Assembly (NCBI GenBank): GCA_002685255.1
Contig: NYWU01000010.1
Coordinates: forward strand, 124,001-188,000
Origin: Idiomarinaceae bacterium
GTDB lineage: Bacteria; Pseudomonadota; Gammaproteobacteria; Enterobacterales; Alteromonadaceae
Length of the DNA stretch: 64,000 bases
Direction of reading: 5' to 3'
In this document: one piece after another, positions 1 to 64,000 of the stretch
Layout: the number at the start of each line of letters is the position of its first letter
How positions within the stretch are numbered: the first letter of the stretch is position 1
Notes under the pieces: model-generated
Told to the model about the DNA's origin: nothing
Seen by the model: only the letters and a program-made list of their open reading frames with translations
The model's database searches: none
Program-made: the position numbers and the translations under genes

Positions 1-1
1 A

Positions 2-1330
2 AATGGTCTGCCGGCGCTGTTTGAACAGTTGGCTGAGAACCTCCAATTACGTGCAGACAAAGGCATCATTGCGCCTAAGTTTGTGTACCCTTATGTGATC
101 AGCGACAGCAAAAATATCATTACAGGTGCGCCGTTTGATGACGGTGAGGCGAGTGCGCTTTGGGCTGACTTTAATAAGAAGGTTGAAGGCTTAGAGATTT
201 CGGATGAAGAACGCGACCAGTTAATTGCTTCGGCGAAAACAGCGTTTTTAGAATCGGTAAAACCGGCTTACGAAAACCTCATTGTTAAGCTCAAGGATAT
301 TGAAGCGCAAGCGACCACGAAGGCGGGCGCATGGAAGTTTCCTGATGGTGAGGCGTTCTTTAATAACGCGCTACAGCGTACTACCACGACCGATCTCACT
401 GCTGACGAAATTCATGAGATTGGTTTGAGCGAAGTTGAGCGTATTCATGACGAGATGCGCGGTATTATGGAAGAGGTCGGCTTTGACGGTACCTTGCAAG
501 AGTTTTTCGTTTACATGCGGAACAATGACGACTTCATCTACCCCGATACGGAAGAAGGTCGTCAACGTTACTTAAGCGAAGCGAAAGCCATTATCGATGA
601 TATGCGCGGTCGCTTAGATGAGCTCTTTATTACTAAGCCAAAAGCCGATCTCATTGTTAAAGCGGTTGAACCTTTCCGCGAGAAATCGGCGGGTAAAGCG
701 TTTTATCAGCAGCCTTCGATGGACGGCTCGCGTCCGGGTACTTACTACGCGAACTTGTACGACATGGGCTCAATGCCAACGTACCAAATGGAGGCTTTGG
801 CGTATCACGAGGGCATCCCAGGACACCACATGCAAATCGCGATTCAGCAAGAGCTTCAGGGGATTCCTAAGTTCCGTCGTTTTGGTCGCTATACCTCGTA
901 CAGCGAGGGCTGGGGCTTATACACTGAGAAACTACCGAAGGAAATCGGCCTGTATAAAGACCCATACTCTGACTTTGGTCGTTTAGCGATGGAGTTATGG
1001 CGTGCAGTGCGTTTGGTCGTAGATACAGGTATTCATGCGAAGCAATGGACGCGTGAAGAGGGTATCGATTTTTACGTAAATAACACGCCAAACGCGAAAG
1101 CGGATGCGGTGAAGATGGTCGAGCGTCATATTGTGATGCCAGGTCAGGCGACAGCGTACAAAATTGGTATGAACAAAATCTTAGAGCTGCGTGAAAAAGC
1201 GAAGGCTGAACTGGGTGACAAGTTCGATATTCGCGAGTTTCACGATCGCGTACTTGGCAATGGTCCGGTGCCATTGAACGTGCTTGAGCAGTTCATCAAT
1301 GATTATATTGAAGAGAAGAAAAACGCTTAA
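2..1330 (+). CDS. DUF885 family protein (3' part, truncated by window edge)
   Basis: This is the C-terminal part of a DUF885 protein, a family of large, often exported zinc-peptidase-like proteins. The reading frame is open from base 2, so the real start lies upstream of the window; the in-frame TTG at 29 is internal. The visible part has about 442 residues. A gluzincin-like HEGIPGHHMQ motif (encoded near 808-837) has the HExxxH-type spacing typical of the family, followed by a conserved YSEGWGLY segment. Substrate is unknown; a peptidase role is inferred from the family. The gene converges on the diguanylate cyclase gene, with a hairpin terminator between them. Confidence 0.85.
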   Translation, partial: NGLPALFEQLAENLQLRADKGIIAPKFVYPYVISDSKNIITGAPFDDGEASALWADFNKKVEGLEISDEERDQLIASAKTAFLESVKPAYENLIVKLKDIEAQATTKAGAWKFPDGEAFFNNALQRTTTTDLTADEIHEIGLSEVERIHDEMRGIMEEVGFDGTLQEFFVYMRNNDDFIYPDTEEGRQRYLSEAKAIIDDMRGRLDELFITKPKADLIVKAVEPFREKSAGKAFYQQPSMDGSRPGTYYANLYDMGSMPTYQMEALAYHEGIPGHHMQIAIQQELQGIPKFRRFGRYTSYSEGWGLYTEKLPKEIGLYKDPYSDFGRLAMELWRAVRLVVDTGIHAKQWTREEGIDFYVNNTPNAKADAVKMVERHIVMPGQATAYKIGMNKILELREKAKAELGDKFDIREFHDRVLGNGPVPLNVLEQFINDYIEEKKNA

Positions 1331-1344
1331 TTAAGCTCAATCAG

Positions 1345-1375
1345 CAGCGTTGCTGGCTATACAGCAACGCTGTTT
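1345..1375 (+). terminator. Hairpin terminator between convergent genes
   Basis: An 11-bp perfect stem, CAGCGTTGCTG (1345-1355) and CAGCAACGCTG (1362-1372), has a 6-base loop and is followed by TTT. The stop codon of the minus-strand diguanylate cyclase gene (1357-1359) lies inside the loop, so one arm is also coding sequence. It probably ends the DUF885 transcript. Confidence 0.6.
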
Positions 1376-2253
1376 CCTCCCCGCCGTTTGGCGTTATACA
1401 TGGCTTGATCGGCGTGATGTAGCAGTTGCTCAATGCTGTGACCGTGCTCGGGCCACATGGCAACACCAATGCTGGCAGTAATGGCTAACGACCCATGTTT
1501 CATGATGTGGGGTGGCTTTAACGCAGCCTGGATCTTATTCACCACCTTATCAATCGCACTATCGAGTCGCCGGGTATGTGAAGCATCCACCAACACCACA
1601 AACTCGTCTCCACCCAAGCGTGCTGCGGTATCGGTATTACGGATCGCGGATTGAATCCGAGTGGCGACTGCTTTTAATAATTCATCGCCCGTGGCGTGAC
1701 CGTAATGGTCGTTAACCTCTTTGAACTTATCGAGATCGAGATAGAGTATCGCGAGCCCACCGGCATCGCGCTCTGCCCGCGCTTGTGCGGTACGCACGCG
1801 ATCATAAAACAACGCCCGGTTAGGGAGTTGAGTCAGGGAGTCGGTGAGTGCCATGTGCTCTAACCGTTCGATCAGTGCTTCGCGTTCTTGTTCCAACGCT
1901 CGCTGTGCAGTGATATCGCGTGCCACACCAATACGCATTTGGTCTTTTTCGGACCAGCGTGCTGTCCAGTGCAAATAAATTACAGAGCCATCTTTGTGTA
2001 TGTAGCGATTTTCAAAATGTAGCACGTCCCGTCCATTATTGACCTGCTCGGCACGCAACAGCGTCTCGGCATGATGATCCGGGTGCATAAAGTCAAACAT
2101 TGAACGGCCAATCATTTCTTCGGGTTCATAACCAAATACGCGTTGGGCACCTGGGCTGAGGTAACTAAAGCGGTGTTCTGGATCCACAACACAAATGGCA
2201 TCAAGGAGCAGATCCATATATTCGGCAAGGGCTGCAAATGCAGGTTTATTCAT
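1357..2253 (-). CDS. PAS-GGDEF diguanylate cyclase
   Basis: This 298-residue soluble protein probably makes the second messenger cyclic di-GMP from two GTP. An N-terminal PAS sensor domain (about residues 8-120) leads through a short coiled segment into a GGDEF domain (about 130-298). The active-site motif is an intact GGDEF at 214-218. An RxxD inhibitory site (RNTD, 205-208) lies exactly five residues before it, so product feedback inhibition is expected. There is no membrane segment, and the PAS ligand cannot be told from sequence. The start is supported by AAGG six bases before the ATG. The gene is divergent from yaiI. Confidence 0.93.
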   Translation of the reverse strand: MNKPAFAALAEYMDLLLDAICVVDPEHRFSYLSPGAQRVFGYEPEEMIGRSMFDFMHPDHHAETLLRAEQVNNGRDVLHFENRYIHKDGSVIYLHWTARWSEKDQMRIGVARDITAQRALEQEREALIERLEHMALTDSLTQLPNRALFYDRVRTAQARAERDAGGLAILYLDLDKFKEVNDHYGHATGDELLKAVATRIQSAIRNTDTAARLGGDEFVVLVDASHTRRLDSAIDKVVNKIQAALKPPHIMKHGSLAITASIGVAMWPEHGHSIEQLLHHADQAMYNAKRRGGNSVAV

Positions 2254-2360
2254 AAGCCGCCTTAGATTTTGTTAGTATGATTGTTCTAAAACCTTATGTT
2301 TGCTTAGATTAGCCCGTCTGTCTATGCTTTCCATCTTTTATTAGTGAGTGATGAACGGAT

Positions 2361-2810
2361 ATGAATATTTGGGTGGACGCCGATGCGTGTCCTACGGCCA
2401 TAAAAGAGATTTTGTATCGCGCCGCTGAGCGCAAGCAGGTGCCGCTTATTTTGGTTGCTAACCAAACGTTGCGCGTGCCGCCTTCTAAGTTCATTCGCTC
2501 AGTGCGCGTGGAGTCGGGGTTTGATGTGGCGGATAACGAAATTGCTGAACGCTGCGAGGCCGGCGATTTAGTGATCACCGCAGACATCCCGTTGGCGGCG
2601 GATGTGATCAAAAAAGGTGGGCAAGCGCTGAGCCCAAGAGGCGAGCTGTACACCAAAGAAAATATCGGTGGGCGCCTTAATATGCGTGATTTTATGGATA
2701 CCATGCGTAGCAGTGGCGAGCATACCGGAGGTCCTCCTCCTTTGCATGCTCGCGATAAAATGGCATTTGCCAATCAACTCGACCGAATATTGACGCAGCT
2801 CACTCGATAA
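2361..2810 (+). CDS. yaiI: YaiI/YqxD family protein (DUF188)
   Basis: This 149-residue protein matches the DUF188 family, which has a PIN-like/NYN fold and no settled function. The N-terminus [11 protein letters not shown] carries the conserved aspartates, followed by a [12 protein letters not shown] segment and a C-terminal [11 protein letters not shown] block; all are hallmarks of YaiI. The length is normal for the family. It has its own intergenic region, divergent from the diguanylate cyclase, and lies upstream of nnrS in the same direction. A nuclease-like role is inference only. Confidence 0.92.
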
Positions 2811-2828
2811 TTGAGTTTCGCTGGTATT

Positions 2829-2851
2829 AAAGTGCATTTTAAATGTATGAT
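2829..2851 (+). promoter_or_regulatory. NsrR-type operator upstream of nnrS
   Basis: The 11-1-11 inverted repeat has half-sites AAAGTGCATTT (2829-2839) and AAATGTATGAT (2841-2851) around one central base. It matches the known NsrR consensus AAnATGCATTT-n-AAATGCATnTT at all but three conserved positions. It ends 38 bp before the nnrS start, and an NsrR homologue is encoded at 39047-39478. Nitric-oxide-relieved repression of nnrS is the expected outcome. Confidence 0.7.
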
Positions 2852-2889
2852 TAATTCGTAAGGCATAATGAGCCCATACGGAGTTATTC

Positions 2890-4116
2890 ATGCAAGTGAC
2901 ACAAATGGAACAGGAAATGCGCCTGACGCCGCTACTGCGCCAGGCATTTCGACCTTTCTTTTTATTCGGTGCTAGCTTTAGCATTATTGCGGTTGGTCTA
3001 TGGATAGCGACGCTTGGCGGCTGGGTGTCACTACCTGTCTACGGCAACATACTGTTTTGGCACGCTCACGAAATGCTATTTGGATTTGTTACTGCAATTA
3101 TTCTCGGTTTTTTGCTAACCGCAGTACAAAACTGGACGGGGCAGCGCGCTACTCATGGTAAGACATTGTTTGTCCTCGTCATGCTTTGGAGCTTAGCTAG
3201 GTTGGCGTTACTGTTTGGTGCCTATCTGCCTGCGCTCGCGGTCATCCTTATTGATTTAAGTGTATTGCCAGTAGCCGCACTGTTGTTTGCGCGTCTGCTG
3301 CTTAATGTGAATCAAACCCGTAACTTATTCTTTGTGCCTATTTTACTGTTACTCACCGCGACAAATGCGATGATGCACGCGGGGCTTTGGTTTGATCAGT
3401 ATGCGTGGCAGGTGCAGGGCGCTTATGCTGCGGTCTTTTTAATTACCCTGTTGATGAGTGTGATCGGTGGGCGTGTCATACCCATGTTTACTGCAAATGG
3501 CACCGGTACTGCTCGGGTAAGCGCTTGGCCTTGGTTAGAACGTGCTGCTTTGGGTTGCTCGTGGCTTATCGCGGTGGTGTTTTTGTTCAGTCTAGATGGA
3601 GTGTTAACGGGCGCTGTGCTTGCCTTATTGTTTGCAGTCGCCGGTGCATTGCACGCTATTCGTTGGTTGCGCTGGCGCCCATGGATAACTTGGCACGTGC
3701 CGTTAGTATGGTCTCTACACGGGGCTTATGCGTTTATTCCGATTGGATTGGGCTTGCTTGCTATCTACTACGCGCAAAGTGCAGGTTTGCTGGCGACTCA
3801 TATTCAGCTTGCCAAAAGTACAGCACTGCATGCGTTAACCGTCGGTGCAATGGGTAGCCTAATTTTGGCGATGATGGCACGTATCTCACTTGGTCATAGC
3901 GGACGCCCTTTAAAATCTAAACCCGTGATGACTGTTGCGTTCTTAGCGATCTTACTCGCTGCATTAGTGCGTGTTGTGGGGATTGTGGTGATGCCAGAGG
4001 CTACGTTCAGTTGGTTACTGGTTGCGGCAATGGGGTGGATGTTGAGCTATGGTCTTTTTGTCGGTGTGTACCAGAGTATCTTGCGAAGCCCCAGAGCGGA
4101 TGGCCGCCCTGGGTAA
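2890..4116 (+). CDS. nnrS: NnrS family heme/copper membrane protein
   Basis: NnrS proteins are polytopic inner-membrane heme- and copper-binding proteins that protect cells from nitrosative stress. This 408-residue protein has about 12 hydrophobic segments. It carries family landmarks: FRPFFLFGA near the N-terminus, FWHAHEMLFGF with conserved histidines, GRVIPMFTANG in the middle, and HALTVGAMGSLILAMMAR near the C-terminus. GGAG lies six bases before the ATG. The upstream NsrR-type operator fits the regulation described for nnrS in other gammaproteobacteria. No nitric oxide or nitrate reductase gene is visible in the window, so it probably serves detoxification rather than denitrification here. 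Confidence 0.93.
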   Translation: MQVTQMEQEMRLTPLLRQAFRPFFLFGASFSIIAVGLWIATLGGWVSLPVYGNILFWHAHEMLFGFVTAIILGFLLTAVQNWTGQRATHGKTLFVLVMLWSLARLALLFGAYLPALAVILIDLSVLPVAALLFARLLLNVNQTRNLFFVPILLLLTATNAMMHAGLWFDQYAWQVQGAYAAVFLITLLMSVIGGRVIPMFTANGTGTARVSAWPWLERAALGCSWLIAVVFLFSLDGVLTGAVLALLFAVAGALHAIRWLRWRPWITWHVPLVWSLHGAYAFIPIGLGLLAIYYAQSAGLLATHIQLAKSTALHALTVGAMGSLILAMMARISLGHSGRPLKSKPVMTVAFLAILLAALVRVVGIVVMPEATFSWLLVAAMGWMLSYGLFVGVYQSILRSPRADGRPG

Positions 4117-4134
4117 TCACTCATATAATGCAGT

Positions 4135-4413
4135 TTAGCCGCGCGAGAGTGTTTTAATCAGGTGGTAACCAAATGCGGTTTTAACGGGACCATGTACTTC
4201 CAGCGTCGGTTGACCGAATACCACCTTGTCAAAGGCAGGTACCATTTCACCGCGGCGGAATTCGCCTAAGTCGCCACCCTGTTTACCCGATGGACATAGT
4301 GAGTGTTTACGGGCTAAGTCGGCAAATTTTGCGCCGTTGGCGAGCTGCTTTTTTAGCTCTTCGGCTTCGGGTTTGGTTTTAACCAAAATGTGTAATGCAT
4401 GCGCACGTGCCAT
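4135..4413 (-). CDS. ppiC: Parvulin-type peptidyl-prolyl cis-trans isomerase
   Basis: This 92-residue single-domain parvulin has the standard PpiC length. It starts [13 protein letters not shown], the first rotamase strand with its conserved histidines. It continues through [21 protein letters not shown] and ends in the FGYHLIKT strand. No signal peptide is present, so it should act in the cytoplasm as a folding catalyst. AGGAG lies about seven bases before the start codon. It lies downstream of the isoaspartyl dipeptidase gene on the same strand but is separated by 35 bp, and it converges with nnrS. Confidence 0.95.
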
Positions 4414-4448
4414 GAGATTTCTCCTTTACTGATACGTTGATCAGTTTA

Positions 4449-5624
4449 TCACAACTCATCAAAGTAGCCGCGGATCTTCACCTGACCCTCTTGCATGGCC
4501 AATTGTCCCTGATACCAAACATGGCTTAAGGCGAGGCTATCGGGACACATCAAGTTTAAATCGGCATCCTTGCCCACCGCGATGGCCCCTTTAGTACCAA
4601 GTTTTAGACGCTGCGCCGCGTTTTGGCTAGCAGCCATCAATACCTGCTCGACGTCAACACCGTCACGAATCGCCTCTTGCACTGACTCAAGTAAACTGAC
4701 CGCTCTGCCCACCTTTAGGCCGCGTAGTTTTCCGTGGCTATCAAAATCAGGCAAACTGGCATTGGCGTCGGTGCTGAGACTAATTTGTGTGGCTTGTACA
4801 CCTTCACTCAGTAATTGAGCTAAGCATTTAGCTGCGGGAATCTCGCCCTCGGCAACCAATTCGGGGGTTGTCGAGCAGGTGAGATCGAGCATTAAACCAT
4901 GGTTGGCGAGTTCAGCACCTTGTTCCATTAGTGATTGATGTCGGTTCATGTGGGTAGGGTAAAACTGGTTGAGGTCGACATCGTGATCATGGCAGCATTG
5001 CTCGATGATATTGAGTTGGCTTGCTTCATCACCCACGTGTAAAAAGGTGATGCCCGCTTTGCCGCTAATCAGTCCACCCACTTTGGCCTCACTTGCGACA
5101 CGAGCGAGTTCTGCGGCATTGAGCTGTGAGCCTCGCTTATCAGCAATCGCGAGCTCTCCGATGCCGATAAATTTATCGATCAGAATAAGGTCATCTCGCA
5201 CGGTGCCCGTAACGGTACGCACCGGGTATTCGTAGGAGCCTGTGTAGCAATAGGTACTAAGACCGAGGTTAGCTAAGCCTCGGGCATTGGCAAGCATATC
5301 GCTGAGAGAACGCGTAGAGGCGTCTGTCCCAAGTCCGGACACCATGGTAGAGATACCTGCTTGAATGGCATCGGTTATCGGCATCACCGGTGTGCGGGTG
5401 TGAAAGCCGCCTTCTCCGCCACCACCATTGAAATGCGCGAGTGGGTCGACAAAGCCAGGTACCAACCAGCGTCCTTGAGCATCTATTTGGGTGACAGATA
5501 GCGAACCGAATGAACACTCTATTTGAGGTTCAATAGCAGCGATGCGTTTATCTGCAATTAGCACATCACAAATGCCTAATTCCGTTGGACTCCAAACATG
5601 AGCGTTCTTTATCAGCGTGAGCAT
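4449..5624 (-). CDS. iadA: Isoaspartyl dipeptidase (IadA-like amidohydrolase) lacking one metal His
   Basis: This 391-residue protein belongs to the amidohydrolase superfamily and aligns along its length with beta-aspartyl dipeptidase IadA, which cleaves beta-Asp-Xaa dipeptides. GGGGEGGFHTRTP, TGSYEYPVRT, LHVGD (H196), PTHMNRH (H225, R228) and STDANAS (D286, S290) match metal and substrate residues of E. coli IadA. The carboxylated lysine position is Glu157 (GIGELAIADKR), a replacement I recall from other homologues. The HxH metal motif reads DPLAHF: the first histidine is Leu62. The codon is CTC, one base from CAC. It is the last gene of the TonB receptor / permease operon, with a 2-bp gap. 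It is either an active variant or impaired. Confidence 0.85.
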   Translation of the reverse strand: MLTLIKNAHVWSPTELGICDVLIADKRIAAIEPQIECSFGSLSVTQIDAQGRWLVPGFVDPLAHFNGGGGEGGFHTRTPVMPITDAIQAGISTMVSGLGTDASTRSLSDMLANARGLANLGLSTYCYTGSYEYPVRTVTGTVRDDLILIDKFIGIGELAIADKRGSQLNAAELARVASEAKVGGLISGKAGITFLHVGDEASQLNIIEQCCHDHDVDLNQFYPTHMNRHQSLMEQGAELANHGLMLDLTCSTTPELVAEGEIPAAKCLAQLLSEGVQATQISLSTDANASLPDFDSHGKLRGLKVGRAVSLLESVQEAIRDGVDVEQVLMAASQNAAQRLKLGTKGAIAVGKDADLNLMCPDSLALSHVWYQGQLAMQEGQVKIRGYFDEL

Positions 5625-5626
5625 GG

Positions 5627-7042
5627 TTAGTTAAATCCTATTGATACAGCGGTAATAACGGTGATGAGCGCCATCGCCATAATAACGAGTTGAAAGCGCC
5701 AAATGATTTTAATCCACTCACTCCAGTCGAGTTTGACGGCACCTAAACAACCGATTAATGAGGCAGACGTGGGAATAATGATGTTAGTTAATCCATCGCC
5801 CAACTGAAAGGCGAGTACGGCGACCTGCCGGCTTACCTCGACTAAATCCGATAGTGGCGCCATCAGTGGCATGGTGAGTGCTGCTTGCCCCGATCCAGAC
5901 GCGATGAAGAAATTGAATACCGACTGAAACACCAGCATCAAGCTGGCACTGGTCGCGGAAGAGGCATCGCCAATCAGTTCACTGGCGTGGTATAGCAAGG
6001 TATTGAGTGTAGATGCTTGGCTTGGATCGTCACCACCCAACAAGAGTACTAATCCCTTAGCAAACCCCACGATAAGCGCCGCGGGCAATAGATCTTGGGC
6101 ACCTTGATTAAAGGCACGCGCCACATCATTAGCACTGAGGCGACGCGCGATAATCGCGATGATACCCACGCTAACACCCATAACGAAAAATTGTGCAGCG
6201 ATTTCGGGGATATAGTAAGCACGAGTGGTTACGCCCCAAATGACCCAAACTAAACCGATAAAAAAGACTGTCAAAATGGCACTATCGGTTTTACCAAACT
6301 GGGACTCGATTAGACCCGCCTCGGCGCGTGCTTGATTATCTTTCGTGCGCTCAGCGTAACGCAGAGTAAATAGGAGTCCTACCAGTGTGAAGGCGAGCCA
6401 TGTCACCATCCGAAACCCGGCACCGGACATTAATGGTACTTCGGCGATGCCCTGTGCGATGGCAACACTGAATGGATTCATCCATGACGTGGCAAAGCCA
6501 ATTTGTGTGGCGACATAGGTGATCAACACGGTTGTCGCGGCGTTATACCCGAGTGAGCGCATCACCGGATAGAGCACGAGGCAAAACGCGATGGCTTCTT
6601 CGCCCATACCAAAGATAGCCCCCGCGAGGGAAAACATTAGAAACATCGTCACTAAAAACACGCGGTCAAAGCGCTGAGTTTTTTGTATAAGGTTCAGCAC
6701 GCCATGTTCTATGGCTGATGTCTTTAACACGATGCCAAATGACCCGCCGACGATGAGAATAAAAGCTATGACGCCAATGGCGGAGCCCCATTTGGTGCCC
6801 GAAACGAGCCCCTCAAAAGCTACGTTTGCGAGACCGATTTTGCCCTGTTCAGCAAACAACGGAAGGTCTGTTTTCTCGCTTGTTTCATAACTAAAACTGC
6901 CCGGTTCGATCGCTTGATTTTCGGGGTTTACCTGAAAGGCACCGGCAGGCACTAACCATGCGGCTAGTGCTGCCAGTAAAGCGACGAAAAATAAGATGAC
7001 CAAGGCATCGGGCATGGCCATCTTGTTACGACGTTTAGACAT
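5627..7042 (-). CDS. YfcC family permease (basic amino acid or peptide carrier)
   Basis: This 471-residue protein is a YfcC/DcuC-superfamily inner-membrane carrier with 10-12 hydrophobic segments. Landmarks are the N-terminal AALAAWLVPAGAF, GMGEEAIAFCLVLYPVM, the TSWMNPFSVAIAQGIAE segment and the C-terminal DGLTNIIIPTSASLIG. Members are annotated as arginine/ornithine antiporter-like or peptide permeases, but few have proven substrates. It lies between a TonB receptor gene (11-bp gap) and iadA (2-bp gap). From that position I infer import of beta-aspartyl dipeptides, or of arginine released from them, across the inner membrane. Confidence 0.88.
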   Translation of the reverse strand: MSKRRNKMAMPDALVILFFVALLAALAAWLVPAGAFQVNPENQAIEPGSFSYETSEKTDLPLFAEQGKIGLANVAFEGLVSGTKWGSAIGVIAFILIVGGSFGIVLKTSAIEHGVLNLIQKTQRFDRVFLVTMFLMFSLAGAIFGMGEEAIAFCLVLYPVMRSLGYNAATTVLITYVATQIGFATSWMNPFSVAIAQGIAEVPLMSGAGFRMVTWLAFTLVGLLFTLRYAERTKDNQARAEAGLIESQFGKTDSAILTVFFIGLVWVIWGVTTRAYYIPEIAAQFFVMGVSVGIIAIIARRLSANDVARAFNQGAQDLLPAALIVGFAKGLVLLLGGDDPSQASTLNTLLYHASELIGDASSATSASLMLVFQSVFNFFIASGSGQAALTMPLMAPLSDLVEVSRQVAVLAFQLGDGLTNIIIPTSASLIGCLGAVKLDWSEWIKIIWRFQLVIMAMALITVITAVSIGFN

Positions 7043-7053
7043 AATTTCGCCTA

Positions 7054-9639
7054 CTAAAAGCTAACGGTATAGCGTAGGCCAATTTCGCGTCCCATCCAGT
7101 CATGGATGGACGAAGCATAGCCGTTGGTGGGTGATGAAGCATAGGGTGGCTCTTCATCCAACAGATTACTGACCGTTAATAATAGCTTATGATTCTCCAT
7201 GATTTGGTAACCAAAACTGGCGTTCCATGTGAGCCATGAATCGACGGTATCGTTGCCGCCCCATTGAAAATCTCCGTCACCCATGCTGCTGACGTAGTGA
7301 CCAATGAGACTGGCATCGATAGCACCTTGATACCACTGCAAGCCAAAGTCAGCGACAAAGTCAGGACGTGCAATTTCAGCGGCACCGCTTAATCGGCCCA
7401 AAAGATCTTCAGGTTCAGAGTCGGCGGTTGCTTTACGCTCATAGCTGAAGGTCTTGGTGGCGCTGGCAAATAATTTGTATTGGCCCCAGCGCTCTGTTTT
7501 CAGGTCATAATCGGTACTAATATCAACGCCATCGGTGGTTTGTTCACCAACGTTGAAGTAACCGGTTCGCATGTAGAAGATGTCGCCATCCGCATCAACA
7601 ACACAGCCAAATGCACCATTCAGCGCTTCGATGCTATTGACGACTGGCGCACTGCCATTCACACAGGCGTCGAGCGTTGTATTCGCGTCGATATCAACAA
7701 TATCCTCGTGGTCATAGCGCCAATAGTCGGCCGTAAACTGCCAGTTGTCCGTGATATTCCACGATACGCCCGTGTTATACGCAGTGGAGTTTTCGGCTTT
7801 GAGATTTGGGTTACCAATGGTTTCTTGATCGAGTTCAAGTTCACCCAAGGCTGCGCCGTTATCGCCGCACAAACTGGCGTATTGCGAACCCGGTTCGCAG
7901 TCAACATAAGCTGCTGACAGTGATGTACCTGCACCGAGCTGATTAAGTGATGGCGCTCTGAAACCGGTGCTTGCCGATGCTCTAAACACGAGGTCATCGG
8001 TGGCACGCCACCGTACCGAGAGTTTCGGATTCACGTCACCACCAAAATCCGAGTAATGGTCATAGCGCAAAGCAACAATAGTGTCTATTGAGCTTGTGAT
8101 AGGTACATGAAACTCACCATACACCGCATACTGATTGCGATCGGCTTCAGCTTGGCTGGCACCCAGCGCAAAAACACCGTTATTAGCGGCGATATCAGCA
8201 GGATTGTCGCTAATTTCTTCGGTACGGTACTCTCCACCGAATACGGACTTCACATAGCCAGCAGGCATTTCGAACAAGTCACCGCTGAGGTTAAAATCGA
8301 TAGATGCTAAAGTCGACTCACCGCGGCGAGGTGCTAATGTGCGCAAGGCAGCAAGCTGCTCTTCGCTATTATCGCGTCCGAGATTAAACGGGTTGAATTG
8401 CCCTGCGTTGGTCGCTGCTTCAACCGCGGCTACCGAATAAAACCCTGAAGTGTGTAGGATTTCATTTTCTGTTTTGCCATAAGCTAAGGCGGTTTCCCAC
8501 TGCCAATAGCCGAGTTCACCACGCAAGCCTGCTAATACTCGATAGGATTTATCGGTGTAACTTTGCGTGCGTCTATCTGGGAAGCGAGAATCTACGTAGA
8601 TCGGGTCAGCGCTGCCGTCCTGTTGATCAATTTGCCGTGCCCAATCCGGCACGATCGGTGAGTCGGCCGGTACAGTAACACCAAAGGCAGCACCTGAGTC
8701 ATAAGCATGGCCTTCATTGTGCTGATACATCGCTTCTGCAAAAAACTCGGTCATATCCCCTAAACGATAGGTATGACTTAGGGTGGCACCCATATTGTCG
8801 TAGTCGGGCTGAATCGCGCGTTGGATAACATAATCGTAGTCACAGCGCTCGCCTGCTAAGGCTTCACCGCCGTTGCAATAAGGTTCTGCGTATTCGGTGC
8901 CGTCGATATCTACAAAAGTGTTGGACTCGTAAGTGACATCAATCGGTCTATCTGAATTGAATAGCGCGTTTTGCTTTACCACATCGAGAATGACGGTGGT
9001 GTTTGAGTTTTTGGTATTAAAGCCGCCGACATAGGTGGCGTTCACACGGCTGGCATCTGAGCTTGCGGTGTCATCACCGTACATTAACGAGATTTCATGA
9101 CCTTCAAAATCGTCACGTAAGATGAAGTTGATCACTCCGGCAATGGCATCAGAGCCGTAGATGCTTGATGCGCCGTCGGTAAGCACATCAACGCGTTCAA
9201 TAGCAGCCATTGGAATATTGTTCACGTTAACGAATGAGTCTGAGCCATTGGCAAACGAACTGACGTTAACGCGACGACCGTTGACCAAGACCAGCGTCGA
9301 ACTGCTACCTAAGCCACGTAAACTCACGCCGGCTGAACCGGCCGGGGCGCCATCGGCACCGCCGACGTTGCCATTTGTCGTGAATGTGCCTGCGGTGGCT
9401 GCCTGAGGCAGATCACGTAGGAATGAGCCTATGGTCAAATGACCGCGGTCAATGATGTCTTCTTGACTGAACATTTGGACAGGGTTTGCACCCTCCATAT
9501 CAACGCCCTTCAAACGCGAGCCAGTCACTTCGATGGTTTCTAAATCTTGTTGTTCTGATTGCTGTGCCTGCTGCACAGCCATAGCGACGGGTGACAGGCA
9601 GAGTCCTGCACCGGCTACAAGTAAGCTCCACTTGGACAT
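7054..9639 (-). CDS. TonB-dependent outer-membrane receptor of the peptide-uptake locus
   Basis: This 861-residue TonB-dependent receptor has a signal peptide ending near AMA. A TonB-box-like LETIEVTGSR follows, then a plug domain (about residues 45-180) with SLRGLGSSSTLVLVNGRRV and DGASSIYGSDAIAGVINFI, then a beta-barrel ending in the terminal aromatic motif RYTVSF. It resembles the large receptors with many paralogues in Alteromonadales and Xanthomonadales that import organic nutrients, more than siderophore receptors. No Fur-like box was seen upstream. As first gene of the operon with the YfcC permease and isoaspartyl dipeptidase, and divergent from a secreted cyanophycinase, it probably takes up aspartyl-arginine-type peptides; that substrate is inferred. 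Confidence 0.92.
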   Translation of the reverse strand: MSKWSLLVAGAGLCLSPVAMAVQQAQQSEQQDLETIEVTGSRLKGVDMEGANPVQMFSQEDIIDRGHLTIGSFLRDLPQAATAGTFTTNGNVGGADGAPAGSAGVSLRGLGSSSTLVLVNGRRVNVSSFANGSDSFVNVNNIPMAAIERVDVLTDGASSIYGSDAIAGVINFILRDDFEGHEISLMYGDDTASSDASRVNATYVGGFNTKNSNTTVILDVVKQNALFNSDRPIDVTYESNTFVDIDGTEYAEPYCNGGEALAGERCDYDYVIQRAIQPDYDNMGATLSHTYRLGDMTEFFAEAMYQHNEGHAYDSGAAFGVTVPADSPIVPDWARQIDQQDGSADPIYVDSRFPDRRTQSYTDKSYRVLAGLRGELGYWQWETALAYGKTENEILHTSGFYSVAAVEAATNAGQFNPFNLGRDNSEEQLAALRTLAPRRGESTLASIDFNLSGDLFEMPAGYVKSVFGGEYRTEEISDNPADIAANNGVFALGASQAEADRNQYAVYGEFHVPITSSIDTIVALRYDHYSDFGGDVNPKLSVRWRATDDLVFRASASTGFRAPSLNQLGAGTSLSAAYVDCEPGSQYASLCGDNGAALGELELDQETIGNPNLKAENSTAYNTGVSWNITDNWQFTADYWRYDHEDIVDIDANTTLDACVNGSAPVVNSIEALNGAFGCVVDADGDIFYMRTGYFNVGEQTTDGVDISTDYDLKTERWGQYKLFASATKTFSYERKATADSEPEDLLGRLSGAAEIARPDFVADFGLQWYQGAIDASLIGHYVSSMGDGDFQWGGNDTVDSWLTWNASFGYQIMENHKLLLTVSNLLDEEPPYASSPTNGYASSIHDWMGREIGLRYTVSF

Positions 9640-9753
9640 AAGAATCTCATTTGTGGTTTTAATTATTTTTTTAGCCTGCCTGCTAGGCAGAAGAAATTTA
9701 TGTCACGAGACCTGTCGATTGGACAGACTGCGGCTCATGAACAAGTTTGCAAG

Positions 9754-9771
9754 GACCTTTAAGAAAAGGTC
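9754..9771 (+). repeat. 7-bp inverted repeat upstream of the leader reading frame
   Basis: GACCTTT (9754-9760) and AAAGGTC (9765-9771) form a perfect stem with a 4-base AAGA loop. It ends seven bases before the GGAGGAGGT ribosome-binding-like sequence. It could be an operator or a leader hairpin; no T-tract follows. Confidence 0.35.
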
Positions 9772-9789
9772 AGATACGGAGGAGGTGAT

Positions 9790-9852
9790 TTGACACACGC
9801 TCGCCGCAGTAACCGCTGGGGCTACCGTGGCCTACTCGTCAAACCATTCTGA
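9790..9852 (+). CDS. Possible Arg-rich leader peptide (20 residues, TTG start)
   Basis: A TTG codon four bases after the strong GGAGGAGGT (9778-9786) opens a 20-codon frame ending in TGA at 9850-9852. Its product reads MTHARRSNRWGYRGLLVKPF, with four arginines among residues 5-13 and one lysine. It precedes the cyanophycinase gene by 187 bp and is followed at once by mutually exclusive short hairpins. Arginine is the end product expected from cyanophycin, so a translation-sensing leader is conceivable. Weak points are the non-ATG start, short stems, no T-tract and a possible promoter downstream of it. Confidence 0.25.
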   Translation: MTHARRSNRWGYRGLLVKPF

Positions 9853-9877
9853 TAGGTAGAAACTATCGTAATGATAG
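9851..9877 (+). repeat. Alternating GATAG/CTATC/GATAG elements
   Basis: GATAG (9851-9855), CTATC (9863-9867) and GATAG (9873-9877) allow the central element to pair with either neighbour. This is the geometry of alternative hairpins or of overlapping operator half-sites. The stems are only five base pairs, with one possible G-U extension. Confidence 0.3.
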
Positions 9878-10038
9878 CTTGCTAGTTGATATGCTTTCTT
9901 TAACATAGTATTTATTATTTAGTCTTCTTGTCGCAGTTGACGTTTATAGGGATAGCACTCGCAATCAGCGCTGTCAATTTTGCTAATTGTCATAGTGACT
10001 GTTCCAGAACAAGCTCATTATCTTATCGAGGCTGTGAC

Positions 10039-11223
10039 ATGAAGTTATCTAAGGCTTGCTTAAACTATCTTATAATCACTACGCTGACTGCGCTTTCTCT
10101 AAGTGGTTATGCAAGTGAAAAAAACGACGATTATCGCCATCTTCTACTGGCGGGTGGGGCGTTAAAAATTTGCTCCAATTATAGCCCTTCCAACTGCAAA
10201 GAAACCGACTGGATCGATACTCTTAGCAACAATAAACTGAAAGATGACCGCGAGTTTGTGCGTGTTGGTTTATCTAAAAGCGCGCAGTCGGTGGCAATAT
10301 TCCAGCGTTTTATTACGATGGCGAAACAAACACAAAATGCAGGTGAACAACCACTTATTTTATTTTCAACGTCGGCTTCTGTTAATCCTTACGATGCCGT
10401 TATTTTTTACCAATCGGTCTTCCAACAACTTGGCGCAAAAAGTATGTGGTTGCCGTTAGATGTTGCTGTGGTAAAAGCGCGTTCGGAGGGGCGCTGCGAA
10501 GATTTAAGTCAGGTGCAGTCAGAACTACTGAACAACAACGATCTTGATGAACGCTACCCCGAGTTATATCAGCAACAGGTCAATTTCTGTAAAAGTCCCC
10601 AACAAACCACTGATTTATTAGCGCAAGCTAATGGCCTATTTTTTAATGGCGGTGATCAAAATTTGACGCGCCAAGCGTGGGTTCGAGCTGATAATAGTCC
10701 TTCACATGCCTTAACTTTATTATCCGAACGCGTAGCGAACCGACAAACCGTTGTTGGTGGTACGAGTGCAGGAACCGCGGTACAAAGTGCAGGGCCTATG
10801 ATCTCGAATGGCAGTAGTAAAGCAGCCATGCAGCAAGGGAGTTTTGCAGTAGAGCCTCCCCCGCGCGATTGTGATTTACATAACAGTTGTCCCGCGGGTT
10901 TAAGTGTCGACTCACTGACTTACAATCCGGCCGGAGGCACCGGGTTATTTCGTTTTGGTACGCTCGATACGCATTTTTCTGAGCGCGGTCGACAAGCGCG
11001 CTTGATGCGTTTAGCTGCGGATACATCGACTGCTTTAGCGGTGGGTGTCGATGAAACGACCGCGTTGGTCGTTAATTTGGACAATGGGGCGTTTGATGTC
11101 ATCGGCGAACATGGTGTGTTTATTGTGCGTGACGCAACAGTACAAGACGATGGCGTCGCCGCGCAGGTGTCTTATCTTTGGTCGGGCTCACAGGGACGCT
11201 TACTCACGCAAGGCACGCCGTAA
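10039..11223 (+). CDS. Secreted cyanophycinase-like S51 peptidase
   Basis: This 394-residue protein resembles exported cyanophycinases, serine exopeptidases that cut multi-L-arginyl-poly-aspartate into beta-Asp-Arg dipeptides. The start at 10039 is preferred over an upstream in-frame start at 9928: GAGG lies seven bases before this ATG, and a signal peptide (MKLSKACLNYLIITTLTALS, cut near GYA-S) begins here. The nucleophile is Ser243 in GGTSAG. The FFNGGDQ motif (G204-Q207) and DTHFSERGR (D310, H312) match the S51 cyanophycinase active site, where DQHF is more usual. It is longer than intracellular CphB (about 270 residues) and close to extracellular types. It is divergent from the receptor / permease / isoaspartyl dipeptidase operon, which suits the products. 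Confidence 0.85.
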   Translation: MKLSKACLNYLIITTLTALSLSGYASEKNDDYRHLLLAGGALKICSNYSPSNCKETDWIDTLSNNKLKDDREFVRVGLSKSAQSVAIFQRFITMAKQTQNAGEQPLILFSTSASVNPYDAVIFYQSVFQQLGAKSMWLPLDVAVVKARSEGRCEDLSQVQSELLNNNDLDERYPELYQQQVNFCKSPQQTTDLLAQANGLFFNGGDQNLTRQAWVRADNSPSHALTLLSERVANRQTVVGGTSAGTAVQSAGPMISNGSSKAAMQQGSFAVEPPPRDCDLHNSCPAGLSVDSLTYNPAGGTGLFRFGTLDTHFSERGRQARLMRLAADTSTALAVGVDETTALVVNLDNGAFDVIGEHGVFIVRDATVQDDGVAAQVSYLWSGSQGRLLTQGTP

Positions 11224-11225
11224 CG

Positions 11226-11573
11226 TTACTCTGACCAAACCGCATATTCATTGCCGCTGGGGCAGGTGAAGTGAAATCGATGACCGCCTGGAAAGCTGAA
11301 AATGGGCTTAATGATTTCACCACCTGCCTGTTCGACGGCATGCAGACTCTTTTGTAAGTCGGGACTGTAAAGTACCACCAATACGCTGCCTTGTGCCGTC
11401 TGCGCTTTTAGCGGCGCACTGTAAAAGCCACCATCAATACCGGCATTTTTGATAGCCGCGTAATCGGGACCATAGTCGATATACTCCCAACCGAAGGCGT
11501 CATTGAAAAACTGCTTAGTTGCGGCGATATCGCTTGCAGGCATTTCAATATAATTAATTTTAGTGGTACTCAT
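11226..11573 (-). CDS. VOC family protein (glyoxalase/bleomycin-resistance fold)
   Basis: This 115-residue protein has the vicinal-oxygen-chelate fold signature. It begins with INYIEMPASDIAATKQFFNDAFGW, has GGFYSAPL in the middle and ends PGGHRFHFTCPSGNEYAVW with the C-terminal metal/substrate strand. The VOC family spans glyoxalases, dioxygenases and antibiotic-binding proteins, so the reaction is not assignable. AGGAG lies about six bases before the ATG. It converges with the cyanophycinase gene with only two bases between the stop codons, and appears to be a single-gene unit. Confidence 0.88.
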   Translation of the reverse strand: MSTTKINYIEMPASDIAATKQFFNDAFGWEYIDYGPDYAAIKNAGIDGGFYSAPLKAQTAQGSVLVVLYSPDLQKSLHAVEQAGGEIIKPIFSFPGGHRFHFTCPSGNEYAVWSE

Positions 11574-11626
11574 TCTTGGCTCCTAAGCAACCATGGCATC
11601 TAAGTGTAGCCCATAATTGTGAGTGC

Positions 11627-11929
11627 TCAAATTAAGTGCCCCATTGCCTCAATAGGGTGCAGGGTGAACCGAATGGGCTCTTTAAAGTTGAGTCTTTGCA
11701 AGGCGGCTCTTATTTCGGTGAGGTCGTGTTCGTTACACACGACCTCGGCCGCTAACATGCGTCGGGCGCCGCGGATTTGTTCGGCAATATCGTAGCGTTC
11801 GTGGCGACGACTGAAGCCATCAATCTCATACAGGCTAAAGCCCGAAAGAGCGTCTATTTGTAATAGGCAGTCGACCACATCTGCTTTTTGCTCACGACTA
11901 AAATACAACTTTAGCAGTTTACTGTTCAT
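11627..11929 (-). CDS. DUF3240 family protein
   Basis: This 100-residue protein matches DUF3240, a small family with a PII-like ferredoxin fold that is found beside heavy-metal RND pumps. Its start overlaps the 3' end of the RND pump gene by 11 bp, so the two are translationally coupled. Visible features are a C-terminal FTLHPIEAMGHLI and a central RRHERYDIAEQIRGARRM. A regulatory or metal-sensing role is inferred from the family context; no enzymatic motif is seen. Confidence 0.8.
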   Translation of the reverse strand: MNSKLLKLYFSREQKADVVDCLLQIDALSGFSLYEIDGFSRRHERYDIAEQIRGARRMLAAEVVCNEHDLTEIRAALQRLNFKEPIRFTLHPIEAMGHLI

Positions 11930-14900
11930 GGTAGTGCTTCCTATTTGTGATTTGATAGAGCGCCGGTAATAACAACAAGGTCGCCAGCGTCGCGGTTACC
12001 AGTCCACCGATGACCACGGCGGCGAGCGGACGTTGAATCTCGGAACCTGGACCGGTAGAGACCAACAGGGGAATGAGTCCAAATATCGCCGTGATGGCTG
12101 TAATTAATACCGGCCTTAAACGGTCGGTTGCGCCAGCGATCACGAGCGAGGGCAGGTGCGAGAAGTGTATTTTGGTTTGCTCAAAGTGGCTGACCATAAC
12201 GATCCCGTTAAGAATCGCCACACCCATTAATGCGATGAAACCTACGGATGCAGGCACAGACATATATTGACCGCTAATCCACAGTGAAATAGCACCGCCA
12301 CTTAATGCGAACGGTATATTCGTGAGTACGATCGCGGTTAACCCAAGTGAGCCCATCGAAGTAAACAAAAGTATGACAATCAGCAACAGTGCAACAGGTA
12401 TTACCATCAGTAGATTGGCGCTGGCACGCGCTTGGTTCTCAAACTCACCGCCATATTCGACAAAATAACCGGCAGGTAGCTCAACCTGCTTCTCAATTTG
12501 GCTTTGTAGTTCATTTACAAACCCAACGACGTCACGATTTTCAACGTTCGTTGTAATGAGTGCATAACGGTGACTATTTTCGCGCTCGATAATGGCTGGA
12601 CCTTGCTCGAAACTGATAGTAGCGACTTCGCTAAGTGGCACGGCTTTACCTTGTTCGGCAATAATTGTGAGCGAGTTGAGTCGTGTCACAGCTTGGTATC
12701 CGGAACGTTCACTCTGTGAGCCGAACACAATAGGTGTGCGAATTCTTCCATTCACCGCCTCGCTGACCGAGTAGCCACTTAATTGTGAGTGGATAAATTC
12801 GCTAAAGGCACGCTTTGAAATGCCATAGTAATTCAGCTTTTGCATATCAGGAACGATACTTAGAAACTGCGCACCGGTTATCACGCTTGCCTGCACATCG
12901 ACGGCACCCTCAACATCGCGTGCCGACGCAACAATTTCATCGGTCAAACCTGCCAATGTGTCCATCTCATCGCCGAACACTTTAATTGAAACTGCACCGG
13001 TGCTGCCCGTTAGCATTTCCGAAATACGCATTTGAATCGGCTGCGTCACGTTCACATTCATGCCAGGGTAACCTGATACAACTTCACGGATGGCATCAAT
13101 TAAGGCTTGTTTATTGTCAAAACGCCACTCATCTCGTGGTTTCAGCTCCATAAACACATCGGTCTCATTTAATCCCATGGGATCAAGACCCAGTTCATCA
13201 GACCCTGTACGTGCGACAATTTGCTTAATTTCAGGGACTTGTTCTAGTAGTGCGTTTTCGACTTGCGTATCAATGGCTATTGACTCGCTGAGTGACAAGG
13301 TGGGCGCTTTTTCAAACTGTACGATAATGTCGCCTTCATCCATGGTCGGCATAAATGTCTTACCGACCATGATGAAACTTAAGGCGCTCAGACCAAACAG
13401 GACTACAAAACCCGTGATTAACAAAGGTTTGTGCGTTAATGCGCTATTGAGTATTACGCGGTAGCTTGCCTGCAAGCGTTCTAACATCTTATTGCGGCGT
13501 TTATTAGGACGCATCATCAATGAGGCGAGTGCGGGTATCAAGGTCAATGCGGTAACAAGTGATGCTGCAATAGCGATGACAATTGTGAGCGCAACTGGCG
13601 AAAACAATTTGCCTTCAAGGCCTGTCAGCGTCAATAGGGGTAGAAACACGAGTACGATAATAATGGTTCCACTGACTACTGAGGGCGCAACCGATAAGCT
13701 TGCGCGATAAATTTTATGCAGGATCGGCAAGTTTTTCTCTGAATTGAGTTCGGTTTCAACTTTCTCGGTAATGACGACGGATGAATCGACAATCATACCG
13801 ATGGCAATAACTAACCCGCCCAAGCTCATCAAGTTGGCTGATAAGCCAATCTGACGCAAGCAGATGAATGTAATGAGCGCTGCGATAGGAATGGACAGCG
13901 AGACTAAGATAGACGCGCGGATATTTCGTAAAAAGAACACCAATACCGCGATGACCAATACAATAGATTCCATCAACGCATCAGAAATTCCGGCAATCGC
14001 TGTATCGATCAGGCCTTTACGGTTATAGAAAACATTGATGTCAGTGTGTTGCGGCAAGCTGCTTTGTAGTTGTGTGAGCTTATCTTTAACAGACGCGACT
14101 ACAGCCGCTGCATTAGCGCCTTTTAAGCCAACCACTAAGCCTTCTACCGCCTCTTGACCGTCTTTGGTGATAGCGCCAAATCGCGGTAAGTAACTCAATG
14201 AGACTTCGCCAAGCTGCTCGAGTCGGTAGATATCACCATTGGCATTTTCCACGCTCAGTGCGGCTAAATCGTTTAATTCAACGATACGGCCCGAGACGCG
14301 AGCACTAAAGGTTTCGGTGCCCAGTGTGACGCGTCCTAAGTTACCGACTTGATTGGCTTCCTCCAAACGTGTCTTGATGGTATCTAATGACACCTTAGCT
14401 TCGCTCAGTTTGATGGGATCGGGACTGAACTGAAAAGTCCTTACCTTGCCGCCTAAATTAGTCACATCGGCTACGCCCTCTACTGTACGCAACGCAGGAC
14501 GAATGACCCAGTCGAGTAAGTGTCGCTTTTCACTGAGCGTGAGGTCGGGGTTTTCAACAGTGAACATAAACATTTCACTTAATGGTGTACTCATGGGCGC
14601 AAGTCCACCTTGTATACCCGCGGGCAGCGCATCGCGCACGGCGGCAAGCTTCTCTGCCACTTGTTGGCGCGCCCAATAAATGTCAGTGCCTTCCTCAAAA
14701 TCTAATGTAATCGAGGTGATACCGTATTTAGTTGTCGAACGTAAGATGGTCTGGTTAGGAATCCCCAGCAATTCGGTTTCGATGGGGTGCGTGACTTGAT
14801 TTTCTACCCGTTCTGCGGCCATTCCGGGAGCTCGCAAGATAATTTTAACTTGCGTCGGTGATATCTCTGGAAAGGCATCCACCGGGAGTTGCCGAAATGA

Positions 14901-14987
14901 TTGTATTCCCGCTGCTATGATGAGCAAAAAGGTGATAAAAACGAATAGTCGGTTTTTTAATGAGAAACTGAGCAATTTGGCAATCAT
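11919..14987 (-). CDS. CusA/CzcA-type RND efflux pump
   Basis: This 1022-residue inner-membrane protein is a heavy-metal-efflux-type RND pump, which drives export from periplasm and cytoplasm using the proton gradient. It has the N-terminal helix and PVDAFPEISPTQVKI, the TM4 segment GLVIAIGMIVDSSVVITE with the acidic residue expected for proton relay, two large periplasmic loops, and FIALMGVAILNGIVMVSHFEQ in the second half. The metal specificity (copper/silver or zinc/cobalt) cannot be decided by eye. It shares 4-bp and 11-bp overlaps with the adaptor and DUF3240 genes, forming a tight tolC-like / adaptor / pump / DUF3240 operon. Confidence 0.93.
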   Translation of the reverse strand: MIAKLLSFSLKNRLFVFITFLLIIAAGIQSFRQLPVDAFPEISPTQVKIILRAPGMAAERVENQVTHPIETELLGIPNQTILRSTTKYGITSITLDFEEGTDIYWARQQVAEKLAAVRDALPAGIQGGLAPMSTPLSEMFMFTVENPDLTLSEKRHLLDWVIRPALRTVEGVADVTNLGGKVRTFQFSPDPIKLSEAKVSLDTIKTRLEEANQVGNLGRVTLGTETFSARVSGRIVELNDLAALSVENANGDIYRLEQLGEVSLSYLPRFGAITKDGQEAVEGLVVGLKGANAAAVVASVKDKLTQLQSSLPQHTDINVFYNRKGLIDTAIAGISDALMESIVLVIAVLVFFLRNIRASILVSLSIPIAALITFICLRQIGLSANLMSLGGLVIAIGMIVDSSVVITEKVETELNSEKNLPILHKIYRASLSVAPSVVSGTIIIVLVFLPLLTLTGLEGKLFSPVALTIVIAIAASLVTALTLIPALASLMMRPNKRRNKMLERLQASYRVILNSALTHKPLLITGFVVLFGLSALSFIMVGKTFMPTMDEGDIIVQFEKAPTLSLSESIAIDTQVENALLEQVPEIKQIVARTGSDELGLDPMGLNETDVFMELKPRDEWRFDNKQALIDAIREVVSGYPGMNVNVTQPIQMRISEMLTGSTGAVSIKVFGDEMDTLAGLTDEIVASARDVEGAVDVQASVITGAQFLSIVPDMQKLNYYGISKRAFSEFIHSQLSGYSVSEAVNGRIRTPIVFGSQSERSGYQAVTRLNSLTIIAEQGKAVPLSEVATISFEQGPAIIERENSHRYALITTNVENRDVVGFVNELQSQIEKQVELPAGYFVEYGGEFENQARASANLLMVIPVALLLIVILLFTSMGSLGLTAIVLTNIPFALSGGAISLWISGQYMSVPASVGFIALMGVAILNGIVMVSHFEQTKIHFSHLPSLVIAGATDRLRPVLITAITAIFGLIPLLVSTGPGSEIQRPLAAVVIGGLVTATLATLLLLPALYQITNRKHYHEQ

Positions 14988-16000
14988 TGCTGCGCCTCCT
15001 CGCGACTATCGATTATACCTTTAAGCGCAGCGACAGAATGAGTCACGATGGGATTATCGAGCGATGTGGAAGCGGCTACATAGTAATCTTCACCTTCAAC
15101 AGCGCTTACGCTAACTGGAATCGGATGAATGGTTTGTTTATCAACACTAAAAACGACAGGTTCGCCGTTTAATGATGACACCGCTGAGCCAGGTACTTTG
15201 AATGCGTTTGCGATGTTTCGGAGCGGAATTACACTCATTCGTTGGTAAAGTGTAAATTTGCTCTCTGTTAGCGGCGATGACCACAGTGTGGTAAAGCCAT
15301 TTCGTGTCGATTGCTCGCGATAGTCAATAGTGAATCGTTCGCCTTGAACGCTGATGTGGTGCACCGACGATGCAAGTTCATTGGGCGCTTGAACGGCAAG
15401 GCGTATTTCAGACCTATCAATGACGTAGCCAATTCGCATGTCATCGGAGTCTGATTGCCATACGCCGTCGATGGGGGCCTTTAGTTCTGCGCTATCATCG
15501 GCGAGTTGATGAAAGCGCGATAAAAGAATTTTAATTTCATGCATTTGATCCGACAGACGGAGGTATTGGTCTAAAAAGTTTTGCCAATCATCAGCTGACA
15601 AGGCATTGCGTTGGTATAAATTGTACTTACTTTTATGCTGTTGTTGAGCAACGTCATATTGTGCTTTTACCGTCTCGAGACGGTGAAAAAAGTGTTCGAC
15701 AGACGGGCCCGTGATGGTTGCAATGCGTTGACCTAAATTAACGCGAGTACCATCCGTCACTGCAAATTGGACATGTGCGTTCTCGAACGGATTCGCAATC
15801 ACTAAATGCTTCTGGGTCATCGGTTGGTAAGTCGCCAATAGCGGTGCTCCTGGTACCATATCAGCAACTTCCGGCTGCTGTAGCCCAAGCTCATAGTTCT
15901 TAAGTTCTGCGATAGAGACTGCTGTTTGTGCAGATACTTGCGTTGAACTCAACGCCACTAGTATTAAAAGAAATGAATAACCAAGGGTACGACGGTTCAT
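14984..16000 (-). CDS. RND efflux periplasmic adaptor subunit
   Basis: This 338-residue membrane-fusion protein links the RND pump to the outer-membrane channel. It has a signal peptide (cut after VSA) and a lipoyl-like segment around DGTRVNLGQRIATITGP. A short alpha-hairpin rich in Q, K and H follows (about residues 105-165), then a second lipoyl half at ELKAPIDGVW and a beta-barrel domain. Identity is supported as much by position as by motifs, because the sequence is divergent and shorter than CusB (about 400). Its start overlaps the channel gene stop by 4 bp and its stop overlaps the pump start by 4 bp. Confidence 0.85.
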   Translation of the reverse strand: MNRRTLGYSFLLILVALSSTQVSAQTAVSIAELKNYELGLQQPEVADMVPGAPLLATYQPMTQKHLVIANPFENAHVQFAVTDGTRVNLGQRIATITGPSVEHFFHRLETVKAQYDVAQQQHKSKYNLYQRNALSADDWQNFLDQYLRLSDQMHEIKILLSRFHQLADDSAELKAPIDGVWQSDSDDMRIGYVIDRSEIRLAVQAPNELASSVHHISVQGERFTIDYREQSTRNGFTTLWSSPLTESKFTLYQRMSVIPLRNIANAFKVPGSAVSSLNGEPVVFSVDKQTIHPIPVSVSAVEGEDYYVAASTSLDNPIVTHSVAALKGIIDSREEAQQ

Positions 16001-17166
16001 AAAGAGACTCCCTGAGCTTGATTGAGTTGTGCTTTGGCCATCTGAAGCTGTACTTGCGTGAGTTGGAAGAACTTCTGATAGTTGAGTTGTTCTATCAGCC
16101 GCTCGATGTACATTTTTGTATCAATTTGGTGTTGTCGATATAGCGCGTCGAGCTCATCGAGTGCTTGCGAACTGATAGAAGCATTTTGTTTCGCCAGCTC
16201 AACTTGTTGTTGTAATTGTTGATACTGACTTCGGCGCTGGGCGATTCGGGTTTGAATGTCGATCACGGTCGTTTTTAAGCGGGTATTGATATCAGATTGC
16301 TCGCGCTGCAACGCATCAAGGTCGAGCGACGAAAGTGTCCGAGAAAATGTTAAGGGTATCGCGAGTCCGACCCCGAGCTGTGTTTCTGTTCCCGCGACTG
16401 AACGAATATCTTTGACACCGGCCGTTGCGCGCCAGTTACTTTGACTCGCGGCATTATTTTCGGCGTTTAATAGCGCAAGTTGCCATTGTAATTCAATCGC
16501 TTGAACGCTCGGGTGCGTCAGATTCGACGAGTCCGAATTAGGTTCTTCTAGGGTGTCGGGCAACTGAGCTTGACCCGTGTATTGCTGCCATAGCCGATAG
16601 AAATGCTGTAACTCGACCTGCTTTTTATTGAGCTCAACGTTATAGCTATTAAGGCGCTGCTCAATAATGAGTTGCGCATACTTAGGCGATTGCTTTTGCT
16701 GAACTTGAAGCTCGACAGTCGCCAGCATTTTATTGAGTGCATCGATAGTGTGCTTTATAAAGCGTTGCTCGACCTCAGCTTGTTGAGTTTCCCAAAACAG
16801 TTGACGAATTGTGCCAGATATCCACAAGTCGATTTGTTGCTGTTGAACAACATGGTATTGATGACTCAATTGTTTTGATGACTGAAGAAGTTCATGTTGC
16901 TTGGGTGTGAGAAACGCAAATTCAAATAATAGTTCAGTTTCATCACTACCTATCGCATTATCTTGGGTCTGCCAGCGCATAATAGAGGCGGTGATGGGTT
17001 CTGCTAACCAACTCCGTGTGTTGAAGGTTTGTAAGGTCGTAGGATCATGTTCGAGAATATTCGACCGAGCGTAATCTACGAGGTCATTCGCAAAAGCATT
17101 GTTCAGAAAAAATAACGCACTCAGCGAAACAAAAATTTTCGGTGCTTTGATGCGGGTAAAAGACAT
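15997..17166 (-). CDS. TolC family outer-membrane efflux protein
   Basis: This 389-residue outer-membrane channel component has a signal peptide ending near NAFA, followed by two long coiled-coil stretches rich in Q, L and E, typical of TolC/CusC tandem repeats. The start is placed at 17166 (MSFTRIK) because GGAG lies six bases before it; the upstream in-frame ATG at 17178 lacks a ribosome-binding site. At 389 residues it is somewhat short for the family. It is first in the efflux operon and divergent from the membrane LuxR-type regulator. Confidence 0.85.
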   Translation of the reverse strand: MSFTRIKAPKIFVSLSALFFLNNAFANDLVDYARSNILEHDPTTLQTFNTRSWLAEPITASIMRWQTQDNAIGSDETELLFEFAFLTPKQHELLQSSKQLSHQYHVVQQQQIDLWISGTIRQLFWETQQAEVEQRFIKHTIDALNKMLATVELQVQQKQSPKYAQLIIEQRLNSYNVELNKKQVELQHFYRLWQQYTGQAQLPDTLEEPNSDSSNLTHPSVQAIELQWQLALLNAENNAASQSNWRATAGVKDIRSVAGTETQLGVGLAIPLTFSRTLSSLDLDALQREQSDINTRLKTTVIDIQTRIAQRRSQYQQLQQQVELAKQNASISSQALDELDALYRQHQIDTKMYIERLIEQLNYQKFFQLTQVQLQMAKAQLNQAQGVSL

Positions 17167-17226
17167 CATCAACTCCATCGGTTAATATCAACACATAATC
17201 TAGGGTTTTTATGATGAAAAGACATC

Positions 17227-17238
17227 GGACACATGTCC
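17227..17238. promoter_or_regulatory. Inverted repeat in the efflux/regulator divergent promoter region
   Basis: GGACA (17227-17231) and TGTCC (17234-17238) form an inverted repeat around CA, midway between the efflux operon start (17166) and the LuxR-type regulator start (17264). An 8-bp palindrome GCTATAGC (17246-17253) lies next to it. One of them is a plausible operator for the adjacent regulator; this is positional inference. Confidence 0.4.
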
Positions 17239-17263
17239 TATAACAGCTATAGCAGGGGGATTT

Positions 17264-17737
17264 ATGACAATTGACCGATTGTTGATGGTCGTTTTTTTGT
17301 TGATTGCAGGGGCCAATGTGTCGGATGTTGTAGCTGACTATAAAATGGAAGTGGCAGTTTGGCATTTGATCGTTGAGGGGATTACCGTCGTCATTTCTAT
17401 TATCGCTTTCATCGTGCTCTGGCGTCGTGTTATTCGCAGAAACAATGAACTGGCGCATTTACGCACTGCGTTGATAAAGCATCAAGAAAGTGCAGATGCG
17501 AGAGAGGAGGCCTCCTACTCAACGGTAAAAACTTGGTTTAATGAATGGAAGCTTTCGCCGAGTGAGCAAGAGGTCGCTGTATTGATGATCAAAGGGCTGA
17601 CATTTAACGAAATTGCGGAAGTCAGGAGTACGAAGGAAAAAACCGTGCGACAACAGGCATCCGCCATCTATGCGAAGTCTGGTTTGAGTGGTCGCAATAA
17701 TTTATCAGCGTGGCTGATCGATGCATTACTTAATTGA
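17264..17737 (+). CDS. Membrane-anchored LuxR-type HTH transcriptional regulator
   Basis: This 157-residue protein combines two N-terminal hydrophobic segments (about residues 5-25 and 33-53), a charged linker predicted as coiled coil (about 55-85) and a C-terminal LuxR/GerE helix-turn-helix (about 95-155). The helix-turn-helix reads LSPSEQEVAVLMIKGLTFNEIA, then KTVRQQASAIYAKSGLSGRNNL. There is no receiver or ligand domain, so it appears to be a one-component regulator that senses at the membrane. A strong AGGGGGA precedes the ATG. It is divergent from the RND efflux operon, its likely target. A hairpin terminator follows. Confidence 0.85.
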   Translation: MTIDRLLMVVFLLIAGANVSDVVADYKMEVAVWHLIVEGITVVISIIAFIVLWRRVIRRNNELAHLRTALIKHQESADAREEASYSTVKTWFNEWKLSPSEQEVAVLMIKGLTFNEIAEVRSTKEKTVRQQASAIYAKSGLSGRNNLSAWLIDALLN

Positions 17738-17738
17738 T

Positions 17739-17777
17739 GACTGCTAAAGTGTCAGTGCTTTAGCAGTCTCTTTGTTT
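17739..17777 (+). terminator. Intrinsic terminator after the LuxR-type regulator gene
   Basis: An 11-bp perfect stem, GACTGCTAAAG (17739-17749) and CTTTAGCAGTC (17758-17768), has an 8-base loop and is followed by the T-rich TCTTTGTTT. It lies between this gene and the convergent upp gene. Confidence 0.75.
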
Positions 17778-17784
17778 AGCTCGG

Positions 17785-18414
17785 TTAACGGGTACCAAAA
17801 ATTTTATCCCCGGCATCGCCCAGCCCCGGGATGATATATCCCTGTTCATTGAGCTTCTCATCGAGTGATGCAGTAAAAATTCGTACATCGGGATGCTTGG
17901 CTAATACGGCTTCAACGCCTTCCGGTGCCGCCACCAACACGAGTACGCGAATGTCCTTACAGCCTTGTTGCTTGAGCATGTCGAGGGTGGCAATCATACT
18001 GCCGCCGGTAGCGAGCATCGGGTCGATAACGAGAGCGATGCGCTGGTCGATGTCGTTAACGAATTTATCGAAATAGCTGACGGGCTCTAACGTTTCCTCG
18101 TTACGGTATAAGCCGACAACACTGACTTTTGCGCTGGGGATGAGTGTGGTGACGCCATCCAGCATGCCCATACCGGCGCGTAGAATGGGGACTACCGTGA
18201 CTTTTTTACCTTTAAGTTGCTCGACCTCAATAGGTGTTTCGTTCCAGCCCTTGATGGTATGTGGCTCCAGCATAAAGTCACTGGTGGCCTCGTAGGTAAG
18301 TAACGTACTGATTTCATTGGCAAGTTCGCGGAAGCTCTTGGTCGAGATTCCGTGTTTACGCATTAACCCAAGCTTATGCTGTACAAGCGGATGCTTAATG
18401 ACCTGTAATCCCAT
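17785..18414 (-). CDS. upp: Uracil phosphoribosyltransferase
   Basis: Upp converts uracil and PRPP to UMP in pyrimidine salvage. The 209-residue length is typical. The N-terminal [14 protein letters not shown], the [13 protein letters not shown] segment, the PRPP-binding loop [17 protein letters not shown] and the C-terminal [13 protein letters not shown] uracil-binding stretch are all intact. The protein is cytosolic. No uraA uracil permease is linked to it, unlike in E. coli. It stands alone between the regulator terminator and yfhL. Confidence 0.97.
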
Positions 18415-18471
18415 GGCGATGCCCCTTTATTCGTGTTCTTGGCGGCAAAGCATAGCAAATTTCGCTGTTTT

Positions 18472-18660
18472 TTACTTGCCGATGTCCACTGCATCGACCG
18501 GACATACTGCATAACAGCTGGGCTCAGGATAGAAACCTTCGCATTCGACACATAACGACTGCTTAATTTCGTAATGCTCGTCACCCATCTCGATCGCTTC
18601 GACCGGGCACTCAGGTACACACATATCGCAGTTGATGCAGTCTTCGTTAATGGTGATCAT
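18472..18660 (-). CDS. yfhL: YfhL-type 2[4Fe-4S] ferredoxin
   Basis: This 62-residue ferredoxin has two cluster motifs: CINCDMCVPECP near the N-terminus, and the widened C-x2-C-x8-C-x3-C pattern CVECEGFYPEPSCYAVCP typical of the YfhL/Alvin-type. It lacks the roughly 20-residue C-terminal tail of E. coli YfhL. GGAG lies five bases before the ATG. It overlaps the end of trhP by 14 bp, so the two are translationally coupled. This suggests, but does not prove, that it supplies electrons to the tRNA hydroxylation reaction. Confidence 0.92.
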   Translation of the reverse strand: MITINEDCINCDMCVPECPVEAIEMGDEHYEIKQSLCVECEGFYPEPSCYAVCPVDAVDIGK

Positions 18661-19942
18661 GCTCGCTCCTTTTTATCAGAAAACACATGGGTCTATCTCC
18701 TGATTCGATAGCGACTTCAGCAGGAACATAGACTTGATAACCCGAGCCTGGTGCGCGTAAAAGTGGCATTCCCTTGTTATCCACAAGCTCAGTGACTTTA
18801 AGTGGATAGTTACCTTTGGGCGTGATGAGTAAAAGTTCATCGCCCACCGAGAATGCATTTTTTACATCAATAAGGTAGGCATCTTGGTTGTCGCTTGCGA
18901 GTAGCTGACCGACAAGTTGCTCTTTTCCTTCACTATGAGCGCGTTCGTAGTTCTGCAGTGACTGTGCGCTGTGGCGTTGCAAGAAGCCATGAGTAAAACC
19001 TCGGTTCGCCATACCATCGAGTGCATTGAGCAGTTGCGGGTTGAACGGCCTGCCCGCTACCGCATCATCAATGGCACGTCGGTAGACTTGGGTTGTACGT
19101 GCGACGTAATAGTCGGACTTGGTTCGACCTTCAATCTTCAGTGAGTGAACACCCATTTGCGTCAGCGGTTCGACTAAATCAACGGCACGGAGGTCTTTGG
19201 AGTTCATCAGATAACTGCCATGAATATCTTCATCCAGTAGCATGGGCTCATCGGGACGTTGAGGATCGGCGACTAAGATGGGGTCCGGTATATATTGGCC
19301 GACTTCGTCTTGCTGTGCAGGTTGCGTGTGGTACTTCCAACGACATGCGTTGGTGCATGCGCCTTGGTTGGGATCACGTTTATTGGTGTAACCGGAGAGT
19401 AAACAGCGACCCGAATAAGCCATACACAGAGCGCCGTGGACGAACACCTCAAGCTCCATATCAGGCACGTGTTCGCGCATTTCTTTGATCTCTTGCAAAG
19501 ACAGTTCGCGTGAGAGGATCACCCGCTCGATGCCCTGTTGTTGCCAGAACTTGAGTGCCGCCCAGTTCACGGTGTTAGCTTGCACAGATAAGTGCAGTGC
19601 TTGTTCAGGGAAGTGCTGGCGCAGCAACATCACGATACCCGGATCTGAGACGATTAATGCATCCGGTGTTAGGGCTACCACTTGCGCCATATGTTCAACA
19701 AACTGCGTAAGTTTTGCGTTATGCGGTGCGATGTTGACCACGACGTAGAAGCGTTTACCCAGTTTGTGAGCGTAGTCGATCGACTCACCTAAATTTGCCA
19801 ACGTAAAGCTGTTATTTCTTACCCGTAAGCTGTAGCGTGGCTCGCCGGCATAAATCGCATCTGCACCGTAGGCAAAGGCGATTTTCATGGCGGTCGGATT
19901 CCCGGCAGGGGCGAGTAGTTCGGGGCTTTTATACATCGACAT
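18647..19942 (-). CDS. trhP: tRNA 5-hydroxyuridine synthesis protein TrhP (YegQ, U32 family)
   Basis: TrhP is required for prephenate-dependent, oxygen-independent hydroxylation of wobble uridine 34 to ho5U, the precursor of cmo5U. The 431-residue protein matches E. coli YegQ over its length: ELLAPAGNPTAMKIAFAYGADAIYAG at the start, the U32 signature FVHGALCMAYSGRC, the Cys-rich NKRDPNQGACTNACRWKY and HSLKIEGRTKSDYYVARTTQ. Despite the old U32 peptidase name, proteolysis is not its known role. A perfect FNR box lies 73 bp upstream of the start codon. The 3' end overlaps the yfhL ferredoxin gene. Confidence 0.95.
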   Translation of the reverse strand: MSMYKSPELLAPAGNPTAMKIAFAYGADAIYAGEPRYSLRVRNNSFTLANLGESIDYAHKLGKRFYVVVNIAPHNAKLTQFVEHMAQVVALTPDALIVSDPGIVMLLRQHFPEQALHLSVQANTVNWAALKFWQQQGIERVILSRELSLQEIKEMREHVPDMELEVFVHGALCMAYSGRCLLSGYTNKRDPNQGACTNACRWKYHTQPAQQDEVGQYIPDPILVADPQRPDEPMLLDEDIHGSYLMNSKDLRAVDLVEPLTQMGVHSLKIEGRTKSDYYVARTTQVYRRAIDDAVAGRPFNPQLLNALDGMANRGFTHGFLQRHSAQSLQNYERAHSEGKEQLVGQLLASDNQDAYLIDVKNAFSVGDELLLITPKGNYPLKVTELVDNKGMPLLRAPGSGYQVYVPAEVAIESGDRPMCFLIKRSEHDHH

Positions 19943-20014
19943 AGTTTAAGATGCTGATCCAGTTACGTGCGGAGCTAAATGCTCGCAGGTTACTGCTAAA
20001 CGCCTTATGACGTG

Positions 20015-20028
20015 TTGATGTGAATCAA
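20015..20028. promoter_or_regulatory. Perfect FNR-type box
   Basis: TTGATGTGAATCAA fits the FNR/ANR consensus TTGAT-n4-ATCAA at every fixed position. It lies in the 132-bp region between trhP (minus strand, start 19942) and an exported protein gene (plus strand, start 20075). About 0.06 such exact sites would be expected by chance in 64 kb of random sequence with equal base frequencies. Either or both genes could respond to low oxygen. Confidence 0.7.
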
Positions 20029-20074
20029 TAAACTGCCGATGTGAGGCGCTTGAGATGGGGACGAAAGAGTGCTA

Positions 20075-20725
20075 ATGATAAATAAAATAAATAAACTTTG
20101 GTTATTTGTAATGAGTCGTTTCGTTCAGTTCTTATTGGTTAGTGTTATGTTGGCATCTAGTGGTGCGAAAGCGGCGCAAGCCACATGCATTGAAGACAAG
20201 GCAGCGCTGCTTGAGTTAGATTTTATGAGTTTTGACCAAGACTTTGAAGGGGGCTGGCGCGCCGTTGCTGATACACCCGGTTGTAAGCCCGAAGCGGTTA
20301 AACTGATTGAGGCGTATCAACAACAACGAACTGACTTATCGGACGGTATGAAGCACACGCTCCGTCTACATCAAGCGCAGCTGCATGCGGAGTTAGGTCA
20401 CAATGAGGCGGCGATTGCTTTATTTAGACAGAGTTATAAACCGGACGAGCAGGACCGTAGCGGGTGGAACCCCTACATGGATGCGACCGTTGCATTTATT
20501 AAAAAGGACAAACCGAAACTGGTTGATGCTATAGCGCGTTTAAAAGCCGTTCCGCGCCCCGAGGGATTTGATCCGCGCGATGCTGAAGGTAATCCGATTG
20601 AAGTGCCGTGGCCACCTAACTTAACTATTGTTGAATCTTATCTGCGATGCTTCGATATGAATTATGTTGAAGTGAATGTCGAGGGACAATGCCCTCGACC
20701 TAAAAATGATGAAACGGCTGACTAG
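20075..20725 (+). CDS. Exported protein of unknown function
   Basis: I do not recognise the family. The 216-residue product begins with a signal peptide (hydrophobic stretch about residues 9-30, cut near KAA-QA), so it is probably periplasmic. The mature part has four cysteines and a helical middle (about 95-150) with a TPR-like pattern around LHAELGHNEAAIALFRQSY. It ends in a Pro-rich stretch. The ATG at 20075 is preferred, with GTG at 20069 as the alternative. The FNR box lies 47 bp upstream. The stop codon overlaps that of the convergent SIMPL gene by 4 bp. Confidence 0.75.
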   Translation: MINKINKLWLFVMSRFVQFLLVSVMLASSGAKAAQATCIEDKAALLELDFMSFDQDFEGGWRAVADTPGCKPEAVKLIEAYQQQRTDLSDGMKHTLRLHQAQLHAELGHNEAAIALFRQSYKPDEQDRSGWNPYMDATVAFIKKDKPKLVDAIARLKAVPRPEGFDPRDAEGNPIEVPWPPNLTIVESYLRCFDMNYVEVNVEGQCPRPKNDETAD

Positions 20726-21435
20726 TCGGATAAGTAATATTCAACCGTTGAGACGACACGTACTTTTTTAAGGTGTGGGTTATGACGGTCACGTTCTTGA
20801 ATACTGAATAGGCCTTGGCGGGCATCTTTTATTTTGCCGAGTTCGCTATTACTATCTTCGGCGAACTTCTCTGCCACTTCGCGTGCATTCTTAGTGGCTT
20901 CTTCTATCATTTCGGGTTTCACATCGTTTAATCGGGTGAATAGGTACTCGGGTTGCGCTTGGTAATCGTCGGTAGATAGCACCATACCTTGTTTACCTAA
21001 TTCCGATAGCGAACTCATCATGTCGCGTATTGTTTCGACGCGCGTTGAATACACGGTAATGGTTTGGGTGGCGGTATAGCGAAACTCAGCCGGTTGACCT
21101 GAGCCATAACGTTGTGCCGACTTATCGGTGATCGAGGGAGCTGCGACCGAAATCTCATCGGCTTTAACCTCTTTACCCTTTAGAAATTCGGTGACTTGCT
21201 GCTTGCCTTGTTCAATAGTTTGATAAATATCCGAAAGCTGATTGCTGGCAGCGGTAAATTGAATCGGCCAAATGACGGTGTCGGCAACATACTCGCGTTC
21301 AGAGAGCCCTTTCACAGTGACACTGCGATCCATTGATCGAAAGTCGGTTAAGCCTTTTGAAAAAAATGTACCAAGTACCCCACAACTGACGATCAGTCCG
21401 ATGGCGATGATGATGCTGTTTTTGGTTTGCGACAT
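20722..21435 (-). CDS. SIMPL domain-containing protein
   Basis: This 237-residue protein has an N-terminal membrane or signal-anchor segment (about residues 8-28) and a SIMPL/DUF541 domain (RSVTVKGLSEREYVAD onward). The family is periplasmic, with members such as E. coli YggE, and has no settled biochemical role. The start at 21435 (MSQTKNS) is chosen because GGAGG lies four bases upstream; an upstream in-frame start at 21462 has no such site. It overlaps the 3' end of the diguanylate cyclase gene by 43 bp in another frame, so the two genes are probably cotranscribed. Confidence 0.87.
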   Translation of the reverse strand: MSQTKNSIIIAIGLIVSCGVLGTFFSKGLTDFRSMDRSVTVKGLSEREYVADTVIWPIQFTAASNQLSDIYQTIEQGKQQVTEFLKGKEVKADEISVAAPSITDKSAQRYGSGQPAEFRYTATQTITVYSTRVETIRDMMSSLSELGKQGMVLSTDDYQAQPEYLFTRLNDVKPEMIEEATKNAREVAEKFAEDSNSELGKIKDARQGLFSIQERDRHNPHLKKVRVVSTVEYYLSD

Positions 21436-22487
21436 GAAGCCTCCGATTCGAGTTCGACCCAATTTCTACCAGCTTCCTTGCCGCGATATAGCGCGTCATC
21501 CGCACGCTTTACTAATGTATTGACCGAGTCATCGGGTTTGAGTTCACTTACTCCGATGCTAGTAGTCAATTGAATGTTCTCATTTATAACTGTGTACCAG
21601 GGATATTTTGCAATTGCTTTGCGAATGCGCTCAGCAACTTGCGCGGCGTGATTTAAGTTAGTTCGTGGTAAAAACACCAAAAACTCCTCACCCCCCCAAC
21701 GCGAAACCTTGTCATGGTCGCGTACGGTGTCGCGAAGAATATCCGCTGCTACTTTGAGTACCGCATCGCCTGCATCATGCCCATAAGTATCGTTAATTGT
21801 CTTAAAGTGGTCGAGATCGAGTAATAATACCGAGACAAGCCGTTGTTCTTTTTGATAGCTCTCCACCGCACGTTTCAGTAATTCAGACATGTGTCGACGG
21901 TTGCGTAACCGCGTCAACGGATCGGTGGTGGCAAAAAAACGTAGCTTGTCGTGTGTGATGTTGACCTTGTTGAGATAATAGAGTGCAAGGTAGGCAAACA
22001 TCGCAAAAACAACGGTTAAGTTGAATAGGTGCACCAAAACCAATGCATCACCGCGAATTGGCTGAAGTGGCGGATAGTACCAACCGAATAAGTCGAGTGC
22101 GACATAATAAACCCACAACCCACACAGTGATAGGATAGCGGGGGTCAAACTCATACTGACAAAAATCGCGGGTACAAACATCAGTAGAAAATAATGAAAT
22201 CCGCTATCCCAGCCGATCAACAGCGTGCCGAAAGCAGAGTGATATAACACCTCTGCCCAGATTAGCAGAGTTGCGAGTGTATTTTTACGCGTTGTGTACG
22301 CCCAATATGCGGTCAGATACATGGTAATGCTCAATAGATTAATCCATGCAAGCAAGGGCGAATCGAGCAGCATAAAGATGACGAAGAACGCCACATCGAT
22401 GAACGCCGCTATAATACAACACCGCTTGGCGACCTGCCAAAACTGTGGGCGCTTGGGTGAAAGCGCACTGAGTGACGACAGCTCCAT
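21393..22487 (-). CDS. Membrane diguanylate cyclase
   Basis: This 364-residue protein has about six hydrophobic segments (about residues 22-175), forming an uncharacterised membrane sensor. A C-terminal cytoplasmic GGDEF domain (about 180-350) follows. The active-site motif is GGEEF (265-269), a catalytically competent variant. An RxxD inhibitory site (RDHD, 256-259) lies five residues before it. The C-terminal tail (SEASCRKPKTASSSPSD) lies past the domain, and its coding sequence overlaps the following SIMPL gene. There is no EAL domain. It is the second diguanylate cyclase in the window. Confidence 0.93.
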   Translation of the reverse strand: MELSSLSALSPKRPQFWQVAKRCCIIAAFIDVAFFVIFMLLDSPLLAWINLLSITMYLTAYWAYTTRKNTLATLLIWAEVLYHSAFGTLLIGWDSGFHYFLLMFVPAIFVSMSLTPAILSLCGLWVYYVALDLFGWYYPPLQPIRGDALVLVHLFNLTVVFAMFAYLALYYLNKVNITHDKLRFFATTDPLTRLRNRRHMSELLKRAVESYQKEQRLVSVLLLDLDHFKTINDTYGHDAGDAVLKVAADILRDTVRDHDKVSRWGGEEFLVFLPRTNLNHAAQVAERIRKAIAKYPWYTVINENIQLTTSIGVSELKPDDSVNTLVKRADDALYRGKEAGRNWVELESEASCRKPKTASSSPSD

Positions 22488-22516
22488 ATGTCGATCAACA
22501 TCCTTTTATACTTATA

Positions 22517-22539
22517 ATAATATATTAATGTTATATTAT
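22517..22539. repeat. AT-rich inverted repeat in a divergent promoter region
   Basis: ATAATATA (22517-22524) and TATATTAT (22532-22539) are perfect 8-bp arms around seven bases. They lie between the diguanylate cyclase start (22487) and the GNAT gene (22725). The sequence is all A and T in the arms, so it could be an operator or simply promoter composition. The rest of this 237-bp gap shows no gene I can support. Confidence 0.3.
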
Positions 22540-22724
22540 CTTGTTTGTAACAGAATGTTTCAATGCATTTTTTACTCGTTTGGTTGCTGTTTAGCGCCTT
22601 TGATCGTCGGTTTATCGTATATATCTGGGTAATTAGGCGGTTACGGTATGAATCTGACAATCCGCTTATTGGCTTAACAGGCTTATCCTTTATAGTTCTG
22701 CTAAAGCCCTCAAATAGAATAACT

Positions 22725-23171
22725 ATGCTAAAACCGATTTCACCACAGCAATTTCAGGAAGTTTTTTCATGGGTTCAAACGGCACGCGACCGCTTATTTT
22801 GGCTTGGCCCGAATGTGCACGCCGATAGTCCCATCAATGATGTTTGGACGCGCCTAAAATGTGACGAACGGCCCTCTCTTGGGTTTTGGCACGACAATAA
22901 GTTAGTTGGCTTTGCACAATGTTATGAGAAACATGAAGGTGCAAGACACATTGCATGTTTGATTGTAAATCCGCAGGAGCGTGGCAAAGGGTTAGGACGA
23001 TTATTTGTGCAAGCGTTGCTTGATTACGCTTTACAACATTCTGAAGTTGAGCATGTTACATTAAACGTGTTGCCAGAGAATCTTCGCGCTCTGAACCTAT
23101 ATCGCAGTCTAGGATTTGTGGAACAAACCAACAGCGATCCACAGATGGTGCCGATGCGTTTAATGCGCTAG
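22725..23171 (+). CDS. GNAT family N-acetyltransferase
   Basis: This 148-residue protein has the GNAT fold. The acetyl-CoA-binding motif A is CLIVNPQERGKGLGRLFVQALLDYA (about residues 78-102), followed by motif B in NVLPENLRALNLYRSLGF. The start at 22725 (MLKPISPQQ) is chosen because the longer in-frame N-terminal extension from 22563 is AT-rich, low in homology and does not look like protein. The substrate is unknown. It lies just before yjbQ on the same strand, with 23 bp between. Confidence 0.88.
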   Translation: MLKPISPQQFQEVFSWVQTARDRLFWLGPNVHADSPINDVWTRLKCDERPSLGFWHDNKLVGFAQCYEKHEGARHIACLIVNPQERGKGLGRLFVQALLDYALQHSEVEHVTLNVLPENLRALNLYRSLGFVEQTNSDPQMVPMRLMR

Positions 23172-23194
23172 CACACGTTATTTTTGAGAGTTCT

Positions 23195-23617
23195 ATGCAC
23201 GTACAACAATTTGAGCTAACGCTGCCCGCTTTTAACCGAGGCTTTCACTTAATCACTGATCGGGTAGAACGGTTATTAACTGAAAAGTGTCAGTTATCCA
23301 CTGGGCTCGTGCATGTGTTCATTCAACATACCTCGGCCTCACTCACGATCAATGAAAATGCCGACCCAACAGTGCGGGGTGACTTTGAACGCCACTTTAA
23401 TGAAATGGTGCCTGAGAATGCGCCCTACTATGAGCATACCTACGAGGGACCTGACGATATGCCAGCTCACTTGAAGTCGAGTATCTTAGGTGCTTCTGTG
23501 ACTATTCCGCTGACGCAAGGACGTTTAAATATGGGTACATGGCAGGGTCTTTATGTATGTGAGCACCGCGACCACGCGGGCAGTCGAAAACTGGTGCTCA
23601 CTGTACAAGGTGTTTGA
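23195..23617 (+). CDS. yjbQ: YjbQ family protein (UPF0047)
   Basis: This 140-residue protein matches the YjbQ/UPF0047 family. Members can replace thiamine-phosphate synthase when overproduced, though the native role is unclear. Landmarks are GLVHVFIQHTSASLTINENADP, the MPAHLKSSILGASVTIPL block and the C-terminal LNMGTWQGLYVCEHRDH. The length and residues are standard. It follows the GNAT gene and converges with the flavin oxidoreductase gene. Confidence 0.93.
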   Translation: MHVQQFELTLPAFNRGFHLITDRVERLLTEKCQLSTGLVHVFIQHTSASLTINENADPTVRGDFERHFNEMVPENAPYYEHTYEGPDDMPAHLKSSILGASVTIPLTQGRLNMGTWQGLYVCEHRDHAGSRKLVLTVQGV

Positions 23618-23632
23618 GCCTTAATAGTTAGC

Positions 23633-24721
23633 TTAATACCGCTCGAGCCAATGCGCATAAGGGGCGGGTAAAACCCATGAGGGTTTTTCAACACGCAACG
23701 CTTTGGCGGTTTCATAGGGCCAGTGCGGATTCGATAGATGTGCACGTCCAACCATGACTAAGTCTAATTGACCTTGCGCGACGGTATGTTCTGCCAGCTG
23801 CGGCAAATCGATTCCCCACGCCGATGCAACGGGAATATCCGCGGCGTTGCGAATGCGCTCAGCGATAGGTGCCATAAAGCCCGGTCCCCATGGGATATTG
23901 GCGTGTGGCGTTGAGAAACTGATACTGACGTTTAGAAAATCCAATCCTTCTGCTTTGAGCAACTCAGTTAACCTAATCGACTCTTGCAACTGCTCCTCGT
24001 CATTGCCATCAAATTCGATAACGCCAAAACGTGCAGTTAGCGGGAGGTTATCGGGCCATACGGCTTTTACCGCGCGCACCGTTTCGACTAAAAAGCGTGC
24101 GCGGTTCTCGAATGACCCGCCATATTCGTCAGTACGTTGGTTAGCGTGTGGCGAGAAAAAGCTTTGACCAAGGTACCCATGTGCAAAGTGTAACTCCAGC
24201 CATTCAAAGCCCAGGTCGCGAGCACGTTCAGCCGCGGCAACAAAGTCAGTTTGTACACGCTTTATATCTTCTAACGTCATCTCTTTGGGCTGACGCGGCA
24301 GATTAGCGCCAAACGCAATAGAAGATGGGGAAAGCGTTTCCCAGCCTCGGAGGTCATCTTCAGCAATATGGTCGTCGCCGTCCCATGGACGGTTGGCACT
24401 CGCCTTCCGTCCCGCGTGACCAATTTGAATACCCGCTACCGCACCGGCGGCTTTGATATTGTTGACAATCGGCTGCATCGCTTGTGCTTGATCGTCATTC
24501 CACAACCCAGTGCAGTTTGGGGTGATACGTCCCTCCGGAGAAACTGCGGTCGCCTCAACAATAACTAAGCCTGCACCACCGCGCGCTAAGCTGGTGTAAT
24601 GACTGAGGTGCCAATCGTTGACCACGCCTTCTTCTGCCATGTACTGGCACATCGGAGGTACGGCAATACGGTTACGCAAACGAACATCTTTTAACTCAAA
24701 TGGTTGAAATAAAGCTGACAC
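23633..24721 (-). CDS. NADH:flavin oxidoreductase (YqjM-type Old Yellow Enzyme)
   Basis: This 362-residue TIM-barrel FMN enzyme reduces activated C=C bonds with NAD(P)H. It has the YqjM-class features: RIAVPPMCQYMAEEG with the flavin-modulating Cys, the IQIGHAGRKAS motif with the substrate-binding His, GFEWLELHFAHGYLGQSFFSP, and the C-terminal DLVMVGRAHLSNPHWP FMN-phosphate loop. The natural substrate is unknown. It lies 19 bp downstream of the exported DJ-1/PfpI gene on the same strand, so the two are probably cotranscribed. A divergent LysR gene nearby is decayed. Confidence 0.95.
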   Translation of the reverse strand: MSALFQPFELKDVRLRNRIAVPPMCQYMAEEGVVNDWHLSHYTSLARGGAGLVIVEATAVSPEGRITPNCTGLWNDDQAQAMQPIVNNIKAAGAVAGIQIGHAGRKASANRPWDGDDHIAEDDLRGWETLSPSSIAFGANLPRQPKEMTLEDIKRVQTDFVAAAERARDLGFEWLELHFAHGYLGQSFFSPHANQRTDEYGGSFENRARFLVETVRAVKAVWPDNLPLTARFGVIEFDGNDEEQLQESIRLTELLKAEGLDFLNVSISFSTPHANIPWGPGFMAPIAERIRNAADIPVASAWGIDLPQLAEHTVAQGQLDLVMVGRAHLSNPHWPYETAKALRVEKPSWVLPAPYAHWLERY

Positions 24722-24740
24722 GCTTAGTACTCCTTGTTGA

Positions 24741-25595
24741 TTACTGCGCTTGTTCTAGTTGCTTAATTAACGCTTCTGCTAGGACCTTGTCGGAAAAAGG
24801 GTTTTGACCGGTAATCAGTTCGCGGTCGATAACGACGTTGGGCTGCCACGCTTCGGCTTGTTCGAGATTCGCGCCTGCGGCTTGCATCGCAGCGGCTGGG
24901 TAATAACGAATTTGTTTGCCATTAAGTGAGCGCTCGAAAACTTGTTCTTCTGGGGTCGAGAAGATAGTCATGTTATAGCCCTCGTAGATCCAATCTTGCG
25001 CTTGTGATTGACCTTGTTGTGCAAACTGATCAATAAACTGTGCGGGCATTTGCTGAGGTGACAGCAGCGCAATAGGGCCGTGGCAAATTGCAGCGGTAGG
25101 CTTTTGTTGGTTGTGGAAATAAGTCAGTAGCTTACCGACTTCAGGATTACCGACCAAGTCGATCAGAGGTGCATGACCGCCAGGAATGAATAGCCCATCA
25201 AACTGGCTCAAATCACCTTTGAGTACGTCGGCGAGTCTGTGGGTATCGTTGATGCCATCAAGGTTAGCGATGACTTTTTGAATGCGCTGCATTTCCTGCT
25301 CATCGCCGCCAAAATATTGTGTATCCACAGAACGTTGATCGACCCGCGGTGCGTTGCCTTTTGGGGTCACCAAAATGAGCTCGTAGCCCGCTTGCTGAAG
25401 CGCATCAGCCGGTACACCAAATTCGTTTAAGTAGTAACCTGTGGAGTACTGGCTGCCATCAGCAAGTTCCAGTTGTGTTTCACTGGAAAGTAAAACGAGC
25501 ACCTTGCCTTTGCTCGCAACCGCTGTTTGACCAAACAGCAAGGCTGCGCCCAAGGTAGCAGTGACGAAGAGTGACTTGATAAAACCCATTGCCAT
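24741..25595 (-). CDS. Exported type 1 glutamine-amidotransferase-like protein (DJ-1/PfpI)
   Basis: This 284-residue protein has a signal peptide (cut near AVAS) followed by a DJ-1/PfpI domain. The nucleophilic elbow is AICHGP with the conserved Cys-His pair, and GLFIPGGHAPLIDL supplies the preceding glycine loop. Cytoplasmic relatives include Hsp31-like glyoxalase or chaperone proteins; the signal peptide makes this one periplasmic. The exact reaction is not assignable. It is the first gene of a pair with the flavin oxidoreductase and is divergent from the LysR remnant. Confidence 0.88.
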   Translation of the reverse strand: MAMGFIKSLFVTATLGAALLFGQTAVASKGKVLVLLSSETQLELADGSQYSTGYYLNEFGVPADALQQAGYELILVTPKGNAPRVDQRSVDTQYFGGDEQEMQRIQKVIANLDGINDTHRLADVLKGDLSQFDGLFIPGGHAPLIDLVGNPEVGKLLTYFHNQQKPTAAICHGPIALLSPQQMPAQFIDQFAQQGQSQAQDWIYEGYNMTIFSTPEEQVFERSLNGKQIRYYPAAAMQAAGANLEQAEAWQPNVVIDRELITGQNPFSDKVLAEALIKQLEQAQ

Positions 25596-25695
25596 GAAGC
25601 CTCCAATTAAGGCGTAAATTTTGATGCGCTTATAGTAGCGTGTGTACTATCATTCGATAATAAGAAAAAATCTATTTGACCCATCGAAAAAATGA

Positions 25696-26055
25696 ATAGC
25701 GAATGAATTTATACATCTCCCACGCCAAGAGTTGGAAACCGGCGATTTGAAAGGGTTGGTCGATCAAAAGCTGGCAGAGTTGGGGCGTGAGCGCAGTATT
25801 GTTGCAGGTTTATCCAGTTTTATTGTACCGACTCGGTTGTTAACCGCGACGCGGTGGTTGCTGACTTGTTTGCGTTCAATTGCTGAGCAGGCGACCGCAT
25901 TGGATGATAATTTAGTCATACTCGAACCGCCCCTTGACCTTCCGAATGTGCAGGTAATGCAGATTTGGCACGAACGGACGGATGCTGATCCGATGCGTCG
26001 ATGGTTAAGAAACACAATACAAGAGGTACTCCAACGTGTCTGCAGAGAGCACTGA
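25696..26055 (+). pseudogene. C-terminal remnant of a LysR-type regulator
   Basis: The frame open from 25696 to 26055 encodes only the last third of a LysR substrate-binding domain. It holds a LVDQKLAELGRERSIVAGL segment, ILEPPLDLP, and the typical C-terminal VMQIWHERTDADPMRRWLR block. The roughly 190-residue N-terminal part with the helix-turn-helix is absent, and the upstream 100 bp holds stops and no LysR start. It lies where a divergent regulator of the PfpI/oxidoreductase pair would be expected. A deletion is more likely than a frameshift, because no matching upstream segment is visible in other frames. Confidence 0.75.
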
Positions 26056-26575
26056 AGTTAACCAACTTTTTATGATTTATATCGGCGGTAGCGCGCCGGG
26101 TGCGCATATTGAGCTCCACGATGTACGGTTTGTCGTCGCGCCAGTGATTGAAGCCACTTTTCCGGCATTACGACAGCAGTGGTTCGGTTCGCAGAAGGGT
26201 CTCCATATGGACAGCTATGTTGCCTTACATCATGTCGATGGCTATCGCATTTCGCTGACTAAAGAAGTCGTCGATAATCAGGGCTTATCCTTATACTTTG
26301 TGAATTTTGGCGGGTATTTCGCAGGTCGTTTGGCGGAGTTTCACGATTTTACTTTAGTCGTGGCTAAGTCAGCCGCGGATGCTAAACAACGGGCGCGAAT
26401 GCAGGTTTCCACCACGGGGCTTGCGGGTGCCGAACAACTGCATAAAGACGACTTGCTTGAAGTCGATGACTGCCTCAAGATTGATTTACTCGATGGCTAT
26501 GCCATTAAACTTGAATACGATGGCGTGCAACAGCCGTTAAAGCCCGACTGGATGGGCTACCACCCTTTACCCTAG
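26036..26575 (+). CDS. DUF1543 domain-containing protein
   Basis: This 179-residue protein matches DUF1543 through its N-terminal LFMIYIGGSAPGAHIELHDV and the following RFVVAP segment; a second related half begins near HVDGYRISL. Function is unknown. The GTG start at 26036 has GAGGT eight bases before it, inside the tail of the LysR remnant. The gene precedes a LOG-family gene with a 9-bp gap, and the operon continues into a DSD1-family gene. Confidence 0.85.
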   Translation: MSAESTEVNQLFMIYIGGSAPGAHIELHDVRFVVAPVIEATFPALRQQWFGSQKGLHMDSYVALHHVDGYRISLTKEVVDNQGLSLYFVNFGGYFAGRLAEFHDFTLVVAKSAADAKQRARMQVSTTGLAGAEQLHKDDLLEVDDCLKIDLLDGYAIKLEYDGVQQPLKPDWMGYHPLP

Positions 26576-26584
26576 GATTCTCGA

Positions 26585-27475
26585 ATGGCGGACAAACACC
26601 CCCTGCATCAACGACACCACGCTTCGGCTAAGCAGTCGGAAGAAGCCATCGCGCGACTGCAGAATAATGACAGTTATAAACTGGCATTTGCTGATAACGA
26701 CTTTCTACTGGAAGACGATCTTCGTCATGTTCGATTGCAATTAGAGTACTTAAAGCCTGAGCGCGTGCTCGATAAGCATCAGATTGATGCGACGGTAGTC
26801 GTGTTTGGTAGCGCGCGTTTTTTATCACCGGAACAGGCGCAATACAACCTCGATATTGCGCAAGCTGAGCTTGATAAAACCCCCAACGATGCGACGACTA
26901 AAGCTCACTGGATTAAAGCAAAGCGGGATTTAAAGAACAGCCGCTATTACTCGGAGTCGCAGAAATTTGCGCATTTAGTTACTGAGCACAGCCAGAATTA
27001 CCCTGAGCATCGCGTTGTGGTAATTTCAGGCGGTGGTCCAGGTGTGATGGAGGCGGCAAATCGCGGTGCGACTGAGGCCGGTGGTGAGAGTATCGGCCTT
27101 AATATTGTGTTACCCAAGGAGCAATATCCGAACCCTTACATCACGCCCGAGTTTTGCTTCCAATTTCACTATTTTGCCATTCGAAAGATGCATTTCTTGA
27201 TGCGGGCACGCGCTCTCGTTGCTCTCCCAGGCGGCTACGGCACGTTAGATGAGTTGTTCGAGACGCTCACCCTAATTCAAACAAAGAAAATCGATCCGGT
27301 GCCTATTGTACTGATAGGCAAAGGCTTTTGGTCGAAGTTAATTAATTTCGACTTATTAATTGAAGAAGGTTTAATAGCACCCGATGACGTGAAGTTGTTT
27401 ACGTTAGTTAATACGGCGGAAGAAGCGTGGGCGCATATCTGCCGATGCTATGAACTCAATGAGGGGAATAAATAA
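26585..27475 (+). CDS. LOG family protein (Rossmann-fold nucleotide-binding)
   Basis: This 296-residue protein belongs to the LOG family, annotated in part as cytokinin riboside 5'-monophosphate phosphoribohydrolase. The motifs VVISGGGPGVMEAANRGA and ALVALPGGYGTLDELFE correspond to the PGGxGTxxE nucleotide-binding and catalytic signature. It is longer than minimal LOG proteins (about 190) because of an N-terminal extension of about 80 charged residues. In bacteria the substrate is probably a nucleoside monophosphate. The next gene begins immediately after its stop codon. Confidence 0.92.
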   Translation: MADKHPLHQRHHASAKQSEEAIARLQNNDSYKLAFADNDFLLEDDLRHVRLQLEYLKPERVLDKHQIDATVVVFGSARFLSPEQAQYNLDIAQAELDKTPNDATTKAHWIKAKRDLKNSRYYSESQKFAHLVTEHSQNYPEHRVVVISGGGPGVMEAANRGATEAGGESIGLNIVLPKEQYPNPYITPEFCFQFHYFAIRKMHFLMRARALVALPGGYGTLDELFETLTLIQTKKIDPVPIVLIGKGFWSKLINFDLLIEEGLIAPDDVKLFTLVNTAEEAWAHICRCYELNEGNK

Positions 27476-28603
27476 ATGACATGGGATGCTCTGGAAACGC
27501 CTTATTTACGTGTTGATCGTCCGAGGTTTGATGCCAACATCAAGCGTTTGAATTGCCATCTTAGTATATTAAAGACGCCCTTACGGCCCCACGTAAAAAC
27601 GCTCAAATCGCTGCCTGCGGTTAAGGCTATCTTTAATGGTGGCACGGGACCGATTACCGTATCGACGCTAAAAGAAGCTGACTTTTTTGCAGAACACGGC
27701 TTTCTGGACCAAATTTATGCAGTGGGAATTGCGCAGAACAAACTGCCTCACGTTAAACGATTGATCGAACAAGGCGTTGATTTAAAAATCATCTTAGAAA
27801 GTGAGACACAGGCGCTTCAGGTGGTCGAGTTTTGCCGTTTGCATGACATCGTTATTCCCGTGCTTATTGAAATTGATTGCGATGGCAGCCGCGCAGGCTT
27901 AACTGCTGAGAGCCCTGCGCTGATGGATGTCAGCCAGATCTTGGCGCAAGCTCAACTTTTTAAAGGTGTTCTGTTGCATGCAGGTGGCTCATACGGTTGT
28001 ACGACGCGTTCAGAAAAAGTCGCGGCGGCTGAGAACGAACGCGCGACTGCTGTTCATGTGAAGGAGCGGCTTGAATTGGCAGGAATTGACTGTCCGATGG
28101 TCAGTATCGGTTCTACGCCTACCGCACACTTTGCTCAAGATCTGACAGGCGTGACGGAAGTGCGTGCCGGTGTTTATACATTTTTTGATTTAGTGATGGC
28201 GAATATCAATGTGTGCTCACTTGATGATATTGCGTTGTCTGTGGTGACTACTGTCATAGGGGTGAAGCCGGAGAAAGGTTGGATCCTCATTGATGCGGGC
28301 TGGATGGCGTTATCGCGCGACCGCGGTACAGCATCGCAAGCGGTCGATTATGGTTACGGTATGGTGCTAGATGCTGTAGGACGACCGCTTCCCGACTGGA
28401 TTGTAGAGAGCGCTAGCCAAGAGCATGGGGTTATTAAACATCGTTCAGAATCGAGTGCGATACCCACCACTGTTCAGGTCGGCGATAAATTACGCATCCT
28501 TCCGAATCATGCTTGTGCCACAGCGTCTCAGTTCGATAAGTACTATGTCGCTGATGCAGAGGGGCAATTGAGCGAACAATGGTCACGGTTTAATTTCTGG
28601 TAA
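27476..28603 (+). CDS. DSD1-family PLP enzyme (D-threonine aldolase / D-serine dehydratase-like)
   Basis: This 375-residue protein has an alanine-racemase-type N-terminal barrel with a PLP lysine region RPHVKTLKS, and a C-terminal domain with the zinc-binding PNHACATAS (His-x-Cys). This arrangement is typical of DSD1-type D-serine dehydratases and D-threonine aldolases. Those act on D-beta-hydroxy amino acids in the cytoplasm; the specific substrate is unknown. It starts directly after the LOG stop codon, with a GAGG-containing stretch upstream, and ends at a strong bidirectional terminator. Confidence 0.93.
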   Translation: MTWDALETPYLRVDRPRFDANIKRLNCHLSILKTPLRPHVKTLKSLPAVKAIFNGGTGPITVSTLKEADFFAEHGFLDQIYAVGIAQNKLPHVKRLIEQGVDLKIILESETQALQVVEFCRLHDIVIPVLIEIDCDGSRAGLTAESPALMDVSQILAQAQLFKGVLLHAGGSYGCTTRSEKVAAAENERATAVHVKERLELAGIDCPMVSIGSTPTAHFAQDLTGVTEVRAGVYTFFDLVMANINVCSLDDIALSVVTTVIGVKPEKGWILIDAGWMALSRDRGTASQAVDYGYGMVLDAVGRPLPDWIVESASQEHGVIKHRSESSAIPTTVQVGDKLRILPNHACATASQFDKYYVADAEGQLSEQWSRFNFW

Positions 28604-28604
28604 C

Positions 28605-28632
28605 AAAAAAGGAGCCAGTTGGCTCCTTTTTT
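28605..28632. terminator. Bidirectional intrinsic terminator
   Basis: The stem GGAGCCA/TGGCTCC (28611-28626, with an A/T base pair extending it) is flanked by an A-tract (28605-28610) and a T-tract (28627-28632). It would end both the plus-strand DSD1 operon and the minus-strand pgs operon. Confidence 0.9.
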
Positions 28633-28647
28633 ATGAGACCGAGGTGT

Positions 28648-29799
28648 TTATACCATCGGTTTAGTACCTTTACCGCTGCTACTATCGCGACGCCAGAGGC
28701 TGGTGATCCGCGCTGAGCGTACGATGAGCCAAGTGAGTCCAAACAATGCCACAGCAAGTCCGAAAGCGAGCAACCGGCTGTAGGTGCTTGAAGAATAGAT
28801 ACCACCATTACCGACGGGTACCGGCTCGGGCGGCATCAGTGGAAGTCCGTAGCGTTCCGCCATTTTCTTAATGCCGATAAAATGAATGCCTGGGATATTC
28901 TCTTGTAAGAAGTAGCCCATCACTGTATCCACCGCGTATGCACGAGCAGGTGCGTCATACTGTAGTCCTGACTTAAACATATCATCGATACCTGGAGGAC
29001 CTACGATAGTTGCACCACCACCGACGTTGACGAACGCTTTGTAGTTACGATCGGATGAGTATTCACGGAAAATCGCGATACGGTCGGCCACCGCTTCTTG
29101 GTAGTTCGCGGGTTCAATAATCGGCAAGCCAGCGCGCTCAATCGTTTGACGAATCGATTGAATACCGACTTGTGGAATACCAATGCCGCGGTCCTCGATA
29201 CCGCCAATCGAGGCATACTTAGGTTCGAACGAAATCACGCCGGCTTTGTTGAGTTCACGTGCCATGTCCAACCATAAGAAACCGGGTACGTTAGCCCCCC
29301 ACTGCGATGAAGAGGCCGAAGCGATAATAATCGGCTCCGCTTCCATGGCTTCTAATGCAGAATACACGGCAAGATTAAGAGCAGGGAAAGAGCCAGAGAC
29401 CGTTACCGCGACTAAGTCACCTTTTTCAACGCCTGCTTTAGCTAATAGTTTAACCGCCACGGCTGCCCAGTTGGGGTTCACTGTGGTCTGTTTAGACTCG
29501 CGTCCACCGTGGTTGGTCGTGACGATGCTGTTATCGAGACCGACAAAGCCCGAGCGTTGAGGATCGAACTCTGGGTTAATCGGCTCCTTTTCAGCGCGCA
29601 AGGGACGGATAACTTCCATTCCTTGGCGCATAATTTTTGCAGCCGTTACCATGGTGGCATAGTTTTCGTCCACGATTGGATCGGTTTCTTTAACGTTTTC
29701 GACGGCGAGTAAAGCAATTAATGCCGCGATCATTAATACGATGAGTCCCCAGGCTGGCACACCTGAAGAACGCCAATAAATCTTAGTAAAACTACTCAT
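28648..29799 (-). CDS. pgsW: Poly-gamma-glutamate system protein PgsW
   Basis: This 383-residue protein matches the 'poly-gamma-glutamate system protein' family found next to pgsB and pgsC. It has one N-terminal membrane segment (about residues 16-35), a large extracytoplasmic region and a C-terminal membrane segment (about 345-365). It has no PgsA/CapA metallophosphatase-like motif. A role in polymer export, release or anchoring is inferred from gene linkage. It is the third gene of the minus-strand pgs operon, 12 bp after pgsC, and ends at the bidirectional terminator. Confidence 0.82.
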   Translation of the reverse strand: MSSFTKIYWRSSGVPAWGLIVLMIAALIALLAVENVKETDPIVDENYATMVTAAKIMRQGMEVIRPLRAEKEPINPEFDPQRSGFVGLDNSIVTTNHGGRESKQTTVNPNWAAVAVKLLAKAGVEKGDLVAVTVSGSFPALNLAVYSALEAMEAEPIIIASASSSQWGANVPGFLWLDMARELNKAGVISFEPKYASIGGIEDRGIGIPQVGIQSIRQTIERAGLPIIEPANYQEAVADRIAIFREYSSDRNYKAFVNVGGGATIVGPPGIDDMFKSGLQYDAPARAYAVDTVMGYFLQENIPGIHFIGIKKMAERYGLPLMPPEPVPVGNGGIYSSSTYSRLLAFGLAVALFGLTWLIVRSARITSLWRRDSSSGKGTKPMV

Positions 29800-29811
29800 T
29801 TGGGATTCTCC

Positions 29812-30387
29812 TTACCAGCCAGGCATGTGGAAGGCGCTGCTTGCTTCATACATCTGCAACGCTTCAGGCATGATGACAATCAGTGCGAGGCGCACCAATA
29901 CGGCGGTGACGGCCAGGCCGCAAAGCGTCTGCAGAACACCTTGGCGTTCAAACCAGATCGCTATCAGACCGGGAATAATATAGCCGATAATATTGCTCGA
30001 CATGACGGCCATCATAAAGGATGACTCCAGTGTCGCGACTTGTGCTTGCGCATCGTCACCACCCGCGACCATTTGTAAGTCGACCCAGTTCACTAAGCTG
30101 CCGAGGAACAAATCCATCAAGCCTGCGATGAGATAGCCGGTCAGGATCATAATGATCGTTTGTCGACGGCCGTAGATAATGGCAAAACTAGATATTACGC
30201 GCACGATCAAGAACGTGAGCAAGGCCGCTACGAGCGTAATCACCAGACTCATGGGTTCGGTCAGTTGCAGGGCAACATAACCAGGAACAACGAGGCCCCC
30301 GGCGGCGAGTCCGAGCGTTTGTGTGAGCAATAAGGTAAAGAATAATCCGATGCCGATGGCAACGGCTAAAATATTTAATGCGATCAC
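29812..30387 (-). CDS. pgsC: Poly-gamma-glutamate biosynthesis protein PgsC/CapC
   Basis: This 191-residue integral membrane protein matches PgsC/CapC. GLAAGGLVVPGYVAL near the N-terminus, SFAIIYGRRQTIIMILTGY in the middle and GYIIPGLIAIWFERQG toward the end are the conserved blocks. It is longer than Bacillus PgsC (about 149) because of an insertion with GDDAQAQVA around residues 110-125. PgsC works with the PgsB ligase at the membrane in polymer synthesis. Its start overlaps the pgsB stop by 4 bp. Confidence 0.93.
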   Translation of the reverse strand: MIALNILAVAIGIGLFFTLLLTQTLGLAAGGLVVPGYVALQLTEPMSLVITLVAALLTFLIVRVISSFAIIYGRRQTIIMILTGYLIAGLMDLFLGSLVNWVDLQMVAGGDDAQAQVATLESSFMMAVMSSNIIGYIIPGLIAIWFERQGVLQTLCGLAVTAVLVRLALIVIMPEALQMYEASSAFHMPGW

Positions 30388-31637
30388 AGGTCTTCCTCCT
30401 TCAAGGAACGGTTTTGGAAGAACCGAGCGACTTCTTCGCCGCCACCATGAATGTTACACATGCCGACAACGAGTGCACTGTTGCCAGCTTCTTCCAGCAA
30501 GGTTTCGGTAATATCAGTAATGGCTGCATTCTCCATTACGAGAATTTTTTCTGGGTCGAGTCCGTATTTCACTGCGGCGCGAACAAAAATAAAGGTGCCC
30601 GATCCCATTAGGATGTAGCGGTCAGCTTGGGTCCACTCAACAGCCGCTTCAGCCATTTGCTGAGAACGGTGCGGACGGTCGGCACGACAGTTGATTAATA
30701 CGATACGTCTGCGCTCATTACCGTGCTTTTCCAACATGTTTTCCCAAATTTTACCGGTCGACTCGGGATCATTTGCTGCAAATGCATTAACGAAAACAAT
30801 TTCGCGGCGGAAATAATTTACGTGAAGTACTTGCATAGCACCGGCTTCGGGTTCGAGTCCAATCATGCCTTGCAACGCCTGCTCTCGCTCAACACCTAAG
30901 TGCTCGCAAACTTTTAATGCTAACGCCACATTCTCAGCGTGTTCAGAATATTTAAATTGCTTGAGAATATCGTCGCTGATGGCCTCGACCTCTTGTTCAG
31001 TGACGCCGTGTAACTGGCTGTTGCGGTCTTTGGTCGAGTGCTCGAAAACACCCAGTAAATCGCGTTCCGCGGTAAAGAGGTTACCCTTGACAGGCGTGCT
31101 ACCTGCTAATGCGAGAGCCACATCCTCTTCGCCCGGACCCATGACATCCAGGTGGTCAGCGCGGGCATTGGTGATGACGCCTACGTTGGAGCGCACCATA
31201 CGCAGTTCGCTGAGCGATTGGTAATGTGGCTGCAATGCCATACATTCCATCACTACAATTTCGGGTTTAAGTGAGGCCATGCGTTTGAGCGTACGCATTT
31301 GCTCGATAATGTTGGCACCGCTGATGCGGTAGATTGGAAACTCTCTTCCTTGAGGGTCAGTGATAGCGGCTGCAGAGCCGGTGGTTTTAGCGCAAATACG
31401 CTTGCCACCTGATCTTAAGCCCGCTGCGATAAGCCGGGTGACACTGGTTTTGCCGCGGGTCCCATTAACATGCACTCGCACTGGAATTTTATCGACCAGT
31501 AATTTGTGCCGGAACGCTTCAAACGCCGCAGCGATAACCAGTAAAAGCCAGATCGCAGCGACAATTCCGAGCAGGATGGGAATATCGTTCATCCAATATC
31601 CCTCGGCCCAATACTGTGACGAGAGTGTCTCTGCCAT
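30384..31637 (-). CDS. pgsB: Poly-gamma-glutamate synthase PgsB/CapB
   Basis: PgsB is an ATP-dependent amide ligase of the Mur ligase superfamily that links glutamate through gamma-carboxyl groups. The 417-residue protein has an N-terminal membrane segment, the ATP loop NGTRGKTSVTRL, IVVMECMALQPHYQ, RADHLDVMGP, FVNAFAANDPEST and VLINCRADRPHRSQQ, all conserved with Bacillus PgsB. The start at 31637 has poor ribosome-binding support; ATG at 31592 (MNDIPILLG) has GAGG eight bases upstream and may be the true start. An inverted repeat lies just upstream. The operon pgsB-pgsC-pgsW lacks pgsA. Confidence 0.93.
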   Translation of the reverse strand: MAETLSSQYWAEGYWMNDIPILLGIVAAIWLLLVIAAAFEAFRHKLLVDKIPVRVHVNGTRGKTSVTRLIAAGLRSGGKRICAKTTGSAAAITDPQGREFPIYRISGANIIEQMRTLKRMASLKPEIVVMECMALQPHYQSLSELRMVRSNVGVITNARADHLDVMGPGEEDVALALAGSTPVKGNLFTAERDLLGVFEHSTKDRNSQLHGVTEQEVEAISDDILKQFKYSEHAENVALALKVCEHLGVEREQALQGMIGLEPEAGAMQVLHVNYFRREIVFVNAFAANDPESTGKIWENMLEKHGNERRRIVLINCRADRPHRSQQMAEAAVEWTQADRYILMGSGTFIFVRAAVKYGLDPEKILVMENAAITDITETLLEEAGNSALVVGMCNIHGGGEEVARFFQNRSLKEEDL

Positions 31638-31663
31638 AATTTAATTAGCCTTTTAGGTTATGA

Positions 31664-31689
31664 ATATACATACGAACGTGCATGTATAT
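31664..31689. promoter_or_regulatory. Inverted repeat upstream of pgsB
   Basis: ATATACAT (31664-31671) and ATGTATAT (31682-31689) are perfect 8-bp arms around ten bases, starting 27 bp before the annotated pgsB start. The spacing suits a dimeric repressor or a leader hairpin. No regulator gene adjoins it. Confidence 0.4.
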
Positions 31690-31777
31690 ATTTAGCGAAC
31701 TGCAAAGAAAAATACCAAGTATTTTAGTAATCTTTACAATTCGCTCGGCTATATAAAACAGATCACTCGAAGGCGAA

Positions 31778-32998
31778 TTAATTATTTAAAATAGGTTTTA
31801 AAACAGCTATTTCGCCATCAATTTTGGTCATTAATTTTAGGTCTAAAATATCTGCCATTAATGGATATATGTGAATATTTTCAAACCGATCGATAGTCAT
31901 CCCGTTTTTAAACGCTGGACCCACTGCAACAAATAAACCATCCATGTCACGATTGTTGTAATAACCGTGCCTGCCACCGTTGGAGCGCTCTTCGACAGGT
32001 CGAGTTGCGAAACTCACCGGTGCATCAGTTGAAAGCACGATGGCGGGCTTACGTGGGCCATCACTGACATGTAATTGTTTAAGCTTGTCATCGGTTTCAA
32101 CGCGATAGCCAAGGTCGCTATTGTTCTCTAGTTGTGTTCGAAGTGCCGCAATATCATCAGCGCTGGTGTCTTCGTTAGCATAAATGAGATAGCGTGTTTG
32201 CGAATTTACGGTGGTAAACTTCTCTTCGTCAATAGCTAGGTCATCTTCCTCGATCATGGCATCCACTTTAATCGGTGCCATACCGTGGTCTGAAACCACG
32301 ATTAAGTTGACTGAGCCTTCGGTTTCGTCCTGAATACGTTGCCAGAGCTGGCCTATCAGCTTATCGACGGCTTGAACCGCGCCTCTTGTCTGCTTCGAGT
32401 CAGGACCAAACTTATGACCCATTGAGTCAACGATAGAAAAGTAGCCGGTGATCATTCGAGGGCGACTTTGCTCAGGCAACTGCAACCATTGAATAATTTG
32501 GTCAACCCGCTGCTGGTTAGGCGTGAAATTGCTGTAGGGATAGTAATAAGTGGGCGTGCGTCCATTGATGCGCGCGCTGGATTCTGGCCAAAAGAAAGTC
32601 GCTGACTTAACGCCTTGAAACTCCGCTAAATTCCAAATCGGTAACGTATGCAGCCACGTACTGTCCTCAGTACCGTCAGCCATTTTGTAATGTTCTTTGC
32701 GTTCCGTATCGTAAAAATTATTATCAACAATACCGTGGTGTGATGGATATTGACCGGTAACTATCGAAAGGTGGTTTGGAAAGGTCTTGGATGGATAAAC
32801 AGGCATGAGCCCTTCAGCGCGAACACCTTGCTCAGCTAGATGATTCAGGTGCTCGGCGTGATGTTGCTCGATGTAGTTGTAACGAAAGCCATCAATAGAA
32901 ATGAGCACAATAGTCTGTTGTTCAGTTTTTGCGCTGGCTGACGTTGCAGCCAATAAACTACTACAAACCAACAGTAGTGAGGCAAGAAAACGTTGCAT
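31778..32998 (-). CDS. Exported nucleotide pyrophosphatase/phosphodiesterase (alkaline phosphatase superfamily)
   Basis: This 406-residue protein has a signal peptide (cut near ASA) and an NPP-type alkaline-phosphatase fold. ISIDGFRYNY gives the first metal aspartate, SKTFPNHLSIVTG the catalytic Thr, VSDHGMAPI the Asp-His metal pair, and RHGYYNNR the last metal His. NPP enzymes split phosphodiester or pyrophosphate bonds in nucleotides or phospholipids; the substrate here is unknown. It is probably periplasmic. An inverted pair AATTCGC/GCGAATT (31738-31779) spans its 3' end. It follows the pgs promoter region, and yjdM lies upstream of it on the same strand. Confidence 0.93.
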   Translation of the reverse strand: MQRFLASLLLVCSSLLAATSASAKTEQQTIVLISIDGFRYNYIEQHHAEHLNHLAEQGVRAEGLMPVYPSKTFPNHLSIVTGQYPSHHGIVDNNFYDTERKEHYKMADGTEDSTWLHTLPIWNLAEFQGVKSATFFWPESSARINGRTPTYYYPYSNFTPNQQRVDQIIQWLQLPEQSRPRMITGYFSIVDSMGHKFGPDSKQTRGAVQAVDKLIGQLWQRIQDETEGSVNLIVVSDHGMAPIKVDAMIEEDDLAIDEEKFTTVNSQTRYLIYANEDTSADDIAALRTQLENNSDLGYRVETDDKLKQLHVSDGPRKPAIVLSTDAPVSFATRPVEERSNGGRHGYYNNRDMDGLFVAVGPAFKNGMTIDRFENIHIYPLMADILDLKLMTKIDGEIAVLKPILNN

Positions 32999-33021
32999 GA
33001 CAGATTCCCTTATTCGGTTTA

Positions 33022-33357
33022 TTAGACCTTTTTAACAAACTCAGATTTCAGTTTCATTGCGCCTACACCGTCAATTTTACAATCAATATCATGATCGCCA
33101 TCGACTAAACGAATGTTTTTAACCTTGGTGCCGACCTTAACAACTAATGATGAACCTTTGACTTTAAGGTCTTTAATAACGGTGACGGTGTCGCCATCAT
33201 TAAGTTCATTGCCATTGGCATCACGAATCACTTTATTGTCTTCATTGCTCTCGTCATGCGGTGACCATTCGTGTCCGCACTCAGGGCAGACTAATACGTT
33301 ACCGTCTTCGTATGCGTATTCAGAAGCGCATTGTGGGCAAGCAGGCAATTGATCCAT
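33022..33357 (-). CDS. yjdM: Zinc ribbon protein YjdM (PhnA family)
   Basis: This 111-residue protein has an N-terminal zinc ribbon ([10 protein letters not shown] and CPECGHEW) followed by an SH3-like YjdM domain with [17 protein letters not shown] and [20 protein letters not shown]. coli YjdM was once called PhnA, but a phosphonoacetate hydrolase role is not supported for this family. The length is standard and the protein is cytosolic. It lies 23 bp upstream of the NPP gene and may be cotranscribed with it. Confidence 0.95.
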
Positions 33358-33419
33358 CGAGAGACTCCATCTTTAAAAAGCGCTCAGTTTACCTGAGTTT
33401 GCTTAACAGAACATTTGAT

Positions 33420-34784
33420 TTAGACCAAAACCATGACAATTGCGGTCGTTACAAACGCTAGAATAATGTTTAGTACAACGCCTGTGCGGGCCATATCACG
33501 GATGCTGATGCGATTAGACGCAAATACAATTGAGTTAGGTGGCGTTGCTACGGGCATGCAAAATGCACAGCTGCAAGCAATTACCGCTGGAATCATGAGT
33601 ATCTCAATAGGCTGATTAATGGCCTGTGCGGTTGCTGCTAAAATGGGCATTAGAAGCGTTGCTGTGGCTGTGTTAGAGGTAAACTCGGTCATAAATGAAA
33701 CCGCCAGCGTGAGTACCAGTATCAACAACCACAGTGGCCATTCTCCTAATACCGTTAAAGACTCACCCATTAACGTGCCGAGACCACTTGCCATGACGCC
33801 TTTAGCGAGACAAATACCGCCCGCGAATAATAATAAAATACCCCATGGGATGTCTTTCGCTAGCGACCAATCGAGTAAGGTGGGTTGTTGCTTTTCTCCC
33901 GTTGGAATAATGAACATGGCCAGCGCGCCCGCTAAAGCGACAGTCGCATCGTTCAGTGCGGGTAGCCCCAACAGACCTGTCCAGCCGCCAAACGGGGTGG
34001 TGCGCATCACCCACAGTAATACCACGACACCAAACACAGTCAGCACGCGTCGCTCATAAGCTGACATTTTATCTTGTTGGGGTAATTGTAATGGCATGCT
34101 CAAATGAACGTTACGAGTGAGATACCAAGCCATTAATGGAATGCTGATAACCATCATGGGTATGCCAATACCTAGCCAACGCGTGAAGTCGAAGCCTTGC
34201 CCTGAGATATTTTCATATATTGAGGCAAATATAAGATTAGGTGGGGTGCCCACTAAGGTGGCAATGCCACCCACCGAGCCTGAATAGGCAAGACCTAATA
34301 ATAGGGCTTTTTGGAATGGCTTGTTGTCGGTGGCATCTGCAAGTGCCAATGCCACGGGGAGCAAAGCTAATACACTCGCGGTGTTAGAGATCCACATCGA
34401 AAGGAAGGCGGTTGCACACATAAATGCAACGACGATGCGACGGCCACTGTCGGGTCCAATGAGCGCAATTAATGACAGTGCGAGACGCTTATGTACACCG
34501 CTGGCTTCAATGGCTTTTGCCATCATGAACGCCGCCATGAATAGCAGAATAATGTTATCGCCTAAGGCTGTCGCCGCCTCTTTAGGGTCGAGAACACCAA
34601 TAACGGGTAGTAAAATAAAAGGTAGCAACGCTGTTATCGCCAGTGGAATACATTCAGAAACCCACCACCAAGCCACCCATATGACGATTGCTAGGGTCAG
34701 CGCCGCATCAAGCGGCATGTCTAAACTTCGTGTTACTATGACACTTAATAGGGCGGCAATAGGGCCGATAATTTTATGGGACAT
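33420..34784 (-). CDS. DASS/SLC13-family sodium-coupled anion transporter
   Basis: This 454-residue inner-membrane protein has about 11 hydrophobic segments. It carries the two SNT sodium/substrate motifs of the DASS family, SNTASVLALLP in the first half and TSNTATATLL in the second, plus GGIATLVGTPPN. Substrates in the family are di- and tricarboxylates or sulfate; which one cannot be told here. It is divergent from the ATP-grasp gene, and yjdM lies downstream on the same strand with a 62-bp gap. Confidence 0.92.
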   Translation of the reverse strand: MSHKIIGPIAALLSVIVTRSLDMPLDAALTLAIVIWVAWWWVSECIPLAITALLPFILLPVIGVLDPKEAATALGDNIILLFMAAFMMAKAIEASGVHKRLALSLIALIGPDSGRRIVVAFMCATAFLSMWISNTASVLALLPVALALADATDNKPFQKALLLGLAYSGSVGGIATLVGTPPNLIFASIYENISGQGFDFTRWLGIGIPMMVISIPLMAWYLTRNVHLSMPLQLPQQDKMSAYERRVLTVFGVVVLLWVMRTTPFGGWTGLLGLPALNDATVALAGALAMFIIPTGEKQQPTLLDWSLAKDIPWGILLLFAGGICLAKGVMASGLGTLMGESLTVLGEWPLWLLILVLTLAVSFMTEFTSNTATATLLMPILAATAQAINQPIEILMIPAVIACSCAFCMPVATPPNSIVFASNRISIRDMARTGVVLNIILAFVTTAIVMVLV

Positions 34785-34828
34785 GAGCGACCTGTAGACG
34801 TGTTCTTTTTATTGTAAGGAAGTGTAGC

Positions 34829-35728
34829 ATGCGCGATATCGTAATTTTGCACGAAAATGAAGAATGGTTGAAGCCTCTATACGAAGCGTTCAAAGAACGT
34901 GGTGTTACACCTAAAAGTTGGTTTTTAGATGAAGGTGTTGTGCCGTTTCACAATCAGCCCGACGATGCTGTTTACTACAATCGAATGAGTGCGTCGTCAC
35001 ATACGCGGGGACATCGCTTCGCCCCCGAGCTGACAAAATTGGTGTTAACTTGGTTAGAAAGCCAGAATCGTACCGTCGTGAATGGTTCGCAAGTATTAGC
35101 GCTAGAGGTGTGTAAACTTTCACAGTATGCCGCATTGCAACGTTCAGGCTTGTCGGTACCGCGCACTTTTGCAGCGGTGGGTAAAGCACAACTGGTGGAA
35201 GCTGCGAAGCAATTTAATGACTGGCCGTTAATCGTAAAGCCTAACCGCGGGGGGAAAGGGCTCGGCGTACAAAAGTTCAATCAGCTTGATGAGTTGGTTG
35301 CTTATATAGAGAGTGCCGACTACGAGGAGCCGCTTGATGGCACTTGGTTAGTGCAACAATATATCAAAGCGAAATCACCGGTTATTACGCGGGCTGAATT
35401 CGTCGGTCAGAAGTTCGTTTACGCGGTGCAGGTCAATACTGAACAAGGTTTCGAATTATGCCCAGCGGACGCCTGTGAGATTGCAGAAAAATTCAAAATT
35501 ACCACACGTTTTAATGAGCATTCGGTGATTCGTCAATTGGAAACGTTCCTACGCAGTAACGACATTGACGTAGCAGGCATTGAGTTTATTGAGAACAGTC
35601 AGGGTGAGCTCTTTGTTTATGATGTGAATACCAATACAAATTATAACCAAGATGCTGAGCAACGTGCGCACGTTGGCAAAACTGGCATGGGAGCGTTAGC
35701 GGACTATTTAATTGCGTTAGCTGGCTAG
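34829..35728 (+). CDS. RimK-like ATP-grasp ligase
   Basis: This 299-residue protein has an ATP-grasp fold: VKPNRGGKGLGVQKF forms the ATP-binding loop, WLVQQYIKAKSPVITRAEFVG the middle, and IEFIENSQGELFVYDVNTNTNYN holds the Mg-binding acidic and Asn residues. It resembles RimK/LysX-type alpha-L-glutamate ligases, which join carboxylates to amines. The acceptor is unknown. It stands alone, with a terminator hairpin after it. It lies about 3 kb from the poly-gamma-glutamate genes, but nothing shows they work together. Confidence 0.87.
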   Translation: MRDIVILHENEEWLKPLYEAFKERGVTPKSWFLDEGVVPFHNQPDDAVYYNRMSASSHTRGHRFAPELTKLVLTWLESQNRTVVNGSQVLALEVCKLSQYAALQRSGLSVPRTFAAVGKAQLVEAAKQFNDWPLIVKPNRGGKGLGVQKFNQLDELVAYIESADYEEPLDGTWLVQQYIKAKSPVITRAEFVGQKFVYAVQVNTEQGFELCPADACEIAEKFKITTRFNEHSVIRQLETFLRSNDIDVAGIEFIENSQGELFVYDVNTNTNYNQDAEQRAHVGKTGMGALADYLIALAG

Positions 35729-35757
35729 AAAAAGGACCGAGCTCTGGATGAGCTCGG
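35729..35757 (-). terminator. Terminator between the ATP-grasp and receptor genes
   Basis: An 8-bp stem, CCGAGCTC (35737-35744) and GAGCTCGG (35750-35757), has a 5-base loop. On the minus strand it is followed a few bases later by TTTTT, so it best fits termination of the receptor transcript. It may also stop the convergent ATP-grasp transcript. Confidence 0.65.
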
Positions 35758-35774
35758 CCGCTTGTACTTTACCA

Positions 35775-37907
35775 CTAAAATTTATAGTCGATACCCATCC
35801 AAACGGTCTGTGGTTTGTTTGGGCGCGCACCATCAGGTGTACGTGCAACAATCGCTTGCTGGTCGAAGATATTTTCGACTTTTACATATACCGATGTTTG
35901 CGTGTTAAGTTCGTAGCGGCTGACTGCATCGGTAACGAATAGAGATTCTGTCTCATCAAACGCCGCAGTGCTGTTGTTACAACCTACGCTGACACACATT
36001 GAGTCAATATATTTAAAGTTGAGGTAGTTAATCCAGCCGGCATTGTTATCAAGGCTAATGCGGACGTTTGCGGTGTGCTCTGGAATATCGTTTAAGCGAT
36101 CGCCGTCCATAAGACCCGACACTGCATTATCTTTACTAATCTCACCTTGAGTATAGGTGTAAGCAATATCAACTGGGATCAAAAAATTGCCAGCAGCAAA
36201 AGTATGTTGCGCTTGGAACTCTAAACCTTGCACAACTGATTCGCCAAGTACATAAGTACCGGATTCAGCACCGTTATCACATGGTGTGGCGATAGAGCAC
36301 AACTGGGTGGTATCGCTAAAGTCGCTATAGAACGCAATAGCTTCAACAAACGTATTTTGTTCTTGATAGCGTAGACCGGCTTCGTAGTTGATACTCGTTT
36401 CTGGCTCTTGGTTTTCTGTTGCACCGCCACCGAGTGGTGAAAAGCCTTTATGGACTCCGGCAAGCACCTGCCATGCGTTGCTTAAGTCGTAGGTAAACGA
36501 TGCACCAGGTAGCCACTCATCGCTTGAGTTAGAACGGAATGCTGGTGCGGTAGTACGTGCAGCTTCACTGAACTGATTACGGAATGACGATACATCTTCA
36601 TAGCGCAAGGCTAAATTAACTTTTAGCGCTTGGTTTACTTGCCAGCTATCGGTTATCCAGAGGCTAGTTGCATCGGCACCCTCGATACGGTTATTGCTAC
36701 CTGAAGGACTGACCGTGGATTGATAGACTAAGCTGCCGTTGATTTGGTCAAAGATCTCCACGGGTTGAAAGCGATCCATTTCATCCGTGTGGTCGCGCCC
36801 ACCGACTTCAAGTGCATGCGCGCCAAGTTGCCACTGTGCATTGAGCTCAATACCATAGCTTTCATAAGCGCGGTTATTATGTTTGTATTCAAGGCCGAGG
36901 GCATCTTCGGTACCGTCAAGAATGCCTTGTGCTAGCATGTCGCCTTGGTTCGCTGCACTCACATACGACCCACCACCGTTGAGCTTAAACCAGTCACGTT
37001 TGAATTCGTTACGATATGCGACAGCATTGAGCGTAACATCACTGTTTACATCAAAGCCGTAAGCCAAGCTAAAGCCTTTATGGCTGTTGTCCATTTGGTC
37101 AATCGATGAGATGCCGTAACGACGGTTTGGTGTATCAACGAAATCGGCATCGGTTAAGCCAAGGTAGGTCTCATTAGAAATTTCCTCTGAGTACTGCGCC
37201 TTGAAAAGCAGGTGGTGTGGTCCTTGATCAAAGCTCAGCTTTGCGGTGTAGTCTTGAATATCATAGCCGCTGTCGCGATGACTGCGATCAATGGCTTTAA
37301 AACCGTTACTCTCGCGTTGCACTGTCTCAAGTAAGAAGCCCCAAGCGCCTTGCGTTCCGCCGACGTAAGCATGAATATCGTTACTGCTGAACTCACCCCA
37401 TTGTGCTAAAACTTGACCTGAAACAGACTGCTCAGGAATGGGGGTCGATACCAGGTTAAGCACGCCGCCCGTTGTTTGAGGGCCGTAACGCAGTAACGGT
37501 GCCCCTTTCAGTACTTCAACAGAGGCCATGCGCATGGTGGTTGGGAAATAATACGCTGCTGGGTTTGAATAAGGTGCTGGTGCCATCATCACACCATCTT
37601 CTAATAGCGTGACTTTGCTTACCCGACCTGCATTTGCCGCCCGAATACCGATGTTTGGACGTAAACCAAAGCCGTCTTCCTCCAACACGTAAACGCCCGG
37701 AAGGGTTTTCATCAACTGGTTGATATCGGTGGGTACTTCAACGCGCATTTGTTCTTCATCTATCACGGCTGATGAGCCTGCGATCTGACGCGCCTGTTCG
37801 GTTGATCCAATGATTTTAATTGTTTCGATTTCGGTATTCTCTTCCGCCATTATCAGCGGGCTACTTAGCAAGCTTGCGATAGCTAATGCAATCGGGGCTT
37901 TTTTCAT
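35775..37907 (-). CDS. FecA-like TonB-dependent receptor
   Basis: This 710-residue outer-membrane receptor has a signal peptide (MKKAPIALAIASLLSS, cut after IMA), a TonB-box-like IETIKIIGST, a plug domain and a barrel ending in GIDYKF. The plug stretch IGIRAANAGRVSKVTLLEDG, then RYGPQTTGGVLNLV, closely follows E. coli FecA, the ferric dicitrate receptor. It lacks the N-terminal signalling extension of FecA, and no fecIR pair is nearby. The start at 37907 is chosen over 37922 because GGAG lies seven bases upstream. A Fur-type box lies 47 bp before it, so iron-repressed ferric chelate uptake is likely. Confidence 0.92.
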   Translation of the reverse strand: MKKAPIALAIASLLSSPLIMAEENTEIETIKIIGSTEQARQIAGSSAVIDEEQMRVEVPTDINQLMKTLPGVYVLEEDGFGLRPNIGIRAANAGRVSKVTLLEDGVMMAPAPYSNPAAYYFPTTMRMASVEVLKGAPLLRYGPQTTGGVLNLVSTPIPEQSVSGQVLAQWGEFSSNDIHAYVGGTQGAWGFLLETVQRESNGFKAIDRSHRDSGYDIQDYTAKLSFDQGPHHLLFKAQYSEEISNETYLGLTDADFVDTPNRRYGISSIDQMDNSHKGFSLAYGFDVNSDVTLNAVAYRNEFKRDWFKLNGGGSYVSAANQGDMLAQGILDGTEDALGLEYKHNNRAYESYGIELNAQWQLGAHALEVGGRDHTDEMDRFQPVEIFDQINGSLVYQSTVSPSGSNNRIEGADATSLWITDSWQVNQALKVNLALRYEDVSSFRNQFSEAARTTAPAFRSNSSDEWLPGASFTYDLSNAWQVLAGVHKGFSPLGGGATENQEPETSINYEAGLRYQEQNTFVEAIAFYSDFSDTTQLCSIATPCDNGAESGTYVLGESVVQGLEFQAQHTFAAGNFLIPVDIAYTYTQGEISKDNAVSGLMDGDRLNDIPEHTANVRISLDNNAGWINYLNFKYIDSMCVSVGCNNSTAAFDETESLFVTDAVSRYELNTQTSVYVKVENIFDQQAIVARTPDGARPNKPQTVWMGIDYKF

Positions 37908-37953
37908 TGTATATCTCCACACGTTATTTTGATGCGGCAGATAGTAATTAAAA

Positions 37954-37968
37954 TGCGAATAATTCGCA
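37954..37968. promoter_or_regulatory. Fur-type box upstream of the FecA-like receptor
   Basis: TGCGAAT-A-ATTCGCA is a perfect 7-1-7 inverted repeat, the layout of Fur sites (typical TGATAAT-n-ATTATCA or TGAGAAT-n-ATTCTCA). It departs from the usual bases at one symmetric pair or two. It lies 47 bp before the receptor start and 117 bp before the plus-strand lipoprotein start, in an AT-rich region. Confidence 0.6.
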
Positions 37969-38084
37969 ATTAAAAATTAAGAATTTATTAATTATTTATT
38001 TAGCAAAGGTGTAACTAATGTAAACACGTAGTTAAGTGCTTGAGCTTTTGACCTAGCGAGGTATGCTGAGAATCAGAGGTTTAT

Positions 38085-39038
38085 ATGAATTTTATTGGAT
38101 TGATTATGTTTCGGTTTGCAGTCGTTATTTTTCTGACTAGTGTCATTGTCGCGGGGTGCTCGTCTTCTTCGCAACGAGATATGAGCCAAGAGCAGGTGTT
38201 CATTTGTGGCGCTTATACGGTGTATACCGAGTGGCAGAATGAGCAACTTAAAGTACGTTTTGGAGACCGCCAAGACACACTAAAGCAACAACCCGTGGCA
38301 TCGGGCGCTAAATTTGTTTCTGATGATGGTGAAAGTAGCTTCTGGAACAAAGGTAATATGGCCACATTTATCTGGCGGGGCGAGTCACTTCCAGAGTGTC
38401 GAGCTGCTGACTCTCTCCCCAAAGCGTTCTCAGCATCGGGTAATGAGCCATTTTGGGCGTTATCGCTTAATGGAAAGCAGGCTGAGGTAAGCACACCAGA
38501 GAAGGAGTGGATTGCCACGGTTGCATCTGTTGAACCCGTAAATGAAGGTTCCGATAGGCCGAGTTGGCGGTTGTCTACGGCGAACGGCGACCAAATAGAT
38601 ATTCGTTCCGAGGTATGTCGGGATACGATGAGTGGAATGGTGTACCCCTTTTCGGTGAGTTACTCGGGACAATTAAATGTGACAGGGTGTGGCGGTGAAA
38701 CGCTGGACTTGGTGCAAGGCCCTAAGTGGATTCTGACCGAGACTAATGCATCAATGACGCCTTCATCTAATATGTATATTCAGTTCTTAGCCGATGGCAA
38801 GCTCGTGGGCTCGGACGGGTGTAACCGTCGTTTCGGACAGTATCAGTTTGGCAGCGAAATGGTGCACTTGAAGTGGGTAGGGAGTACACGTCGTGCATGT
38901 TCGGAAACCATTATGCAGGACGCAAAAACATTTGCCGAAGCGGTTAACAATGTCCGCACCATTGGCTTTGATCAGAATCGGCTCGTAATAGAAAGTCGCA
39001 ACGGAACCCAATTAAAACTAAAAAATGAAAAACTCTAG
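38085..39038 (+). CDS. Lipoprotein with MliC-like, COG3650-like and META domains
   Basis: This 317-residue lipoprotein has a lipobox VAGC (Cys at about 25), predicting a mature membrane-anchored protein. The first part (about 38-107) fits an MliC-type C-lysozyme inhibitor: FICGAYTVYTEW, ASGAKFVSDDGE, SSFWNKGNMATF. The next (about 110-205) begins FSASGNEPFWALSLNG as in COG3650 proteins. The last (about 210-317) is a META/HslJ domain with GSDGCNRRFGQYQ. AGAGG before the ATG supports this start. It precedes nsrR with an 8-bp gap. Roles in envelope stress or lysozyme resistance are inferred from the domains. Confidence 0.83.
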   Translation: MNFIGLIMFRFAVVIFLTSVIVAGCSSSSQRDMSQEQVFICGAYTVYTEWQNEQLKVRFGDRQDTLKQQPVASGAKFVSDDGESSFWNKGNMATFIWRGESLPECRAADSLPKAFSASGNEPFWALSLNGKQAEVSTPEKEWIATVASVEPVNEGSDRPSWRLSTANGDQIDIRSEVCRDTMSGMVYPFSVSYSGQLNVTGCGGETLDLVQGPKWILTETNASMTPSSNMYIQFLADGKLVGSDGCNRRFGQYQFGSEMVHLKWVGSTRRACSETIMQDAKTFAEAVNNVRTIGFDQNRLVIESRNGTQLKLKNEKL

Positions 39039-39046
39039 GAAGCCGC

Positions 39047-39478
39047 GTGCAATTAAAGAAATATACAGATTATGGACTCAGAGTACTCATTTACCTTGCT
39101 GCATCTGAGCAAGATAAAAGAGCCACGATTAGTGATTTGAGCGAGGTGTTTTCGGTACCTAAAAACCATTTAAATAAGGTCGTTCATCATCTGGGAAAAC
39201 TTGGGCTCATTAAGACTTGGCGCGGAAAAGGGGGCGGTTTTTCTCTTGCTACTGACGCGAACCGAATGCGTCTTGATAGCGTCATCCGCCAGCTAGAAGG
39301 TGATGAAGAGTGGATTGATTGTTTAAACCCAAGGTGTAAGATTTATCCAGTATGTGATTTAAAAGGTATTATTCACGCAGGTAAAGAGCAGTTTTATAGT
39401 TACCTTGCTAAATACACCATTGCTTCTCTGGTTGAGCGACCAGAGGAAATTCAAGTGCATTGGCACATAAATACTTAG
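39047..39478 (+). CDS. nsrR: NsrR-type Rrf2 family regulator (Fe-S nitric oxide sensor)
   Basis: This 143-residue Rrf2 regulator begins MQLKKYTDYGLRVLIYLA, close to E. coli NsrR, and has the helix-turn-helix region VPKNHLNKVVHHLGKLGLI followed by the GKGGGFSL wing. Three cysteines in CLNPRCKIYPVC have the C-x4-C-x5-C spacing of the NsrR cluster site, which loses repression when it meets nitric oxide. The start is GTG with AGGA upstream. A matching operator lies in front of nnrS, 36 kb away. It sits between the lipoprotein gene (8-bp gap) and an amidohydrolase gene (10-bp gap), an uncommon context. Confidence 0.92.
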   Translation: MQLKKYTDYGLRVLIYLAASEQDKRATISDLSEVFSVPKNHLNKVVHHLGKLGLIKTWRGKGGGFSLATDANRMRLDSVIRQLEGDEEWIDCLNPRCKIYPVCDLKGIIHAGKEQFYSYLAKYTIASLVERPEEIQVHWHINT

Positions 39479-39488
39479 GAGTTGAATA

Positions 39489-40754
39489 ATGAATCATAAA
39501 ATAGCTCTTAGTTTGGTGTTAGCGGTCTGTAGTTCTGCTGCTCATGCAGATGGCTGGTTACATTGCGGAAACGTATTTGATAGTGAACGTGGCGAGTTAG
39601 TGGGTGAGCGCTATATTCAGTTTAATAACGATAAAATTGTGAGTGTCACTTCTGACAAGCCGGCATCAGACGTTGTCGATTTGAGTGATAAAACCTGTCT
39701 TCCAGGGTTAACCGACTTACATGTTCATTTAGATGGTCAATCAGGCCCTGGCGCCTATTTAAATCGTTTTACCGAGGGGCCTGCCGATCTGGCTTATACC
39801 GCCCAAAATTACGGCATGAAGACCTTGCTCGCCGGTTTTACTACGGTACGTAATCCCGGTGATTCTTTTAATGTGACTCTGGCTTTGCGCGATGCGATTA
39901 AGGCAGGCAAAGTTCATGGGCCGCGTATATATAGTGCAGGTAAGTCGCTTGCCACAACGGGGGGACATGCGGATCCTACCAATGGTGTTCGACCTGATTT
40001 AATGGGTGAGCCGGGGCCGAAACAAGGCGTTGTGAATAGCCCCGCCGATGTTAAAGAAGCAATTCGTCAACATTATAAAGATGGCGCTGACTTTATAAAA
40101 ATCACGGCTACCGGAGGCGTGTTAAGCATGGCTTCAAGTGGTGAGAATCCTCAATTTACTGATGAAGAGCTTGAAGCGTTGGTCGCTATTGCGGATGACT
40201 ATAACTTCCATATCGCTGCGCATGCACATGGCAAGAGCGGTATGTTACGGGCGGTGAACGCGGGTATCGATACTATTGAGCACGGCACTTATATGGATGA
40301 TGAGGTGATCGCGGCGATGAAGGCCAATGGAACGTACTTAGTGCCTACGATTATGGCGGGTAAGTTCGTTGCTGAAAAGGCTAAGATCGACGGCTACTTC
40401 CCTGCTGTTGTTAAACCGAAAGCTTTGGCTATTGGTCCAAAAATTCAAGATACCTTTGCTACGGCTTATAAAGCTGGCGTGAAAATTGGATTCGGCACTG
40501 ATAGTGGTGTTTCTGCTCACGGCGATAATGCGAAAGAGTTTGAATACATGGTTGAGGCGGGTATGCCTGCCGAAGAGGCTATTCAAGCGGCAACGATAGC
40601 TGCCTCAGATATCCTAAGAGATCCGCGTTTAGGTCGTATTAAAAGCGGTTCATACGCAGATGTCATTGCAGTCGATGGTAATCCACTTGAGGATATCACC
40701 GAACTGCAGCGTGTGACCTTTGTTATGAAAAATGGACAAATTCACAAGCAATAA
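39489..40754 (+). CDS. Exported metal-dependent amidohydrolase
   Basis: This 421-residue protein has a signal peptide (cut after AHA) and an amidohydrolase barrel. Metal residues are visible: TDLHVHL (HxH), [10 protein letters not shown] (the bridging-lysine strand), HIAAHAHG and [13 protein letters not shown] (histidines), and [11 protein letters not shown] (aspartate). It resembles imidazolonepropionase-like and Xaa-Pro dipeptidase-like exported hydrolases that act on acylated or dipeptide substrates; the substrate is unknown. It is probably in one operon with the lipoprotein and nsrR genes. An inverted repeat follows the stop codon. Confidence 0.9.
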
Positions 40755-40764
40755 TGAGCAGTAA

Positions 40765-41649
40765 CTACGAAGGGAAGCGAATCTTCCCTTCGAGTTGCAC
40801 TTGCGTATTGTCGTTATTCCGGACTTCGTAACCCTCGGGTGAGTCACTGTTACGCCAAAGACGAATACGAGCTGGCAGAATGACTGGGCGCTTAAAAGTG
40901 ACATCAATATAGTTAGCACTTTGACCCTCGGCACGTTCGATATCGGCTTGTGCTCGGGCCATCATGTACATGCCATGAATAATTGGCTTGTTAAAACCAA
41001 ACCAACGCGATGTAAATGGGTGTAGATGAATTGGATTGAAGTCACCCGATACACGCGCATAACGTCTACCCAACCCCGATCCCAGTTGCCAATGATGCAT
41101 GTAGGTCCAGTTGGGCTTGTCGATCTTAGCCTCTGGCTTCTTGGCTCGCGGTGCCTCTTTACCTTGGGCTTTCATCACTTGGTATGTGCTAACGCAACGT
41201 ACCACTTCTTTATTGTCTTGATAAAAACTGACTTCGAACTTGGGGCGCAAACGGCGAGGTGAGACTTGAGGGCCTCGTGCCGGAACACTGACCGAAGCTT
41301 TAATATAAAAAGGTTGGTCAGGTTGAATATGTTCCAATTGCTCGAGGCGGTTGTTCAAGTGAACCAAACCTGGCGCCGGCCACGGGAAACGCTTATCGAG
41401 CATTTGCGCTAAGTGAGTTCGTTGTGCGAGGCAATAAAACAAGGATAAGGGGATATCACTGACAAAACCACCGAACATATTTTTGTAGGCATCAATGCGT
41501 TTGGCCGATAGGGCTTCTAAACTATATTCATGCTCAATTTTATCAGCCTCAGCCTCGCTATTATCGTTACGCAGCAAGGTGAGCAACGAGCGCGCGAGCA
41601 TGCCGGGCATTGCTGGGAGCGTTGTTGGTGAATGCATGACACCATCCAT
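40765..41649 (-). CDS. MaoC-like acyl dehydratase domain protein
   Basis: This 294-residue protein has a C-terminal MaoC-type hot-dog domain with the hydratase motif SGDFNPIHLHPFTSRWFGF (catalytic Asp and His) and IIHGMYMMAR. The N-terminal half looks like a degenerate second hot-dog domain. Such proteins hydrate 2-enoyl-CoA thioesters; the chain-length preference is unknown. It begins one base after the sbcC stop codon, so it appears to be the third gene of the sbcD-sbcC operon, with no obvious functional link. Confidence 0.87.
   Translation of the reverse strand: MDGVMHSPTTLPAMPGMLARSLLTLLRNDNSEAEADKIEHEYSLEALSAKRIDAYKNMFGGFVSDIPLSLFYCLAQRTHLAQMLDKRFPWPAPGLVHLNNRLEQLEHIQPDQPFYIKASVSVPARGPQVSPRRLRPKFEVSFYQDNKEVVRCVSTYQVMKAQGKEAPRAKKPEAKIDKPNWTYMHHWQLGSGLGRRYARVSGDFNPIHLHPFTSRWFGFNKPIIHGMYMMARAQADIERAEGQSANYIDVTFKRPVILPARIRLWRNSDSPEGYEVRNNDNTQVQLEGKIRFPS
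40768..40792. repeat. Inverted repeat at the convergent gene ends
   Basis: CGAAGGGAAG (40768-40777) and CTTCCCTTCG (40783-40792) form a 10-bp perfect stem with a 5-base loop, within the last codons of the MaoC gene and just past the amidohydrolase stop. No T-tract follows on either strand, so it may be a weak terminator or an mRNA-stabilising hairpin. Confidence 0.5.
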
Positions 41650-41650
41650 A

Positions 41651-44600
41651 TTAGTTATTTACCCTCGTAGTGATGTGACTACCGTGTTGACCTTTGTGAA
41701 CATCAATGCGCGTATCGATACGCTCCTTTAATTCTCTCACATGGGAGATGATTCCAACACTCCGACCACTGGCGCGTAGATTAGCCAGTACATCGATTGC
41801 GGCGTCTAATGCCTGCTCATCGAGACTGCCAAACCCTTCATCGACAAACAACATATCGAGCTTGATGCCGCCAGAGTATTGTTGTACTACCTCAGAAAGT
41901 CCGAGCGCTAGCGCCAATGCGGCTTGAAAGCTTTCTCCGCCGGAAAGTGTCTTAGTAGAGCGTTGAATGCCTGTGTAAGCGTCCGTAACAGCAAGGTTTA
42001 GACCACTGGCTGAGCGAGCATCACTGACTTCGTTTTCACGTACTAGTTGATATCGGTGATGCGTCATTTGCCCTAAATGTTGCGATGCAACAATTAGTAT
42101 ATCATCTAGTAGAACACTTAATATAAATCGGTGCAAACTTAAACGTTGGCTGTTTTGCCCTGTAGCTAGATTGGCAAGTGTACCAATACTGGCATACTGC
42201 GCTTCTAATGCTTCGTTCTGTATGACCAATTGCTGTAGGCGTTCTACGGCCTTTTCGTTGTTAAGTAATACACTTTGTTGGTGGTTAAATCGACTTTGTT
42301 CTGACTCGCGATCTTTACGTAACTTTTCGAGTTGCCGGGTTAGCTGTTCGATATCAGCTGGCGGAATATCATCAATATAGCGTTGTAGCTCTTTGATAGT
42401 TGACTTTAGTTCGATAGCACGTTGATTATGTTCGCTAACTGCTTGGCTGAGTTGTTTAAGCTCAGACTCATCGATTTGTGCCGACTTAAAATCTTCATCG
42501 GAACTAAAGTTGCTGGCTGAAAGTTGGGCTTTCCAAGTCTGTTGTGCATTTTTCAAGGCTTGCGTGAGGCGATCGCCCTCCTCTGTCTCTGCCTTCAACT
42601 GAGTTTGAGTGGCATGGTACTGTTGCGATTGCTTCTGTGTTAACTGCTGCGCCTGCTCAAATTGCTGTTCAAGCTGGCCTAGCTGTTGCTTAAGCTCTTC
42701 GATTCGTGGTTTTACTTCGGCGACACTCATATCGCTTTGTTGCCAACGCTGTTTTAAGTTCTCTAGCTCGGTTTGTGCGCTCGCGTGTTTAGCTTTCACT
42801 TCGGCGTATTGTGAGCGGCAGTGGTCAAGTTGTCCTTCAAGTTGACCGCGCTGTTGCTCCGCCCGCTCAAGCTTCTGTTGAACCTTTTGGCGGCGGTTTA
42901 ACAGTGCTGTGCGTACTTGGCGTTCATTATTAAGTTGGGTTTCTTGTTGCTCCAGTGCTGCTTCGGATAAGTCGGCTAGTTCGGATAATTGTTGAGTCAG
43001 TTGGCGTTCATGTTCACTGGTTTTTGCGAGCGTTGTTTGCTCATCGTAAAACGCCTGCTCTGCTCTGCGATAACTCTCGCGTGCTTTATCGAGTTCATGC
43101 TGTTCAACTAATGCGTTAGCGTCCGATTGAGCAGGATGAGGGTGTTCTGTACTACCACAAACGGGACAGGGCTTTTGAGGTTCGAGCTGGCGCGCGAGCA
43201 TGGGGGCTTGGCTCGCAAGCCAGCGTTGTTCAAGTTCGTTGACCTGATTATAGGCTTGCTGTTTGTGTGCGAGCTTTGCCTGCAATGAGCGTTGCAATTG
43301 AGCTTGGTCCTTTTTTAGAACAGCCGCTTGCTTAGCCAACTGCTGTTTTTTGAGCAGCTGTTGGCGTTGTTCTGATAAGGCGTGAGTACGGCTTTCCAAC
43401 TCGGGTAACTCATCAATTTGTGTCTGTACCTGCTGTTGTTCTGTTCGTAGTTGCTTGAGCTCAGACTGAGCGGCATCGTAGTCTGCTCTAAGCTGCTTAC
43501 CCTCCTTTTCTCGTTGAACAAGCGTAGACTGATACTGCTCGACTTGCTGTGTTAACCGCTCCAGTTGCTCGACGGTTGGTAAAAGCTCTTCTAAGCGCTG
43601 AAGTGTACTTCTAAGCGGTTTGCTTTGCTCAAGCTTTGTTCGTGCCTCCGCGAGCTTAGCTTCAGCGTTTGTCAATGATTTAGCTTGTTGCTGCTTTTCT
43701 TCACTAAGTTGGGTTTGCTTTTGTCGGCTTACGTTTAGCCGTACCTCCGTCTGTTGCCAGTCATTGTAGGCAGGTACCAGGCGAATGGCGGCTTGAGCCT
43801 TGTTAATCCGGTGTTGTTTGTTATCGATTTCTGCTTGCTTGGTGTGCAACTCATCTTGTTGTTGCCTGGCGTGTTGTAAATCTTTGGATTTGGCGTTGCG
43901 TGTGTGTTGTTGCTTGAGCTGATAATCGGTATCAACGACCTGCTGATTAAGTTGTTTCAGGGCGTTCTGCTGGGTTTCCAGCCGTGGTTTAAGCTCTGCG
44001 ATCTGCTGCTCAAGCTGCGTTAAGTCATCGCATTCCGTGCCTTCGAGTATGTGTGCTTTTTGTTGCTCGAGCTTTTCAAATGCTTTTTTAAGATCGCCGG
44101 CCTGTTGTTTAAACAACTCTTCATAACGCTTGAAACGCTGGGTCTGAAATAATTGCGACAGAATATTTTCACGCTCATTGGCATCGGCGTTGAGTAGCTC
44201 ACGGAATTTGCCTTGCGGTAACACAACCACTTGCCGGAACTGCTCAGCACGCAACCCGAGAAGTCCTTCGATGAATTTATTGACCTCGGTTACTTTACGG
44301 GTTTCGATAGGGTGCCAGTCCATCGTACTGGATGACTGACCGCTGTGCCATTCGCCGCGTAATTCATATAATGACGCAGTCGTACGGCGCTCAACAGTGG
44401 TATTGCCACGCTGCCCCAAAACATGTTGTGTGGGCTGGCGCATCACTCGATAGACTTTGGTGCCGATGGCAAATGTGAACTCGACTTCGGTGGTACAGTC
44501 ATCGGCTGCATGATCACAGCGCATTTGTTTACCGGCGCGATCTTGCCCTGTGGTTTCACCATAGAGCGCAAAACTGATGGCGTCGAGTAGTGTTGTTTTA

Positions 44601-44719
44601 CCGGCTCCCGTGGCTCCATTGATTAAGAACAAGGGGTGCTCGCCCAACAGCGTGAAGTCAATTGACTGTTGCGTGGGAAAGGGGCCAAATGCCTGCATCG
44701 TAAGCGCGAGCGGTTTCAC
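41651..44719 (-). CDS. sbcC: Exonuclease subunit SbcC
   Basis: SbcC is the SMC-like ATPase of the SbcCD nuclease, which cleaves DNA hairpins and trims double-strand ends. The 1022-residue protein has an N-terminal Walker A motif NGATGAGKTTLLDAIS, long Gln/Leu/Glu-rich coiled coils and a central zinc hook CPVCGSTEHPHP. The C-terminal ABC signature TLSGGESFQAALALALGLS is followed by a Walker B MLFVDEGFGSLDEQ. The length is near that of E. coli SbcC (1048). Its start overlaps the sbcD stop by 4 bp. Confidence 0.97.
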   Translation of the reverse strand: MKPLALTMQAFGPFPTQQSIDFTLLGEHPLFLINGATGAGKTTLLDAISFALYGETTGQDRAGKQMRCDHAADDCTTEVEFTFAIGTKVYRVMRQPTQHVLGQRGNTTVERRTTASLYELRGEWHSGQSSSTMDWHPIETRKVTEVNKFIEGLLGLRAEQFRQVVVLPQGKFRELLNADANERENILSQLFQTQRFKRYEELFKQQAGDLKKAFEKLEQQKAHILEGTECDDLTQLEQQIAELKPRLETQQNALKQLNQQVVDTDYQLKQQHTRNAKSKDLQHARQQQDELHTKQAEIDNKQHRINKAQAAIRLVPAYNDWQQTEVRLNVSRQKQTQLSEEKQQQAKSLTNAEAKLAEARTKLEQSKPLRSTLQRLEELLPTVEQLERLTQQVEQYQSTLVQREKEGKQLRADYDAAQSELKQLRTEQQQVQTQIDELPELESRTHALSEQRQQLLKKQQLAKQAAVLKKDQAQLQRSLQAKLAHKQQAYNQVNELEQRWLASQAPMLARQLEPQKPCPVCGSTEHPHPAQSDANALVEQHELDKARESYRRAEQAFYDEQTTLAKTSEHERQLTQQLSELADLSEAALEQQETQLNNERQVRTALLNRRQKVQQKLERAEQQRGQLEGQLDHCRSQYAEVKAKHASAQTELENLKQRWQQSDMSVAEVKPRIEELKQQLGQLEQQFEQAQQLTQKQSQQYHATQTQLKAETEEGDRLTQALKNAQQTWKAQLSASNFSSDEDFKSAQIDESELKQLSQAVSEHNQRAIELKSTIKELQRYIDDIPPADIEQLTRQLEKLRKDRESEQSRFNHQQSVLLNNEKAVERLQQLVIQNEALEAQYASIGTLANLATGQNSQRLSLHRFILSVLLDDILIVASQHLGQMTHHRYQLVRENEVSDARSASGLNLAVTDAYTGIQRSTKTLSGGESFQAALALALGLSEVVQQYSGGIKLDMLFVDEGFGSLDEQALDAAIDVLANLRASGRSVGIISHVRELKERIDTRIDVHKGQHGSHITTRVNN

Positions 44720-45864
44720 GATCCTGACTCCTCTTGTTCAATCTGTTGAATGACCTGCGAAATTGCGCTTTTCTGATCTTCCGTAAGTGGCTCTCCGTGG
44801 ACTTCAGAAAAGAAGTCTTGGATGAGCTCACTATCTGCTTTTTTTAGCTGCTCCTGAGCGTGAGCCGCGGGGGAGCGTTGATCGTGCTCAAACTGTTCTT
44901 TTCTTAACTGCATCAAATTAGGGTAATAGGCGCGGAGTTTCGCCATCGGATGTAGAATCGCTTGTTTATCAGTCAGTATCGCCTGAATGAAGTCATTATA
45001 ATGCGGATCGTGTTGAGCCTGTTTAATTAAATCAGCTAATTCACCCTTAATCACGCGCATATCCTGACTGGGCTTAAGCGTGATTTGTTCAATGTCCTGT
45101 ACACCCTTATTGTTAATATCAATTAAAGTGACCGATTTACTCTGGTTAACTTCAGAAAAGCTGTACTTCATTAACGAGCCACTGTAGCGGATATGTTCAC
45201 GCCCTTTGTATTGCGGCTGATGAAGGTGCCCTAACGCCGCGTAATCAAAATCAGCAAACATTTGCCAATCAACACGATCGGCACCACCGATAGAGAGTGG
45301 TCTTTCTGACTCAGACTCCGATGCACCGTCTAAATAGCAGTGACTGACGATAATGTTGCGAGACAGGTTACTGCGTTGAGCGTTGATACGGTCAACAATC
45401 ATCTGATGAGCGGTATTAAAGTTTTTACAATCACTTTCCAGCCAATGATTTACCTGCAATGGATCGTGGAAGGGAACGCACCATAAATGTACGTCGGTAT
45501 CTGCATCACTCAATACAACGGGCTCGACCGATTGCGGTAAGTCGGTAATCAAGTGCAACTTAGCTTGTTTAAGCAGGCTATGTGCAAAGCCAAGGCGCTC
45601 GGCGCCATCGTGATTGCCGGAAATGGCGACGATGGTACGCTGCCGCTTAACCGCAACTTGTTCCACAAAGTCACTGAACGCTTTCACCGCAGCTGAAGGC
45701 GGTACTGAACGGTCGTAAATGTCGCCCGCGATGATGACTGCATCAACCGCGTACTCATCAATGACATTGACCAGCTGATGGAGAAGTTCGAGCTGCTGGT
45801 CAAGCAGCGACTGCTGATGAAATAGGCGGCCAAGATGCCAGTCTGAGGTGTGCAAAATCTTCAT
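44716..45864 (-). CDS. sbcD: Exonuclease subunit SbcD
   Basis: SbcD is the Mn-dependent nuclease partner of SbcC. This 382-residue protein has all five metallophosphatase motifs: DWHLG, GDIYDR, GNHDG, HCYLDG and GHLHQPQ. The start at 45864 (MKILHTSDWHLG) is chosen because the first metal motif must lie near the N-terminus and the upstream in-frame extension is not conserved; the ribosome-binding site is weak. It is the first gene of the sbcD-sbcC-maoC operon, preceded by a terminator of the betT gene. Confidence 0.96.
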   Translation of the reverse strand: MKILHTSDWHLGRLFHQQSLLDQQLELLHQLVNVIDEYAVDAVIIAGDIYDRSVPPSAAVKAFSDFVEQVAVKRQRTIVAISGNHDGAERLGFAHSLLKQAKLHLITDLPQSVEPVVLSDADTDVHLWCVPFHDPLQVNHWLESDCKNFNTAHQMIVDRINAQRSNLSRNIIVSHCYLDGASESESERPLSIGGADRVDWQMFADFDYAALGHLHQPQYKGREHIRYSGSLMKYSFSEVNQSKSVTLIDINNKGVQDIEQITLKPSQDMRVIKGELADLIKQAQHDPHYNDFIQAILTDKQAILHPMAKLRAYYPNLMQLRKEQFEHDQRSPAAHAQEQLKKADSELIQDFFSEVHGEPLTEDQKSAISQVIQQIEQEESGS

Positions 45865-45905
45865 GATGATTAACTGAACGCCAAACAAAAAAGTCAGTAT
45901 ATCAG

Positions 45906-45934
45906 ATAAAAAAAGCCCCCATCGCTGGGGGCTT
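45906..45934 (-). terminator. Intrinsic terminator of betT
   Basis: An 8-bp stem, AAGCCCCC (45913-45920) and GGGGGCTT (45927-45934), is followed on the minus strand by a run of T (complement of the A-run 45908-45914). It lies 7 bp past the betT stop codon and before sbcD. Confidence 0.88.
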
Positions 45935-45941
45935 AAATTGT

Positions 45942-47981
45942 CTACTTATTGGTTTCGATGTCTTGTAAATCCTCATCGTGTTTTTCCATCTCCCAAGGCA
46001 ATACGCCGGGGCTGTGATGTCTAAAGTGTAAGTAGTTCTCGAACTGGTTAATGACATCGTTAATAATATCTGTCATTTCGTAACCATAGAGGTCGTATGA
46101 TTGACCGCCTTGGCGTAAAAACAGCTCGGCACGATAGTAGTGCTCATTCTTATGGCTCGGACGTAGCACGAATTGTGGCATCGAATATTCGCGTAAGCGT
46201 ATCTCATAAGCAAAGTCGAGATCGCCTTCGCGTTCAACAGTCAACATAATACGTTCATGCTCTTCGTCTTTAGTAAATTGAGCCGGCCAATCTTGTGCCT
46301 CGAGTTCGGTTTTTACTTTCTCTAACGCTTCGCTTGCACGACCAAAAATAAACTCTTTTACTTCACTTTGCTGTGGGAATTTCACCAAGCCACGTAGACG
46401 CTTCTTCCAATAATCAGGTCCTTCGTTAACGCCACGGCGGTGAGACTGACGGTGGCTCTTCAGGCTTGAGTATTGGTGACCCTCAATCACTAACGCGCGC
46501 CACATGCCGACGGCAGCAATCAATATGATAATCGCAAACGGAAAGGCGCTTGTGATGGCTGCGGTTTGTAATGCATTTAAACCACCTGCAACGAGTAGCA
46601 CCGCAGCAACTAAGCCTTCGGTCGATGCCCAAAATACGCGCTGCCATACAGGCGTTTCACCCACACCGCCAGACGCCAGCGAGTCGACAACGAGCGAGCC
46701 CGAGTCAGATGATGTAACGAAGAAGGTGATAATCAGCAGCACGGTTGCGAAACTGAGTACATTAGTGAGTGGTAAGTTTTCAAATAGTTTAAACAACGCG
46801 ATAGCTTGGTTGTTTTGGACCTCGGAGATCAACGAGGTATATCCCTCGTTCATAATCATGTTGAGTGCTGTATCCCCAAATACCGCGAACCAAAAGAAGG
46901 TAAAGAACGTGGGCACTAACATAACACCTAAGACAAACTGGCGAATCGTGCGGCCGCGGCTGATCTTGGCAATAAAAAGGCCGACAAATGGTGCCCAAGC
47001 GATGGTCCAGCCGAAGATAAAGAGTGTCCAATTACCTATCCAATCACTGCGGGTATAGGCCTGCAGATTGAAGGTACGTTCCACAATGCCACTCAAGTAG
47101 GCACCTGTGTTTTGTAGGTACGTCTCAAGAATATGGATAGTTGGACCCACGGCAAAAACGAATATCAGCAAGAACATAACCAGCGCCATGTTCAACAAAG
47201 ACAGTCGTTTAATCCCTTTATCCATACCAGCAACAACCGACGCAATAGCGGCAAGCGTAATCACTGCAATGGCAATTACTTGTACCGTGGTATCAACCGG
47301 GATGTCCTCCCAAAGATAATTCAATCCTGTATTAATTTGGATAACCGAAAGGCCCAGCGTGGTGGCGATACCAAACAGGGTGCTCAGAATCGCAAACGTG
47401 TCGATCGTGTGTCCGGCAGGACCATGAATTTTATCACCAATTAAAGGGTATAAGGTCGATCGCATGGATAGCGGTAGGCCATGGCGAAAGGAAAAATATG
47501 CCAGAACCAGACCTACCAGGCCGTAAATAGCCCAGATGTGAAAGCCCCAGTGGAAGTAGGCGATTTGCATCGCTTGTTTAGCGGCATCGACGGTTTCGGC
47601 GGCCCCAACTGGAGGCTCGGCAAAGTGCAATACAGGCTCTGCAACACCGAAAAATAATAACGCAATGCCGTAACCAGCGGAGAAAAGCATGGCAAACCAT
47701 GAGGTAAAGCTGTACTCGGGTTCGCAGTGATCGGGTCCGAGTTTAATTCGGCCCCATCGTGATACAGCAACACCGACAATAAAAATCAAGAATAATGCGA
47801 CGGCTAGCATATAAAACCAACCGAAATGCTCCGTGATTCCAGCTAGAGTTGCACTAAAAAGGTTGCCAGCTAGCTCCGGTGCGCTTAAAGTGCCTATTAC
47901 CAATAAGGCTATAACGATAACTGCGGGGAGGAAGACGGGAACCAAAATGGCGTTGCGCCAATTTCCTTTGGCGTTGGACAT
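45942..47981 (-). CDS. betT: BCCT-family choline/betaine transporter (BetT-like)
   Basis: This 679-residue protein has the 12-segment BCCT fold with the signature NWTLFIFGWTIAWAPFVGLFIA. It has a long cytoplasmic C-terminal domain (about residues 510-679), as in the 677-residue E. coli BetT, which is proton-driven and specific for choline. Its expected role is to import choline or glycine betaine for osmoprotection. No betAB genes are linked to it in the window. It is divergent from a TetR gene that is not BetI-like. The choline preference is inferred from length and C-terminal resemblance. Confidence 0.88.
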   Translation of the reverse strand: MSNAKGNWRNAILVPVFLPAVIVIALLVIGTLSAPELAGNLFSATLAGITEHFGWFYMLAVALFLIFIVGVAVSRWGRIKLGPDHCEPEYSFTSWFAMLFSAGYGIALLFFGVAEPVLHFAEPPVGAAETVDAAKQAMQIAYFHWGFHIWAIYGLVGLVLAYFSFRHGLPLSMRSTLYPLIGDKIHGPAGHTIDTFAILSTLFGIATTLGLSVIQINTGLNYLWEDIPVDTTVQVIAIAVITLAAIASVVAGMDKGIKRLSLLNMALVMFLLIFVFAVGPTIHILETYLQNTGAYLSGIVERTFNLQAYTRSDWIGNWTLFIFGWTIAWAPFVGLFIAKISRGRTIRQFVLGVMLVPTFFTFFWFAVFGDTALNMIMNEGYTSLISEVQNNQAIALFKLFENLPLTNVLSFATVLLIITFFVTSSDSGSLVVDSLASGGVGETPVWQRVFWASTEGLVAAVLLVAGGLNALQTAAITSAFPFAIIILIAAVGMWRALVIEGHQYSSLKSHRQSHRRGVNEGPDYWKKRLRGLVKFPQQSEVKEFIFGRASEALEKVKTELEAQDWPAQFTKDEEHERIMLTVEREGDLDFAYEIRLREYSMPQFVLRPSHKNEHYYRAELFLRQGGQSYDLYGYEMTDIINDVINQFENYLHFRHHSPGVLPWEMEKHDEDLQDIETNK

Positions 47982-48104
47982 AAATTGCTCCTGTTATCTA
48001 TAATTCTTGTTCGTTTATATATAGCCTACTGTGTCTTTATGGAAAAAGCTCACAATTGGTGATTACTGTTTAATGGCAAATGAAATCATTCTTAGGGAAG
48101 GAAA

Positions 48105-48695
48105 ATGGCTAGAACACCACAATTTGATAGGGATATTGCACTCAACAATGCCATGCTTTTGTTTTGGAAACAGGGCTACCACGCAACATCAATGAAGGAT
48201 ATTGAATATGCGTTGGATATGCGTCCAGGTTCAATCTATGCGGCCTTTGGTAACAAAGAGTCGTTATTTAATGAAGCACTGAGAACTTACGGCGAGCGAC
48301 TTATCGATCAGTACACAGCGTTATTGTTTGAAGGCTCAGATGTAATGGACGGCTTCCGCCAAGTCATGATTACTATGGTGGACGAATGTGGTCAGAACAA
48401 GCCGAGCATGGCGTGTATGATCGTAAAGAGCATGCTCGAATTGCATACCCTTGATGATGCAGACGCATCAACAGCGATTAATTATATTGATCGGTTCGAG
48501 AATCTATTCAAAGAAGCGTTCCTACTGGCAAAAGAGCGTGGCCAGTTAAACGCCTCGGCTGATCCAGAGCGCCTGGCGTTGTTGTACCAAGCGACGCTAA
48601 TCGGCGTAACGACGTATGCTCACCGTGGTTTAGATAAAACAGCTCTGAATCATTTGGTTGAGGATGCATTGTCGCGTATTTTACCGCTTAACTAA
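48105..48695 (+). CDS. TetR/AcrR family transcriptional regulator
   Basis: This 196-residue protein has an N-terminal TetR helix-turn-helix (about residues 10-56: LFWKQGYHATSMKDIEYALDM, then GSIYAAFGNKESLF) and an all-helical ligand domain. The ligand is unknown, and the sequence is unlike the choline sensor BetI. An AATGA-aa-TCATT repeat (48079-48090) just before its AGGAAGG could be an operator. It is divergent from betT and overlaps the convergent MFS gene by 15 bp at the 3' end. Confidence 0.92.
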   Translation: MARTPQFDRDIALNNAMLLFWKQGYHATSMKDIEYALDMRPGSIYAAFGNKESLFNEALRTYGERLIDQYTALLFEGSDVMDGFRQVMITMVDECGQNKPSMACMIVKSMLELHTLDDADASTAINYIDRFENLFKEAFLLAKERGQLNASADPERLALLYQATLIGVTTYAHRGLDKTALNHLVEDALSRILPLN

Positions 48696-49874
48696 AAATG
48701 CGTCGCTGTAGCCTGCAGGACGAAAGCGCGTCGTCATAATTAGAATGACGACGCCTACTAAAATATGAAACGCCCAACCCAACTGATAATTGCCGCTTAA
48801 ATCTCGAAACGCTCCAGTGACGAGCGGCATAATACTCGCAAATATAAATCCAATACCTTGCATGAACGAAACCAGTCTGCCTGACTGTACCGGGTCTTCG
48901 ATATGATCGAGTGCCATGACAATACACAGCGGGAACGCACCACCCAAACCGAAGCCACACAGCGCAGACCACAACCAAGGTGCTTGTTCTGGCAGCCAGC
49001 ATAACCCTGCAAAACCAACCATTTGTGTAATCACAGCTAATGCTAACCACGGACGCCGATCCATGCTGCGTGATAGCGTTGGCAAAATCAGCGCACCCAT
49101 TACTTGAACTAAAGAGAATAGTGCGAGTAGATTACCGGCTTGCTGGGTGGTCCAGCCATATTCACCATAAAACGGAGCAATCCAAGCGATAAAACCAGCG
49201 TAACCTGCATTAACTAAGGCAAAGTAGGCGCCTAATAGCCAGCTGCGAGGATATTTAAACGCTTTAAGCAGTTCATTTCGTGGCGGGATGTCGGCTCTTG
49301 GCACACGGTTGGCAGGGGCCAACCACAACGCTAACGTCATGATTGCGAGAATCGCCCAACTGGCGAGCGCGATGGAGTGAGAGTCAAAGTGAGTATCCAG
49401 CCAAGGTGTTAACACTGCGCCCAATGCAGCACCGCCCATGAGCGCGGCTGACCAAACGCCGGTCATGGCACCCAGTCGATGTCGGAATTGTTGTTTAGTT
49501 AATTCGGGAATAATAATGTGCAATAACGCAATGCCGAAGCCACCAATGACTGCGCTTATCACAAGCGTCGTCGCTGAGGCGGGCCACGCGCGAATAGACA
49601 GACCAGCGATAAGGACAAGTAAGCCCGCAGCGATACCCTGTTGGTAGCCGAGCGCTCGCGTCATCCTGCCTGCAAACAGCGCAAGCATACCAATCATCAT
49701 GATGGGAATCGTGGTCAGTAATGAGAAGCTACTGTAGGGCATGCCTGAGGCGGCCTGTAAGTCCTGAGTGAGCGGACCTATCGAGGTAAGCAATGGGCGT
49801 AAATTTAATCCTAAAAGTATCAATAGGAGAATCGCAAACCAAACACGTGTATTGCCTTGCTGTGTGATGCTCAT
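48681..49874 (-). CDS. CynX/NimT-type MFS transporter
   Basis: This 397-residue protein has 12 hydrophobic segments and the MFS pattern. It matches the CynX/NimT branch (once named cyanate or nitroimidazole transporters) at LLLGLNLRPLLTSIGPL, then SSFSLLTTIPIMMIGMLALFAG. The substrate is unknown, and the historic names are not reliable guides. The 3' end overlaps the TetR gene by 15 bp. It is divergent from gmk across a 130-bp region. Confidence 0.9.
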   Translation of the reverse strand: MSITQQGNTRVWFAILLLILLGLNLRPLLTSIGPLTQDLQAASGMPYSSFSLLTTIPIMMIGMLALFAGRMTRALGYQQGIAAGLLVLIAGLSIRAWPASATTLVISAVIGGFGIALLHIIIPELTKQQFRHRLGAMTGVWSAALMGGAALGAVLTPWLDTHFDSHSIALASWAILAIMTLALWLAPANRVPRADIPPRNELLKAFKYPRSWLLGAYFALVNAGYAGFIAWIAPFYGEYGWTTQQAGNLLALFSLVQVMGALILPTLSRSMDRRPWLALAVITQMVGFAGLCWLPEQAPWLWSALCGFGLGGAFPLCIVMALDHIEDPVQSGRLVSFMQGIGFIFASIMPLVTGAFRDLSGNYQLGWAFHILVGVVILIMTTRFRPAGYSDAFLVKR

Positions 49875-50004
49875 GGCGTCCTTGGCATTATTTAAAAGCG
49901 TTTATGATACTGATTTCGGCATAAAGAGTGAATGTTAACTTTTTCCAAATCTCGCTGCCCGTGTTATTCTTGCTCCCCATATAAAGCAAGGTACTGTGTT
50001 TTTT

Positions 50005-50631
50005 ATGGCAAATCACACTGGCAATTTATTTATTATTGCAGCGCCAAGCGGCGCAGGCAAATCGAGCCTGATCGGCGCTTTGTTGAATAAGCATAATGAT
50101 GGTTCAATGCAGGTTTCGGTCTCTTGCACCACCCGAGAGCCCCGTCCAGGCGAACATGACGGCGTGCACTATCACTTTTTATCGGTGTCAGGATTTGAGG
50201 AAAGAATCGAGAAAGGTGAGTTTTATGAGTGGGCAAAAGTCTTTGATAACTACTATGGCACTTCAAAAAAAGTGATAGAGGAAGGCTTGGCAGCAGGCAT
50301 CGATATTTTCCTTGATATTGACTGGCAGGGCGCGCAGCAAGTGCGTGAACACCATCCTGACACCTGCTCTATTTTTATTATGCCGCCGTGTCTAGCGACT
50401 TTAGAGCAGCGCCTTAGGCGCCGTGGACAAGACAGTGATGAAGTCATAAGTAAGCGGATGGCAAAGGCTCAAGCAGAAATGTCTCACTATCATGAATTTG
50501 ATTACTTGTTGGTGAATGATAATTTTGACGAGTCGTTAGCGCAGCTTGAACACATTGTTTTAGCCCAGCGTAATGCAATGGCTGTGCAGCAAGAACGTCA
50601 CAAAGCTGTGATAAACGAATTACTTGGCTAA
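50005..50631 (+). CDS. gmk: Guanylate kinase
   Basis: Gmk phosphorylates GMP to GDP. This 208-residue enzyme has the P-loop APSGAGKSS, SCTTREPRPGEHDGVHY for GMP binding, DIDWQGAQQV and the lid RRRGQDSDEVISKRM, all as in E. coli Gmk. The start at 50005 (MANHTGN) matches the family N-terminus; an in-frame GTG at 49996 is closer to the AAGG at 49988 and cannot be excluded. It leads the gmk-rpoZ-spoT group. Confidence 0.96.
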   Translation: MANHTGNLFIIAAPSGAGKSSLIGALLNKHNDGSMQVSVSCTTREPRPGEHDGVHYHFLSVSGFEERIEKGEFYEWAKVFDNYYGTSKKVIEEGLAAGIDIFLDIDWQGAQQVREHHPDTCSIFIMPPCLATLEQRLRRRGQDSDEVISKRMAKAQAEMSHYHEFDYLLVNDNFDESLAQLEHIVLAQRNAMAVQQERHKAVINELLG

Positions 50632-50699
50632 TTGCGCTTATTTCCGTATAATTATTAGCCTTTCGAAGAATTTCACTCAGGTTGGATGGAGAGTAGAGC

Positions 50700-50972
50700 A
50701 TGGCTCGCGTAACTGTAGAAGACGCTGTTGACCGCGTAGGTAACCGTTTTGATTTGATCTTGCTTGCTGCACGCCGAGCGCGTCAGCTGTCAGTCCAAGG
50801 CAAAGATCCATTGGTTGAAACAAAAAACGAGAAACCCACGGTTATCGCTTTACGCGAGATCGAGCAGGGTAAAATTGATGCTGATCGCTTGGATGCAGAA
50901 GAGCGTGCGGCGCAGCAAGAAGCAGACGCCGAAGAAATGCGCGCAGTTGATGCGTTGCGTCGCGTAGAATAA
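50700..50972 (+). CDS. rpoZ: RNA polymerase omega subunit
   Basis: This 90-residue protein matches omega, which helps assemble RNA polymerase and forms part of a ppGpp site. [30 protein letters not shown] is the conserved N-terminal core, followed by the acidic Ala/Glu-rich tail. It lies 68 bp after gmk and before spoT, as in E. coli. Three consecutive hairpins follow the stop codon. Confidence 0.98.
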
Positions 50973-50983
50973 GCTAATTATTA

Positions 50984-51005
50984 GCTAAAGGGCTCGCCCT
51001 TTAGC
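50984..51005. terminator. First hairpin after rpoZ
   Basis: GCTAAAGGG (50984-50992) and CCCTTTAGC (50997-51005) form a 9-bp perfect stem with a CTCG loop. It lacks a T-tract, so alone it would be a pause site or RNA-end stabiliser. It is the first of three adjacent hairpins. Confidence 0.6.
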
Positions 51006-51008
51006 AGG

Positions 51009-51024
51009 ATGAGTTCGCACTCAT
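51009..51024. repeat. Second hairpin after rpoZ
   Basis: ATGAGT (51009-51014) and ACTCAT (51019-51024) form a 6-bp stem with a TCGC loop between the other two hairpins of the rpoZ-spoT gap. Confidence 0.5.
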
Positions 51025-51028
51025 ACTA

Positions 51029-51059
51029 AAAGCCAACGGTGTATTCCGTTGGCTTTTTT
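51029..51059 (+). terminator. Intrinsic terminator between rpoZ and spoT
   Basis: An 11-bp stem, AAAGCCAACGG (51029-51039) and CCGTTGGCTTT (51046-51056), runs into a T-tract (51054-51059). It should separate gmk-rpoZ transcription from spoT, unlike the readthrough operon of E. coli. Confidence 0.88.
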
Positions 51060-51143
51060 GTCTTTTGCTCTTATGCTGTCAGTAAGTATCGGTAGTTACC
51101 GTAGCAGAAACTTTGCCTAATCGCCCACAAATGGAGTCTTTCG

Positions 51144-53249
51144 GTGTATTTATTTGAAGGCCTGAAAAATCAAATAAGTGAGTATTTGCCAAGCGATCAA
51201 GTTGATCGTGTTGAACATGCCTTTAAAGTGGCCAAGGATGCCCACAGTAGTCAGAAGCGTAGTAGCGGTGAACCTTATATAACTCACCCTGTTGCGGTTG
51301 CCAGCTTACTCGCGGATATGCGCCTTGACCACGAAACCCTGATGGCAGCGCTGTTACACGATGTCATTGAAGATACCGAGATCAAGGAGGAGGACCTTGC
51401 CGAAATGTTCGGCTCGACCGTCGCTGCATTGGTCGAAGGGGTTTCTAAACTCGATAAGTTGCAATTCAACTCTAAGGAAGAAGCGCAAGCCGAGAACTAT
51501 CGTAAAATGATCATGGCGATGACGCAGGATATTCGTGTCATTTTGATTAAGCTAGCCGACCGTACGCATAACATGCGAACAATACAGCACTTGCGGCCTG
51601 ACAAGCGTCGTAGGATTGCCCGCGAGACATTAGAAATTTATGCCCCACTCGCGCATAGGCTGGGTATTCACGATGTTAAGAATGAGCTTGAACGGCTGGG
51701 CTTTTGGGCGCTGTTCCCTTGGCGTGCCAAGCTACTGGAGTCTGAAGTTAAAAAAGCGCGCGGTAACCGTCGCGAATTTATGGAACGGGTTCAACATGAA
51801 ATCCATGCCAGACTCGAAGGGAATAGTATTAGCGCACGAGTGATGGGGCGTGAGAAGCACTTGCACAGCATTTACCGCAAGATGTTGAACAAAGAGCTGC
51901 GGTTTAATCAGGTGATGGATATCTATGCTTTTCGCGTCATTGTTGATTCGGTGGATACCTGTTATCGCGTGTTAGGCGCGCTGCATAACTTATACAAACC
52001 GATTGAAACACGCTTTAAGGACTATATTGCGATTCCTAAATCAAACGGTTATCAGTCCCTGCATACATCGCTAAAGGGGCCGCATGGCGTTCCTGTCGAG
52101 ATTCAAATTCGCACGGAAGAAATGGACTTGATGGCAGATCGCGGGGTAGCTGCACACTGGCTTTATAAAAATAATGATGACTCGGGCACCACGGCGCAGG
52201 TAAGAGCGCGTAAATGGATGCAAAGTTTATTGGAGCTGCAACAAAGCGCAGGCAGCTCGTTCGAGTTTATTGAAAATGTTAAGTCGGATTTGTTCCCCGA
52301 CGAAATCTATGTGTTTACCCCAGATGGGCGCATCGTCGAGTTACCTCAAGGCGCCACTGCCGTCGACTTCGCGTACGCAGTACATACGGATGTGGGCAAT
52401 ACGTGCGTGGGTGCTCGTGTTAATCATCGTACTTACTCACTGAGTAAACCGTTAGAGACGGGGCAAACCGTCGAGGTTAAGACCGTTCCTGGCTCACGCC
52501 CCAACATTGCATGGCTTAACTTTGTAGTTACTGGAAAAGCGCGCGCTAAAATCCGTCAATTTTTAAAAGGGCAAGAAGCTTCCGAGGCCGAGCATCTGGG
52601 CGAGCGTTTGCTGCGCTCCGCGTTAGGCTCTCTGAGCTATGATGAAATTCCTAATTCAGAGTTTGAACGTGTAATTGCTGAATTGAAATTAGAAACACGT
52701 GGTGAACTATTGAAGCAAATCGGTTTGGGCAACCTGATGTCGCTCGCTGTTGCAAAAAGACTCATGGGCGAATTGCAACCACTGAAAGATGAAAGCTTGA
52801 ACCGTAAGAGTTTGTCGATCAAAGGTGCTGAAGGGTTGTTAGTCAGTTTTGCTAAGTGCTGTCGCCCGATTCCTGGCGACGACATTATTGCTCATGTCAG
52901 TCCTGGGAAAGGGCTGGTGATTCACCGACGTGAATGTAAAAACGTTCGTGGTCATGAAGATGAGCCGGGGCGTTACTTCCCAGTGGAGTGGGATAATAAT
53001 CCAGAAGCCGAGTTTATTTCCGAGATTAGAATCGAGATTATCAACCATCAGGGCGCACTGGCTAAGCTGACTTCAGCTATTGCGACGACAGGTTGTAATA
53101 TCGATGGTCTCAAAACTGAAGAAATCGATGCCAACATTTATTTTATTGATGTGGCACTGACTATTAAAAATAGAAAGCATCTCGCTGATGTGATTCGTCA
53201 TATTCGTAAGATGCCTGATGTACAGCGCGTGACGCGCTTAAGGAAGTAA
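51144..53249 (+). CDS. spoT: Bifunctional (p)ppGpp synthase/hydrolase SpoT
   Basis: SpoT makes and degrades (p)ppGpp. This 701-residue protein has the HD hydrolase domain with HDVIEDT, the synthetase domain with [13 protein letters not shown] and [14 protein letters not shown], the TGS domain ([15 protein letters not shown]), a helical region, [18 protein letters not shown] and a C-terminal ACT domain. The intact HD motif separates it from RelA. Length equals that of E. coli SpoT (702). The start is GTG with GGAG seven bases upstream. ridA follows after one base. Confidence 0.97.
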
Positions 53250-53250
53250 A

Positions 53251-53643
53251 ATGTCTAAGGTAATCATTGCAACAGATAAAGCGCCCGCGGCGATTGGCAC
53301 ATACTCGCAAGCGGTAAAAATCGGTACCACAGTCTATCTTTCGGGTCAGATTCCGCTTGATCCTGAAACCATGGAGTTGGTATCTGAGGACTTTCAACAT
53401 CAAGCCGAGCAAGTGTTTAAGAACTTAGCAGCGGTGTGTGAAGCCGCCGGGGGCGAGCTTCAGGATATGGTCAAAGTACAAATCTACTTAACTGATTTAG
53501 GTGAGTTTGCCATCGTCAATGAAGTCATGGCTCGCCACTTCAGCAAACCTTACCCAGCGCGCGCGGCTATTGGTGTGAAGCAGCTGCCAAAAGGTGCTCA
53601 GATTGAAATCGACGGTATTCTCGAATTACCAAGCACCAATTAA
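53251..53643 (+). CDS. ridA: Reactive intermediate/imine deaminase RidA
   Basis: RidA hydrolyses 2-aminoacrylate and other enamine/imine by-products of PLP enzymes to ketoacids. The 130-residue protein has [23 protein letters not shown], the catalytic Arg in [14 protein letters not shown] and the C-terminal IEIDGIL. It starts one base after the spoT stop codon, so the two are cotranscribed. A hairpin follows. Confidence 0.96.
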
Positions 53644-53651
53644 TTTTTGAT

Positions 53652-53679
53652 AGAAGCGGTCTAAGTGACCGCTTCTGTT
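53652..53679. terminator. Hairpin between convergent ridA and the NhaC-type gene
   Basis: A 10-bp perfect stem, AGAAGCGGTC (53652-53661) and GACCGCTTCT (53667-53676), lies at the end of both genes and reaches into the last codon of the minus-strand transporter gene. The T content after it is modest on both strands. Confidence 0.65.
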
Positions 53680-55010
53680 TGCTCCGGTATACGATCCTCA
53701 AGTGGCTTGCGCCAAACAATAATCACTAAAGCGACTGCACCTAAGATAAAGCAATAGCCGGTATGGATACTTACCGACAATGGGGAAATACCGAAACTCG
53801 CCCCCATCAGTAATGCCTGCGCGCCATAAGGCAATACGCCCTGTACAACACAGGCAAAGATATCTAATAGGCTGGCGCTTTGGCGTGCTGCTAAATTACC
53901 TTTTTTAGCTAAGCGAGCACTGACTTCTCCCGCAAGTAAAATACTCACCGTGTTGTTCGCGACACACAGGTTTGTAAGTGACGTAAGGCCAGCGACGCCA
54001 AGCGCAGAAGAACGCTGTTTATGCTTGCTTAAACGGCTGGTGACCGCTTCAACGGCCTTGGCAAGGAAAGCCAAACCGCCCTGCTGACGGATCAAGCCCG
54101 AAAGCCCGCCTATCAGCAACGACAGCAAAAATATTTCCTGCATTGATGAAAAGCCATCGTAGATATCCTGACTAAACTTCACCCATTGGTAATCTACCGC
54201 AACCATGCCAAACGCAGCAGCCAATACGATACCGAGACCTAACACCGCAAATACATTTAAGCCCATTACTGCTAGCACAATGATGGCGAAGTAGGGAATA
54301 CATAACCATAGGTTGGCTTCAGGAATGTTCAAAGGCGCGTTACTGGTGTCGTAACTCACTAACCAAAGCATTGTAATAATTGCGGCGGGAATCGATATTT
54401 TTAGATTCGCTTTAAACTTATCTCGCATACTACAGCCTTGGGTACGGGTGGCTGCGATTGTAGTATCGGAAATGATTGAGAGGTTATCACCGAACATGGC
54501 GCCACTGACCAATACCCCCGCCAGTAGCGGCAAACTGATATCGGTTGCTTCACCAATACCGAGGGCGACCGGGGCAAGGGCAGCCAAGGTGCCCATCGAA
54601 GTACCCATCGCGGTCGAGATCACGCCCGCAATAATAAATAGGCCCGGTAAGAGAAATGAAGCTGGGATAATACCTAAACCAAGGGCCACCATGGCATCAA
54701 CACCACCGGTTGCCTCCGCAACGGTAGAAAACGCACCGGCTAATAAATAGATCATGCACATGGTGACAATGTTGCTGTCACCCACGCCCGCGACAAAGGT
54801 GGCGATACGCTCCTCGAATGCTTGTTTGCTTAGCAAAATGCCTAACGCGATCGCAGGCAAAATGGCGACGGGGCTTGGTAGTTGATAAAAGGCGTATTCC
54901 ACACCCTCTGACTGAAAATAAATACCTGTTCCTAAAAACAGCGCGAGGAACAAAGCAAGTGGCAACAACGCCTTAGCGCTAGCGGGTTGCGCAGGAATTT
55001 GTGACGACAT
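53661..55010 (-). CDS. NhaC-family transporter (possible methionine transporter MetT)
   Basis: This 449-residue protein has about 11 membrane segments of the NhaC Na+/H+ antiporter family, with GTSMGTLAALAPVALGI, SGAMFGDNLSIISDTTIAATRTQG and NLCVANNTVSILLAGEVS. In comparative genomics of gammaproteobacteria, one NhaC-family group (MetT) was proposed as a methionine transporter under MetJ control. A MetJ-like tandem box lies 35 bp upstream, so MetT is my preferred reading; a sodium/proton antiporter remains possible. It is inserted against the direction of the spoT-recG cluster. Confidence 0.87.
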   Translation of the reverse strand: MSSQIPAQPASAKALLPLALFLALFLGTGIYFQSEGVEYAFYQLPSPVAILPAIALGILLSKQAFEERIATFVAGVGDSNIVTMCMIYLLAGAFSTVAEATGGVDAMVALGLGIIPASFLLPGLFIIAGVISTAMGTSMGTLAALAPVALGIGEATDISLPLLAGVLVSGAMFGDNLSIISDTTIAATRTQGCSMRDKFKANLKISIPAAIITMLWLVSYDTSNAPLNIPEANLWLCIPYFAIIVLAVMGLNVFAVLGLGIVLAAAFGMVAVDYQWVKFSQDIYDGFSSMQEIFLLSLLIGGLSGLIRQQGGLAFLAKAVEAVTSRLSKHKQRSSALGVAGLTSLTNLCVANNTVSILLAGEVSARLAKKGNLAARQSASLLDIFACVVQGVLPYGAQALLMGASFGISPLSVSIHTGYCFILGAVALVIIVWRKPLEDRIPEQTEAVT

Positions 55011-55044
55011 AAGTGACCCTTATGGTAATTCGGTATTTTTATTT

Positions 55045-55060
55045 GGACGTCCAGAAGTTT
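55045..55060. promoter_or_regulatory. MetJ-like tandem box
   Basis: GGACGTCC (55045-55052) and AGAAGTTT (55053-55060) are adjacent octamers, each matching six of eight bases of the met box AGACGTCT. They lie 35-50 bp before the NhaC-type gene start, where repressor sites are usual. Two boxes is the minimum for MetJ binding. Confidence 0.45.
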
Positions 55061-55140
55061 ATATAGCTAACTGATGTGATGCAACCTTTATTAAAAACCG
55101 TGTACACTACTCGTATAGTAATTGGCGTAAAGAGGCAAGT

Positions 55141-56670
55141 ATGAGCCCAGAAGAATTGCATCTTCAGATTCGTAATCTCCGATTAGATGATTACGAGCAG
55201 TTAAAAGAGTTAATGGATGCCATCTACACCGATATCGGTGGTGCGTGGAGCCGTTTTACCATCGAGAAGTTGATCAAAGACTTCGCCGAAGGACAGTTTT
55301 GCCTCGAAGATAATGGTCGCATTATTGGTGTGGCGTTGACCGTGAAAGTGGCCTATAACAAATTTTCGAACCCGCACACTTACGATGATTTGATTGGGCA
55401 TCGCGAAGCCATTCTTAATGATAAGAAGGGCGATGCATTGTATGGCCTGGATGTGCTGATTCATCCAGACTATCGCGGCTACCGTCTAGGCCGCCGTCTC
55501 TATGATGCTCGTAAAGAACTGTGTCGCCAGAAAAACCTGCGCGCTATTCTTGCCGGTGGGCGTATCGTTAATTACCACAAGTACTCAAACGATCTGTCTC
55601 CGTCTCAGTACTTAGACAAAGTACAACGTCGTGAAATCTATGATCCGATCCTGACTTTCCAGTTAGCGAACGACTTTAGTGTGAAGCGCTTGCTCGGGAA
55701 GTACTTACCTGAGGACGAGCGTTCGCGTGGTTTTGCCACGTTATTGGAGTGGAATAACTTCCTCTACGATCCGTCAACAAATATGCTGAATACGCGCGTT
55801 CAAAATGTGCGTGTCGGTGCCGTGCAGTGGCAAATGCGATCAGTCGAGTCTGTTGATGAGCTTCTTCAGCAAGTGGAGTACTTTGTTGATGCGCTTTCGA
55901 GCTACCAGAGTGACTTTGCGGTGCTTCCGGAATTTTTTAACGCGCCGCTGATGGGGTTGACCGATCAGAGCCAACAGATGAATGCCATTCGTTTTCTCGC
56001 CGGTTTTACCGAGCGATTTAAACGCGAAATGTCGCAAATGGCCGTCAGTTACAATGTAAACATCATCACGGGTTCAATGCCGTTACAAGAGGGCGACAGT
56101 ATCTACAACGTATCGTACTTATGTCGTCGCGATGGCTCAGTTGAAGAGCAGCGTAAACTGCATATCACTCCGCACGAGAAGCGCGACTGGGTCATTGAAG
56201 GCGGCGATGATGTGCGCGTATTCGATACCGATGCAGGGCGTGTCGGTATTTTGATTTGTTACGATGTCGAATTCCCTGAGTTGGGTCGCATTATGGCTGA
56301 AGAGGGACTTGAGATCCTGTTTGTGCCCTTTTGGACCGATACACGGAACGCGTATCTGCGAGTTCGACACTGTGCACAAGCACGTGCCGTTGAAAACGAG
56401 TGTTACGTAGTGATTTGTGGCAGTGTTGGTAACTTACCTGAGGTGGAAAGTTTAGACGTACAATATGCGCAGTCTGCTGTGTTTTCGCCGTCAGACTTTG
56501 CCTTCCCACACGATGCGGTGATGTCAGAGACGACTCCGAATACAGAAATGTTAATGTTCTCAGATTTGAATTTAGATGAGCTGCGTTATCTGCATCACGA
56601 AGGTTCAGTGACTAATAAAAAAGATCGTCGTACTGATATTTACGATGTAGTAAGAAAGCACAGAAGTTAA
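55141..56670 (+). CDS. GNAT acetyltransferase-nitrilase fusion protein
   Basis: This 509-residue protein fuses an N-terminal GNAT domain (about residues 8-215, acetyl-CoA motif VLIHPDYRGYRLGRRLYDA) to a carbon-nitrogen hydrolase domain (about 222-500). The nitrilase triad is present: Glu in VLPEFFN, Lys in RKLHITPHEK and Cys in LICYDVEFPEL. Fusions of this type occur in many bacteria, but their substrate is not established. It is cytosolic. It lies 9 bp before trmH on the same strand. Confidence 0.93.
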   Translation: MSPEELHLQIRNLRLDDYEQLKELMDAIYTDIGGAWSRFTIEKLIKDFAEGQFCLEDNGRIIGVALTVKVAYNKFSNPHTYDDLIGHREAILNDKKGDALYGLDVLIHPDYRGYRLGRRLYDARKELCRQKNLRAILAGGRIVNYHKYSNDLSPSQYLDKVQRREIYDPILTFQLANDFSVKRLLGKYLPEDERSRGFATLLEWNNFLYDPSTNMLNTRVQNVRVGAVQWQMRSVESVDELLQQVEYFVDALSSYQSDFAVLPEFFNAPLMGLTDQSQQMNAIRFLAGFTERFKREMSQMAVSYNVNIITGSMPLQEGDSIYNVSYLCRRDGSVEEQRKLHITPHEKRDWVIEGGDDVRVFDTDAGRVGILICYDVEFPELGRIMAEEGLEILFVPFWTDTRNAYLRVRHCAQARAVENECYVVICGSVGNLPEVESLDVQYAQSAVFSPSDFAFPHDAVMSETTPNTEMLMFSDLNLDELRYLHHEGSVTNKKDRRTDIYDVVRKHRS

Positions 56671-56679
56671 AGGCTATCA

Positions 56680-57372
56680 ATGAGTCCAGAACGTTATCAA
56701 CGCATTACCGAAATGCTGGCGTTTCGTCAGCCCGACTTAACTGTCGTCATGGAAGGCGTGCATAAGCACCATAACTTATCGGCGGTAGTGCGTACTGCGG
56801 ACGCGGTGGGCGTCCATGAAATGCATGCCATATGGCTGAGCAGCAAAATGCGCGTGTCCGGTGGTACTGCTTTGGGTAGTCAAAATTGGGTTAACGTGCA
56901 TCATCATAGCCAGTTAAACCCTGCGGTAGAGCAAATAAAGCAACAAGGTATGCAAGTCGTGGTGACTCACTTGTCTGATCAAGCGGTGGATTTTCGTGAA
57001 ATCGATTACACCCAGCCCACCGCAATCTTGTTAGGTCAGGAAAAACACGGTGCGACGGAAGAGGCGCTGAAAATTGCCGATCATCACGTTAAGATTCCAA
57101 TGGTGGGTATGGTGCAGTCGCTGAATGTCTCAGTCGCAGGTGCAGTGATGCTTTACGAGGCACAGCGTCAGCGAGAGCAAGCGGGCATGTATGACGCTAT
57201 GCGCTTAAGTGATGCCGAACAGCACCGCGTATTGTTTGAAGGGGGCCACCCAATTTACGCCAAAGCCTGCAAACGCAAGGGACTACCGTATCCACCACTA
57301 GATGAATACGGGCAAATTGTCGCGGATGACGAGTGGTGGTTAGCCATGCGCGCAGCTAAAAAGCGAGCTTAG
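56680..57372 (+). CDS. trmH: tRNA (guanosine(18)-2'-O)-methyltransferase TrmH
   Basis: TrmH methylates the ribose of G18 in tRNA. The 230-residue protein has the SPOUT motifs NLSAVVRTADAVGVHE, LLGQEKHGATEEAL and MVGMVQSLNVSVAGAVMLYE, which form the knotted SAM site. The length matches E. coli TrmH (229). It sits just before recG, with a 3-bp gap, in the conserved spoT-trmH-recG order. Confidence 0.96.
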   Translation: MSPERYQRITEMLAFRQPDLTVVMEGVHKHHNLSAVVRTADAVGVHEMHAIWLSSKMRVSGGTALGSQNWVNVHHHSQLNPAVEQIKQQGMQVVVTHLSDQAVDFREIDYTQPTAILLGQEKHGATEEALKIADHHVKIPMVGMVQSLNVSVAGAVMLYEAQRQREQAGMYDAMRLSDAEQHRVLFEGGHPIYAKACKRKGLPYPPLDEYGQIVADDEWWLAMRAAKKRA

Positions 57373-57375
57373 TCA

Positions 57376-59451
57376 ATGCAGCCTCTCAGCAAAATTCCAC
57401 TGACCACGCTCAAAGGGGTCGGCGATAAAGTCGCTAAGAAGTTGGAAAAGCTGGGCTTGGTGACGGTCAATGATGCGATCTTTCATCTACCTGCACGGTA
57501 TGAGGATCGCACACAGATTTACCGAATTGCTTATGCGCGTCCTGGGGTGGCAGGTCACTTTCAGGTAACCGTCGATAATGCGGACATTAAATATGGTCGC
57601 AAGCGTATGTTGGTGTGCCGAGTGCGAGACGAGACCGGCACCATGACATTGCGCTTTTTCCAGTTTAGCGCCGCGCAACTAAAGCAGTTCAGTGCTGGCA
57701 CCTCGTTATTAGTCTTTGGCGAAGTGCGGGCGGGGCTTAGCGGTCTTGAAGTGATTCATCCCGAATATCGTGTACTTTCTTCATCCGACGCGATTGAGTT
57801 GCCCGAGACGCTGACGCCTATCTACCCCACCACTGAGGGCGTGTATCAGGCATCTTTGCGTAAGATTATTGACCAAGCGCTCTCTTATGTGACCGGACGA
57901 GCGCTGCCTGAGTTATTGCCTGAGTCCCTTCAGCCCCACGATCTATCTTTGGTCGAGGCACTCAAAACACTGCATAACCCACCCAAGGATGTCGGTCTCG
58001 CACAACTTGAACAGGGGTCACATCCTGCACAACAGCGGTTAGCAATGGAGGAATTGATTGCTCATCAGGTTAGTTTGTTGCAGTTACGCGAAAAACGTCA
58101 GCAAGAGCGTGCACATGCGCTGAATGCGGAGCCACGCTTACAAAGTGAATTTTTACAACAACTGCCGTTTAAGCCGACGTCTGCTCAGCAGCGCGTATTG
58201 AGTGAGATTCATGCGGACCTCGCGCAGAATCAGCCGATGATGCGTCTTGTCCAAGGTGATGTGGGATCGGGAAAAACGCTTGTGGCGGCGCTTGCCGCAT
58301 TAGCCGCTATCGAACAAGGTCATCAAGTGGCGATTATGGCGCCCACAGAAATTCTCTCAGAACAACACGCGCTGACGTTTGAGCAATGGTTTGCCCCCCT
58401 GGGTATTGAAGTCGCCTGGTTGAGTGGTCGCAGCAAGGGTAAGGCGCGTCAACACACGTTAGAGCAGCTTGCGAACGGGAGCGTTCAGCTCATTGTGGGA
58501 ACTCATGCATTGTTTCAAGCCGATGTACACTATCACTCACTCGCGTTAGTTATTATTGATGAACAGCACCGTTTTGGTGTGCATCAGCGGTTACAATTAC
58601 GAGAGAAAGGTGTACAAGCGGGCTTTCAACCGCATCAATTAATTATGATAGCCACACCGATTCCGCGAACGCTGGCGATGACTGCTTATGCTGACTTAGC
58701 TACTTCAGTGATTGACGAGTTACCACCGGGGCGCACGCCGATCACAACAGTGGCCATCCCAGACACACGACGTGATCAGGTGATCGAGCGTGTACGCGAC
58801 GTGTGTACTCACGAAGGTCGACAAGCTTATTGGGTCTGTACTTTGATTGAGGAATCTGAGGTATTGGAATGTCAGGCGGCTGAGGACACTGCAACGGAGT
58901 TACAAGAACAGCTTGATGGGTTGACGATAGGGCTCGTGCATGGACGAATGAAAGCCGACCAAAAGGAAGCAGTGATGTCACGCTTTAAAAGTGGTGACGT
59001 CGATTTATTGGTCGCCACAACGGTGATTGAGGTGGGCGTTGATGTACCCAATGCATCCTTGATGATTATTGAGAACCCAGAGCGGCTTGGATTAGCCCAG
59101 TTGCATCAATTACGAGGACGTGTCGGACGGGGTTCGGTCGCCAGTCATTGCGTTTTATTGTACAAAACGCCGTTATCGAGAACCGCAACAGAGCGTTTAT
59201 CCGTACTTAGAGACAGTAATGATGGTTTTGTTATCGCACAGCGCGATATGGAGATCCGCGGATATGGCGAATTACTTGGGCAGCGTCAAACCGGACTGAC
59301 TCAGATGAAAGTCGCCGACATTGAACGTGATGAGGTGTTGATACCTGAGGCTCAAGCGGTTGCAGAGGAACTTATCAGGGATTATCCCAATACTGTCAAT
59401 GCGTTGATTGCGCGCTGGTTACCGCGGCGAGATCATTACGCGCAGGTGTAG
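57376..59451 (+). CDS. recG: ATP-dependent DNA helicase RecG
   Basis: RecG remodels stalled replication forks and Holliday junctions. The 691-residue protein has an N-terminal wedge/OB domain (LTTLKGVGDKVAKKLEKLGL), helicase motif I LVQGDVGSGKTLVAAL, motif II IIDEQHRFG, the TPIPRTLAMTAYAD segment and motif VI HQLRGRVGRG. The length matches E. coli (693). It is the last gene of the cluster; ubiE begins 53 bp later. Confidence 0.97.
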   Translation: MQPLSKIPLTTLKGVGDKVAKKLEKLGLVTVNDAIFHLPARYEDRTQIYRIAYARPGVAGHFQVTVDNADIKYGRKRMLVCRVRDETGTMTLRFFQFSAAQLKQFSAGTSLLVFGEVRAGLSGLEVIHPEYRVLSSSDAIELPETLTPIYPTTEGVYQASLRKIIDQALSYVTGRALPELLPESLQPHDLSLVEALKTLHNPPKDVGLAQLEQGSHPAQQRLAMEELIAHQVSLLQLREKRQQERAHALNAEPRLQSEFLQQLPFKPTSAQQRVLSEIHADLAQNQPMMRLVQGDVGSGKTLVAALAALAAIEQGHQVAIMAPTEILSEQHALTFEQWFAPLGIEVAWLSGRSKGKARQHTLEQLANGSVQLIVGTHALFQADVHYHSLALVIIDEQHRFGVHQRLQLREKGVQAGFQPHQLIMIATPIPRTLAMTAYADLATSVIDELPPGRTPITTVAIPDTRRDQVIERVRDVCTHEGRQAYWVCTLIEESEVLECQAAEDTATELQEQLDGLTIGLVHGRMKADQKEAVMSRFKSGDVDLLVATTVIEVGVDVPNASLMIIENPERLGLAQLHQLRGRVGRGSVASHCVLLYKTPLSRTATERLSVLRDSNDGFVIAQRDMEIRGYGELLGQRQTGLTQMKVADIERDEVLIPEAQAVAEELIRDYPNTVNALIARWLPRRDHYAQV

Positions 59452-59503
59452 TATTACAGCAGTGACGCCCGTACAATAGGGTAAAAAGTTGTTAGGAAAA
59501 ATT

Positions 59504-60259
59504 ATGTCAGATAAACACGAAGATGGAATCGACTTTGGCTACCAGCGCGTGCCAAAGGATGCGAAAAAGGGCCTCGTTGCCAATGTATTTAACTCAGTGG
59601 CAGCCAAGTATGATGTTATGAATGACCTCATGTCGATGGGGATCCACCGTGTTTGGAAACGCTATACCATAGACTGCAGTGGTGTACGTAAAGGCATGAA
59701 AGTGCTCGATATCGCCGGTGGCACGGGCGATTTAACGGCACAGTTCTCGCGTCGTGTCGGAGATACCGGCGAGGTTGTGTTGGCTGACATTAACGATGCT
59801 ATGTTAAAGGTCGGACGTGACAAATTACGCGATAAAGGGATAGTTGGTAACGTAAATTGTGTACAAGCAGACGCAGAAAACCTGCCTTTTGCTGATAATA
59901 GCTTTGATATTGTGACTATTGCTTTTGGTTTGCGAAATGTGACGGATAAGCCAGCTGCTTTACGATCAATGTTACGGGTATTGAAGCCAGGCGGTCGTTT
60001 ACTGATCTTAGAGTTTTCCAAGCCAACAACAGCGACGCTGAATCAGCTTTACGACTTTTACTCATTTAATATTCTGCCCAAAATGGGCCAGTTGGTGGCC
60101 AACGATGCAGATAGTTACCAGTATTTGGCTGAGTCGATTCGTATGCATCCTGATCAAGAGACACTGAAACAGATGATGTCAGAAGCAGGCTATGAAAACG
60201 TCGACTATCAAAACTTGACGGGCGGTATTGTCGCACTTCATCGAGGATACAAATTTTAA
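59504..60259 (+). CDS. ubiE: Ubiquinone/menaquinone C-methyltransferase UbiE
   Basis: UbiE methylates demethylmenaquinone and a ubiquinone precursor using SAM. The 251-residue protein has SAM motif [13 protein letters not shown], the post-I acidic [24 protein letters not shown] and [15 protein letters not shown]. The length equals that of E. coli UbiE. The start at 59504 (MSDKHED) has AGGA seven bases upstream; an in-frame TTG at 59489 is rejected. The ubiJ start overlaps its stop codon. Confidence 0.97.
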
Positions 60260-60852
60260 TGATTTGGCAATTGATTCCGTGGATGGTGCTTGAGCGCACT
60301 ATCAATGCACTGTTGCAGCAGGACCCGAATTCAACCGAGCGATTAAATCAGTTGGCGGGTAAGCATTTTCGATTTAGCTTCAAAGAGCTACCCTTTGATA
60401 TCAATATCGCTGTGCACACCGACGGACTCAACTTAAGCTCTGTTGATGATGGCGGTGAATTGGATTGCCATGTCAGAACGGAACTCGGCGTGTTACCGGA
60501 GTTAAGCGATACGGCTAATCTTACACGCCTTATCAAAGCCGATAAACTGGATATTGATGGCGACCCCATGCTAGCGCAGCAATTGGTTAATTTGGTTAAA
60601 GCGCTGGATATTGATTGGGAAGCCAAACTAGCGGAGAAACTCGGTGACGGTATGGCGCACCGTATCAGCGCCCTATTTAAACAGAGTCGTGAGCGCTTTC
60701 AGCAACAAAGTGAAATGCGTCAACGTTGGCTCAAAGGTGTGCTCACAGAAGAAAAGCAAGTGCTTCCTAACCGTTTGGAATTCGAATTATTTAAAGACGA
60801 TGTGCAGGCTTTGCGTGCGCAAATTGAGCGACTTCAGCGAAAATTAAAGTAG
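60259..60852 (+). CDS. ubiJ: Ubiquinone biosynthesis accessory protein UbiJ
   Basis: UbiJ is an SCP2-domain lipid-binding protein of the aerobic ubiquinone (Ubi) complex. The 197-residue protein has an N-terminal SCP2-like domain (about residues 10-110) with IDGDPMLAQQLVNLVKALDIDWEAKLAEKLGD, and a C-terminal coiled coil (RAQIERLQRKLK). It lies between ubiE and ubiB and overlaps the ubiE stop by one base, so translational coupling is likely. Confidence 0.95.
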   Translation: MIWQLIPWMVLERTINALLQQDPNSTERLNQLAGKHFRFSFKELPFDINIAVHTDGLNLSSVDDGGELDCHVRTELGVLPELSDTANLTRLIKADKLDIDGDPMLAQQLVNLVKALDIDWEAKLAEKLGDGMAHRISALFKQSRERFQQQSEMRQRWLKGVLTEEKQVLPNRLEFELFKDDVQALRAQIERLQRKLK

Positions 60853-60861
60853 AGACCCAGC

Positions 60862-62514
60862 ATGCGCAGTAAACGTATATATCGCATTGCAAAAACCTTT
60901 TTAAATTACGGTTTGGATGACTTAATTCCGGCACGTTGGCTACCGTGGTATCTGCGTTTTGGGCGCCATATGATGTTTTGGTGGCCTAATAAGCATAAAG
61001 AAAAATCTGCTGGCGAACGTTTGCGTTTAGCACTGGAATCGCTGGGCCCTGTCTGGGTTAAGTTCGGTCAAATGTTATCCACTCGGCGTGACTTACTCCC
61101 CCCTGATATCGCATTAGAACTGGCCTATCTGCAAGATCGGGTGGCGCCATTCGATGGCCATGCAGCGCAACGTATCATTGAAAAGTCGTTGGATATTGAG
61201 CATATCGGTGAGTTGTTTCAAGACTTTGCGGTTAAGCCATTAGCGTCTGCATCGATTGCACAAGTACATACCGCTAAGCTAAAACAAAAAGATGGTGAGC
61301 TCAAAGACATCGTCATTAAGGTGATTCGTCCAGACATACGTGAGACGATTAACGCTGACTTGGAGCTGATGGAGTCGCTTGCTGCCGTATTAGCGCGGCA
61401 TTTGCCCGATGGACGTCGATTAAAACCGAAAGAAGTGGTACGAGAATATCGTAAGACGTTATTGGATGAATTAGATTTGTTGCGTGAAGCAGCCAACGCT
61501 ATTCAGTTAAAGCGCAACTTTGAGGACTCTGAGTTACTTTATATCCCCACGGTTTACAGCGATTTAAGTCGTAAAAACGTGATGGTAATGGAGCGTATCG
61601 ACGGGATCCCTGTCAGCGAAGTCGATATGTTGAAGGCACGCGGCGTGGATATGAAAAAGTTAGCCGAGCGTGGAGTCGAAGTGTTCTTCACACAAGTGTT
61701 TCGCGATAGCTTCTTTCACGCGGATATGCATCCAGGCAATATTTTTGTCGCCAAGGATGACCCGACGTATCCTCGGTACATCGGTATTGATTTTGGTATC
61801 GTCGGCACCCTCAATCGTGAAGATAAACGTTACTTAGCGGAAAACTTCCTCGCCTTTTTTAATCGCGATTACCGTAAAGTGGCTGAGCTTCATGTGGATT
61901 CGGGGTGGGTGCCACGAGAAACAAATATCGAAGAATTTGAATCAGCGATCCGAACGGTGTGCGAACCCATATTCGAAAAACCTCTCGCGGAGATTTCATT
62001 CGGGCATGTGCTAGTTAATCTTTTTAATACCGCCCGTCGGTTTCAGATGGAAGTACAACCCCAGTTGGTACTTTTACAAAAGACCTTACTATATATCGAG
62101 GGGTTAGGTCGCCAGTTGTATCCTGAATTGGATTTATGGAAGACCGCTAAACCGTTTTTAGAGCGTTGGATGAATGAGCAACTAGGATGGCGAGCGGTGG
62201 TGCGCTCAGTGAAGGAAAACGCGCCTTATTGGGCTGAGAAACTGCCGGAGCTTCCGAACCTATTGTACGATGGGCTGCGCTCTCAACAACGTATTCAAGA
62301 GCAACTGGAACGACACCGCGTTGAGCAATTAATGACGCAACAGCAAGCGGCCACCAGTCAGTTTTGGACTATTTTGACGGCAAGCGGGGTTGTCAGTTCG
62401 GTATGGTTAATTAGCCAAGGTACTGCTGCTTGGGCGCTTGGTTCTGGTATACTTACCGTAATGGTTGGATTAAAAGCGTGGCGCGCGCGCCCTCAAATTA
62501 AGACAAAGGAATAG
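60862..62514 (+). CDS. ubiB: Ubiquinone biosynthesis kinase-like protein UbiB
   Basis: UbiB is an atypical ADCK/ABC1 kinase-like ATPase needed for ubiquinone synthesis. The 550-residue protein has the KxGQ motif in [11 protein letters not shown], the A-rich nucleotide loop [28 protein letters not shown], and [10 protein letters not shown] for Mg. Two membrane helices are near the C-terminus (about 495-540). The length matches E. coli UbiB (546). It lies 9 bp after ubiJ and 7 bp before tatA. Confidence 0.97.
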
Positions 62515-62521
62515 GTGAATT

Positions 62522-62767
62522 ATGAGTCCAGGTCCTTGGCAATTACTGATTTTATTACTCATTATCGTGCTACTTTTTGGTAGTAAGCGCCTACGAAATC
62601 TCGGTTCAGACGTTGGCAGTGCTGTGCGCGGCTTTAAAAAGTCAGTGAGCGACGACTCTAAAAAGGATGAAGACGCAAACGAAGACGATGAGCCAACTAA
62701 AAACCTGAATCAAAACAAACAAGCGGACAGCACAACCAGCGAATCCGAGAAAGATAAGAACGCCTAA
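62522..62767 (+). CDS. tatA: Sec-independent translocase subunit TatA
   Basis: TatA forms the pore of the twin-arginine pathway. The 81-residue protein has one N-terminal helix ([20 protein letters not shown]) with the Gln near its start and the FG hinge, an amphipathic helix ([16 protein letters not shown]) and a charged, Asp/Glu/Lys/Asn-rich tail. The tail is strongly acidic, as often seen in salt-tolerant bacteria. It follows ubiB and is followed by tatB after 6 bp. Confidence 0.97.
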
Positions 62768-62773
62768 TTTTTT

Positions 62774-63112
62774 ATGTTCGATATTGGATTTTGGGAGTTG
62801 CTGGTCATTATCGTGGTCGGCCTATTAGTGCTGGGACCCGAGCGCTTGCCATCAGCTTTGCGCGGCGTTCAGCGCGGCATGGCAAAAGTGAAGGCGTTCT
62901 CTCAAAACGTACAAAATGAACTTGATCATGAACTCAGAGTTAAAGAGTTACATGAGCATTTGCGAAAGTTCGAACAAGAAGGCAAAGACTTTCACGAATT
63001 GAGTCCTGAGTTACAGCGCTCAATCGTTGAGTTACAAAATGCCGCAGCCGACGTTCAGCGCCCTTACCAAGCGGCAGAAGAATCTGACTCTGAGCCTAAA
63101 AAGCATGACTGA
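62774..63112 (+). CDS. tatB: Sec-independent translocase subunit TatB
   Basis: TatB receives twin-arginine signal peptides together with TatC. The 112-residue protein has [20 protein letters not shown] with the characteristic Glu8, the hinge GPERLP and an amphipathic helix. It is shorter than E. coli TatB (171), lacking much of the C-terminal tail. Its last eight bases overlap the start of tatC. Confidence 0.95.
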
Positions 63113-63827
63113 TTCGCCCCTCCTTAGTCACCTGATCGAACTTCGCAAACGCTTGCTCAGAGCTGTCATCGCAGTGGTGGTCGTGTTTGCTGCGTTAGCT
63201 TATTTTGCTAATGACCTATATCGTTTACTGGCTGACCCGCTCATTCGGTACTTGCCAGAGGGTTCGCAGATGATCGCGACTAATGTCGCGGCACCTTTCT
63301 TCACGCCTTTCAAGCTGACTTTTGTCGTCGCGTTCGCGTTAGCAGTGCCTATTATTTTATGGCAAATATGGGCCTTCATTGCGCCAGGGCTGTACAAAAA
63401 GGAAAAGCGTTTTGTCGTGCCATTATTAGCCAGTAGTACATTGCTGTTCTATCTCGGTATCGCGTTTGCGTACTTCGTTGTGTTGCCATTAGCAATGAGT
63501 TTTTTTATGGCAGCCGCCCCTGACGACATTCAGGTTGCTACGGATATCTCAAATTATCTCGACTTCGTTCTAGCAATATTTATTGCCTTTGGTATCGCCT
63601 TCGAGACACCGGTAGCTATCGTGCTTCTGATATGGTCTGGTGTTACCAACCCAGCGAGTTTACGTAAGAAAAGACCTTACGTTATTGTTGCGGCTTTCAC
63701 CATCGGTATGTTGTTGACACCCCCAGACGTTATCTCACAAACGCTAATGGCGATACCAATGTGGCTATTGTTTGAGCTTGGTCTTATTATTGGAAGCTGG
63801 TATAAACCCAAATTGAACGATAATTAA
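63105..63827 (+). CDS. tatC: Sec-independent translocase subunit TatC
   Basis: TatC recognises the twin-arginine signal peptide. This 240-residue protein has six membrane segments and the N-terminal [13 protein letters not shown]. It includes [45 protein letters not shown] and [21 protein letters not shown], all conserved. The start at 63105 (MTDSPLLSH) is chosen over an upstream in-frame start at 63027 because it follows the family N-terminus and overlaps tatB by only 8 bp. Confidence 0.97.
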
Positions 63828-63842
63828 ATTAAAGTGGGCTCT

Positions 63843-64000
63843 ATGGAATGGTTTGATGCGGGCGTGAATCTGACACACGCTCGACTTGATCGCCAACTTG
63901 AATCAGTCATCGAAAGGGCGCAGAATGCAGGTGTCCTTAACCAGCTTGTGATAGCCACCAATTTACGTGAGGCTCAATCAGCACTGGAGTTATGCCAGCG
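63843..64000 (+). CDS. tatD: TatD family nuclease (5' part, cut by window edge)
   Basis: The frame starting ATG at 63843 encodes MEWFDAGVNLTHARLDRQLE and runs to the window end without a stop. The D-x-GVNLT start and following VIATNLREAQSALELC match TatD, a metal-dependent DNase of the amidohydrolase superfamily, with a conserved place right after tatABC. Only about 52 residues are visible, so metal-site integrity cannot be judged. Confidence 0.88.
   Translation, partial: MEWFDAGVNLTHARLDRQLESVIERAQNAGVLNQLVIATNLREAQSALELCQ

Follow-up and report, generated by a model that had tools for sequence, protein, structure and literature searches.

Cyanophycin is a nitrogen store of cyanobacteria. 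As a concept, the cyanophycin scavenging locus is already published: a "cyanophycin utilization locus" composed of a cyanophycinase, iadA, and a transporter was described by Ben Hania in 2017 (as cited in PMC10206079), and Table 4 of PMC10206079, the part of the source considered here, reports clusters of cyanophycinase with iadA/iaaA in genomes that lack cphA1. In Citromicrobium sp. JLT1363, a TonB receptor gene adjoins a cyanophycinase gene, and cyanophycin uptake was proposed from this neighborhood; the case concerns one genome, and the portion of the text covered mentions neither YfcC nor IadA (PMC3400609). Uptake of cyanophycin fragments by heterotrophs is little described, and the literature, in the parts consulted, names the cyanophycinase and the dipeptidase but transporters only vaguely.

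Here we describe a locus within a 64,000-nucleotide stretch of DNA (the window) from an Idiomarinaceae bacterium. The first-pass annotation had recognized four genes in it, an S51 cyanophycinase-like gene and a divergent operon encoding a TonB-dependent receptor, a YfcC-family permease, and an isoaspartyl dipeptidase (IadA). An open reading frame check confirmed all four at the coordinates in Table 1, with the receptor, YfcC, and IadA genes forming a tight operon (gaps of 11 bp between receptor and YfcC and 2 bp between YfcC and IadA). A consensus scan of the divergent intergenic region found no promoter- or terminator-like sites. As in the clusters of Ben Hania 2017 and PMC10206079, to the extent that the consulted part describes them, a cyanophycinase, an isoaspartyl dipeptidase, and a transporter occur together without a cyanophycin synthetase; here, the S51 protein falls below its family cut-offs and the IadA is a variant. 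Unlike the 2017 locus, whose strain belongs to the Bacteroidetes according to the paper's title, this locus contains a TonB receptor and a dedicated YfcC, encodes an "LxH" IadA (Leu62 and His64 where the standard two-zinc site has HxH, H68/H70 in E. coli IadA [EcIadA]), and occurs in Gammaproteobacteria.

The first-pass annotation had seen no cyanophycin synthetase gene in the window, and the same holds for the genome, which is 98.5% complete: a search of the whole genome returned no cphA over the cut-off, and the best TIGR02068 match, at 105 bits, aligned with the C-terminal portion of the model. A second S51 copy lies outside the window, ~14 kb upstream of its first position. This paralog, like the altered IadA metal site, the swapped receptor, and the shortened S51 protein described below, is absent from the first-pass annotation.

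Table 1. Features of the locus, in window coordinates
Feature	Position	Strand	Basis
IadA-family isoaspartyl dipeptidase, LxH subfamily, without signal sequence	4449..5624	-	TIGR01975; fold match
Leu62 codon replacing first metal-ligand His (E. coli IadA H68)	5439..5441	-	alignment
YfcC-family permease, locus-confined subfamily in 118 family genomes	5627..7042	-	NF008611; 41/41 high-scoring places
TonB-dependent receptor, rarer of two locus types	7054..9639	-	PF00593 + PF07715; tree
Divergent intergenic region	9640..10038	.	consensus scan
S51 cyanophycinase-like protein, signal-like N-terminus, short form (394 aa)	10039..11223	+	
S51 triad stretch	10765..11055	+	Ser243 10765-10767, His312 10972-10974, Glu339 11053-11055

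The S51 protein, receptor, and permease

The proposed identities of the operon products all held over family or domain cut-offs: IadA scored 401.2 bits against TIGR01975 (cut-off, 331.25; residues 2-389 matched), YfcC scored 634.2 bits against NF008611 (cut-off, 500), and the plug and barrel domains of the receptor (PF07715, PF00593) exceeded the Pfam cut-offs. The S51 assignment was correct but weaker than had been implied. The protein scored 19.7 bits against PF03575 (cut-off, 23.9) and 95.6 bits against the cyanophycinase model TIGR02069 (cut-off, 126.6), and we therefore call it cyanophycinase-like; a longer relative in locus L102 clears PF03575 at 28.5 bits. Its predicted fold (mean pLDDT, 83.0) points to cyanophycinase, as the first nine Foldseek matches were chains of 7uqv, 7uqw, and 3en0 (E values of 5e-15 to 8e-13), with dipeptidase E ranking behind them. 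Alignment to 3en0 and 7uqv located the Ser-His-Glu triad and the GGDQ and Arg positions in the window S51. The triad is kept, along with nine other compared positions, in all 39 full-length locus S51 proteins; among orphan S51 paralogs, it is kept in 3 of 14 and lost in the other 11.

Assessed by eye and by hydropathy, the S51 N-terminus has a charged start, a hydrophobic core, and a plausible cleavage site, so that the protein may be exported. It may in this respect resemble the extracellular CphE of Pseudomonas anguilliseptica BI and P. alcaligenes DIP1, for which the covered part of PMC3235067 reports a signal peptide, a GXSXG serine with a His and a Glu completing the triad, and a gene of similar length (1260 bp, versus 1185 bp for the window S51). 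The His-Glu spacing is 27 residues in both proteins and the Ser-His spacing is 53 residues in CphE versus 69 here, a comparison that draws on published features of CphE (PMC3235067). Missing from the window S51 are ~85 internal residues and a C-terminal region that most locus copies have; the locus copies mostly exceed it in length (about 510-665 aa), and the dN/dS of the window S51, 0.26 on the basis of few changes, indicates weaker constraint than that on the neighboring genes.

Across 118 genomes of the family, YfcC matches of at least 285 bits occur at 41 places, every one of them within this locus, and the next match scores 214 bits. The receptor tree shows two types alternating across loci. 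Of 295 order genomes, 14 have a receptor like that of the window (at least 500 bits, among the best 3 candidates scored per genome), in each case together with an LxH IadA; one further receptor search scored the best 8 candidates per genome. Porins can admit a dipeptide of the size of beta-Asp-Arg; only the import of larger pieces would explain why a TonB receptor is needed. The first-pass annotation had called this uptake route the less described part of the system. That stands for the receptor-YfcC pairing, of which we found no account in the open-access literature, searched mostly at listing level, but not for the locus concept or the receptor-cyanophycinase neighborhood, both of which appear in the consulted parts of PMC10206079 and PMC3400609.

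Conservation of the locus in the family and order

The co-occurrence of the four genes is strong, as the first-pass reading would predict. The 118 family genomes contain 38 LxH IadA genes (37 fetched loci plus the window, with gene fragments in genome G094 scored as present), and within 7 kb of these we found S51 in 37, a TonB receptor in 33, and YfcC in all 38; the receptor tally becomes 35 if a distant protein filling the receptor place in two loci is counted. These counts, together with the confinement of YfcC, led us to reject chance linkage of the locus genes. HxH IadAs have other neighbors: 14 of 20 adjoin cphB/cphA and none lies within a locus of the present type, while no LxH IadA in the family and order surveys (0/71) adjoins cphA or cphB. 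Two HxH loci (L138 and L139) contain a distant YfcC-like protein with 33-38% local identity, under the 150-bit tally threshold.

In the order survey, 18 of 33 LxH loci have no S51 nearby; 12 of these 18 have an ABC transporter, 2 have YfcC only, and 4 have none of the genes looked for. The transporter in those 12 of the 33 order loci is of the Lys/Arg/Orn/His type, which fits a basic side chain in the substrate of the LxH IadA. The family and order tallies ignore phylogeny. A class-wide sample of 321 genomes had IadA in only five, the four besides the window's being HxH, and a long S51 in only two, the window's genome and G134, which had no IadA match. A contig scan with the peptides PG[FL]VD[SP]L[VA]H and GGGGEGGF found at least 80 loci, with Leu in 55 and another residue in 25; this split is biased, and rates were taken from the whole-genome surveys instead.

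The LxH metal site of IadA

The window IadA has no signal-like N-terminus, and its predicted fold is close to solved IadA structures. Like the enzymes of E. coli (1onw), Leucothrix (8dqn), Colwellia (5xgw), and Fervidobacterium (7cf6), it matches TIGR01975, has their fold (TM about 0.9), and keeps the other ligands, with a Glu-type bridging residue as in CpsIadA. Unlike these four, all of which keep the first metal-binding His (E. coli H68), it has Leu at this position, and in the surveys its kind goes with the S51, receptor, and YfcC genes or with an ABC transporter. Since it passes TIGR01975 without HxH, we file it as a variant subfamily rather than a standard IadA.

Leu occupies this position in all 38 family locus IadAs, which rules out a single-strain accident or sequencing error, and in 33 of 33 further order loci. 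In the alignment, position 62 is Leu in 55/55 LxH rows versus His in 38/38 HxH rows, and H64, E71, Y131, E157, R164, H196, H225, R228, and D286 are invariant in both sets; the Thr106 position is variable (T, S, or C) in each set. The remaining EcIadA-equivalent residues (H70, E77, Y137, K162 or Glu, R169, H201, H230, R233, D285) are likewise invariant in the 38 family loci. Comparison of LxH and HxH rows revealed no obvious substitute for the lost His, as only the V59/I59 column also passes the sorting threshold. Relative to I. fontislapidosi, the window IadA has a dN/dS of 0.054, indicating purifying selection. On the tree, one change suffices for the origin of LxH, with an SH-aLRT of only 30 for the split.

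As judged from these alignments, the LxH IadA is a gammaproteobacterial subfamily in which Leu replaces the first alpha-metal His. In our view, the enzyme probably retains isoaspartyl dipeptidase activity although its metal center is reduced, to the beta metal alone or to an alpha metal on H64, E157, and D286. Beyond the published concept, the Leu62 IadA, the alternation of two receptor types, and the difference in triad retention between locus and orphan S51 proteins are new; for the Leu62 IadA, a search of the open-access literature, for the most part of listings, found no account of the variant.

Proposed pathway and alternative readings

We consider scavenging of cyanophycin, as beta-Asp-Arg, the probable function of this locus. 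The first-pass proposal that external cyanophycin or other beta-aspartyl peptides are scavenged is well supported by the conserved linkage, the intact S51 triad and signal-like N-terminus, the lack of cphA over the cut-off, and the locus-confined permease. Judging from sequence, the locus would supply every step from outside to inside: exported S51 would cut cyanophycin to beta-Asp-Arg dipeptides, the TonB receptor would move soluble fragments or dipeptides over the outer membrane, YfcC would take the dipeptide over the inner membrane, and cytosolic IadA would split it to Asp and Arg as nitrogen and carbon. Gene order, protein families, the S51 triad, the conserved linkage, and the lack of cphA over the cut-off are read directly from sequence, and from these we infer the export of S51, what each protein does, what the two transporters carry, and where S51 acts. 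S51 may work extracellularly or in the periplasm, and a receptor would matter most in the second case, with cleavage completed there.

Counted against scavenging are the porin argument made above, the shortened, sub-cut-off, less constrained S51 of the window, and the 18 S51-less order loci. Those loci would also suit a broader role, in which beta-aspartyl peptides released from damaged protein are scavenged in general and the true substrate is something other than cyanophycin, as would the reported promiscuity of IadAs, one from a cyanophycin cluster included, for the second residue (PMC10206079 and PMC5517026, in the parts covered). We find this quite improbable given the near-constant S51 in family LxH loci, the retention of the triad and nine other positions in its full-length copies, and a predicted fold that matches cyanophycinase ahead of dipeptidase E. 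The suggestion that YfcC carries free basic amino acids such as Arg draws on the NCBIfam label of NF008611, "putative basic amino acid antiporter YfcC," and on the basic amino acid ABC systems beside some LxH IadA genes; it is fairly unlikely, because this YfcC subfamily is seen only in this locus among the family genomes, and with an IadA that has no signal-like N-terminus, the dipeptide should reach the cytosol. Some S51 peptidases give resistance to microcin C-type isoaspartyl-nucleotide antibiotics (PMC9239234, in the part consulted), but a protective role here is extremely improbable for an S51 with a signal-like N-terminus, linkage to uptake genes and IadA, and cyanophycinases as its nearest predicted folds.

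The altered metal site raises a separate doubt. Leu could mean that IadA is inactive or repurposed, since HxH mutation abolished activity in other amidohydrolases (PMC6016474 and PMC12017989, in the parts covered), and an IaaA-type enzyme (PF01112), encoded in this genome and in 85 of the 118 family genomes, could perform the last step. That a canonical ligand has been lost fits a dead enzyme, or one serving in binding, sensing, or action on another substrate, but we regard this as unlikely. The other ligands are fixed over deep divergence, unlike the triad of the S51 orphans, and correspond to the set that binds Zn1 in CpsIadA (His73, Glu166, and Asp293, according to the consulted part of PMC5517026). 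The amidohydrolase family also has natural one-metal members without HxH: in E. coli NagA, QxN stands in for HxH and the site is mononuclear (PMC6016474, in the part covered), with both His replaced, unlike the LxH IadA, in which only the first His changes, to a hydrophobic residue. Moreover, all three genomes that have the locus without its LxH gene (two of them, G011 and G060, from one genus) encode an HxH IadA elsewhere, versus 3 of 37 LxH-locus genomes.

Returning to cyanophycin scavenging by an active LxH IadA, we tentatively raise a broader view, possible rather than probable: LxH enzymes might be a separate isoaspartyl dipeptidase class that arose once in Gammaproteobacteria by loss of the alpha-metal His, that works with a single metal or with three ligands at the alpha site, and that is adapted to beta-Asp-Arg brought in from outside. 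Storage-linked and scavenging enzymes would then differ in metal chemistry by one residue, and the dedicated TonB receptor and YfcC would be the missing uptake route. A conserved receptor-permease pair would close the uptake gap and account in part for how cyanobacterial nitrogen is put to use by marine bacteria. The Leu62 subfamily offers a natural experiment on the need of IadA for two metals, and, within genomes of the order, Leu62 itself may serve as a one-residue marker by which scavenging enzymes can be told from storage-linked ones.

Gene layout and linkage of the locus

The positions proposed for all four genes in the first-pass annotation were reproduced (see table). Its tight three-gene operon is borne out by intergenic gaps of 2 and 11 bp, which make co-transcription of the isoaspartyl dipeptidase (IadA), YfcC permease and receptor genes likely. 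The cyanophycinase-like identity of the S51 protein stands as far as alignment and fold are concerned (mean pLDDT of the model 83.0, with cyanophycinase chains as the first fold matches) but is not carried by its family scores.

Genes of the window locus, with strand and family assignment
Gene	Position	Strand	Assignment
IadA	4449-5624	-	over curated NCBIfam cut-off
YfcC	5627-7042	-	over curated NCBIfam cut-off
TonB receptor, 861 aa	7054-9639	-	plug and barrel domains
S51	10039-11223	+	below PF03575 and TIGR02069 cut-offs; aligned with cyanophycinase structures

The lack of a cyanophycin synthetase gene (cphA), first noted for the window, extends to its genome (assembly 2.77 Mb, 98.5% complete), where nothing exceeds the TIGR02068 cut-off (best match 105 bits). 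Of the 118 family genomes, 12 have a match above that cut-off. An IaaA-type gene, whose product could alternatively take the last step, lies on a different contig of this genome. The same locus is present in the closest relative compared, taken to be Idiomarina fontislapidosi (G072), with proteins 94-98% identical.

Matches to the four proteins were compared in the 118 family genomes, and 73 fetched stretches (L067-L139) were mapped. These genomes hold 52 IadA genes scoring at least 248 bits: 38 with Leu replacing the first metal-ligand His (LxH), 13 retaining it (HxH), and a truncated copy at the end of a contig in genome G048, left out of this classing. Conserved co-occurrence was evident within 7 kb of the LxH genes, with S51 at 37/38, a TonB receptor at 33/38 and YfcC at 38/38 (37 tallied loci plus the window, the S51 and YfcC fragments of G094 being scored as present). 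The raw receptor tally of 34/37 includes two loci (L084, L085) in which the receptor place is occupied by a distantly matching protein some 1000 residues long. The exceptions are G111, without S51; G083 and G033, without a receptor within the stretch used; and G094, which has lost the receptor and retains S51 and YfcC as fragments. All 41 family YfcC matches of at least 285 bits lie at the locus, 38 adjoining an LxH IadA and 3 an S51-receptor pair without IadA, and the next match scores 214 bits; this permease subfamily is thus restricted to the locus in the genomes surveyed.

A leucine subfamily of isoaspartyl dipeptidases

The window IadA carries Leu at position 62 (codon 5439-5441), where E. 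coli has H68, the His that opens the HxH metal motif. Leu occupies this position in 38/38 family loci, in 33/33 further loci of the order survey, and in four more order-survey loci (L264, L269-L271) seen in short stretches only. Among the genome_contigs matches listed, a pattern-selected and biased set, Leu was found in 55/80 and His in 25/80; by record title, the former are Gammaproteobacteria and the latter Firmicutes-type bacteria and Holophagaceae. Besides that of the window, the class sample contains four IadAs, all with His, and His is likewise present in all four aligned IadAs of solved structure (E. coli, Leucothrix, Fervidobacterium and Colwellia). When 55 sequences with Leu were aligned with 38 that have His, position 62 split the groups completely. 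Both groups share invariant H64, E71, Y131, E157, R164, H196, H225, R228 and D286; residues at positions 104 and 290 are variable. With the two sorting columns removed, the tree requires a single His/Leu change, the split being weakly supported (SH-aLRT 30).

The two kinds also keep different company. The two surveys, family and order, together give 71 LxH loci fetched with wide flanks (a set without those of order-survey genomes G467, G487, G538 and G555). These carry S51 in 52, a TonB receptor in 47 (50 if the distant protein is included), YfcC in 55, a HisP-type ABC transporter in 12 and none of these genes in 4; cphA or the cyanophycinase gene cphB adjoins 0/71. The 20 HxH loci carry cphB in 14, cphA in 13 and none of the genes looked for in 6; locus-type S51, receptor or YfcC adjoins 0/20, with a distant, under-threshold YfcC-like protein in two. 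In one genome, the ABC-type substrate-binding protein is nearest the Lys/Arg/Orn group (229.9 bits with TIGR01096, whose cut-off is 256.35), hinting that the substrate of an LxH IadA with this transporter may have a basic side chain. In Microbulbifer guangxiensis (L173:9167-14363), the receptor-YfcC-IadA set is accompanied by a cyanophycinase that passes its cut-off with 176.5 bits, and by an AraC-type regulator, an aminotransferase and an aspartate ammonia-lyase.

Three genomes (G011, G060, G093) have S51-receptor-YfcC without an LxH IadA, and in all three an HxH IadA lies elsewhere; among genomes that do have LxH the figure is 3/37 (Fisher p 0.002, without correction for phylogeny). The pattern points to a shared function of the two kinds, an argument weakened by the widespread IaaA (85/118 family genomes).

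We consider the LxH IadA probably active. Its remaining ligands are strictly conserved and it is under purifying selection (dN/dS 0.054 against I. fontislapidosi), both of which favor activity, as do two comparisons with published work: the Zn1 ligands of Colwellia IadA, His73, Glu166 and Asp293 (PMC5517026), correspond to the set kept in LxH IadA, although Colwellia has the first His, and E. coli NagA, likewise an amidohydrolase, has a QxN motif and a mononuclear site (PMC6016474). An inactive enzyme would instead fit the reported loss of activity in HxH mutants of mycobacterial NagA (PMC6016474) and PpOngB (PMC12017989), and zinc binding by LmIadA through both H64 and H66 (PMC10206079).

Receptor replacement and S51 history

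The locus swaps receptors while retaining permease and dipeptidase. The usual family locus receptor (about 925-1030 aa) is about 30-35% identical to that of the window, which is 62-64% identical to receptors lying away from the locus in five family genomes, and beside S51 in G045. Window-type receptors (>1100 bits) occur in 8 family genomes, all with LxH IadA; order-survey matches of at least 500 bits occur in 14/295 genomes, again with LxH IadA in 14/14, and the receptor is in-locus in 12/12 newly fetched order genomes, one of them a Shewanella (L291 and S. gaetbuli, L149, have identical receptors). In a quick tree, Shewanella-type receptors of the locus join the window receptor (SH-aLRT 91); that of the Aliidiomarina locus falls in another group. 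The ~1000-residue protein fills the receptor place at L084:8612-11680 and in L085, L152, L156, L159, L188 and L305 (Rheinheimera-type); the one copy tested, from L084, has a CarboxypepD_reg domain and no match to the Pfam plug or barrel. Rheinheimera-type loci (L153, L180, L191, L194, L210 and others) adjoin genes of ~1490 and 470 codons, which by eye resemble glutamate synthase subunits; such neighbors would fit nitrogen assimilation.

The triad of the window S51 is S243/H312/E339. CphEal, with His224 and Glu251 (PMC3235067), has an identical His-Glu spacing of 27 residues, but its Ser-His spacing is 53 versus 69 in the window protein. The triad and nine other compared positions are kept in 39/39 full-length locus copies, whereas orphan copies keep the triad in 3/14 (incomplete in 11/14). 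A second, 565-aa paralog (L004:8791-10488; C18:108791-110488), encoded ~14 kb before the window begins, has lost the triad Ser and His and is under strong purifying selection (dN/dS 0.025 against I. fontislapidosi); orphan genes may form a pseudo-cyanophycinase family.

Compared with the locus copy of I. aquatica, the window S51 lacks an internal stretch and the C-terminal region. It is 96% identical to that of I. fontislapidosi versus 43-50% for other Idiomarina S51 proteins aligned. At synonymous sites the S51 genes of the window and I. fontislapidosi differ by 0.08, whereas the distances of the IadA, YfcC, receptor and NnrS genes are 0.42-0.91. DNA at 9302-11195 (compared from 9300) is 97% identical, dropping sharply at the S51 3' end. 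We infer that this tract was recently exchanged between the two species. Beyond it, 11226-17737 (~6.5 kb between S51 and a gene at 17785) is absent there in I. fontislapidosi, apparently an insertion or deletion; it holds a glyoxalase-like gene (over the PF00903 cut-off), genes resembling an RND efflux pump by eye, and others.

A proposed uptake route

The idea of a cyanophycin utilization locus for scavenging has already been published (Ben Hania 2017, by way of PMC10206079), as have extracellular CphE (PMC3235067) and a receptor adjoining a cyanophycinase gene (PMC3400609). The mostly open-access literature searched yielded no account of a Leu subfamily, of its separation from cphA-linked IadA or of the pairing with YfcC.

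In the proposed route, S51 would be exported and cleave cyanophycin to beta-Asp-Arg, the receptor would carry the pieces across the outer membrane and YfcC across the inner membrane, and IadA, which has no signal, would cleave them in the cytosol. A beta-Asp-Arg dipeptide alone could pass through porins. The presence of a receptor therefore suggests one of two things: oligomers are imported and S51 completes their breakdown in the periplasm, or the receptor serves high-affinity capture.
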